Program-made: the position numbers and the translations under genes
Notes under the pieces: model-generated
What the model saw: the letters and a program-made list of their open reading frames with translations, nothing else
The model's database searches: none
What the model was told of the DNA's origin: nothing
Part shown: piece after piece, positions 1-41,713 of the stretch
Numbering within the stretch: the stretch's first letter is position 1
Layout of the letters: the number at the start of each line of letters is the position of its first letter
NCBI GenBank assembly: GCA_948441255.1
Contig: CAOJPS010000004.1
Location: forward strand, 1-41,713
Source of the DNA: an uncultured Eubacteriaceae bacterium
GTDB lineage: Bacteria > Bacillota > Clostridia > Lachnospirales > CAG-274
DNA: 41,713 nucleotides
Reading direction: 5' to 3'

Positions 1-855
1 TTTCTTTATACAAAAATTTTGGTTGGATATATAAATGAATTGCATGAAAAGGGAGAATGTGAAAGGTTTTTTGACGTGTATAATAAAAGAGAACTTGAAC
101 TTGCCGCTCTTATGCATGATATAGGAAAAATAGTTATACCGAGAGAAATAATGAATAAGTCAACTCGTTTGGGGGACAAAATTAAAATTATATTACAGCG
201 TTTTGATTATTTGAAATGTTTGTATAAAATTGATTATTTGTCTGGCGAAATTTCTGAAGAAGAATGGATTGCCGCTGAAAAAGAGCTGAAAGAAATAAAA
301 ATAAAGATAAAAGAAATTAATCGACGTAACTCTTTGAACAAAGAGGAAATCGACTATATTAATAATATAGCGAAAAAATTTCATAAAAATCTTGACGGAG
401 AAATTATTAATTATTTGACTATAGGTGAAGCGGAATGTCTTGCTATACCTACAGGAAATCTTACGGACGCGGAACGTGAGATTATAAATTCTCATGTTAT
501 ATATACGGAAAAATATCTTAATAATATGACCCTTGGAAAGAGATTCTCAAGTATTGGAAAATGGGCCGGCGCTCATCACGAACTGCTTGACGGAAGCGGA
601 TATCCTAGGGGACTTAAAGGAGATGAGATTCCTTTTGAGTCCAGAATATTGACTGTTATTGATATATTTGAGGCTTTGACCTCAAGCGACAGACCTTATA
701 AAAAGGCTATGGCTAAAGAAAACGCTTTTGAGATTCTTCATAAAATGGCTGATGAAAATAAAATTGACAAAGAAGTATTGAGTTTATTTGAAGCCGCTGT
801 TAAATTGAGGGAAGAATGCCCGCAAGGGGGTAATTTATCTGATGAGGTGAAATAA
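1..855 (+). CDS. HD-GYP domain phosphohydrolase (putative c-di-GMP phosphodiesterase), 5'-partial; frame open to window edge
   Basis: Frame open from base 1 (FLYTKILVGYINELHEK...); motifs HDIGK and HHELLDGSGYPRGL. Confidence 0.85.
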   Translation, partial: FLYTKILVGYINELHEKGECERFFDVYNKRELELAALMHDIGKIVIPREIMNKSTRLGDKIKIILQRFDYLKCLYKIDYLSGEISEEEWIAAEKELKEIKIKIKEINRRNSLNKEEIDYINNIAKKFHKNLDGEIINYLTIGEAECLAIPTGNLTDAEREIINSHVIYTEKYLNNMTLGKRFSSIGKWAGAHHELLDGSGYPRGLKGDEIPFESRILTVIDIFEALTSSDRPYKKAMAKENAFEILHKMADENKIDKEVLSLFEAAVKLREECPQGGNLSDEVK

Positions 856-1640
856 TGATAGCGATAATACCTGAATTAAGTGACTTGAGTAATTGTGTTG
901 AATTTGCGGAAAAAAATTCTTTGGGATTTGAATATAATGATTTTTATGAGCCTTGTATTTTAGATGATAAATTAGAATTGGACAAAAGAATAAATATATA
1001 TAAGAGTTTGAACAGACCATATAAAAAAGATACTTTGCACGGCGCTTTTTATGATATTATACATTTTAGTGTTGATGAAAAAATAAGAAATCACAGTATA
1101 TATAGAATGACGCAGTCTATGGAAGTCGCTGAAAAACTTGGCTGCAGAGGAGTTGTTTTTCATACTAACATTAGTCCTTGCTTTGCTCATTCTCAATGGT
1201 ATATTAATGATTGGCTTGAAAAAAGTGTTATTGCTTTGGAAAAGCTTTTTGAGTATGCCGGGGATATTGAAATATATTTTGAAAATATGCTTGACAACAG
1301 TCCAGAGTATTTATATATGCTTTCTGAAAGTATGAAAAACGAAAAGAGATTTGGAGTGTGTCTTGATGTGGCACATTTGATGGTGATGAGCGGAAAAACT
1401 GAAATTTGGTTTGAGAAACTTGCTCCTTTTATAAAACATTTTCATTTTAATGATAATAATTTGCTTTATGACGAGCATTTGACTATAGGTAATGGGAAAA
1501 TTGACTGGAAACAAGTCTCTGTTCTTTTAAAACAATATAACCTTTTTGATGGAAATATAAGTAAATTGATTGAGGTTAGGGGTTTGAAAAGCGCGGAGGA
1601 GAGTTTTAAGTATATTAAAGATAATGAGTTGTTTGTATAA
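855..1640 (+). CDS. Sugar phosphate isomerase/epimerase-like TIM-barrel protein (AP endonuclease family 2 fold)
   Basis: 261 aa ORF; overlaps preceding stop (taATGa); GVVFHTN, YFENM, GVCLDVAHLMVMSG, HFHFNDNN patterns typical of the fold. Confidence 0.7.
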   Translation: MIAIIPELSDLSNCVEFAEKNSLGFEYNDFYEPCILDDKLELDKRINIYKSLNRPYKKDTLHGAFYDIIHFSVDEKIRNHSIYRMTQSMEVAEKLGCRGVVFHTNISPCFAHSQWYINDWLEKSVIALEKLFEYAGDIEIYFENMLDNSPEYLYMLSESMKNEKRFGVCLDVAHLMVMSGKTEIWFEKLAPFIKHFHFNDNNLLYDEHLTIGNGKIDWKQVSVLLKQYNLFDGNISKLIEVRGLKSAEESFKYIKDNELFV

Positions 1641-1641
1641 T

Positions 1642-1696
1642 GGAAACACCGTATAATTCAAAAAATTATTTTTATTATCCTTTGTGTGGTGTTTCC
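1642..1696. repeat. Element C: 55-bp palindromic mini-element, ends GGAAACACC / GGTGTTTCC
   Basis: Terminal inverted repeats; sequence matches the two ends of the longer element D at 5904-6044. Confidence 0.6.
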
Positions 1697-1748
1697 TGAG
1701 AATCAAAATATAGGAAACGTTAGTGTTTTTGGAAAGAGGTACATAATT

Positions 1749-2498
1749 TTGAATCAGTTTTTAAGGACAGAATATTTATTTGGAAAAGATAATATGCGTA
1801 TATTTGAAAATTCTAAAATAGCTGTTTTTGGTATTGGGGGTGTAGGCGGTTATGTCGTGGAGGCACTGGTCAGGAGTGGTATTGGCGCTGTTGATTTGAT
1901 TGACAACGACAGGGTTTCAGTTTCTAATATTAATCGGCAGATTATCGCTACAATGAAAACAGTGGGAATGTATAAAGCAGATGTGATGAAAGAACGTGTT
2001 TTAGATATTAATCCCAATATAAAAGTTAAAGCTTATAAAGTATTTTATATGCCTGATACGTCAGACCAATTTGACTTTTCACAATACGATTATGTTGTTG
2101 ACGCTATTGATACAGTGACGGGAAAAATTGAATTGATTATAAACGCTCAAAATGCTAATGTTCCTATTATAAGTTCTATGGGAGCGGGAAATAAAGTTAA
2201 TCCTACAGAATTTAAAGTCGCGGACATATTTGAAACTTCTGTTTGTCCTCTCGCGAAGGTTATGAGGCGTGAACTGAAAAAAAGAGGGGTTAGAAAGCTT
2301 AAAGTTGTGTATTCCCAGGAAAAGCCTATTATTTCTGTTTATGATAATGATAATTGTGAGAATGATTTTGATTTTTACTCAAAAGATAGTGAAAATTCTA
2401 TAAGACGCAAACAGATTCCTGGGAGTGCTGCTTTTGTTCCGTCTGTCGCTGGACTTATTATTGCTGGCGAGGTTTTGAAAGATTTATCAAAACTGTAA
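1749..2498 (+). CDS. tcdA: ThiF/E1-like family, tRNA threonylcarbamoyladenosine dehydratase (TcdA-like)
   Basis: TTG start behind AAGAGG (ORF track begins at 1686 inside a repeat); KIAVFGIGGVGGYVVEALVRSGIG, DNDRVSVSNINRQ, DAIDTVTGKIELI. Confidence 0.85.
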   Translation: MNQFLRTEYLFGKDNMRIFENSKIAVFGIGGVGGYVVEALVRSGIGAVDLIDNDRVSVSNINRQIIATMKTVGMYKADVMKERVLDINPNIKVKAYKVFYMPDTSDQFDFSQYDYVVDAIDTVTGKIELIINAQNANVPIISSMGAGNKVNPTEFKVADIFETSVCPLAKVMRRELKKRGVRKLKVVYSQEKPIISVYDNDNCENDFDFYSKDSENSIRRKQIPGSAAFVPSVAGLIIAGEVLKDLSKL

Positions 2499-2514
2499 AA
2501 ATCACGGCAAAGCC

Positions 2515-2742
2515 CCATATGCGCTGAGTTAAGACCGTGGGACGCTATCCCACACCCTGTAAGCCCTTTAAAAAGGGCTTAACCCTAAACTTTAACATGC
2601 AAAAACTATCGTTTTCGCTGATTATTTTAATAAACTATTCGAAAAACGTAGTTTTTCGTAAAAGTTTTTGCCTCGCTTTTTTCAAAAAGCGAGTGGAGTT
2701 TGAGGCAGAGCCTCAAGGTTTTTGCTAACTTAGTGCATATGG
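2515..2742. mobile_element. Element A: 228-bp MITE-like element with 17-bp imperfect inverted ends and five internal hairpins
   Basis: CCATATGCGCTGAGTTA / TAACTTAGTGCATATGG ends (15/17); GGCAAAGCCC at both flanks; shares core with element B at 38749-38977. Confidence 0.6.
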
Positions 2743-2856
2743 TGGCAAAGCCCAAAGGTTTTAATTTATTAAACGAATGTGATGTTTTCCAGAATTTTGT
2801 GGAAAAATTTTAAAGAATGTGATATAATAATTCAATATTTGATTGGAGGTGTTTTT

Positions 2857-4137
2857 GTGAATATTAAATTGGAAAATATTCTCGCGGTTATAAGTGATGA
2901 GGATAATTATGAAATAAGAGAAACCAGTATATTTATAAAAGATGGGATTATTGCCGGAATTGATGATTTTGATGGAGTGTTTGAGGCGGATAAGGTTATT
3001 GACGGCAAAAATAAATTGGTTATTCCTGGGTTGATTAATTGTCATACACATACTTATATGTCTGTATTTAGAAATATAGCTGACGATTTGTCGTTTGATG
3101 AATGGCTTTTTAAAAATATTATGCCGAGAGAGGACAAACTTTCTTCTGAAGATGCTTATTGGGGCGCTTTGCTTTCCTGTATTGAAATGATTAAAACAGG
3201 CACTACTTGTTTTCTTGATATGCATATGTTTAAAAATCAGACCGCTAAAGCCACTGTTGATTCTGGTATGAGAGCTGTTATATCAAGAGGGCTTTCTGGC
3301 GAGAACAGAAGTGAAGACGGCGCTGTACGAAGAATTAATGAGGCTTTGGAGGAGTTTGAGGAATGGAAAAATGAAAAAAAGCTTTCGTTTATGCTTGCTC
3401 CTCACGCTATTTATACTTGTGGGACGGATTATATTAAATTTATTATTGATAAAGCTAAAGAATATAATCTGCCACTTCATACACATTTGTCTGAAACAAG
3501 ATATGAAGTTTCGGAATCTGAAAAAAATTATGGTATGACTCCTGTTCAGTATCTTGACAGCCTTGGTTTTTTTGAATTGAATACAGTTGCCGCTCATTGT
3601 GTGCATCTTAAAGACTCGGATTTTAAAATATTTAAGAAAAAAAATGTAAATGTGGTTTTAAATCCTAAGAGTAATATGAAACTGGGAAATGGATTCGCGC
3701 CTGTTTATAGAATGATTAATGAGGGAATTAACGTTTGTATGGGAACAGACAGTGCTGCAAGTAATAATAGTTTGAATTTATTTTCTGATATGAATTGTAC
3801 CGCTCTTATTCATAAGGCGGTAAATGAAAACCCTAAAGCTGTTACAGCTTTTGAGGTGTTTAAGGCGGCTACTATTAATGGAGCGAAGGCTCTTGGAATT
3901 AATTCGGGACAGATTAAAGAGGGAAAAGCTGCTGACCTTGCTATTCTTGATTTGAATTGTCCTCAGATGCGTCCGAAAAACAATATTATTGCGGCGCTTT
4001 CTTATTCCGCTAATGGTTCGGAGGTTGATACGGTTATTATTGACGGTGAGATTGTTATGGAAAACAGAAAATTGTTGAATGTTGATGAAAATGAGGTTTA
4101 TGAAAGTGTTGAGAAAATAGCTGAAAAAATAAAATAA
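2857..4137 (+). CDS. mtaD: Amidohydrolase, 5-methylthioadenosine/S-adenosylhomocysteine deaminase family
   Basis: GTG start behind TTGGAGGTG; GLINCHTHTYMSVFRNIADD, HLSETRYEV, AHCVHL, MGTDSAASNNSLN metal-site motifs. Confidence 0.85.
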   Translation: MNIKLENILAVISDEDNYEIRETSIFIKDGIIAGIDDFDGVFEADKVIDGKNKLVIPGLINCHTHTYMSVFRNIADDLSFDEWLFKNIMPREDKLSSEDAYWGALLSCIEMIKTGTTCFLDMHMFKNQTAKATVDSGMRAVISRGLSGENRSEDGAVRRINEALEEFEEWKNEKKLSFMLAPHAIYTCGTDYIKFIIDKAKEYNLPLHTHLSETRYEVSESEKNYGMTPVQYLDSLGFFELNTVAAHCVHLKDSDFKIFKKKNVNVVLNPKSNMKLGNGFAPVYRMINEGINVCMGTDSAASNNSLNLFSDMNCTALIHKAVNENPKAVTAFEVFKAATINGAKALGINSGQIKEGKAADLAILDLNCPQMRPKNNIIAALSYSANGSEVDTVIIDGEIVMENRKLLNVDENEVYESVEKIAEKIK

Positions 4138-4158
4138 CTGATTTTGGAGGTTTTTGAA

Positions 4159-5397
4159 TTGAAAAGTGAGATTTATGATTTGAATCTTTGGGAAAGCGGA
4201 CAAAAGAAAATTGACTGGGTAAAACAAAATATGGATTTACTTAGAAGTATTGAAGAAGAATTTTCTAAAGATAAGCCTTTTGCTGGACTAAAAATTGCTC
4301 TTTCTATTCATCTTGAGGCTAAAACGGCTTATTTATGTAAGGTTTTGGCGGCAGGCGGAGCACAAATGTATGTTACGGGAAGCAACCCTTTATCGACGCA
4401 GGACGATGTCGCGGCGGCTCTTGTTCACGATGGACTTAATGTTTTCGCTAAATACGGCGCTACAGAGGAAGAGTATGAAAGACATATTTCTAAAGTTATT
4501 GAAGCGGGGCCTAATATTATTATTGATGATGGCGGTGATTTGGTTAATTTGATTCACAACAAATATCCAGAAAAGATTGCTGATGTAATTGGCGGGTGCG
4601 AGGAAACAACTACAGGGATTATTCGCCTTATTGGTATGAATAAAGAAAACAAGCTTAAATTTCCTATGGTTTTGGTGAATAATGCTAAGTGCAAATATTT
4701 ATTTGACAATAGATATGGAACGGGTCAGTCTGTTTGGGACGGAATTAATAGAACTACTAATTTAATTGTTGCTGGAAAAAATGTTGTTGTCGCTGGATAT
4801 GGCTGGTGTGGAAAAGGCGTCGCTATGCGGGCAAAGGGACTTGGCGCTTCTGTTATTGTTACGGAAATTGACCCCATTAAGGCTATGGAAGCTGTTATGG
4901 ATGGCTTTAAGGTTATGAAAATGGAGGAAGCCGCTAAAATAGGTGATTTCTTTGTTACTGTGACTGGATGCTGTGATGTTATTACTGAAAATTCTTTTAA
5001 AGTTATGAAAGACGGCGCTATTTTATGCAACGCTGGTCATTTTGATGTTGAGGTTGATGTTAAGGGGCTTAAGAAAATCGCTGTTGAGGAAAAAGCGGCG
5101 AGAAATAATATTATGGGATATAGAATGCAAAATGGTAATTGGCTTTATGTTATAGCGGAAGGCAGGTTGGTTAATCTTGCCGCCGGCGACGGGCATCCTG
5201 CCGAGATTATGGATATGAGTTTTGCTATTCAAGCTTTGAGCGCTTTATATCTTGTTAAGAATAAAGGCTCTTTTGATGAAAATATTATTTATGTTCCAGA
5301 GGAAGTTGATAAGGAAGTTTCCAGAAGAAAGCTTAAATTTTGGAATCTTCAAATCGATGAACTTACAGAAAAGCAAAAAAAATATTTGAACATATAG
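4159..5397 (+). CDS. ahcY: Adenosylhomocysteinase (S-adenosyl/S-inosyl-homocysteine hydrolase family)
   Basis: TTG start behind TTGGAGG; IIIDDGGDLVNLIH, GGCEETTTGIIRL, VVAGYGWCGKGVAMRAKGLGA, AAGDGHPAEIMDMSF. Confidence 0.9.
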   Translation: MKSEIYDLNLWESGQKKIDWVKQNMDLLRSIEEEFSKDKPFAGLKIALSIHLEAKTAYLCKVLAAGGAQMYVTGSNPLSTQDDVAAALVHDGLNVFAKYGATEEEYERHISKVIEAGPNIIIDDGGDLVNLIHNKYPEKIADVIGGCEETTTGIIRLIGMNKENKLKFPMVLVNNAKCKYLFDNRYGTGQSVWDGINRTTNLIVAGKNVVVAGYGWCGKGVAMRAKGLGASVIVTEIDPIKAMEAVMDGFKVMKMEEAAKIGDFFVTVTGCCDVITENSFKVMKDGAILCNAGHFDVEVDVKGLKKIAVEEKAARNNIMGYRMQNGNWLYVIAEGRLVNLAAGDGHPAEIMDMSFAIQALSALYLVKNKGSFDENIIYVPEEVDKEVSRRKLKFWNLQIDELTEKQKKYLNI

Positions 5398-5418
5398 AGG
5401 AGAAATATAAAATTTTTG

Positions 5419-5475
5419 AGTGATACGGATGGATATTTTAAGAATGAAGTCTGTATCACTTTTTATATTTTTTAG
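5419..5475 (+). terminator. Rho-independent terminator downstream of ahcY
   Basis: AGTGATAC ... GTATCACT followed by TTTTTATATTTTTT. Confidence 0.75.
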
Positions 5476-5690
5476 GTGTTTAATATATTAAAACTATAAT
5501 TAATAGAAAATTCTTTTTTGTTTTGTATGATTATCATCTGGATTTTTTAACAAGTTTATTTTTTTGGAAAAATAAATAAAAAACGATAATGCGTCTTATC
5601 TTTTTAAAGTAAAATTATACAATAAAATCAAAAATAAATTTGATATTTATAAAAAATTATAAAAATTTTTGTGAATATGTCATAATAGTA

Positions 5691-5719
5691 TTGACCTTTT
5701 TTGTATATTGTGTTATAAA
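5691..5719 (+). promoter_or_regulatory. Putative sigma-A promoter TTGACC-N17-TATAAA in the ahcY-purM intergenic region
   Basis: Near-consensus -35/-10 with 17-nt spacer; a hairpin (5727-5758) begins at the predicted start site. Confidence 0.55.
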
Positions 5720-5817
5720 TATATATGTGTCTATTTAATGAATTGGTGAAACAGACGCTTATTTATGAATTAAAATTTTACATATTGTTTTACTGTTAAA
5801 TACTGTTTATTGAAAAA

Positions 5818-6063
5818 TCTTAATTATGCGAAAATAATAAAGAGAATGAACAAGCAAAATTTAATGAGGCTTGATATATTAAGATTTTTTTATTTTGAGC
5901 TAAGGAAATGCCGCATAATTCAAAAAATAAAAATAATTTTAGCGTGAGCTGCAAAAAAATTGAGCAGAAGTGCGAGTTTTTAAACTTGCTTGGAGCGTAT
6001 TTTTTTGCGAAATTATTTTTATTTCCTCTTTGTGCGGTGTTTCCCTGAAAGTTTTGCGAATTG
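5818..6063. repeat. Repeat R copy 1, interrupted by element D (left 5818-5903, right 6045-6063)
   Basis: Aligns by eye with the uninterrupted copy at 22605-22708. Confidence 0.5.
5904..6044. mobile_element. Element D: 141-bp long-hairpin element, ends GGAAATGCC / GGTGTTTCC, flanked by CTAA / CTGA
   Basis: Terminal inverted repeats; internal complementary arms ATAAAAATAATTT / AAATTATTTTTAT; interrupts repeat R. Confidence 0.65.
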
Positions 6064-6088
6064 TTTTAAATTTAAGGAGGATATTTGA

Positions 6089-7114
6089 ATGGACTATAAA
6101 TCGGCAGGCGTTGATGTTGAGGCAGGATATAAATCCGTTGAACTTATGAAAAAATATGTCAAAGGCACTTTTAGAAAGGAAGTTATGACTGATTTGGGAG
6201 GTTTTGGCGGACTTTTTTCAATTGCTAAAGCTAAGGATATGAAAGAGCCGGTTCTTGTTTCTGGTACTGACGGAGTTGGAACAAAGCTTAAGCTTGCTTT
6301 TATAATGAATAAGCACGATACTATTGGTATTGACGCGGTTGCTATGTGTGTTAATGACGTTGTTTGCAGCGGAGCTGAACCTTTGTTTTTTTTGGATTAT
6401 ATTGCCTGCGGTAAAAATTTTCCGGAAAAAATCGCTCTTATTGTTAAGGGAGTAGCTGAGGGCTGCGAACAGGCCGGAGCATCTCTTATTGGAGGGGAAA
6501 CCGCTGAAATGCCAGGATTTTATCCTGCTGATGAATATGACCTTGCTGGTTTTACAGTTGGTATACTTGATAAGGCTAACGTTATTGACGGGAGCGAAAT
6601 TATGGAGGGAGATGTTCTTATAGGAATAGCGTCAAGCGGAATCCATTCAAACGGTTATTCTCTTGTGAGAAAGGTTTTTGATATTTCAGAAGAAACAGTG
6701 CAACAATATTTTGACGAACTTGGATTGACTTTGGGAGAAGCTTTGCTTATTCCTACAAAGATTTATGTTAAATCTGTTTTGGAGCTTATTAAGAATATTA
6801 AGGTTAAAGGTATAAGCCATATTACTGGAGGCGGGTTTGTTGAAAATATTCCGCGAATGCTCCCTGACGGAATAAAGGCGGTTATTAATGAGGGGACTTG
6901 GCCTGTTTTGCCTGTTTTTGAACTTTTGCAGAAAAAGGGAGATATTGATAGAATGTCTATGTATAATACTTTTAATATGGGTATTGGTATGGTTTTGGCA
7001 GTTGATAAGGCCGACGCTGAAAAGACAATTGATATTCTTGAAAAACAGGGGGAAAAGGCTTATATAATTGGAGAAACAGCCAAAGGAGATGGAATTGATA
7101 TATGCTTAAAATAG
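6089..7114 (+). CDS. purM: Phosphoribosylformylglycinamidine cyclo-ligase
   Basis: [63 protein letters not shown]. Confidence 0.97.
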
Positions 7115-7725
7115 GAGTTCTCGTTTCAGGCGGGGGAACTAATTTACAAGCTATTATTGACGCTATTGACGCGGGGAAAATTAATGGTGAAATTGTCGCC
7201 GTTGTGAGCAACAGAAAAGACGCTTACGCCCTTGAACGCGCAAAAAAGCATAATATCGAAACGGCTTGGATTTCAAAAAAACAGTTTGTCTCTTTTGATG
7301 AATATGAAGACGCTTTAATTGATTATTTTAAGGCAAAAAATGTTGGTCTTGTTATTTTTGCCGGTTTTATGGTTATATTGACTTCAAAGTTTGCTGACGC
7401 TTTTAAAAATAAAATTATTAATATTCACCCTTCTCTCATACCATCTTTCTGCGGAAAGGGATTTTATGGACTGAAAGTACACGAGGCTGCTTTGGCTAAA
7501 GGTGTTAAAGTTACAGGCGCTACGGTTCATTTTGTTGATTCTGAAGCTGATACTGGTCCTATTATCTTGCAAAAGGCTGTTGAGGTGAAAGAGGGAGATA
7601 CTCCCGAAATTTTACAAAAAAGAGTTATGGAGCAGGCGGAATGGGTTATTTTTCCGGAGGCTGTCAGGCTTTTTGCGGAAGAAAAGCTTGTTGTTGAAAA
7701 TAACATTGTTAGGAGAGTTGATTGA
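7102..7725 (+). CDS. purN: Phosphoribosylglycinamide formyltransferase
   Basis: [61 protein letters not shown]. Confidence 0.97.
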
Positions 7726-8990
7726 TGAAAGTTTTGGTTGTCGGAGGAGGAGGAAGAGAACACGCTATTGTTCTTAAACTTAAAGAATCCAAAAAAATTG
7801 ACAAGATTTACTGCGCGCCGGGTAATGCCGGAATTTCACGTGACGCTCAGTGTGTTGATATTAAAGCTACAGATATTTTTGCTTTGGCTGATTTTGCTAA
7901 AAGCGAGAAAATTGATTTTACTGTTGTTGGAATGGATGACCCTCTTGTTATGGGTATTGTTGACGAGTTTGAAAAACAGGGGCTTAGAATTTTTGGCCCA
8001 AGAAAAAACGCTGCTATTATTGAGGGCAGCAAGGCTTTTTCAAAGGAACTTATGAAAAAATATAATATACCTACCGCTAAATATGAAACTTTTAGTGATT
8101 TTGAAAGCGCTTATTCTTACATAAAAGAAAATAAACTTCCTATTGTTGTGAAAGCTGACGGTCTTGCTCTTGGAAAAGGCGTTATTATATGCAATAGCCT
8201 TGAAGAAGCGAAAGCTGGTCTTAAACAAATTATGATTGATAAAAAGTTCGGGGAATCTGGAAGCAAGGTTGTTGTTGAGGAATTTTTGACGGGACCGGAA
8301 GTTTCAGTTTTGTCATTTTGTGATGGAACTACTCTTATTCCTATGGTTTCCGCTCAAGACCATAAACGTGCTTTTGACGGCGATGAGGGACTTAATACGG
8401 GAGGTATGGGAACTTTTTCTCCAAGCAGAATTTATACTGATGAAATCGCTGACGTATGTATGGAAAAAATATTTAAACCCACAGTTTCCGCGCTTAAAAA
8501 AGAGGGCAGGGAATTTAAGGGGATTATTTATTTTGGGCTTATGATTACAGACGATGGTCCTAAAGTTATAGAATATAACGCTAGATTTGGCGACCCCGAA
8601 ACACAAGTTATTTTACCTCGGCTTGAAAGCGATTTGCTTGAGGTTTTTGAGGCTTGCGTTGACGGAACTTTGGATAAAATAGAGGTTAAATGGAAAAATA
8701 ACGCTGCCGCTTGTGTTATTCTGGCTTCGGGAGGATATCCGGAAAGTTATGATAAGGGATTTCCTATTTATGGACTTGAAAATTGTGACAGGAGAGATGA
8801 TATTTTTGTTTATCACGCTGGAACGGCTTTAAAAGATAATGGTTTTGTTACAAACGGAGGACGTGTTCTTGGTATTACAGGTGTAGGAAAAAATCTTGAC
8901 GAGGCTATTAAGATTGCTTATCAGGGCGTTGATTTGGTAAGTTTTGATAAAATGCACTTTAGGCGTGATATAGGTGTAAAGAGGAGTTAA
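7725..8990 (+). CDS. purD: Phosphoribosylamine--glycine ligase
   Basis: [47 protein letters not shown]. Confidence 0.97.
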   Translation: MKVLVVGGGGREHAIVLKLKESKKIDKIYCAPGNAGISRDAQCVDIKATDIFALADFAKSEKIDFTVVGMDDPLVMGIVDEFEKQGLRIFGPRKNAAIIEGSKAFSKELMKKYNIPTAKYETFSDFESAYSYIKENKLPIVVKADGLALGKGVIICNSLEEAKAGLKQIMIDKKFGESGSKVVVEEFLTGPEVSVLSFCDGTTLIPMVSAQDHKRAFDGDEGLNTGGMGTFSPSRIYTDEIADVCMEKIFKPTVSALKKEGREFKGIIYFGLMITDDGPKVIEYNARFGDPETQVILPRLESDLLEVFEACVDGTLDKIEVKWKNNAAACVILASGGYPESYDKGFPIYGLENCDRRDDIFVYHAGTALKDNGFVTNGGRVLGITGVGKNLDEAIKIAYQGVDLVSFDKMHFRRDIGVKRS

Positions 8991-9017
8991 AAAGTTTAAT
9001 CTTATTGAAAAAATCTA

Positions 9018-9046
9018 TTTACTTTATACTTGAGTTTTGGTATAAT
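9018..9046 (+). promoter_or_regulatory. Putative sigma-A promoter (TTTACT-N17-TATAAT with TGG extended -10) for the fla/che operon
   Basis: Motif spacing; lies directly upstream of flgB. Confidence 0.55.
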
Positions 9047-9066
9047 TGTAAAGAAGGAGTGTTTCT

Positions 9067-9447
9067 ATGATTTTTGATAAAATGTTTACGCAAAACACTG
9101 TTCTGGAGTCCGCTTTGCAGGCTTCGGAATTTAAAAATCAAGTCATTCTTAACAATATGGCTAATGCCGATACCCCTAATTTTAAGGGCAGTGAGGTTGA
9201 GTTTCAAAGTGTTCTTGATAATGCTATAGAATCCTCTAAAATTAACGGAAAACTTGATATGAGTTCTGTTTTGCCCGCTGTTAAAAAGCAACATTATGGC
9301 TATACGGTGAGAATTGACGAAAACAATGTTGATATTGAGTCTGAAATGGTTAAATTTTATAAAAATTCAGCAATGTACGATGTCATCGCTAATGCCGCGA
9401 TTAGTAATAATAACAGGCTTAATACAGTTTTAACCAATCTTAAATAA
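9067..9447 (+). CDS. flgB: Flagellar basal-body rod protein FlgB
   Basis: NQVILNNMANADTPNFKGSEVEFQ; first gene of fla/che cluster. Confidence 0.95.
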   Translation: MIFDKMFTQNTVLESALQASEFKNQVILNNMANADTPNFKGSEVEFQSVLDNAIESSKINGKLDMSSVLPAVKKQHYGYTVRIDENNVDIESEMVKFYKNSAMYDVIANAAISNNNRLNTVLTNLK

Positions 9448-9468
9448 TTTTAGAGAGAAGGAATTTTT

Positions 9469-9909
9469 ATGTCATTTTTTGGCTCTTTGGATACAAGCGC
9501 TTCGGCGCTTACCGCACAAAGACTTAGAATGGATGTTATTAGTCAGAATATGGCTAACGTTGACACAACAAGGACAGAATCTGGCGAGCCTTATAAAAGA
9601 AAGGTTGTTTTATTTCAGGAAATAGGTTCTAAGTCTTCTTTTGCTCATTATTTGGGTAAGGCTATGGACTCGGATGTTGGAAAAGGCGTTAGGGTTACAC
9701 GCGTGGTGAACGATGAAACGCCTGGAAGCCGTTTTTATGACCCTACTCATCCGGATGCTGACGAGGACGGCTATGTTACAAATTCTAATGTAAATATTGT
9801 TGAGGAAATGGTTAATATGATTTCTGCCAGCCGTTCTTATGAAGCAAATATTACCGCTATTAATACCACGAAATCCATGATTGCGAAAACACTTGAAATT
9901 GGTAAGTAG
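9469..9909 (+). CDS. flgC: Flagellar basal-body rod protein FlgC
   Basis: LTAQRLRMDVISQNMANVDTTRT; DPTHPDADEDGYV; EEMVNMISASRSYEANITAINTTKSM. Confidence 0.97.
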   Translation: MSFFGSLDTSASALTAQRLRMDVISQNMANVDTTRTESGEPYKRKVVLFQEIGSKSSFAHYLGKAMDSDVGKGVRVTRVVNDETPGSRFYDPTHPDADEDGYVTNSNVNIVEEMVNMISASRSYEANITAINTTKSMIAKTLEIGK

Positions 9910-9937
9910 AAATTGTTAAAACCGGAGGAGTGAAATT

Positions 9938-10252
9938 ATGAAAACAGATACAAACTTATTTCAAATTCAAAAACTTACGCTTGATGATTTTAACGGCGGC
10001 AGTTCTGTACAAAAAAGCGGCGGTGATGGTTTTGAAACTTTTTTTGACGCAGCTATGGGTTTATATAACGAAACGAATGTTTATCAGCTTGAGGCTGAAC
10101 AGATGCAGATTGACTATGTTACGGGAAAGACAGATGATATAATCGCTCTTAATATGGCGCAAAGCAGAGCTACTTCGGCGCTTCAGTTTACCACACAGGT
10201 TACAAGCAAAGTCTTAAACGCTTATCAGGAAATTATGCGTATGCAGATTTAA
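9938..10252 (+). CDS. fliE: Flagellar hook-basal body complex protein FliE
   Basis: Size and position; VTGKTDDIIALNMAQSRATSALQFTTQVTSKVLNAYQEIMRMQI. Confidence 0.93.
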   Translation: MKTDTNLFQIQKLTLDDFNGGSSVQKSGGDGFETFFDAAMGLYNETNVYQLEAEQMQIDYVTGKTDDIIALNMAQSRATSALQFTTQVTSKVLNAYQEIMRMQI

Positions 10253-10296
10253 TTAAGTTTTTTATTTAAAGTATACGCATAAGAGAGGTGAAATAA

Positions 10297-11907
10297 GTGC
10301 AGGAGAAAATTCAGAAATATAGGACTCAGCTTTCAGAAAAGTGGAATGACGCTGAAACAAGTACGAAGGTTAAATTTGTCGCCGTTGCGGTTTGCCTTGT
10401 TATTGCTATTGGCTTAACTATATATTTTACAACAAGACCAAACTGGGTCGTTTTTGAGTCTAACGCCGATATTCAAACTATTGGCAAAATTCAGAACGCT
10501 TTTGACGAGGCGGGAATTGATAATCAAATTACAAAAAATGGTACCGCTATTGAAGTTAAACAGGAAGATGTCAACAGAGCTAAGGTACATATTGCTGAAC
10601 AAAATATTACAGATACGGGATTTACGTTTGATGACGCCCTTAATGCTAATAATATGGGTTTATCGGAATCAGATAAGGACCAGATATATTTAAGAGCTTA
10701 TGAAAATGATATTGAAAATCAAATTAAATCTGTTGATGGAGTGGAATCTGCTAAAGTAAAACTCGTTCTTCCAAATGATGATGTTTTTTTTGAGAGTGAT
10801 AAAAAAGATGCCAGCGCTGGCATTACTCTTTATACAAGTAAAGAACTTTCTAAAGAACAGGCTGTTTCTATCGCAAGACTTGCGGCTATGAGTGTGGACG
10901 GTCTTAAAATGGAAAATATTGAAATTGTTGACCAAAACGCTAATAGTCTTTATTCAGGCGCGGTTGTTAACGCTGGAGGATATTCCTCTAAAAGTGAGAT
11001 TGAACAACAGAAGAAAAAAGAAATTGAGCTTAAAATAAGAAGCGCTTTATCTCAGTTATACAATGAAATTAATATAATATCAAATCTTAAAATGGACTGG
11101 GATAAAAAACAACAGAAAAATACAACTTATACACCGCCTATTAATGATTCTTCTGTGGGTGTGCCAAGCAAAACTACGGAGGAGGAAGAAGAAGTTTTAA
11201 ATGGTACGCCGGAAGACGCGCCAGGTACTGATACTAATGATGAGAATCCTCCTAATTATGCTATTGGCGAAGGCGGAAATTCTTCTTATTCGGCCACAAA
11301 AAGGGCTAATGATTATTTGTATAATAAAGAAGAAGTTGTTATTGACATTGACGGAGGAGAACTTGTTCCTGATGAGTCTTCTATTGCCGTTTATGTTTAC
11401 AGAAACAGAGAATACAAAGAGGCTGACCTTATTAATTCTGGTCAAATTAATGAGGATAATACTTGGGAGAGTTTTAAAGAACAAAATTCAGCCGAAATTA
11501 AAATGGATATTGACCAAGATGTAATTGACTCTTTGAGAGTTGGTACGGGTATTGAAAATCTGACGGTTATTGGATATGAAAAACCTGTATTTATTGACGC
11601 TGTTGAGGAATCTGTCGCTATTGAACAGATTGTTATGCTTGTTATACTTGCTATCTTGCTTATTCTTCTTGCTTTCGGACTTATTAAGAAAACTCATCCT
11701 GATGAGGTTGAGGAAGTTGAGCCGGAGCTTTCTGTTGAGGATTTGCTTGTAAGTACACAGCTTGAGGACGAAAAAGAAGAAATGCTTGCTGAAATTGATA
11801 CAAGTGTTGAATCAGAGTACAAGAAGCAGATTGAGAAATTTGTTGGTGAGAAGCCGGAGGCGGTTGCTCAGCTTCTTAGAAACTGGCTTAGTGATGAATG
11901 GGAGTGA
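10297..11907 (+). CDS. fliF: Flagellar M-ring protein FliF
   Basis: ARVxLVLP-like ESAKVKLVLPNDDVFF, two TM segments, C-terminal FliG-binding tail. Confidence 0.96.
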   Translation: MQEKIQKYRTQLSEKWNDAETSTKVKFVAVAVCLVIAIGLTIYFTTRPNWVVFESNADIQTIGKIQNAFDEAGIDNQITKNGTAIEVKQEDVNRAKVHIAEQNITDTGFTFDDALNANNMGLSESDKDQIYLRAYENDIENQIKSVDGVESAKVKLVLPNDDVFFESDKKDASAGITLYTSKELSKEQAVSIARLAAMSVDGLKMENIEIVDQNANSLYSGAVVNAGGYSSKSEIEQQKKKEIELKIRSALSQLYNEINIISNLKMDWDKKQQKNTTYTPPINDSSVGVPSKTTEEEEEVLNGTPEDAPGTDTNDENPPNYAIGEGGNSSYSATKRANDYLYNKEEVVIDIDGGELVPDESSIAVYVYRNREYKEADLINSGQINEDNTWESFKEQNSAEIKMDIDQDVIDSLRVGTGIENLTVIGYEKPVFIDAVEESVAIEQIVMLVILAILLILLAFGLIKKTHPDEVEEVEPELSVEDLLVSTQLEDEKEEMLAEIDTSVESEYKKQIEKFVGEKPEAVAQLLRNWLSDEWE

Positions 11908-11913
11908 TGACGG

Positions 11914-12930
11914 ATGCCTATACCTTATGAGGAATATACGGGAAAAGAAAAAGCCGCTATGCTTTTGATTACGCTGGGGCCTGAAAAATCCTCGGATATT
12001 TTTAAATATCTGAAAGATGAGGAAATAGAGACTCTTACTTTGGAAATAGCCAATATCGCTACGGTTCTTCCTGATATTAAAGAAAAAGTTCTTGAAGAAT
12101 TTTATCAAATTTGTATTGCTCAGCAATATATTACAGAGGGCGGTATTTCTTACGCTAAACAAATTCTTGAAAAGGCTCTTGGTCAGGATAAGGCTTATGA
12201 GATTATTAATAAGCTTACCGTTTCTTTGCAGGTTCGTCCTTTTGATTTTATCCGAAAAGACGATGTGAGCCAAGTTATTAACTTTATACAAAATGAACAT
12301 CCTCAGACTATCGCTCTTGTATTATCATATTTGAAACCAGCTCAGGCCGCTCAGATAATTTCTTCTCTTAACGCTGATAAGCAGGCTGATGTTGCTAGAA
12401 GAATAGCTATGATGGACAGAACAAGCCCAGATGTTATTAAAGAGGTTGAGTCTGCTTTGGAAAAGAAACTTTCTTCTCTTATGACTACTGACTATGCTGA
12501 TGTCGGCGGTGTTGACGCTATCGTTGAGATACTTAATTCTGTTGACAGAGCGACAGAGAAAAATATTATGGAAAGTCTTGAAACTGATTATCTTGAGCTT
12601 TCTGAAGAAATTAAGAAGAAAATGTTTGTATTTGAGGATATTCTTACTATGGATAATCGTTCTATTCAGACTGTTCTTCGTCAGGATATTGACCAGAAAG
12701 AACTTGCTATTGCTCTTAAAGGCTCTAGTGAGGAAGTTCAGGAGATTATTTTCCAGAACCTTTCAAAACGTCTTGCCGCTATGATTAAAGAGGATATGGA
12801 AATTATGGGGCCTGTTCGTAAATCTGATGTTGAGGAGGCTCAGCAGAAGATTGTTAATATTATAAGAAGGCTTCAAGAGTCGGGTGAGATTATTATTGCA
12901 AGAGGCGGAGGCGACGAGATAATTGTCTAA
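11914..12930 (+). CDS. fliG: Flagellar motor switch protein FliG
   Basis: EHPQTIALVLSYLKPAQAAQII; FEDILTMDNRSIQTVLRQDI; GPVRKSDVEEAQQKIVNIIR. Confidence 0.97.
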   Translation: MPIPYEEYTGKEKAAMLLITLGPEKSSDIFKYLKDEEIETLTLEIANIATVLPDIKEKVLEEFYQICIAQQYITEGGISYAKQILEKALGQDKAYEIINKLTVSLQVRPFDFIRKDDVSQVINFIQNEHPQTIALVLSYLKPAQAAQIISSLNADKQADVARRIAMMDRTSPDVIKEVESALEKKLSSLMTTDYADVGGVDAIVEILNSVDRATEKNIMESLETDYLELSEEIKKKMFVFEDILTMDNRSIQTVLRQDIDQKELAIALKGSSEEVQEIIFQNLSKRLAAMIKEDMEIMGPVRKSDVEEAQQKIVNIIRRLQESGEIIIARGGGDEIIV

Positions 12931-13753
12931 GATTTTAAAAGCTAATTTTATACGTGTTGACAGTGATAATAAAATTAATATTGAAGTTCCTAATTTTAAG
13001 TCTAAATCTATTAATCAGCAGGAAACTTTTCAAAAGGTTAATCACGAGATTGATTTTGAGGATTTTGATGAACTTTCATTAACAGATGATTTTGATGATG
13101 ATTTTGACAGTGATTTTGATTTGAATGACGGTTTTATAAACAATAATTCTGCTCTTGAGAACGCTAACGATGAGGCTAATAAAATTATAGACAACGCTAA
13201 TTATCAAGCTGAAAATATTATTAATGACGCTTTGCAAAAAGCGGAACTTCAAAAAGAAGAAATTTTTGAAAATGCTCGTAATGAAGGCTATGAGGCTGGT
13301 ATTGCTGAAGCTGAAGAAGAAATGGCGGCTTTAAGAGAAGAAGCTAAACAAACTCTTGAAGACGCTTTAAATCAGAGGGAGGAAATTATTAACAATATTG
13401 AGGGCGATATGGTTGAAGTTATCGTTAATGTTGTTGATAAACTTCTTTCAAAAACTCTTGATTTGGATAAAAGTATTATTCTTAATCTTGTAAGACAAGG
13501 ATTATCTCAGACAACTATTAGCGGGGAAGTGTTTATTCGGGTTTCTGAGAGTGATTATGAAATTGTGGTTAATAATAAAGACAGTTTCCTTAATTTTGTC
13601 GACAGTAATACCACTATTGAGGTTGTTAAGGATTTTTCTTTTGATAAGGGCGACTGTGTTATTGAAACGCCATTTGGAAATATTGACTGTAGTTTAAGTC
13701 AGCAGTTTGAGGGGCTTAAAAATAGTTTGTACTATATTTTGGGAAATGGGTGA
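12923..13753 (+). CDS. fliH: Flagellar assembly protein FliH
   Basis: Position between fliG and fliI; coiled coil and VNVVDKLLSKTLDLDKSIILNLVRQGL. Confidence 0.88.
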   Translation: MSKILKANFIRVDSDNKINIEVPNFKSKSINQQETFQKVNHEIDFEDFDELSLTDDFDDDFDSDFDLNDGFINNNSALENANDEANKIIDNANYQAENIINDALQKAELQKEEIFENARNEGYEAGIAEAEEEMAALREEAKQTLEDALNQREEIINNIEGDMVEVIVNVVDKLLSKTLDLDKSIILNLVRQGLSQTTISGEVFIRVSESDYEIVVNNKDSFLNFVDSNTTIEVVKDFSFDKGDCVIETPFGNIDCSLSQQFEGLKNSLYYILGNG

Positions 13754-15072
13754 AACGATTGAATGCTATTGATATTTCAAAATATAATTCTGTTTTAGAA
13801 AAAGTTTATATTAAAAAGCTCGGCAGGGTTTCTCAGGTTGTCGGACTTACTATTGAATCAATCGGGCCAGTTGTAAGCGTTGGCTGCAGCTGTTATATAA
13901 AAGCTAATAAATATAGTAAACCTATTTTGGCCGAGGTTGTTGGTTTTAAGGAAAACAAAATATTGCTGATGCCTCTTGGCAGCATGGATGGGATTGGTCC
14001 CGGAAGTGTTGTTGAGGCATCGGAAAAACCTCTTTCTGTTAAGGTTGGGTATGCTCTTTTAGGAAGGGTTTTGGATGGTTTGGGCAATCCTATGGATAAT
14101 AAAGGCCCTTTGAACTGCTCTAAAGAATATCCTACAAGCAATACTCCTCCTGACCCTTTGAAAAGGCGCAGAATTAAAGATATTCTTCCACTTGGCGTTA
14201 AACCTATAGACGGTCTTTTGACTGTTGGGAAGGGTCAGCGTATTGGTATTTTTGCCGGAAGCGGTGTTGGTAAAAGTACTCTGATGGGTATGATTGCCAG
14301 GAATACAAAGGCTGATATTAACGTTATCGCTCTGATTGGAGAACGAGGCAGAGAGGTTAGAGAGTTTATTGAGAAAGACTTGGGGGAAGAAGGACTTAAA
14401 AGGTCGGTGCTTGTTATTGCTACTTCTGACCAGCCGGCTCTTGTAAGACTTAAGGCGGCTCAAGTCGCTACATCTATTGCTGAATATTTCAGAGAAGAAG
14501 GCAATGACGTTTTGTTGCTTATGGATTCGCTTACAAGATATGCTATGGCACAAAGAGAAGTTGGGCTCGCGACCGGCGAACCGCCTGTTTCAAGAGGATA
14601 TACACCATCGGTATTTTCGGTTATGCCTAAATTGCTTGAAAGAGCGGGGACTTCTGATAAGGGTTCTATAACAGGGCTTTATACTGTTTTGGTAGATGGC
14701 GACGACTTGACTGAACCCGTTACTGATACGGCAAGAGGTATTCTTGACGGACATATTGTTCTCTCTAGAAAACTTGCTAATAAAAACCATTATCCCGCTA
14801 TTGATGTATTGGCAAGTGTATCTCGTGTTATGAGCGATATTGTTACCGCGGAGCATAAAAAAACCGCTTTTGAGGTAAAAAAGACTATGGCTGTCTATTC
14901 AGACGCTGAAGACCTTATAAATATTGGCGCTTATGTTAGAGGAAGTAACCCGGAAATTGACTATGCTATTGAAAAACACCCTGCTGTTATAGATTTTTTG
15001 ACACAAAGCACTGACTCGAAATTTGAGTTTGACCAGGTTTTAAATCAAATGTTTGGAATTACGGGAGCGTGA
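13750..15072 (+). CDS. fliI: Flagellum-specific ATPase FliI
   Basis: Walker A GIFAGSGVGKSTLMGMIAR; LLLMDSLTRYAMAQREVGLATGEPP. Confidence 0.98.
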   Translation: MKRLNAIDISKYNSVLEKVYIKKLGRVSQVVGLTIESIGPVVSVGCSCYIKANKYSKPILAEVVGFKENKILLMPLGSMDGIGPGSVVEASEKPLSVKVGYALLGRVLDGLGNPMDNKGPLNCSKEYPTSNTPPDPLKRRRIKDILPLGVKPIDGLLTVGKGQRIGIFAGSGVGKSTLMGMIARNTKADINVIALIGERGREVREFIEKDLGEEGLKRSVLVIATSDQPALVRLKAAQVATSIAEYFREEGNDVLLLMDSLTRYAMAQREVGLATGEPPVSRGYTPSVFSVMPKLLERAGTSDKGSITGLYTVLVDGDDLTEPVTDTARGILDGHIVLSRKLANKNHYPAIDVLASVSRVMSDIVTAEHKKTAFEVKKTMAVYSDAEDLINIGAYVRGSNPEIDYAIEKHPAVIDFLTQSTDSKFEFDQVLNQMFGITGA

Positions 15073-15077
15073 TTTGA

Positions 15078-15518
15078 TTGGCGGGATTTAAGTTTAGAAT
15101 GCAAAGTTTTTTGGGAGTTAAAGAAAAAATTGAAGACCAAAAAAAGCTTGAATATGGAAAGGCTTTGAAAAAACTTGATGATGAAAAAAATTTGCTGAAG
15201 GAACTTTGTGACAAAAAGGAAAATTTAATTTATTCTATTAGAAACAGTATTCATTCTGGTATTAGGTCAGAGGAACTGAGAAGATATAATTCTTTTTTGG
15301 ATTACATAAAAAGGAAAATTGAAGACCAAAAAAATGTTGTTAAAAAGGCGGAGGAGTTTGCCGAAAATAAAAGACTTGAACTTGTTGAGGCTATGAAAGA
15401 AAGAAAAATGCTTGACGTTATTAAGGAAAATGACAAGATTGAGTATAACAAAGAGCAGCTTCTGAAAGAACAGAAGATTGTTGATGAAATTGTAAGCTAT
15501 CAATATAATAACGCTTGA
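15078..15518 (+). CDS. fliJ: Flagellar FliJ-like export chaperone
   Basis: Position after fliI, 146 aa coiled coil, FKFRMQSFLGVKEKIEDQKKLEYGKA. Confidence 0.88.
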   Translation: MAGFKFRMQSFLGVKEKIEDQKKLEYGKALKKLDDEKNLLKELCDKKENLIYSIRNSIHSGIRSEELRRYNSFLDYIKRKIEDQKNVVKKAEEFAENKRLELVEAMKERKMLDVIKENDKIEYNKEQLLKEQKIVDEIVSYQYNNA

Positions 15519-15553
15519 TTTACAGTAAAAGTTATGTACGGGAGGTTGCAGAA

Positions 15554-16366
15554 ATGGCAGCTAAAACCAAGGTTAATGAAAATGATGTTTCCATTCCTGA
15601 AAATGAAAACGTTAATATAGATAAGGCTGAAAAAAAGGCCGAAAAGAAAAAAGATAAGAAAAAGGATAAAAAGAAAGGAAAAGGAAGAGGTAAATGGATT
15701 TTCCTTTTGATAGTGCTGGTTCTTATTGGCTGTATTGTTTTTGAGTTTGCCACGAACTTTTTTGGGTTGAGAGAAGATTATTTTTATCCGGCATTGAGAA
15801 ATGTTCCGGTTGTTAAAGACTGGATTCCTGCTGAAGAAGGCGGAGAAGAAGATGAATACAGCGGTTTGACCAAAGAACAGCTTATTGTTCAAAATAAAAA
15901 ACTTGAGGCGGAAAAAAAGGCTCTTGAGGAAGATAAAGAAAATTTGTCAAAGCGAATTTCTGATAATGACGCGGAAATGACAAGGCTTAAAGAAATAGAG
16001 GCTCAGCAGGTTCAATTTAAAAATGATAAAGAGGCTTTTGACAGGATGATTGCTGAAAATGACCCTAACGCTTACAGCGCTTATTATGAGAGTGTTTATC
16101 CTGAAAACGCTGACGCTATTTATAAAGAGGTTGTTGCTCAGCAGGCGGTTGATAAGGAATTAAAAAAATATGTGCAGACATTTGAGAATATGAAAAAAGA
16201 TGCCGCCGCTAAGGTTCTTGAGGAAATGATTGGAACCGATATGGATTTGGTTGTTCGTATACTTAATAATATAAGCCCTGAACAAAGGGGCGCTATACTT
16301 GGTGCTATGGAGTCTGAAAATGCCGCTGCCGCGGCAAAGCAAATGGCGCCGGAAGAACAACAATAA
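15554..16366 (+). CDS. MotE/YlxF-like protein (MgtE intracellular N-domain-like C-terminus, one TM, coiled coil)
   Basis: ATG behind GGGAGG; AAKVLEEMIGTDMDLVVRILNNISPEQRGAILGAM; between fliJ and fliK. Confidence 0.75.
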   Translation: MAAKTKVNENDVSIPENENVNIDKAEKKAEKKKDKKKDKKKGKGRGKWIFLLIVLVLIGCIVFEFATNFFGLREDYFYPALRNVPVVKDWIPAEEGGEEDEYSGLTKEQLIVQNKKLEAEKKALEEDKENLSKRISDNDAEMTRLKEIEAQQVQFKNDKEAFDRMIAENDPNAYSAYYESVYPENADAIYKEVVAQQAVDKELKKYVQTFENMKKDAAAKVLEEMIGTDMDLVVRILNNISPEQRGAILGAMESENAAAAAKQMAPEEQQ

Positions 16367-16390
16367 TTTTTTTAAGGAGGTGAAAGAAAA

Positions 16391-17866
16391 ATGGAATTGA
16401 CAAAACTGCTTTTGAATAGTTTGTCGGCTTCAAGTGATAATTTGAAAAGAAACACTGAAGTTAAACAGAGTGAAAATAAATTTGAGAGTTATTTGAACGG
16501 TTCTTCATCAAATAAGGAAACAAATAAAATTTCTTCTAAAAACGACAAATATAATAACGTTTCAAAAACAAATAATGATAAGAATTATTCTGACAAGAAA
16601 ATTGTTAAAAAAGCTGATTCTGAAACAGATAAAGCTGTTAATGCCAAAGAACAGAAAAAAGAAAGTATAACTGATGACAAAGTTAAAACGGAAGACAGTA
16701 AAAAAACTCAAATTTCTGAAGAAACCGAAAATATTATTTCGGAAAAAGAAATTGAACTTCAGGAAGAAATCGCTAAAATTCTTGGCATTGACGTAGATGA
16801 AGTTAAAAATGTTCTTGAACAGCTTGGGGTTAATGTGTTTGAACTTGAAAATCCTGAAAATCTTCTTAGCTTTTTGCAGGAAGTATTTCAAGCGGAAGTT
16901 CCGTCGGATCTTTTGGCTATTGACGGAATAAAGGATACTATGGTTCAGATTAAACAGATGGTTGAGGAAAAAACAACCGATTTTGAAAACTTGCTTAATG
17001 ATTTGGATTTGGATTTTGAAACTCTTAGGCAGATTAAAGATAACATTAATGAAAGTGAAACACCTGTTTTGAAGGAAGATGGAAGTGATATTGCTTCTGA
17101 CAATGAGGAAGTTTCTTCTATGGAACAAAATGCTGTTAAACAGGGGGCTGTTAAAGATAGTGATGTTTCTTTTAAAGAGAAAAAAGAAACGAACGCTTTA
17201 GATTATTCCGAAACTGACAATATTCAAACTGAAACAGCTGCTGCTGTTGAATCTTCTGAAAATACCAGTATGAAAAATGATTTTACAGGACAGAACAGTT
17301 TTCAAAATAATATGAATTTTGAAAATAATGGAAGCAATAACAACAACACAAATGGTCTTAACGCTGTCACTTTTGAGAATATTAACAAGGCTTTGAGCCA
17401 GGTTGCCGCTAAAACTCAAACAATGCGAAATGTTAATACCGCTGATGTTATTAATCAAATCATTGATAAATTTAAAGTTGGAATAGTTAAGGAAAATGTC
17501 AGCGAAATAAGAGTTACTTTAAAACCTGATTATCTTGGTGATGTGGCTCTTAAAATTGTTAGTGAAAACGGTATTGTTTCCGCTCAGTTTACCGCTGAAA
17601 ATCAAAGAGTTAAAGAGATTATAGAATCTAATTTCAATAATCTTAAAAATATGCTTGACGAGCAAGGTGTTCAGGTTTCAGCACTGTCTGTTTCTGTCGG
17701 CGGTGAGGATTCTGAAAATGAAAGGCGGAAATTTGAGTTTGAACAGTCAAAATCCTCAAAAAGAATAAACAATATTATAAATAATTCCTCGGATGAGGAA
17801 GAAGAAAAAATTGAATATGTTGATGAGGGAGATGTCCTTCAGACAAGTGTAAATTATACGGCATAA
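16391..17866 (+). CDS. fliK: Flagellar hook-length control protein FliK
   Basis: C-terminal SEIRVTLKPDYLGDVALKIVSENGIVSAQFTAENQRVKEIIESNFNNLKNMLDEQGV. Confidence 0.93.
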   Translation: MELTKLLLNSLSASSDNLKRNTEVKQSENKFESYLNGSSSNKETNKISSKNDKYNNVSKTNNDKNYSDKKIVKKADSETDKAVNAKEQKKESITDDKVKTEDSKKTQISEETENIISEKEIELQEEIAKILGIDVDEVKNVLEQLGVNVFELENPENLLSFLQEVFQAEVPSDLLAIDGIKDTMVQIKQMVEEKTTDFENLLNDLDLDFETLRQIKDNINESETPVLKEDGSDIASDNEEVSSMEQNAVKQGAVKDSDVSFKEKKETNALDYSETDNIQTETAAAVESSENTSMKNDFTGQNSFQNNMNFENNGSNNNNTNGLNAVTFENINKALSQVAAKTQTMRNVNTADVINQIIDKFKVGIVKENVSEIRVTLKPDYLGDVALKIVSENGIVSAQFTAENQRVKEIIESNFNNLKNMLDEQGVQVSALSVSVGGEDSENERRKFEFEQSKSSKRINNIINNSSDEEEEKIEYVDEGDVLQTSVNYTA

Positions 17867-17872
17867 GGAGGT

Positions 17873-18844
17873 ATGGCTATGGCTACAACAGACACGTCGC
17901 TTTTTTATGACATAGCGGCGAATAAAGCTAATAAAGATAACACTAATTCGAGTACAGCCTCTAAGAAAAACTCTGATTTGGATAAGGACGCTTTTTTAAG
18001 GCTTCTTGTTACTCAATTGCAGTATCAAGACCCTCTTGACCCTATGGACAATACGGAATTTGTTTCTCAGATGGCTCAGTTCTCGGCTCTTGAACAGATG
18101 AACAATCTTAACAATACTATGACTAACAGTCAGGCGTATGGTATGATTGGAAGAACTGTTTTCGCTAAGGTTTATAATGAAACTAAAAATGTTTATGAGG
18201 ATATTTCCGGAACTGTTGATTCTATTACAATTAAAAAGTCTGGGGCGTATTTGAATATAGGTGATAAAGAAGTTCCTTATTCTGACGTTCAGCAGGTTTA
18301 CTCTACAGACGTTAATACAAGTATTGACAGAAATCTTGTGGTTTCTCAGGCTCTTTCGCTTGTGGGAAAATCTATTCAAGCTATTACAATTGATGATAAG
18401 CTTGAGGCAAAAGATTTTGTTGAGGGTAAAGTTGATTATGTTAAATTTATTGATGATGTTCCTGTTTTGAGTGTGGGAGGAAAAGATGTTCATACTTATG
18501 AGGTTATTTCTGTTTCTGACAATACTCTTTTGAAAGGACAGACATTGTCTGCAGAGGTATATAAAGGCGATAACTATGATAAATCTACGGTTACTGGTCC
18601 TATTACTGATGTTTCTATCGGCAAGGATTCGGTTTTCCTTACAATTGACGGACAAAAAGTTGAGGTTAAGGATGTTACTTCTGTATTAAACTCATTAGCT
18701 TATGTTGGCAAAGAAATTAAATATAACGGAAAAGTCGGCGATAAGGAAGTTAATGTCGCTGGAAAGGTTGATTCGGTTATAATTAAAGATAAAGAATGCT
18801 ATCTTGTTGTGGGTGATGAGGAAGTTCCTGTTTCAAAATTGTAA
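17873..18844 (+). CDS. flgD: Flagellar hook capping protein FlgD with an extended C-terminus of four internal repeats
   Basis: DLDKDAFLRLLVTQLQYQDPLDPMDNTEFVSQMAQFSALEQM; four copies of a G-V-x2-V-x12-G-x2-V-unit. Confidence 0.95.
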   Translation: MAMATTDTSLFYDIAANKANKDNTNSSTASKKNSDLDKDAFLRLLVTQLQYQDPLDPMDNTEFVSQMAQFSALEQMNNLNNTMTNSQAYGMIGRTVFAKVYNETKNVYEDISGTVDSITIKKSGAYLNIGDKEVPYSDVQQVYSTDVNTSIDRNLVVSQALSLVGKSIQAITIDDKLEAKDFVEGKVDYVKFIDDVPVLSVGGKDVHTYEVISVSDNTLLKGQTLSAEVYKGDNYDKSTVTGPITDVSIGKDSVFLTIDGQKVEVKDVTSVLNSLAYVGKEIKYNGKVGDKEVNVAGKVDSVIIKDKECYLVVGDEEVPVSKL

Positions 18845-18880
18845 GGATTAAAGCATAACAGACAGAGTGGTGATTTTTTA

Positions 18881-19255
18881 ATGCGTATATATAATAATAA
18901 CATTATATTGCCTGAAAACGTCAAAACAAAAACTCAAAAGAGTTCTGAAAGTTTAAGTGGGGCAAATTCTTTTCAAAATATTTTCAGCAACAAACTTGAA
19001 GATAATTCACCAATTCATTTTTCAAAACACGCTTCTATGAGGCTTAATGAAAGAAATGTTTCACTTTCATCGGAACAGATTAAAAGAGTTGAAAGCGGAA
19101 TTGATAAGGCCTCTAAAAAAGGTATTAACGATTCTCTTGTTTTGGTGGATAATGTCGCTCTTGTTGTTAATGTGAAAAATAAAGTGGTTATTACCGCTAT
19201 GAACAGTGAAAACGAAAATATATTTACTAATATTGACGGCGCCGTTATTGTTTAG
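18881..19255 (+). CDS. TIGR02530-like flagellar operon protein
   Basis: HFSKHASMRLNERNVSLSSEQIKRVESGIDKASKKGINDSLVLVDNVALVVNVKNKVVITAM; position between flgD and flgE. Confidence 0.85.
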   Translation: MRIYNNNIILPENVKTKTQKSSESLSGANSFQNIFSNKLEDNSPIHFSKHASMRLNERNVSLSSEQIKRVESGIDKASKKGINDSLVLVDNVALVVNVKNKVVITAMNSENENIFTNIDGAVIV

Positions 19256-19276
19256 CCGGACCTTTTATTTGGAGGC

Positions 19277-19310
19277 TAAGCCGTTCTTGAATGACTGATT
19301 GGACGGCTTA
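19277..19310. other. Intercistronic hairpin TAAGCCGTTC/GGACGGCTTA upstream of flgE
   Basis: 10-nt complementary arms with one wobble, 14-nt loop, no U-tract. Confidence 0.6.
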
Positions 19311-19338
19311 CGGCGCTATTTTAAGGAGGTAATCTATT

Positions 19339-20655
19339 ATGATGAGATCTTTGTTCTCGGGCGTTTCTGGTCTGAGAATTCATCAAACAAAAATGGACGT
19401 TATAGGTAATAATATCTCTAATGTCAATACGGTTGGTTTTAAAAGGTCAACTACAGTTTTTAATGATGTTATAAATCAGACGCTAAGCGGGGCTACAGCC
19501 GCTAATGAGGCTTCCGGCAAAGGCGGTACAAATGCTATGCAGATTGGTCTTGGCTCTAATGTGTCAGCGGTTTCGACAGTTATGACAACTGGCTCTACAG
19601 AAAGAACGGATAATCCTAATGACGTAATGATTTCTGGTGATGGGTTCTTTATTGTAAGCGATACTACTGGGTTTTATTTTACAAGAGCCGGCGCTTTTCA
19701 AGTTGATGATTTGGGTAATCTTACTGATTCTAATGGTATGATGGTGAATGGCTGGTCTACTGACCAGAATGATGAGATTGTTAAACAAAGGGTTTCGCCT
19801 CTTAATCTTTATGAGGGTACAAAATCTTATCTTAACCCAACTGCTACAGATTCGATTACATTTACTGGAAACTTGAATCCCAGTGAAAACCCTACACAGC
19901 TTAATACTATGACTTTTTATGATTCTCTTGGAAACAGTTATAGAATTGACGTGACTTTGCAGTATAATAGAACTATTGACGAAAATGGAGTGGCAACTGG
20001 AACGCCGGATTGGACTGTTACCTTTGACAATAAAGCGACTGTAAATAACGACAGTAAAAATATAGTTGAATTGAATATTGAACCGGCTGAATTTGGACCT
20101 ATAGAATTTAATGAAGGAGGTACTTTGCTGGACAGAGACGCGGAGCAGTTTATACATCCCTTGACTGTTACTTGGGGAGATAATCAATTATTTAACTCTA
20201 CGTTTGAGCCGACTATTAATGTTGATTTTCATAATCTTACTCAGTTTAAGTCTAAGGCTGACGCTACGGCTACTACCGATAACGGTTATGAGGCTGGTTC
20301 TCTTAAAGGTTATTCTATTGGTGCTGATGGTATTATTACAGGTTCTTATACAAACGGTCTTACTAAAACCCTTGGACAGATTGCTATAGCTGATTTTCCA
20401 AATCCCGCTGGTCTTGAAAAATCGGGTAATAACTTGTATTCCGCTACAACAAACTCTGGTGATTTTGATGGTATAGGACAGGAAATTGGAGCCGGCGGAG
20501 GAAAACTTATGGGAGGTTCTCTTGAAATGTCAAATGTTGATATTTCTTATGAATTTACTCAAATGATTACTACGCAAAGAGGTTTCCAGGCTAACTCAAG
20601 AATTATTACAACTTCTGATGAAATGCTTCAGGAATTGGTTAATCTTAAACGATAA
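19339..20655 (+). CDS. flgE: Flagellar hook protein FlgE
   Basis: SLFSGVSGLRIHQTKMDVIGNNISNVNTVGFKRS; C-terminal FTQMITTQRGFQANSRIITTSDEMLQELVNLKR. Confidence 0.97.
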   Translation: MMRSLFSGVSGLRIHQTKMDVIGNNISNVNTVGFKRSTTVFNDVINQTLSGATAANEASGKGGTNAMQIGLGSNVSAVSTVMTTGSTERTDNPNDVMISGDGFFIVSDTTGFYFTRAGAFQVDDLGNLTDSNGMMVNGWSTDQNDEIVKQRVSPLNLYEGTKSYLNPTATDSITFTGNLNPSENPTQLNTMTFYDSLGNSYRIDVTLQYNRTIDENGVATGTPDWTVTFDNKATVNNDSKNIVELNIEPAEFGPIEFNEGGTLLDRDAEQFIHPLTVTWGDNQLFNSTFEPTINVDFHNLTQFKSKADATATTDNGYEAGSLKGYSIGADGIITGSYTNGLTKTLGQIAIADFPNPAGLEKSGNNLYSATTNSGDFDGIGQEIGAGGGKLMGGSLEMSNVDISYEFTQMITTQRGFQANSRIITTSDEMLQELVNLKR

Positions 20656-20664
20656 TTAGGAATT

Positions 20665-20699
20665 TCTGCCTTTGTTAAATTTTTTTTGACAAAGGCAGA
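20665..20699. other. Palindrome TCTGCCTTTGT/ACAAAGGCAGA overlapping the -35 box of the flbD/motA promoter
   Basis: Perfect 11-bp arms, 13-nt T-rich loop. Confidence 0.7.
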
Positions 20700-20715
20700 T
20701 AAATATAGTTATAAT
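20686..20715 (+). promoter_or_regulatory. Putative internal sigma-A promoter TTGACA-N18-TATAAT upstream of flbD-motA-motB
   Basis: Exact consensus hexamers, 18-nt spacer. Confidence 0.65.
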
Positions 20716-20813
20716 AGAATAAGGGAAGTGTTGATTTGGACTTTTTATATATTTGGTAATTAAAAATTACCGTATATGTAGTTAATCAATATAAAATTTG
20801 GAGGAGTATTTTT

Positions 20814-20996
20814 ATGATTGTTGTTACTAAGTTAAACGATAAATCTCTTTATATTAACTGTGATTACATAGAAAGTATTGAAATGACACCGGATACGACA
20901 ATAACAATGACTACGGGGCGAAAAATTATCGTCAAGGAGTCGATTGATGATATTATAGATAACATTATAGAATATAAAAGAAAAATATATCGCTAA
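20814..20996 (+). CDS. swrD: FlbD/SwrD family flagellar protein
   Basis: 60 aa; KLNDKSLYINCDYIESIEMTPDTTITMTTGRKIIVKES; RBS GGAGGAG. Confidence 0.88.
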   Translation: MIVVTKLNDKSLYINCDYIESIEMTPDTTITMTTGRKIIVKESIDDIIDNIIEYKRKIYR

Positions 20997-21021
20997 TCTT
21001 TAAGGAAAGGGGTAAGCGGAT

Positions 21022-21834
21022 ATGGAATTAGGCGTACTTATTGGATTTTGTTCAGGTTGGGTGTTTATTTTGCTCTCTATACTTCTGAACGCGGATATGG
21101 ATATAGCGGCGGTGGCTAACTTTGTTGACCCGCCATCGGTTATGATTACTTTGGGAGGTACTATAGCGGCAACTTTGATTTCTCAGCCGCTTCCTAAGGT
21201 TATTACAGCTTTTAAAGCAGTTAAGAATATTATTAAACCTAAAAAGCTTGACCCGGTGGAAGCTATTGCTAAAATTGTTGAACTTGCAGGACTTGCCAGA
21301 AAAGAAGGTATACTTGCTTTGGAAGACGCTTCAAGCGCTATGGAGGATGAATTTTTACAAAAAGGCGTTATGCTTGTTGTTGATGGTACAGACCCGGAAT
21401 TGGTTAGAAGTATTCTTGAAACTGAACTTGCTTATATAGACGGAAGACATAAAGATATTCAGGGTGTTTGGGAATTTATTGCTTCAATGGGTCCTGCCTG
21501 GGGTATGATTGGTACTCTTATCGGTCTGGTTATGATGCTTCAGACTATGAGCGACCCGTCTACTATCGGCGGCAGTATGGCGGTTGCTATTATTACGACA
21601 TTTTATGGTTCTCTTGTGGCAAACTTTATATCAACTCCTATTGCTAATAAAATGAAATCATACAGTAATGATGAAATGCTTATGAAAGAGGTTTTAATTG
21701 AGGGAATTTTATCTATTCAGGCGGGAGAAAATCCACGTATTATTGAAGAAAAACTTAAAGCTTTCTTATCGCCTACTTTGAGAAAAAATGTTGGTGAAGA
21801 TGCCAATAAAGACGCACAGGCTGGTGATGAATAA
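21022..21834 (+). CDS. motA: Flagellar stator protein MotA
   Basis: DPPSVMITLGGTIAATLIS; GPAWGMIGTLIGLVMMLQTMSDPSTIGGSMAVAIITTFYGSLVANF. Confidence 0.97.
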   Translation: MELGVLIGFCSGWVFILLSILLNADMDIAAVANFVDPPSVMITLGGTIAATLISQPLPKVITAFKAVKNIIKPKKLDPVEAIAKIVELAGLARKEGILALEDASSAMEDEFLQKGVMLVVDGTDPELVRSILETELAYIDGRHKDIQGVWEFIASMGPAWGMIGTLIGLVMMLQTMSDPSTIGGSMAVAIITTFYGSLVANFISTPIANKMKSYSNDEMLMKEVLIEGILSIQAGENPRIIEEKLKAFLSPTLRKNVGEDANKDAQAGDE

Positions 21835-22610
21835 TGGCTAAAAAAAAGGAAGAACCAGGAAAAAAAGGTCTTGACGAATGGATGGGTACATACGGCGATA
21901 TGATGACGCTGCTTCTTTGTTTCTTTGTGTTGCTGTTTGCTATGTCAACTATAGATGCCGCTAAATTTGAACAAATCGCCGCGTCTTTTTCTTCAGCTAA
22001 CAGAATAACAATTACTGACTCGGCAAGCACCTCAATCCTTGACGCTCTTGGAAACGGTATTGTTGAGATGCCTATGGTGCAGGGTGACGCTCAGGAAGAA
22101 AATGAGGAACTTGAAAAAGCTACGGAAGAACTTGTTAAAATGGCTTCTGACTTTAAAACATATTTCGCTGAAAACAATTTGCAGGATAAAGTTGAGGTTG
22201 AACAAAACGAACAATATATTACATTAAATTTTAAAGATGGAATTTTGTTTGACAGTGGAAAGGCCGACCTTAAGACAGAAGCGTTGGGAGCTTTGGAAAT
22301 AGTCGCTAACGAACTTGCTAAATATCCAGAGAATGACGTTAAAATTGAAGGTCATGCTGATAATATGCCTATTAATACTCCGAGGTTTCCTAATAACTGG
22401 TATTTGTCAGCAGCGAGAGCGATTTCTGTCGCTATGTATTTTACTGACACAAAAGGATTTTCGCCGGAAAGGATTTCGGCGGAAGGTTTTGGTGAATATA
22501 GACCAAAAGTTCCTAATGATACGCCAGCTAATAGGTCAACTAATCGAAGAGTTGAAATAAAGATATTAAGTAAGTATTTTTCTGATGAAGATAAGCAGAT
22601 GAATTCTTAA
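21834..22610 (+). CDS. motB: Flagellar stator protein MotB (OmpA/MotB C-domain)
   Basis: TYGDMMTLLLCFFVLLFAMS; KIEGHADNMPINTPRFPNNWYLSAARA; NRSTNRRVEI. Confidence 0.97.
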   Translation: MAKKKEEPGKKGLDEWMGTYGDMMTLLLCFFVLLFAMSTIDAAKFEQIAASFSSANRITITDSASTSILDALGNGIVEMPMVQGDAQEENEELEKATEELVKMASDFKTYFAENNLQDKVEVEQNEQYITLNFKDGILFDSGKADLKTEALGALEIVANELAKYPENDVKIEGHADNMPINTPRFPNNWYLSAARAISVAMYFTDTKGFSPERISAEGFGEYRPKVPNDTPANRSTNRRVEIKILSKYFSDEDKQMNS

Positions 22611-22708
22611 TTATAGCTAGATAATAAAAGAGTGAACATAGAAAACTGATAGAACTTAATATACTAAAAGATTCTTTTATTGTTTTGTACTAAAAATTTT
22701 GCGAATTG
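22605..22708. repeat. Repeat R copy 2 (uninterrupted), motB-fliL junction, overlapping the motB stop codon
   Basis: TCTTAATTAT...CTAA/AAATTTTGCGAATTG aligns with 5818-5903 + 6049-6063. Confidence 0.5.
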
Positions 22709-22731
22709 CTATAGAAAGTGAGGGATACAAT

Positions 22732-23217
22732 TTGGAAAAAAATAAAATGATGCTTATTATTATTATTGTTTTACTTGTTATACTGCTTGGTACTATGGCT
22801 TTTGGGGGATATTATCTTGTTTCTTCCTTTAACTCCACAGGAGAAGAACAAACGGAGGAGATTGAAGAAGAAGAGGAAAGCGACAAGAGTACCAATACTC
22901 TTATTGAAATAGGAGATTCTGTTTATACAAACCTCTTGGTTGGAGAAGACAAAAAAGGTCATATTGCTAAAATTAATCTTAATCTTGATGTTAAAGGCGG
23001 CGAGGACGGAAGTGAAGAACTTGTTGCTACGATGAACAGCAGAATTGTTGTTGTGAGAGATATAATAAACAGTATTCTAAGAAAGAAAACTTATGAGGAA
23101 CTTAATAAAGTCGACGGAGTTGAGAATTTTAAGGACGAAGTTTTAGATAAAGTGAGAAAAGAATTTAATTCAAATTTGATTTTAAATGTTTATATAAAAG
23201 AAATTGCTTTACAATAA
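22732..23217 (+). CDS. fliL: Flagellar basal body-associated protein FliL
   Basis: TTG start behind GTGAGGG; single TM, acidic linker, C-terminal RDIINSILRKKTYEEL. Confidence 0.9.
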   Translation: MEKNKMMLIIIIVLLVILLGTMAFGGYYLVSSFNSTGEEQTEEIEEEEESDKSTNTLIEIGDSVYTNLLVGEDKKGHIAKINLNLDVKGGEDGSEELVATMNSRIVVVRDIINSILRKKTYEELNKVDGVENFKDEVLDKVRKEFNSNLILNVYIKEIALQ

Positions 23218-23251
23218 TTTTTGAGAGATTTAAGGCAGGTGATAAAATAAA

Positions 23252-24238
23252 ATGAGTGATATTTTATCTCAAAGCGAAATTGACGCGCTTTTAAGCGCTT
23301 TATCAAGCGGTGACGATAATGTTGTTCTTAATAACAATGTTGAAGAAAAAAAGGTGAGGGCTTATAATTTTGCCAGACCTTCAAAGTTTGGTAAGGAACA
23401 GCTTAGAACTCTTGAAGTTATTTTTGAGAATTTTTCAAGATTGGTATCGTCATTTTTAACAGGTTATCTGAGAACCGCTACTCAGGTTGAGGTTGCTAAC
23501 GCTGAACAGCTTACTTATAATGAATTTAATAATTCTTTGCTTAATCCTGTTGTTCTTGGTATAATAGACCTTGGAAACAGTTCTTTGAAAGGTTCGATTA
23601 TTCTTGACGTGTCTTCTAATATAGGTTACTCTATTATTGACAGGATTCTTGGCGGAGCTGGCGATGTTCTTAAAAAAACAAGAGAGTTTACTGAAATAGA
23701 AAAAATACTTTTAAGCAGGATTTTGTCACAAATTGTTTCTTATTTGGTGGAACCTTGGGAAAATGTGTGCCATATATCTCCATCGCTTGAAAAACTTGAA
23801 ACTAATTCACAGTTTGCGCAGATTATGTCGCCTAACGAAATGATTGCTTTGGTTACGCTAAGTATTAATCTTGGCGGGGTTGAGGGATTTTTTAATTTTT
23901 GTATTCCTCATCTGGTTATTGAGCCAATTATGGATAAGCTTAATACTAAATATTGGTTCTCAAGCCAGGAAGAAGAAGATTTGAGTGTTTATAGGAGTAA
24001 AGTTGAGGTTGGACTTGAGGAAGCTAAAATTCCTGTTTCCGTTGTTGTTGGGAAGACAAATATAACGGTTGATGAGTTTATTGATTTGCAGGTTGGCGAC
24101 GTGATTACTCTTGATTCGTTTGTTAATTCTGATTTTAATGTAATGATAGGAAATTTATTGAAATTTTATGCGAAACCCGGTATTAGCAGGGGTAAAAATG
24201 CTATACAGATTACATCTTTAGTAGGAAAGGAGGAGTAG
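23252..24238 (+). CDS. fliM: Flagellar motor switch protein FliM
   Basis: N-terminal CheY-binding ILSQSEIDALLSAL; YNFARPSKFGKEQLRTLEVIFENFSR; C-terminal SpoA domain. Confidence 0.97.
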   Translation: MSDILSQSEIDALLSALSSGDDNVVLNNNVEEKKVRAYNFARPSKFGKEQLRTLEVIFENFSRLVSSFLTGYLRTATQVEVANAEQLTYNEFNNSLLNPVVLGIIDLGNSSLKGSIILDVSSNIGYSIIDRILGGAGDVLKKTREFTEIEKILLSRILSQIVSYLVEPWENVCHISPSLEKLETNSQFAQIMSPNEMIALVTLSINLGGVEGFFNFCIPHLVIEPIMDKLNTKYWFSSQEEEDLSVYRSKVEVGLEEAKIPVSVVVGKTNITVDEFIDLQVGDVITLDSFVNSDFNVMIGNLLKFYAKPGISRGKNAIQITSLVGKEE

Positions 24239-24242
24239 CTTT

Positions 24243-25445
24243 ATGGGAGATATGCTTTCTCAAGATGAGATAAACGCTCTTTTGGGCGCCGCTTCGGATG
24301 GTCCGGAAGAAGAAGATTCCTCAGCTGCTTCAGGAATATATGATCTTTCAAATGATGAAAAGGATATTTTGGGTGAAATTGGAAACATTAGTATGGGAAC
24401 AGCGGCAACTACTTTATTTGCTCTGCTTAACCAAAAAGTTAATATAACAACCCCCAAAGTTTCTGTTTTTAGTTGGAAAGAACTTGCCGACAGATATGAT
24501 AGGCCTTGCGTAGGTATTAAGGTTGGTTATAAAGAGGGTCTTGTTGGTGCTAACGTACTTGTTCTTAAACAAGCTGACGTTATGATTATCGCAGACCTTA
24601 TGATGGGCGGAAGCGGAGAAGTTGATGATGGCAAGGAACTTTCTGAGCTTGACTTGAGCGCTATCGCGGAGGCTATGAATCAAATGGTTGGTTCTTCAGC
24701 TACATCGCTTTCATCTATGCTTAACACGAAAATTGATATAGATACTCCAAATGCTTTTGTTCTTGATTTTAATGATGATTCTTTTTTTGAACAATTGGGA
24801 TTTGAAGAAGACTCTATCGTTGCTACTTGTTTCAGAATGGAAGTTGGTACTCTGATTGACAGTGAAATTATGCAGATACTTCCTGTTAGTTTTGCTTTGG
24901 ATATGGTTAATTCGCTTAGAAACGGAATGAGTATGGAAGAACCTCCGGCACCTGAACCACAGGCCGCTGCTCCTCCACCTCCGGCGCCAGCGCCAACTAT
25001 GCAGCAGGCTCCTCCGCCGCAGCCGCAGCCTATGCCTCAACAGATGTATCAGCAGCCTATGTATGACTATAGTCAACAGCCGCAGATGTATCAGCAACCT
25101 ATGCCGCAGCCGCAGATGTATCAGCAGCCTATGCCTAATGTTAATGTTCAGCCTGCTCAATTTCAGAATTTTGATATATCATCTGTTATGCAGCAAAAAG
25201 AAAATATTGGCATAATTATGGATGTTCCTCTTGAAATTACTGTTGAGCTTGGAAGGACTCATAAGCTTATTAAGGAAATTTTGGAGTTTTCTCCAGGAAC
25301 AGTTGTTGAACTTGATAAACTTGCTGGAGAACCGATTGATATATTGGTTAATGGTAAACATATTGCCAAAGGCGAGGTTGTTGTTATTGATGAGAACTTT
25401 GGCGTTAGATTGACAGATATTGTAAGTGTTGAAGAAAGAATTTAA
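24243..25445 (+). CDS. fliY: Flagellar motor switch phosphatase FliY (two CheC-like motifs, P/Q-rich linker, FliN/SpoA domain)
   Basis: MLSQDEINALLG; ILGEIGNISMGTAATTLF and AIAEAMNQMVGSSATSL; C-term VPLEITVELGRTHKLIKEILEFSPGTVVELDKLAGEPIDILVNG. Confidence 0.95.
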   Translation: MGDMLSQDEINALLGAASDGPEEEDSSAASGIYDLSNDEKDILGEIGNISMGTAATTLFALLNQKVNITTPKVSVFSWKELADRYDRPCVGIKVGYKEGLVGANVLVLKQADVMIIADLMMGGSGEVDDGKELSELDLSAIAEAMNQMVGSSATSLSSMLNTKIDIDTPNAFVLDFNDDSFFEQLGFEEDSIVATCFRMEVGTLIDSEIMQILPVSFALDMVNSLRNGMSMEEPPAPEPQAAAPPPPAPAPTMQQAPPPQPQPMPQQMYQQPMYDYSQQPQMYQQPMPQPQMYQQPMPNVNVQPAQFQNFDISSVMQQKENIGIIMDVPLEITVELGRTHKLIKEILEFSPGTVVELDKLAGEPIDILVNGKHIAKGEVVVIDENFGVRLTDIVSVEERI

Positions 25446-25474
25446 TTTATATAAAAACAAGGAGTGAATAAAAG

Positions 25475-25840
25475 ATGGCAGATAAAAATATTTTGTTGGT
25501 AGACGATGCCGCGTTTATGAGAATGATGCTTAAAGATATCTTGGTTAAGAATGGGTACAATGTTGTTGGTGAGGCTGAAAACGGAGCTAAGGCTTTGGAA
25601 AAATATAAAGAGCTTAAACCAACTCTTGTTATTATGGATATAACAATGCCCGAGATGGATGGTATTCAAGCGGCTAAAGCTATTAAAGCTGAAGACGGCA
25701 GCGCTCTTATTATTATGTGCTCCGCTATGGGTCAGCAGGCTATGGTTATTGAGTCAATTCAGGCAGGTGCGAGAGATTTTATTGTTAAGCCTTTCCAGCC
25801 GGACAGAGTTTTGGAAGCAGTTAAAAAAGTTATAGGATAA
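25475..25840 (+). CDS. cheY: Chemotaxis response regulator CheY
   Basis: ILLVDDAAFMRMMLKDIL; LVIMDITMPEMDGIQA; ARDFIVKPFQPDRV. Confidence 0.96.
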   Translation: MADKNILLVDDAAFMRMMLKDILVKNGYNVVGEAENGAKALEKYKELKPTLVIMDITMPEMDGIQAAKAIKAEDGSALIIMCSAMGQQAMVIESIQAGARDFIVKPFQPDRVLEAVKKVIG

Positions 25841-25847
25841 TTTTATT

Positions 25848-26267
25848 ATGTTTTTTAAATACATAATTTGTTTGCAATCTCAAATAGATAGTGAGAGCGA
25901 CTGGTCTTCAACATTTGGGATGATAGGCCAGTTTTTTCTCTTAATTGTTGTTTTCGCGGTTATATTGTTTCTTGCTTATTTTTCGACTAAATGGATTGCT
26001 TCTTCCCGAATGGGGCTTAAAAAAAACAGTTTTATTAAATTGATTTTTAATATGCCCCTTGGAGCAGGAAATTCAGTTGGAGTTATAAAGGTTGGTGAGC
26101 GATATTTTTTGATTGGTATTTCGAAAGAAAATATTAACTGTATTGCGGAAATTGACGGAAATGATATTCCTGATAGTGAAAACGAAACGGTTAAGTTTCC
26201 CTTTGAAAAATATTTTCAAGAGTATTTTAATAAAAATAAAGCTAATGATAAGAAAGATAAAGAATAA
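25848..26267 (+). CDS. fliO: Flagellar biosynthetic protein FliO/FliZ
   Basis: Position before fliP; TM plus VGVIKVGERYFLIGISKENINCIAEI. Confidence 0.85.
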   Translation: MFFKYIICLQSQIDSESDWSSTFGMIGQFFLLIVVFAVILFLAYFSTKWIASSRMGLKKNSFIKLIFNMPLGAGNSVGVIKVGERYFLIGISKENINCIAEIDGNDIPDSENETVKFPFEKYFQEYFNKNKANDKKDKE

Positions 26268-26284
26268 ATTGGAGCGAAAATATT

Positions 26285-27064
26285 ATGCACAAGAAAAGTT
26301 TATTAAAGTTTATTATTTGTGGTATTATTGTTTTTGGCGTTGTTTTTGCTGTTGGTTCCGCTGTTTTTGCGGAAAATGAAATATTGGGAACTTTGCCTAA
26401 TATTGATATTAACATTAATGGTGAAAGCGGTACAGAAGCTACCGCCTCAACGCTGCAGGTTCTTTTATTAATTGCTGTTTTGACTTTGGCTCCTTCTCTT
26501 ATTATTTTGCTTACTTCTTTTACAAGGATTATTATTACTCTCCATTTTTTGCGTGCCGCTTTGGGAACTCAACAAATGCCTCCTAATCAGATTTTAATTG
26601 GATTGGCATTATTTTTGACAATCTTTATTATGAGCCCTACTATAGCTAAAATAAGTGAGGAAGCGTTTACGCCATATTCGGAAGGACAGATTTCTCAAGA
26701 GGAATTTGTTGATAGGTCTATGAGTCCTATTAGAGAATTTATGTTTAAGCAAGTTGAAAATAAAGACCTTAAGCTTTTTGCTGACATATCTGGAGATACA
26801 TCTTATGAAAACAAAGATGAGATTCCTAATTCTGTTCTTATTCCGGCTTTTATACTTGGGGAAATAACAAAGGGTTTTAAAATTGGTTTTATACTCTATA
26901 TACCTTTTATCGCTATTGATATGGTTGTTGCTTCAACTTTGATGGCTATGGGTATGATGATGCTCCCTCCTGCTTTGATTTCGGCTCCTTTTAAAATATT
27001 ATTGTTTATTTTGGTGGACGGATGGAATTTGGTTATAGGCAATCTTATGAAGACATTTAGGTAA
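26285..27064 (+). CDS. fliP: Flagellar type III export protein FliP
   Basis: LLTSFTRIIITLHFLRAALGTQQMPPNQILIGLALFLT; GWNLVIGNLMKTFR. Confidence 0.97.
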   Translation: MHKKSLLKFIICGIIVFGVVFAVGSAVFAENEILGTLPNIDININGESGTEATASTLQVLLLIAVLTLAPSLIILLTSFTRIIITLHFLRAALGTQQMPPNQILIGLALFLTIFIMSPTIAKISEEAFTPYSEGQISQEEFVDRSMSPIREFMFKQVENKDLKLFADISGDTSYENKDEIPNSVLIPAFILGEITKGFKIGFILYIPFIAIDMVVASTLMAMGMMMLPPALISAPFKILLFILVDGWNLVIGNLMKTFR

Positions 27065-27079
27065 AGGAGTGAGGGTTAA

Positions 27080-27349
27080 GTGTCACAAGATACAGTTATT
27101 ACGGTTGTACAAGAAACATTGAAAGCTATTCTTTACGCATCCGCGCCTCCTTTGCTTATGGGACTTATTGTTGGACTTATTGTCAGCATATTCCAGACTG
27201 TTACGTCTATTAATGAACAAACTCTTGCTTTTATCGCGAAAATTCTGGCTATCTTTATTTCGCTTATTATTTTTGGCGCTTTTATGCTTACTACGCTGCA
27301 AGAGTTGTTCTTAAATCTGTATTCGGATTTTTCGAAATTTATACAGTAA
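27080..27349 (+). CDS. fliQ: Flagellar export protein FliQ
   Basis: 89 aa; GLIVSIFQTVTSINEQTLAFIAKILAI. Confidence 0.96.
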   Translation: MSQDTVITVVQETLKAILYASAPPLLMGLIVGLIVSIFQTVTSINEQTLAFIAKILAIFISLIIFGAFMLTTLQELFLNLYSDFSKFIQ

Positions 27350-27364
27350 GAAAAGAGGCGTTGT

Positions 27365-28168
27365 ATGGAATCTTCAAATGCTGCCGCTTTAGTTGAGATT
27401 TTTTCAAACGCGGATATATTTATTCTTATTTTTGTGAGAATTTTTGGTACTATTGTTGTTACGCCCGTTATTGGAGGCAGACATATTCCTTCTATGGCAA
27501 GAATTGGTTTGTCGCTGGCTTTGGCGGGAATTGTACTTTATTCGGGCAATATATCTCAGATTGAGTATACGGATACTGTTTTGGGTTATGGTTTTTTGAT
27601 AATTAAAGAATTTGTTGTTGGTTTGGTTATTGGATTTGTTGTTTATCTTGTTCTTAATATTTCTTACCTAGCTGGACATTTTACTGACCAGCAGGTTGGG
27701 TTTTCTATGGTTAGCGTTTTTGATCCTATTACACAAGAACAAGTTCCTATTAGTGGTAATTTGTATTATCTTGCGCTATGTACTTTAATGATAGTTACTA
27801 ATGGGCATCATTTAATTATTAAGTCTTTATTTTACAGCTATAAAGCTATTCCTTTGGGAACGGGTCAAATACTTGAAAATGGTAGATTGATTTCTGTTTT
27901 TTTGGGATTGGCAGTTGACTTTTTCGCTATTGGATTTTCTGTCGCTCTGCCTGTTATCGCCATTATATTAATTTCTGATTTGGTTTTGGGTATACTTATA
28001 AAAACAGTTCCTCAGATAAATGTTTTTGTTGTTGGTATGCCGGCTAAGGTGTTTATTGGTTTGGCGACAATTATGCTTATTTCACCTATGCTTATTGGTG
28101 TTTCTAATATGTTTTATAATGAAATTTCCGAGGCTTTACTTAATGTTATAAAGGTTATGATGCCATGA
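27365..28168 (+). CDS. fliR: Flagellar export protein FliR
   Basis: Position, hydrophobic profile, FVRIFGTIVVTPVIGGRHIPSMARIGLSLALA; PQINVFVVGMPAKVFIGL. Confidence 0.95.
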   Translation: MESSNAAALVEIFSNADIFILIFVRIFGTIVVTPVIGGRHIPSMARIGLSLALAGIVLYSGNISQIEYTDTVLGYGFLIIKEFVVGLVIGFVVYLVLNISYLAGHFTDQQVGFSMVSVFDPITQEQVPISGNLYYLALCTLMIVTNGHHLIIKSLFYSYKAIPLGTGQILENGRLISVFLGLAVDFFAIGFSVALPVIAIILISDLVLGILIKTVPQINVFVVGMPAKVFIGLATIMLISPMLIGVSNMFYNEISEALLNVIKVMMP

Positions 28169-29280
28169 GATTTGAAAAAGAAAAAAAGTTATATATTAAT
28201 ATAAATCTTCATTTTTTTGATGGAGAAAAAACCGAACAGCCTACTCCTAAAAAGCTTGAAAAGGCGAGAGAGCAGGGGCAGGTGGCAATGAGCAAGGAAA
28301 TTGCCACAGCTATTTTGTTTATATTTGGTTTTCTTTCCATTAAGATTTTTGCCGGATATATGTATGACGGTTCAGCAGAACTTATTACACATAATTTTTC
28401 TCTTATTGGAGATATTGACAGTATTTTTGAAAAGCAATATATGATTGAACTTATATTGTTTATACTTGGTAAAATTTTTCTTGTTTGCCTGCCTATATTT
28501 ATTGTCATACTTATTTTGGGCGTCGTAACTAATGTTATACAGGTGGGCTGGCACCCTACGGCTGAACCGTTAAAGCCAAAACTTGGCAATTTAAGCCCTT
28601 TAAAGGGGATTAAACGAATGTTTTCCGTTCGTTCGTTGGTTGAGCTTATTAAATCACTTTTAAAATTATTTTTTGTCTGCTATGTTATTTATAATGGTGT
28701 TATTGATGAGTTGCCTATTATAAGAACTCTTATGTTTATGAACGTTTCAAAGGCGTTTATATATGTTGGAGATTTGTGTGTTGATTTGGGTATAAAGGTT
28801 GGCTGTTATTTTATTATAATAGCTGTTGCCGACTTTATTTATCAAAAAAGGTCGCATATTAAAAAGCTTAAAATGAGCAAGCAGGAAGTTAAAGATGAGT
28901 ATAAAAATATAGAAGGCGACCCTCAGGTTAAAGGTCAGATTAAACAAAGAATGCGACAAGCTTCTATGCGGCGTATGATGCAGCAAGTTCCTGACGCTGA
29001 CGTTATTATTACAAATCCTACTCATTATGCTGTCGCTCTTAAATATGACAAAGAAAAAGCCGACGCTCCTATTGTTTTGGCAAAGGGTGTTGACCATTTG
29101 GCAAGGCGTATTAAGGAAATTGCAAAGGACAGCAATGTTGAGATTGTTGAAAATAAACCTTTGGCAAGAGCTTTGTATAACACTGTTGATGTTGGAAATC
29201 AAATTCCGCCGGAGTTATATCAAGCTGTTGCGGATATTTTGGCTTTTGTTTATAATCTTAAAAATAAGAAACTTAATTAG
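28165..29280 (+). CDS. flhB: Flagellar export protein FlhB
   Basis: GEKTEQPTPKKLEKAREQGQVAMSKEI; autocleavage NPTH motif in VIITNPTHYAVALKYD. Confidence 0.97.
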   Translation: MRFEKEKKLYININLHFFDGEKTEQPTPKKLEKAREQGQVAMSKEIATAILFIFGFLSIKIFAGYMYDGSAELITHNFSLIGDIDSIFEKQYMIELILFILGKIFLVCLPIFIVILILGVVTNVIQVGWHPTAEPLKPKLGNLSPLKGIKRMFSVRSLVELIKSLLKLFFVCYVIYNGVIDELPIIRTLMFMNVSKAFIYVGDLCVDLGIKVGCYFIIIAVADFIYQKRSHIKKLKMSKQEVKDEYKNIEGDPQVKGQIKQRMRQASMRRMMQQVPDADVIITNPTHYAVALKYDKEKADAPIVLAKGVDHLARRIKEIAKDSNVEIVENKPLARALYNTVDVGNQIPPELYQAVADILAFVYNLKNKKLN

Positions 29281-29334
29281 ATGTGGTTTAAAAGCCTGCA
29301 TTGAGTTTTTAGTAAAAAGAAAAGGAGTTTTAAT

Positions 29335-31371
29335 ATGAAAATTCGCGAAATGCTTCTTGGAGTATTTATTGTTGCAATTATTCTTATTATTGTTGTTCCG
29401 CCTCCGGCAGGTTTTTTGGACTTTTTGTTTATGTTGAATATTTTTGTGTCGTTGCTTATTCTGATGAACTCGATTTACTCAAAAAAATCGCTTGAAATGT
29501 CTATGTTTCCTACGCTGCTTTTGATTACTACTTTGTTTAGAATCGCTCTTAACCTTTGCTCTACACGTCTTATTCTTGGCGAGGGTTATGCTGGCGAGGT
29601 TGTGGCTACCTTTGGTAACTTTGTTGCCGGCGGAAATATGACTGTCGGTATTATTATGTTTGCTATTATCGTTATTGTTAATTTTATGGTTATTACCAAA
29701 GGCTCTGACAGAGTGGCGGAAGTAACAGCGCGTTTTACTCTTGACGCTATGCCTGGTAAGCAGATGGCTATTGATGCCGACCTTAACACAGGTCTTATTA
29801 ATGAAGATGAAGCTAAGGCTAGAAGAAAGGAAATTCAGGACGAGGCAAGTTTTTTTGGTTCTATGGATGGTGCTACAAAGTTTGTTAAAGGAGACGCTAT
29901 AGCGGGTATTCTTATTACTTTTGTTAATTTGATAGGCGGTATAGCTATTGGTATGCTTGGTATGGGTTTGGCTTTTGGAGAAGCGGCTGAAAAGTTTACA
30001 CTTATGACTATCGGTGACGGTCTTGTTGGTCAAATTCCAGCGCTTATGATTTCTACCGCTACGGGCGTGCTTGTTACAAAAGCGACTGATGATACAAATA
30101 TTAGCGGTCAGATTACAGGACAGCTTTTTTCTAAGCCGATTACTTTGTATATAGCGGGAGCTGTTATGGTGTTTTTAGGTGTGTTTACTCCGCTTCCTAT
30201 GTACTTTTTCGTTCCTTTTGGAATTTTGCTTTTATATTGTGGATATGCCTTGGACAGAGCTCAGAAGGTTGCCTCTATTCAAACGGAAATTACTACTGAT
30301 GATTCGGAGGTTGAGGAAATTAGAAAACCAGAAAATGTTATTTCTTTGCTGAATGTTGACCCGATTTTGCTTATATTTGGATATGGGCTTATACCTCTGG
30401 TTGATAATAATCAAGGAGGAGATCTTCTTGACCGTGTTGTTATGATAAGACGGCAGATTGCGCTTGAACTTGGCGCGGTTGTTCCTGTTATTCGTCTTAG
30501 GGACGATATTAAACTTAGTCCTAATCAATATAGAATATTAATTAAAGGAGTTGACGTTGCTGGCGGTGAGATTATGTTTGACCATTATATGGCTATGAAT
30601 CCCGGGTATGTTGAGGAAGAAATTGATGGTATTGAAACTGTTGAACCGTATCTTGGGCTTCCTGCTTTGTGGATTTCTGAATCACAGAGAGAAAGAGCCG
30701 AGGCTTTTGGCTATACTGTCGTAGACCCCCCAGCTATTATCGCTACTCATCTGACAGAGGTTATAAGAAATAATCTTCACGAACTTTTAAGCAGACAGGA
30801 TGTTCAGAATCTTGTTGATAATGTGAAAGAAAATCATCCTGTTCTTATTGACGAACTTATTCCTAAGCAAATGTCAATTGGAGATGTTCAGAAAGTGCTT
30901 GCCAATCTTTTGAATGAAGGAGTTTCTATAAGGGATTTGGTTACTATACTTGAAACTTTAGCTGATTATTCTCAGCTTACGAGAGATACGGATATGCTTA
31001 CTGAATATGTGAGACAATCTTTGAGAAGGTCTATTTCTCAAAAATATTTTGGTGAGGAGGTTAATAACAAAGTTATTACCTTGGACCCTCAAGTTGAACA
31101 GGAAATCAGAGATAGTGTTCAGCAGACCGAACATGGTTCGTATATTTCTATGGACCCTGACAGAACTCAAATGATTTTCGCAAGCCTTAATAAGGAAATT
31201 TCTAAGCTTACTTCACTTGGTCTTCAGCCTATTATTCTTACTTCTCCTATTGTGAGGATTTATTTTAAAAGACTTGTTGAACAGGTTGCTCCTGATTTGG
31301 TGGTTCTGTCTTTTAATGAAATTGAACCAAATGCCGAAATACAGTCTATTGGAATGGTGGGTATTGTATGA
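29335..31371 (+). CDS. flhA: Flagellar export protein FlhA
   Basis: FRIALNLCSTRLIL; RFTLDAMPGKQMAIDADLNTGLI; 678 aa. Confidence 0.98.
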   Translation: MKIREMLLGVFIVAIILIIVVPPPAGFLDFLFMLNIFVSLLILMNSIYSKKSLEMSMFPTLLLITTLFRIALNLCSTRLILGEGYAGEVVATFGNFVAGGNMTVGIIMFAIIVIVNFMVITKGSDRVAEVTARFTLDAMPGKQMAIDADLNTGLINEDEAKARRKEIQDEASFFGSMDGATKFVKGDAIAGILITFVNLIGGIAIGMLGMGLAFGEAAEKFTLMTIGDGLVGQIPALMISTATGVLVTKATDDTNISGQITGQLFSKPITLYIAGAVMVFLGVFTPLPMYFFVPFGILLLYCGYALDRAQKVASIQTEITTDDSEVEEIRKPENVISLLNVDPILLIFGYGLIPLVDNNQGGDLLDRVVMIRRQIALELGAVVPVIRLRDDIKLSPNQYRILIKGVDVAGGEIMFDHYMAMNPGYVEEEIDGIETVEPYLGLPALWISESQRERAEAFGYTVVDPPAIIATHLTEVIRNNLHELLSRQDVQNLVDNVKENHPVLIDELIPKQMSIGDVQKVLANLLNEGVSIRDLVTILETLADYSQLTRDTDMLTEYVRQSLRRSISQKYFGEEVNNKVITLDPQVEQEIRDSVQQTEHGSYISMDPDRTQMIFASLNKEISKLTSLGLQPIILTSPIVRIYFKRLVEQVAPDLVVLSFNEIEPNAEIQSIGMVGIV

Positions 31372-32567
31372 AAATGAAAAAATATGAGGCGCTTACTGAG
31401 CAACAGGCTATTGAAATGGTTAAAAACGAGCTTGGTATGGACGCTATAATTTTAAATATTAAGAAAATTCAGCCCAAAGGCTTATTCGCTTTTTTTAGAA
31501 AACCTCGAGTTGAGGTTACGGCGGCCTATGAGGATAAACCTGTTGTAAGTAAGGAAATCTTTGAGAATAAAGAAAATAAAAACGAAGGTTCTTCCTTTAA
31601 TAAAAGAATGATTGAAAAATCCGCTCAGGATACTAAGAAAATAGCGAAACAACAACAAACTATTGATGAGCTTGAAAAGAAACTTAATGATACAGAGGGA
31701 CTTTTAGAACAGGTTATGCAAAAGCTTTCAGTTTCGTCACATAATTTTGATTCCCCTCGAAAATATGATAACGCTATGCTTCAATTTTTTTATGAAAAGC
31801 TGACATCTCAGGGTGTTTCTTCGAAAATTTCGGAGGTTTTGCTTAAAGATATTGAAAATATTGAAGATTTAGATAATTTGGATATTAACTTAATTGTAAA
31901 AGTGGTGTATAATAGAATAATAAATATACTTGGTGAGCCTAAAATTCTTAAAGTTGAAAAAAGAGGACGGCAGGCGTATGCTAAGAATGTTGTTTTTATT
32001 GGTCCTACGGGAGTTGGAAAAACGACTACTATTGCTAAAATTTCCTCTCAGTTTATTTTTAATGATAAATTGAATGTTGGCTTTATTACTGCTGATACTT
32101 ATAGAATAGCTGCTGTTGAGCAATTAAAAACTTATGCTGATATACTTGATTCGGAGGTTGGTGTTGTTTATAACAGCGAAGATGTAATTGAAAAAATAAA
32201 CGAATTTAAAGTTGTGAATGATGTTATTTTTATTGATACCGCAGGAAGATCTCATAAAAATGATGAAAATTTGAAAGAGCTTAAATCTTTTCTGGAGGTT
32301 ATTCCGGATGCGGAAATATATCTTGTTCTTAGTATTACAACAAAATATGAGGATTTATTGAGTATTATAAATGCTTATTCTAAAATTACAGATTTTAAAA
32401 TTATATTTACTAAGCTTGATGAAACTTCATGTCTTGGTTCGGTTTTGAATATTTGTTATGAAACAGGAAGGGAAATTTCCTATGCTACTAACGGACAGAA
32501 TGTTCCAGATGATATAGATGTTATTAAACCGGAGGAAATTGCGAGAGATTTATTGGGGAGTAGGTAA
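31368..32567 (+). CDS. flhF: Flagellar SRP-like GTPase FlhF
   Basis: FIGPTGVGKTTTIAKIS; FITADTYRIAAVEQLKTYADIL; IDTAGRS. Confidence 0.95.
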   Translation: MKMKKYEALTEQQAIEMVKNELGMDAIILNIKKIQPKGLFAFFRKPRVEVTAAYEDKPVVSKEIFENKENKNEGSSFNKRMIEKSAQDTKKIAKQQQTIDELEKKLNDTEGLLEQVMQKLSVSSHNFDSPRKYDNAMLQFFYEKLTSQGVSSKISEVLLKDIENIEDLDNLDINLIVKVVYNRIINILGEPKILKVEKRGRQAYAKNVVFIGPTGVGKTTTIAKISSQFIFNDKLNVGFITADTYRIAAVEQLKTYADILDSEVGVVYNSEDVIEKINEFKVVNDVIFIDTAGRSHKNDENLKELKSFLEVIPDAEIYLVLSITTKYEDLLSIINAYSKITDFKIIFTKLDETSCLGSVLNICYETGREISYATNGQNVPDDIDVIKPEEIARDLLGSR

Positions 32568-32572
32568 ATATT

Positions 32573-33463
32573 ATGATGGACCAAGCTGATAGTTTGAGAA
32601 ATTTAGTTAATAAAAATTTTAATAACGCTAATAAGAAAGCGGAACTCTCATCAAGAGTTATCACTGTTACAAGCGGTAAGGGCGGAGTTGGAAAAACTAA
32701 TTTTTCACTTAATCTCGCTATTCAATTTAGTAAATTTAATAAGAGAGTTGTTATTATAGACGCTGATTTTGGATTGGCTAATATTGAGGTGCTTTTTGGA
32801 ATTTTGCCGAAATATAATCTCGCTGATGTTTTGAGAGGAGAAAAAGATGTTGAGGATGTGTTGACAGACGGACCTATGGGTATTAAATTTATTTCGGGCG
32901 GTTCTGGACTTAAAGAACTTTCAAATATTAGTGAAAAACAACTTAATTATTTTATTAATAATTTTTCTTATCTTGACGCTATTTCTGATATAATTATTAT
33001 TGATACTGGTGCTGGTATTTCGAAATCGGTTATTAATTTTATTAAAGCTTCAGATGAAACTATTATTGTTACTACGCCTGAACCTACTTCTATAACAGAC
33101 GCTTACGCGCTTATTAAAACAATTAAAGAGGAAAGGTATGGTAATATTCCTGATTTTAAAGTTGTTGTCAATAGAGTTGATGACGATGAAGAGGGAATAG
33201 AGATATATAATAAAATCTCAAGAGCGTCTTCTAAATTTCTTGGAGTTCCTTTGCAAAATCTAGGATATATTCCTTATGATAGATTTTTGGTTAAAGCTGT
33301 TAAACATCAGCAGCCGGCTACAATGTGTTTTCCTAATTGTGAGTTTACTAAGGCTATTGAGAAAATAGGAAGTATTCTTATGGATGTTCCTGTAAACAAA
33401 GATACTGATAAATCTGGTATACGAGGTTTTGTAAAAAGATTGGTTAATATATTTGGCGGTTAG
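32573..33463 (+). CDS. flhG: MinD/ParA-like ATPase FlhG (YlxH)
   Basis: VTSGKGGVGKTNFSLNLAIQFS; FGLANIEVLFGILPKYNL. Confidence 0.94.
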   Translation: MMDQADSLRNLVNKNFNNANKKAELSSRVITVTSGKGGVGKTNFSLNLAIQFSKFNKRVVIIDADFGLANIEVLFGILPKYNLADVLRGEKDVEDVLTDGPMGIKFISGGSGLKELSNISEKQLNYFINNFSYLDAISDIIIIDTGAGISKSVINFIKASDETIIVTTPEPTSITDAYALIKTIKEERYGNIPDFKVVVNRVDDDEEGIEIYNKISRASSKFLGVPLQNLGYIPYDRFLVKAVKHQQPATMCFPNCEFTKAIEKIGSILMDVPVNKDTDKSGIRGFVKRLVNIFGG

Positions 33464-33469
33464 GAGGCG

Positions 33470-34156
33470 ATGTCTTTGTACAATATTAAAACAGGAAACA
33501 GAGTTGAGATTTCATTTGTTCTTGAAGATGGCAGAGATATTAGATATACAAGTTTGGTTGAAGAAAATTATGAAGATGGAAAGCTGCTTCTTTATATACC
33601 TATGGTGTATGGAAAAATTATTAAACTTCCTGTTGATGAGGAATATATATTTACTTTTATTACTGAAGCGGGTATTATTAAATGCGATGCTGTTATAAAA
33701 GAATATGTTTATATTAATGATTTTAATTTTATGATTATTCAGATTAATTCTGAGATTGAGAGAATTCAAAGACGTGAGTTTTTTAGATTTGATTGTGTTT
33801 TGCCTCTTAAATTTATATTGTTTTCAGAAGATGATTCTAATGATGAGGAGAATTGCTTTTTAGAAGGGTCGGTTAAAGATATTAGTGAGGGCGGCATTCG
33901 TTTTTTGTCTAATGAGGATATTGAAGTTGGGGAAAAAATTAAGTTTTTTATAACGCTTAATTATGAGTGTGCCATAGTTAAAGGTGTGATTTTACATAAG
34001 CAGGAGTATCCTAAATCTAATTTTAAATTTCAATACAGAACTCAATTTTTTGATTTAGATGCGGAAGAAAAAGATAAAATTCTTAAATATATATTTTTTG
34101 AACAAAGATTTAAAGCGAGAATGGATAGAGAATCAATTGACGCAGAAGACGATTAA
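33470..34156 (+). CDS. ycgR: PilZ domain c-di-GMP receptor, YcgR/YpfA-like flagellar brake protein
   Basis: QRREFFRFDCVLPLKF (RxxxR) and DISEGGIRFLS (D/NxSxxG). Confidence 0.88.
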   Translation: MSLYNIKTGNRVEISFVLEDGRDIRYTSLVEENYEDGKLLLYIPMVYGKIIKLPVDEEYIFTFITEAGIIKCDAVIKEYVYINDFNFMIIQINSEIERIQRREFFRFDCVLPLKFILFSEDDSNDEENCFLEGSVKDISEGGIRFLSNEDIEVGEKIKFFITLNYECAIVKGVILHKQEYPKSNFKFQYRTQFFDLDAEEKDKILKYIFFEQRFKARMDRESIDAEDD

Positions 34157-34220
34157 TTTTGTTTTTTGTTAAACAGATACTTAAATTTCAGCTATTTTTG
34201 TGTAATGGGAGTTGTGATAA

Positions 34221-34715
34221 ATGAATTCCTTTAGTAAAATGATTGTTGTGGGTATGGCAGATTTGAATGTGACAAGGTGTCCCGGTGTGCTTACTACGCT
34301 TGGTCTTGGGTCGTGTGTTGGTATAGCGTTATATGACCCTATTAATAAAATAGCGGGGCTTGCTCACGCTATGCTGCCTGATAGTACACAGATTAAAAAT
34401 AATTCTAATGTTGCTAAGTTTGCTGATTCTGCTACTAAAAAGCTTATTATTGATATGTGTCTTATTGGCGCTAAAAAGGATTTTCTTAAAGCTAAAATTG
34501 CTGGCGGAGCCCAGATGTTTGCTTTTGACTCAACTAACGAAAGTATGAGAATTGGTGACAGAAATGTTGAAGCGGCATATAGAATTCTGCGTACATACGG
34601 TATTCCTGTTATAGCGAATCATACGGGTTCTAATTATGGAAGAACCATAGAGCTTTATTCTGACGATGGAAGGCTTGTTGTTAAAACTATCGGGCACGGA
34701 ACTTATGTTATATAA
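34221..34715 (+). CDS. cheD: Chemoreceptor glutamine deamidase CheD
   Basis: TTLGLGSCVGIALYDPINKIAGLAHAMLPDS; IAGGAQMF; IGDRNVEAAYRIL. Confidence 0.95.
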   Translation: MNSFSKMIVVGMADLNVTRCPGVLTTLGLGSCVGIALYDPINKIAGLAHAMLPDSTQIKNNSNVAKFADSATKKLIIDMCLIGAKKDFLKAKIAGGAQMFAFDSTNESMRIGDRNVEAAYRILRTYGIPVIANHTGSNYGRTIELYSDDGRLVVKTIGHGTYVI

Positions 34716-34729
34716 GGCGGTGGAAAATT

Positions 34730-34999
34730 ATGATTGAAAAGTTACATATTTATATTGCTATTATTGCGGCTTTGATTGTTAATGTTTGTTGTATTGTCAC
34801 GTCAAATTCTTTATATACTACTATTTTGTATATTATAGCCGCTATTGTTGTATTCTTTTTTATAGGAATATTTGTAAGAAATTTTATTATTAAAAATTTC
34901 TATCCCGAAAGTGAGGAAAATGTTTCTGAAAACGAGGGTGAAACGGAAGAGGCGGAAGGTATTGAGGTTTCTGCCGAAGATGAGGAACAATTGATTTAA
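34730..34999 (+). CDS. Small membrane protein, two predicted TM segments, acidic tail (uncharacterised, between cheD and sigD)
   Basis: RBS and tight spacing; hydrophobic IAIIAALIVNVCCIV and YIIAAIVVFFFIGIFV. Confidence 0.65.
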   Translation: MIEKLHIYIAIIAALIVNVCCIVTSNSLYTTILYIIAAIVVFFFIGIFVRNFIIKNFYPESEENVSENEGETEEAEGIEVSAEDEEQLI

Positions 35000-35010
35000 A
35001 AATTTTTTGA

Positions 35011-35790
35011 ATGGGAGAGGCGCTAATGGCTGAGAATTTAGAAAATTTATGGCAAGCATATCGAATCTCAAAAGAGCCTTCAATTAAAGAAAAGCTTATA
35101 TTGGAGTATGCTTCTCTTGTTAAACTTGTTGCGGGCAGGATAAGTATTCATATCGGTCAGTATGTGGAATATGAAGACCTTATTAGCTATGGTATATTTG
35201 GGCTGATTGACGCTATTGATAAATTTGATTCTGGTAAAGGCGTTAAATTTGAAACTTACGCTTCTTTGAGAATCAGAGGTGAGATTATTGACAATATAAG
35301 AAGACTTGACTGGGTTCCAAGAACCCTGCGTCAAAAAAGCAAGCAGCTTGATAAAGTTTACACATCTTTGGAAGCAGAAATTGGCAGAACTCCTACCTAT
35401 GAGGAAATTGCTGAAAAAATGGATATTTCTGTTGACGAGGTTAAAGATGTTATGCAGAAGTCAGCAGCGTCTTCTTTGGTGTCCCTTGACGATTATGTTG
35501 ATTCGAATAAAGACGTTACTATCGCGGACGTTGTTGAAACAAAGACCGATTCACCTGATTTAAGCTATGAAAAAAAAGAAATTAAAAATATACTTATTGA
35601 CGCTATTAATCAACTTACTGAAAAAGAGAAAAAAGTTGTTACGTTATATTATTTTGAGGAACTTACTCTTAAAGAGATAAGTAAAATTATGAGTGTTTCG
35701 GAATCAAGAGTTTCTCAAATACATTCAAAGGCCGTTATTAAACTTCAAAGCAAGCTTGGAAAATATAAATCTATTTTGTTTTTGAATTAA
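35011..35790 (+). CDS. sigD: Flagellar sigma factor (SigD/FliA/WhiG family)
   Basis: YEDLISYGIFGLIDAIDKFDSGKGVKFETYASLRIRGEIIDNIRRLDWVPRTLRQKSK; region 4 LKEISKIMSVSESRVSQIHSKAVIKLQ. Confidence 0.96.
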   Translation: MGEALMAENLENLWQAYRISKEPSIKEKLILEYASLVKLVAGRISIHIGQYVEYEDLISYGIFGLIDAIDKFDSGKGVKFETYASLRIRGEIIDNIRRLDWVPRTLRQKSKQLDKVYTSLEAEIGRTPTYEEIAEKMDISVDEVKDVMQKSAASSLVSLDDYVDSNKDVTIADVVETKTDSPDLSYEKKEIKNILIDAINQLTEKEKKVVTLYYFEELTLKEISKIMSVSESRVSQIHSKAVIKLQSKLGKYKSILFLN

Positions 35791-35808
35791 ATATGGGAGG
35801 GATTCTTT

Positions 35809-37203
35809 ATGGATGAAAATGTGTCAAGAAATGAAAGTATTGATTTGGATATTGCGGAAGATAAAATGAGTGCGTCTATAGTTTTTAGCGAACCTGTTAA
35901 TGATGGAAAACTTCTTTCCAAAGCTGATATTATAAGAACTTTGAATGGTTATGGAATAAGATATGGTATAGATGAAGATTTTATTGAGAAACTTATTGAT
36001 AATAAGGAATATGGTATATGGTATGAAATTGCTAAAGGTGACGAGCCTAAAAAAGGTGTGGATGGATATATTGAGTATTTTTTTACAACAGATAAGAAAA
36101 GTTTGCAGCCAAAGGAATTGGAAGATGGTTCCGTTGACTACAGAAATCTGAATTTGTTTGAAACTGCTGTTGAAAATCAGACTCTTGCTATTGCTCATCT
36201 TGCTATTCCTGGAAATGATGGTATGAATGTTCTCGCGAAGAGTATTCCTGCTGAAAAAGTAAAAAAGGCGCCGGCTCTTCCTAGAGGAAAAAATACGAAA
36301 ATTCTTGAAGACGGAGTTACGCTTATTTCAGAGATAAGCGGAAGGATTTTTTATATGGACGGTAGGGTGAGTGTGTTTCCTATTCTTGAAATTACTGGAG
36401 ATGTTGATAACTCTACTGGAAATGTTGAATTTTTGGGGACTATTGTTGTTAAAGGTTCCGTTTTATCAGGGTTTACCGTTAGTGCTGGCGCTGATGTTGA
36501 GATTGAGGGTCCTGTTGAGGGCGCTATAATTAGGGCTAAAGGAAATATAATGCTTATGAAAGGCGTTCAAGGCGGGGGTAAGGCCGTTATTGAGGCAGCA
36601 GGGGATATTAACGCTAATTTTATTGAAAGCAGCAGTATTTCGGCTGGCGGCAATATAACAGCTAACTCTATTATGCACAGTAATGTACATTGCGGAGGTA
36701 TTTTGAAACTTGTAGGAAAAAGAGGTCTTTTTGTTGGCGGAAAGGCTATTGTTGGAAATAGAATTGACGCTAAAGTTATTGGCTCTAATATGGCTACTGT
36801 TACGGAACTAGAGGTTGGTGTTGACCCTGTTTTGCTTGAGGAATATAAACAGGCTGTCGCTGATATTGAAAAATATAACGAACAGTTTAAGTCTAACGAG
36901 AAGGTTATTAATGTACTTCAGAGAGCAGACCCTTCAAAACTTACCGATGATAAGAAAAAGATGCTTATAGATGCTATAAGGTCTAAAATTATACTTAAAT
37001 CTAAAATCAACGAAAGTCAAAAAAGAGTTGAGGTTATTTTCCCGAAACTTAAACAGAAAAATGGCAGAGTTTCTGCCAGCAATATTGTTTATTCGGGTGT
37101 TAAGATTACTATTAATGACGCTGTTATGTATGTGAGAGATGATATACAGCATTGTTCTTTATTTAACAATAAGGGCAAGGTTTCTATCGGCGCGCTGGTT
37201 TAA
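35809..37203 (+). CDS. fapA: FapA/DUF342 family protein
   Basis: 464 aa; beta-helix GDVDNSTGNVEFLGTIVVKGSVLSGFTVSAGADVEIEGPVEGAIIRAKGNI. Confidence 0.9.
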   Translation: MDENVSRNESIDLDIAEDKMSASIVFSEPVNDGKLLSKADIIRTLNGYGIRYGIDEDFIEKLIDNKEYGIWYEIAKGDEPKKGVDGYIEYFFTTDKKSLQPKELEDGSVDYRNLNLFETAVENQTLAIAHLAIPGNDGMNVLAKSIPAEKVKKAPALPRGKNTKILEDGVTLISEISGRIFYMDGRVSVFPILEITGDVDNSTGNVEFLGTIVVKGSVLSGFTVSAGADVEIEGPVEGAIIRAKGNIMLMKGVQGGGKAVIEAAGDINANFIESSSISAGGNITANSIMHSNVHCGGILKLVGKRGLFVGGKAIVGNRIDAKVIGSNMATVTELEVGVDPVLLEEYKQAVADIEKYNEQFKSNEKVINVLQRADPSKLTDDKKKMLIDAIRSKIILKSKINESQKRVEVIFPKLKQKNGRVSASNIVYSGVKITINDAVMYVRDDIQHCSLFNNKGKVSIGALV

Positions 37204-37256
37204 TTTCTGAAAGATTTTTTAATACGTAGTTTTCTTATTTTAAGAAGGTGATTTTT

Positions 37257-37562
37257 ATGGCTATTCAACCTATTGATTTACAACTTATGATGAACAGAAC
37301 CACAGAAGTAAATAATCCGGCTAATCATCAAAATCAGAGATATGACGCTCAGCAACAGGCGTTTAACTATGAATTCCAGCAGCAGGTTGAACGAAGCGCC
37401 AATCAAATAAATCAAACAAATAAGTCGGAAGAAAATAATATTAAAGACGGTCAAGGCGGAAATAAGGGTCAGTATAAGGGAAAAAAGAAAGGTCAGAAAA
37501 AAAATGAGGAAAAAAACGTTAAAAAGAATAAAAGTTCAAGTCTTTTTGACGTTAGTATATGA
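37257..37562 (+). CDS. Hypothetical fla/che-operon protein, Q/N- and K-rich
   Basis: ATG behind GAAGGTG; MAIQPIDLQLMMNRTTEV; co-directional, tightly spaced. Confidence 0.65.
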   Translation: MAIQPIDLQLMMNRTTEVNNPANHQNQRYDAQQQAFNYEFQQQVERSANQINQTNKSEENNIKDGQGGNKGQYKGKKKGQKKNEEKNVKKNKSSSLFDVSI

Positions 37563-37580
37563 TTTTTTGAGGAGATAAAA

Positions 37581-38051
37581 ATGTTATTCAATATTATATT
37601 GATATTATTGATTCTTATTGGAATAGGTCTGGTGATTTTTGCTGTTATAAGCAAGAAAAAAAATGATAATGGCACAGACAATTATTTTGAGGCAAACGCT
37701 TCTATTCAACTTGTTAAACAGGCTATTGATGACGCTGATAACGCTATTGAACAGCTCAATAAAATTTCCTCCGCTATTTTTGAGGAGTTTGAGGAAAAAT
37801 ATCAGGAACTTCTGTTTTTATATCAAATGATTGACGATATGAAAGAAAAGAGAGAAAAGGTTGATTTTAGAGCTGATTCACAAGAAAATTATAAAATGGA
37901 TGATAAATCTAAAAATACTTTTAATAATCCTAATTATGAAAAAATTAAAGCTATGCGGAATCAAGGCCTTTCTGTTTCTGAAATATCTAAAGCTCTTAAT
38001 ATGGGGCAAGGAGAGGTTAAACTTATTTTGGAACTTGGAAAGGCAAGGTGA
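37581..38051 (+). CDS. DUF6115/SwrB-like: N-terminal TM, coiled coil, C-terminal HTH-like segment
   Basis: KIKAMRNQGLSVSEISKALNMGQGEVKLILELGKAR. Confidence 0.7.
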   Translation: MLFNIILILLILIGIGLVIFAVISKKKNDNGTDNYFEANASIQLVKQAIDDADNAIEQLNKISSAIFEEFEEKYQELLFLYQMIDDMKEKREKVDFRADSQENYKMDDKSKNTFNNPNYEKIKAMRNQGLSVSEISKALNMGQGEVKLILELGKAR

Positions 38052-38060
38052 ATTTGATTT

Positions 38061-38669
38061 ATGGATAAAAGAAGTTTTATTTTTGGGCTGGGAATAGGCA
38101 TTATTTTTTCTGTAATTATTATTTGGATTGTTTATGGGGTTTCGGATATTGGTTATTCGCAATTGACGGATGAGGAGATTGAGCAAAAAGCGAGAGAGTT
38201 TGGTATGGAATATGTTTCGGAAAGTGTTTTTGAAACAGCAACAGAAAACTCAAGCGAAACGGTTTCATATTATCCGCCGGCTCATTATGAGGCTGAAACG
38301 GCTGAAACAGCGGCGGCAATAGAGAATGATAATGAAAATATAACTGTATCTTATGATAATGTGCTTGAAACACAGAATGCTGCTGAAGCGGAAACGTCTG
38401 TTATTTTGGATAATAATTCTGAAAAGACTTCGGAAAATGTTGAAAATGAAATGGAAGATAATTTTATTGAGATTAAGATAAATTCGGGAAGCAACGCTAA
38501 AAAAGTGAGCCGTATTCTTGCGGAAAAAGGCATTATTGAAAACGCGGAGGAATATGAGAATTATTTAATTAACAATAAAAAAACAAAGAGTATAAAAACA
38601 GGCACTTTTAAAATTCCAGATGGAGTTGATTTTGAGGAACTGACTAATATTATTATTAGAAAACCTTGA
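38061..38669 (+). CDS. Membrane-anchored protein with C-terminal MltG/YceG LysM-like segment
   Basis: N-terminal TM; IKINSGSNAKKVSRILAEKGIIENAEEYENYLINNKKTKSIKTGTFKIPDGVDFEELTNII. Confidence 0.65.
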   Translation: MDKRSFIFGLGIGIIFSVIIIWIVYGVSDIGYSQLTDEEIEQKAREFGMEYVSESVFETATENSSETVSYYPPAHYEAETAETAAAIENDNENITVSYDNVLETQNAAEAETSVILDNNSEKTSENVENEMEDNFIEIKINSGSNAKKVSRILAEKGIIENAEEYENYLINNKKTKSIKTGTFKIPDGVDFEELTNIIIRKP

Positions 38670-38702
38670 AGTTTTACCGCAATTTCTCTTTAAACTCATT
38701 TT

Positions 38703-38747
38703 GTAATAAAAAAAGTCAGCAAGGTTTAATAGCTGACTTTTTTTATT
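38703..38747. terminator. Bidirectional-looking intrinsic terminator after the fla/che cluster
   Basis: AAAAAAAGTCAGC ... GCTGACTTTTTTTATTTT. Confidence 0.85.
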
Positions 38748-38748
38748 T

Positions 38749-38977
38749 TAACGTGAGTTCGATGAAAATTTATAACTAATGGAACCTTTTTCTATCGAAA
38801 CGGGAACGCTTTCCCGATAAAAAAGGTTCCAAACCTCCAAAAATGCTCTTGAAGCGTTAAAAACCTTGAGGCTCTGCCTCAAACTTCGCTCGCTTTTTGA
38901 AAAAAGCGAGGCAAAAACTTTTGTGCGAAACTACGTTTCGCTGAGTTTCACTGTAATTTTTCGTCGAACTCACGTTA
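38749..38977. mobile_element. Element B: 229-bp MITE-like element, inverted ends TAACGTGAGTTCGAYGAAAA, shares core (reverse orientation) with element A
   Basis: ~22-bp near-perfect inverted ends with TA at both boundaries; internal hairpins incl. GGAACCTTTTT/AAAAAGGTTCC (38781-38830). Confidence 0.7.
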
Positions 38978-38982
38978 AATAT

Positions 38983-39969
38983 CTATTTTTTTATAGCTAA
39001 AGTTATCGTTTTAGTAACGCTGTTAAATACGGTATCTGTGTCAAAAGCCTCACTTAGCGCACTAAGCGGAATAAAAGTTTTGCCATTATATATTTCAGCG
39101 GGTATATCAAGAGTATAAATTTTATCATTTATATTATATTGAGTTTTGCCGATTACAAATTTAACAGTATTATCGCCTTTCTTTACGTAAGCCGCTCTTT
39201 CGCTGCTGTCCCATTTTACTATTGTACAGCCTATAAGCTCCGTTATATTCCTTAAAGGTACAAGAAGTTTGTTGTTTTTATTTACCGCGCCAAATTTAAC
39301 AGCGTTTTTTTGTATTATTGTGCTGTTATTTTTTTCCGCGTTTTCAAGAATTATTCTTTCATTGTCCATTTGAGAATTTATAAAAGACGTTATAGAAGAT
39401 GTATCAATTACAGATTCCATTATATTAACAACTTTTGTTTCTTTATCTTCGTATGGAACATCATAATCGATAGGAGAATCTTTAGAGTCGGGCTGAATCA
39501 TTACAACGTCATTATCTGAAACAGCAACCGCGTTAAAATTTTTGTCTATTATAATGGAGTAAGGGTTTCCATTACTTAGCTGAAACTGAGTTAAATTCTT
39601 ATTAAGCCATTTACTTGATTCCCAACTTGGACCTGTTTCTGTAATATAATTTGAAATATAATTTACAATTTTACCATTATTGATTATAGGATAATAAAAA
39701 ATATATATATTTTCTTTATCGGCTCCCCCTTCCTGATATTCCATAGAAAAAGGAGTTCCTATTGATGAACCGCTTTCAAAGCCCATCCTTATAAGGAAAT
39801 CATAAGAATTGGGATTATCAGAAACTTGTTCTTTAAAAATTTTAATCGCTTCTGAATTGTCAATAGTTTTAACTAATATCTCATTTTCCGCACTTTCAGC
39901 AAATAAAGATGTGGAATATCCTATTGTAAATATAACGGCAAAAAATAAAAAACAAAAAATTTTTTTCAT
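38983..39969 (-). CDS. Secreted protein with C-terminal copper-amine-oxidase-N-like (stalk) domain
   Basis: Signal peptide MKKIFCFLFFAVIFTIGYSTSLFAESA; LLVPLRNITELIGCTIVKWDSSERAAYVKKGDNTVKFVIGKTQYNINDK...GKTFIPLSALSEAFD. Confidence 0.85.
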   Translation of the reverse strand: MKKIFCFLFFAVIFTIGYSTSLFAESAENEILVKTIDNSEAIKIFKEQVSDNPNSYDFLIRMGFESGSSIGTPFSMEYQEGGADKENIYIFYYPIINNGKIVNYISNYITETGPSWESSKWLNKNLTQFQLSNGNPYSIIIDKNFNAVAVSDNDVVMIQPDSKDSPIDYDVPYEDKETKVVNIMESVIDTSSITSFINSQMDNERIILENAEKNNSTIIQKNAVKFGAVNKNNKLLVPLRNITELIGCTIVKWDSSERAAYVKKGDNTVKFVIGKTQYNINDKIYTLDIPAEIYNGKTFIPLSALSEAFDTDTVFNSVTKTITLAIKK

Positions 39970-39997
39970 AGTTACACCACCTTTTTATATCATTTGA

Positions 39998-40137
39998 TAT
40001 AGTGAAAGAACTTAAAAAGAAGTAAAAAAATTTATTTTACTCAAAAGTCTGCGAAGTGCTTCACAATTCGCTTACTGACTTTTGCCGCAGGCGGACGTAA
40101 AATATTTTTTTACCGTTATTCAAGTTCTTTCACTATA
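39998..40137. mobile_element. Element E: 140-bp palindromic element, perfect 16-bp ends TATAGTGAAAGAACTT / AAGTTCTTTCACTATA
   Basis: Perfect terminal inverted repeat plus nested inner arms (GTAAAAAAAT.., CAAAAGTC/GACTTTTG, GCGAA/TTCGC). Confidence 0.75.
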
Positions 40138-40138
40138 T

Positions 40139-40239
40139 ATTAGACTTCTTTCGAAACTTCATATCTATACTAATATCGACCCAAGAAAATATTTTCTTAT
40201 TGAACTAACGTAATTTTATAGTTTCGAAAGAAGTCTAAT
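40139..40239. mobile_element. Element F: 101-bp MITE-like element, perfect 20-bp ends ATTAGACTTCTTTCGAAACT / AGTTTCGAAAGAAGTCTAAT, TA boundaries
   Basis: Perfect inverted ends; overlaps 3' end of the CDS at 40235-41179. Confidence 0.75.
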
Positions 40240-41179
40240 AACTTAAAGTTATCATTTTAGTAGCGCTGTTATACGCAATATCAGCGTCAAAGGCTTCACT
40301 TACCGCACGAAGAGGAATAAAAGTTTTACCATTATATATTTCAGCTGGCACGTCAAGATTATAAACTTTATCATTTACACTATATTGAATTTTGCCGATT
40401 ACAAATTTAACAGTATTATCGCCTTTCTTTGCGTAAGCCGCTCTTTCGGCGCTGTCCCATTCTACCGTGCAGCCTATAAGTTCGGCTATATTTCTTAGAG
40501 GTATAAGGAGTCGGTCGTTTTTATTTATTACGCCAAGTTCATCGGCATTCCGCTGTGATATCGCACGTCTGCCTTTTTTTCGAGCGTTTTCAAAAATCGC
40601 TCTTTCGTCGTCTACTTCGGGAGTTAAAAAAGACTTATCAATATCAATAGGTTCCATTATATTAACAATCTTCGTTTCTTTACCCTCATATGGAGTATTA
40701 TAATCGATAAGATAACCAGGGTCAGAGCGAAGTATTATAACATCATTATCTGAAACAGCAAGCTCATTAATATTTTTGTCATGTATAATAGCGTAAGCGT
40801 TTCCGTTACTAAGCTGAGTTAAATCACTTTCATCGCTAAACCATTCAGATACTGCCCAGCCCGCAAATTCACCTTCCATAATTCTCTGCTCAACATAACT
40901 TACAATTTCACCATTCCTAATTATAGGAAAATAGAATAAATATAATGGATAGGGATCAGTACTTTGAAATTCTACGGAAAAGGGTGTTCCTATTGATGAA
41001 TCAGTACCAAAGCCATGTCTTACAAGCATATTATAATCATCAGGAAGTATTTCTTTAAAAATTTTAATTGCTTCTGTATTATCAATAGTTTTAATTAATA
41101 TTTCATTTCCTTCAGCAAATAAGTTTATAGGATATCCAAATGTAAATATTATAATAAATAATAAAAAAATTTTTTTCAA
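40235..41179 (-). CDS. Secreted protein with C-terminal copper-amine-oxidase-N-like (stalk) domain, paralogue of 38983-39969
   Basis: TTG start behind AGGAGG; signal peptide MKKIFLLFIIIFTFGYPINLFAEG; shared IDNxEAIKIFKE... and LLIPLRNIAELIGCTVEWDSAERAAYAKKGDNTVKFVIGK. Confidence 0.85.
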   Translation of the reverse strand: MKKIFLLFIIIFTFGYPINLFAEGNEILIKTIDNTEAIKIFKEILPDDYNMLVRHGFGTDSSIGTPFSVEFQSTDPYPLYLFYFPIIRNGEIVSYVEQRIMEGEFAGWAVSEWFSDESDLTQLSNGNAYAIIHDKNINELAVSDNDVIILRSDPGYLIDYNTPYEGKETKIVNIMEPIDIDKSFLTPEVDDERAIFENARKKGRRAISQRNADELGVINKNDRLLIPLRNIAELIGCTVEWDSAERAAYAKKGDNTVKFVIGKIQYSVNDKVYNLDVPAEIYNGKTFIPLRAVSEAFDADIAYNSATKMITLSY

Positions 41180-41193
41180 ATTTATTACCTCCT

Positions 41194-41250
41194 AAATAAA
41201 TAATTAAGGAAATAGAAATGTTAGATTTTCTATTTCCTAATTATTTATTT
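41194..41250. terminator. Long AT-rich hairpin (24-25 bp arms) abutting the RBS of the 40235-41179 gene; terminator or structured leader
   Basis: AAATAAATAATTAAGGAAATAGAAA / TTTCTATTTCCTAATTATTTATTT, one indel, 8-nt loop. Confidence 0.6.
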
Positions 41251-41266
41251 TTATAAAAGTTGAGTA

Positions 41267-41422
41267 TTACCGAATTTTATAAAGTCCCTCACGACTTTCG
41301 TTACCCTCATATTTAAAACTGTTTTTATGATTTTCCCCCTCTGTTGTATCAAGATAGCTACAATCAACTTTATAACCTTTGTAAGGCTCCATAATAGAAA
41401 CCGCGTTAGATAATCCGGTTTC
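41267..41422 (-). pseudogene. Short coding-like remnant (...ETGLSNAVSIMEPYKGYKVDCSYLDTTEGENHKNSFKYEGNESREGLYKIR*)
   Basis: Open frame of ~51 codons with protein-like composition, no RBS, 45 bp after the stop of the upstream partial CDS. Confidence 0.35.
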
Positions 41423-41470
41423 TTATAAGATAATCCACAATTCTTTAAACACACATTATCGTACAGCTTT

Positions 41471-41713
41471 TTAAAGCTTAGTATCAGAAACTCTGACATT
41501 TACTTTACCTGAAACAATACCGCTGTCTGATGAAAATGAAAGAGTATGCTTAACGGGCTGAGCATTTGCCATAGTAACAGTTTTATCCTTATTGCCGTCT
41601 ATCGTGTATTGTTTGCTTGTCTTACCATATCTAAGTGTCACCTTCAGTTTTTCATTTCTTGTATTTTTATGTATATTTATGTTTTCTGAGTATATATACT
41701 GCAGGATCTTTGG
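41471..41713 (-). CDS. 3' end of a CDS running off the window (unknown product, likely beta-rich secreted protein)
   Basis: 81 codons open to window edge, not in ORF track: PKILQYIYSENINIHKNTRNEKLKVTLRYGKTSKQYTIDGNKDKTVTMANAQPVKHTLSFSSDSGIVSGKVNVRVSDTKL*. Confidence 0.55.
   Translation of the reverse strand, partial: PKILQYIYSENINIHKNTRNEKLKVTLRYGKTSKQYTIDGNKDKTVTMANAQPVKHTLSFSSDSGIVSGKVNVRVSDTKL

Follow-up and report, generated by a model that had tools for sequence, protein, structure and literature searches.

The purM leader and the motB-fliL spacer

The sequence analysed here, which we call the window, is a stretch of 41,713 nucleotides from an uncultured Eubacteriaceae bacterium of the Clostridia. 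Two of its intergenic regions, one upstream of purM and the other between motB and fliL, carry copies of a repeat, R, of which the purM copy is interrupted by a second element, D (Table 1). The nested elements are located between a promoter-like TTGACC-17-TATAAA site, which a scan with a simple pattern missed, and the ribosome-binding site of purM, close to the latter and in what is presumably the 5' leader of the gene. Between motB and fliL, R ends directly before a purine-rich stretch, GAAAGTGAGGG, which precedes the presumed TTG start of fliL.

Table 1. Genes and repeat elements of the purM and motB-fliL regions (positions in the window).
Feature	Position	Strand	Basis and remarks
Promoter-like TTGACC-17-TATAAA upstream of purM	5691..5719	+	direct reading; position conserved in G001 and G003; function putative
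R element, left part (TATGCG... to ...GAGCTAA), interrupted by D	5825..5903	+	alignment; covariance match 5825-5923, 53.7 bits
Left copy of D target duplication, CTAA, ancestral word in R	5900..5903	+	
D, 141-bp MITE, IS5-type ends GGAAATGCCGCATAA / TTGTGCGGTGTTTCC, one long hairpin, no coding capacity	5904..6044	+	
Right copy of D target duplication, CTGA, one change from CTAA	6045..6048	+	
R element, right part (AAGTTTTGCGAATTGTTTTA)	6049..6068	+	
purM, phosphoribosylformylglycinamidine cyclo-ligase; leader holds R and D	6089..7114	+	ORF; orthologues 77-89% identical in relatives
motB	21834..22610	+	ORF; orthologues in G001-G005; last codon and stop give TCTTAA of TCTTAATTA
R, uninterrupted, between motB and fliL (TATAGC...GCTATA)	22612..22713	+	99.1 bits, full model 1-103; absent here from G001-G005
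fliL, presumed TTG start	22732..23217	+	start predicted from conservation with G001

An interrupted repeat upstream of purM

A sequence-only reading of the window had proposed that D interrupts a repeat whose intact copy lies at 22605-22708, and all sequences that it quoted are present where it had placed them. The comparison with shuffles that it suggested bears this out: positions 5818-5903 and 6049-6063, joined, align to 22605-22708 with a score of 81, whereas dinucleotide shuffles had a mean of 20.5 and a maximum of 38, and none of 2000 reached 81 (Z = 17.5). The best other 101-mer in the window scored 40, and with D left in place the score dropped to 56.5. Judged by the joined sequence and by both the shuffle and the window controls, the interruption of a repeat by D is thus well above chance.

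Both R stretches are about three quarters A+T and their common first nine bases are partly coincidental, which might suggest that their likeness is a chance match of A+T-rich sequence. The earlier claim that both copies begin TCTTAATTA is correct as to the letters, but between motB and fliL the first nine bases belong to motB and not to R: here TCTTAATTA is the 3' end of motB, and the related genome G001 has the same letters (GAATTCTTAATTA) without R. Yet even when the common first ten bases were left out, no shuffle among 2000 scored as high (Z = 16.1), and the covariance model of R (see below) detects the repeat dozens of times in the genus, against next to none in two other genera. The probability of a chance match is therefore practically negligible.

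R at purM extends from ~5825 to ~6068, with D within it. D is flanked exactly by CTAA and CTGA, an imperfect target duplication in which three of four bases match. Since the R family holds CTAA at the point of insertion (..ACTAAAAATTTTGCG..), CTAA is the ancestral word and CTGA the changed side; since CTAA is also a normal target of the D family, the pair fits a duplication followed by one later change, as had been supposed.

The D family

The D copy in the window folds as a single hairpin (DNA z = −6.7) and has no coding capacity; its inverted ends, noted before, belong to a long inverted repeat. The draft genome to which it belongs (2.62 Mb, 282 contigs) contains 48 matches to D, 23 of them near full length. 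The D end pattern (GGAAAYRYCGNAYAA, at most one mismatch) occurs 469 times, as against 23 occurrences of the reversed control pattern. Of 79 pairs of inward-facing ends lying within 260 bp of each other, 34 carry exact 4-bp duplications; a control offset gave 2 among the same 79. TTAA, TTTA, TATA, CTAA and TTAG make up most of the duplicated words, with the consensus YTWR, which agrees with the YTAR target of IS5 elements and is slightly looser. D-type ends bound several length classes (~46-62, 118, 140/141, 157 and 171 bp), and D occurs alone, with its own 4-bp duplications, at many places. ORFs around the D copies at the first loci are ordinary genes, with no transposase among them. With short, non-coding, dispersed copies, terminal inverted repeats and a target duplication of constant length, D is a MITE.

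A 55-bp element with D-type ends (GGAAACACCGTATAATTC...CCTTTGTGTGGTGTTTCC) and degenerate flanks, at 1642-1696 of the window, falls into the short D length class. Three contigs of the draft genome (G000:C29, C80 and C138) end in or within ~60 bp of D copies (L020, L024 and L002), which suggests that such repeats fragment the assembly.

Fragments of IS5-family transposases are present in the same genome (NF033581 above cut-off; also PF01609 and PF05598). One of these, truncated C-terminally and located in an apparent fic gene, ends at GGAAACACCGCATAATA beside TTAA, and some 140-bp MITEs match this end over 18 of 18 bases. Another IS5-family copy begins inside GGCAATACCGCACAATA and is itself inserted into a D-like MITE. 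As expected of an IS5-derived MITE, D thus has its ends in common with an IS5-family element of its genome (GGAAACACCGCATAATA, GGCAATACCGCACAATA). D and the IS5-family copies have only the terminal 15-18 bases in common. We therefore reject an origin of D by simple internal deletion of the copies seen and regard it as a MITE with IS5-type ends. The draft genome yielded no intact IS5 element with D-type ends but only fragments, some of them at contig ends. From the common ends, an IS5-family transposase is a plausible mobiliser of D. Among other candidates, an IS1182-type transposase (PF13751, one copy) lacks D ends, as does an IS5-like gene in G015 (48% identical), and the remaining PF01609 matches (L151, L153-L155) have no D ends at a fitting place. 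At L187 (G000:C262, ~1029-1200), where an IS5-family element lies within a D-like MITE, the genome has its second example of nesting.

The R family

A covariance model built from six copies finds 39 R copies in this genome. Of three congeners, one has 34 and the others have at least 144 and 101, lower bounds from a search that scores no more than 150 candidates per genome; two other genera of the family have 0 and 1. R copies are ~102 bp long (TATAGC...GCTATA, with the ends TATAG/CTATA) and many of them occur without D. A pyrimidine (Y) precedes R in 29 of 31 copies, and a purine (R in the base code) follows it in 28 of 31. These symmetric flanks around the TA ends fit a duplicated TA within Y-TA-R, and one clean filled/empty pair is also in agreement, so that R may duplicate TA on insertion. 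The sequence-only reading had defined R as a second repeat family; the family is real, yet it is not a static repeat. Its copies are dispersed and non-coding, have the same ends and are polymorphic in their insertion sites, which makes R a mobile family as well, and a MITE.

R copies have a 17-pair stem and the terminal five pairs in common, with pairing kept in 95% of cells, and two-sided changes in the stem exceed those in shuffles and in slid controls. The 3' arm carries ~21 extra conserved bases, which make it asymmetric. Such conservation, and the location of copies in operon spacers, could indicate that only D is a transposon, whereas R would be a functional RNA or a site of protein binding that is conserved and owes its spread to recombination or selection. 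We regard this as very improbable: the ends of R are sharp and common to its copies, its target is symmetric (Y-TA-R), it is present or absent in a lineage-specific manner within colinear flanks, and its copy number differs between congeners. Moreover, the kept pairing can reflect subfamilies that spread as whole copies.

As a mobile element, R was presumably moved by some DDE transposase, and an IS630-like enzyme would be our guess. A genome search for an IS630-type partner (PF13358) gave one decayed fragment (G000), which lacks R ends.

Further repeats in the window

Near the end of the window, an inverted repeat of ~142 bp (TATAGTGAAAGAACTT.../...CAAGTTCTTTCACTATA, 39997-40138) represents another TATAG-ended family, with a weak match to the R model (24.6 bits); members also lie next to D and R copies elsewhere (e.g. 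L015, L017, L039). It is followed by a 103-bp element with perfect 21-bp inverted ends (TATTAGACTTCTTTCGAAACT, 40138-40240), which flanks an R copy in L032 and has dozens of matches in three congeners. These repeat elements separate two similar neighboring genes on the minus strand (38983-39969 and 40235-41179), which are 72-87% identical in nucleotide sequence over several blocks and probably arose by tandem duplication. A further element, at 38747-38979, is bounded by TTTAACGTGAGTTCGATGAAAATTTA / TAATTTTTCGTCGAACTCACGTTAAA; an 80-bp stretch inside it recurs inverted at 2644-2723 (93%), and the ends of the element resemble the ACGTSAGTTCGA ends of ISPg3 and MITE700 (PMC4596501).

Empty sites in related genomes

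Contig G001:C341 is syntenic with window positions 4243-38635 at ~83% identity, with gaps at 5810-6071 and 22617-22719. Its purM leader runs colinear with that of the window as far as ...TTAAATACTG and resumes at the ribosome-binding site, so that it lacks R, D and a few flanking bases. The purM leader of G003 is without R and D, and neither was seen in G002, whose contig begins 123 bp upstream of purM. At motB-fliL, G001 reads GAATTCTTAATTA directly followed by GAGTAGGAGGGATA where the window carries R, and the spacers of G002 to G005 are short and without R. As the congener sites are empty, both R insertions are specific to this lineage within the set of genomes compared; D came later, into the copy at purM. 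The motB-fliL copy, which had been taken for an empty site, is indeed an uninterrupted R, but it is a separate insertion absent from G001 and not the ancestral empty site.

When flanks were joined and used to look for additional empty sites, D was absent from alignable orthologous spacers in congeners, although divergence blurred most junctions; the cleanest junction is that of L060, where the colinearity of G001 extends as far as the point of insertion. The purM leaders of named relatives from other genera are unrelated and thus uninformative on the insertion. The named sequences closest to the purM of this Clostridia group come from rumen and gut MAGs.

The transposition of D into R with a 4-bp duplication, as first read from the letters alone, is supported independently by the exact 4-bp duplications of other D copies, by the many R copies that lack D and by the purM leader of G001, which has neither element. 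An alignment no better than shuffles, or the presence of D at all orthologous loci, had been named as grounds for abandoning it; instead, the alignment exceeds the shuffles and sites without D exist.

These sites also bear on whether purM ancestrally had a longer regulatory leader (an attenuator or RNA switch) that comprised both D and R, with the middle lost from the motB-fliL copy. The two do occur together ahead of purM, and D as well as R forms stable stems. However, D is found alone elsewhere with duplications of its own, R is found without D, congeners lack the whole stretch at purM, and an Rfam search of the window gave no match above the gathering score. A common ancestral leader is therefore exceedingly improbable.

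A nested pair of transposons

We consider it very probable that two unrelated non-autonomous DNA transposons (MITEs), R and then D, are nested at purM. Directly observed are the two repeat families with their filled and empty sites, the duplications of 4 bp that accompany D, and the ends that D has in common with an IS5-family transposase gene. In the proposed history, R, a ~102-bp hairpin with TATAG/CTATA ends and a Y-TA-R target, would have inserted into the purM leader and a separate copy between motB and fliL, both after the split from the congeners. D, a 141-bp hairpin with the IS5-type ends GGAAAYRCCGCAYAA, would then have entered the purM copy at CTAA, producing a 4-bp duplication, one side of which would later have changed to CTGA. 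As close relatives lack both insertions at purM, this is a clear but ordinary nesting of small bacterial transposons.

Given the position downstream of the promoter-like site, the purM transcript probably carries two nested hairpins in its leader. Both purM and fliL are presumably still expressed, and the simplest reading of the nested elements is that they are tolerated passenger DNA. A more far-reaching proposal starts from R being genus-wide and stem-conserved with an asymmetric 3' tail: R would insert beside the ribosome-binding sites of operons and act on mRNA processing or stability, and R and D together would form a transposon-built regulatory leader of purM. This seems unlikely to us.

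Comparison with known bacterial MITEs

Judged by Rfam and by a limited literature search, which found no coverage of this uncultured Clostridia group, the D and R families appear to be undescribed. They provide two heavily amplified MITE families in one uncultured genus, for which an order of insertion (R first, D second), both filled and empty sites and, in the case of D, a plausible mobiliser of the IS5 family can be given. This is of use for annotation, as core genes have these elements in their leaders and a number of draft contigs stop within or close to them, and it offers a natural system for MITE dynamics, while leaving the general view of bacterial transposons unchanged. At such copy numbers, nesting of MITEs is to be expected.

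The closest counterparts of R are RUP of Streptococcus pneumoniae and the Correia/NEMIS elements of Neisseria, which are bacterial MITEs of ~100 bp with TA ends (PMC2229807). R resembles them in its length, its terminal inverted repeats with TA at the ends, its TA-containing targets, its location mostly in spacers and its up to 100 or more copies per genome. It differs in its own sequence and in the asymmetric stem with the ~21 additional conserved bases in the 3' arm. For an element of the RUP or Correia type, an IS630-type autonomous partner with the same ends would be expected; for R none was identified, the decayed PF13358 fragment being without R ends. R works like RUP and Correia, but we do not file it as either.

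D, in turn, is comparable to the IS5 group of the IS5 family, which generates YTAR target duplications (PMC10359306): its own 4-bp duplications are close to YTAR, and D-type ends bound an IS5-family transposase fragment (NF033581). In contrast to that group, D has no transposase, and only its terminal 15-18 bp are common to the IS copies seen. MITEs with IS5-family ends common to ISPg elements have been described in Porphyromonas gingivalis (PMC4596501). D is set apart from these by the sequence of its ends, a long internal hairpin, the occurrence of several length classes and a 4-bp YTWR duplication, but is like them in being short, A+T-rich, non-coding and of high copy number, with short target duplications and inverted ends common to an IS5-family element of the same genome.
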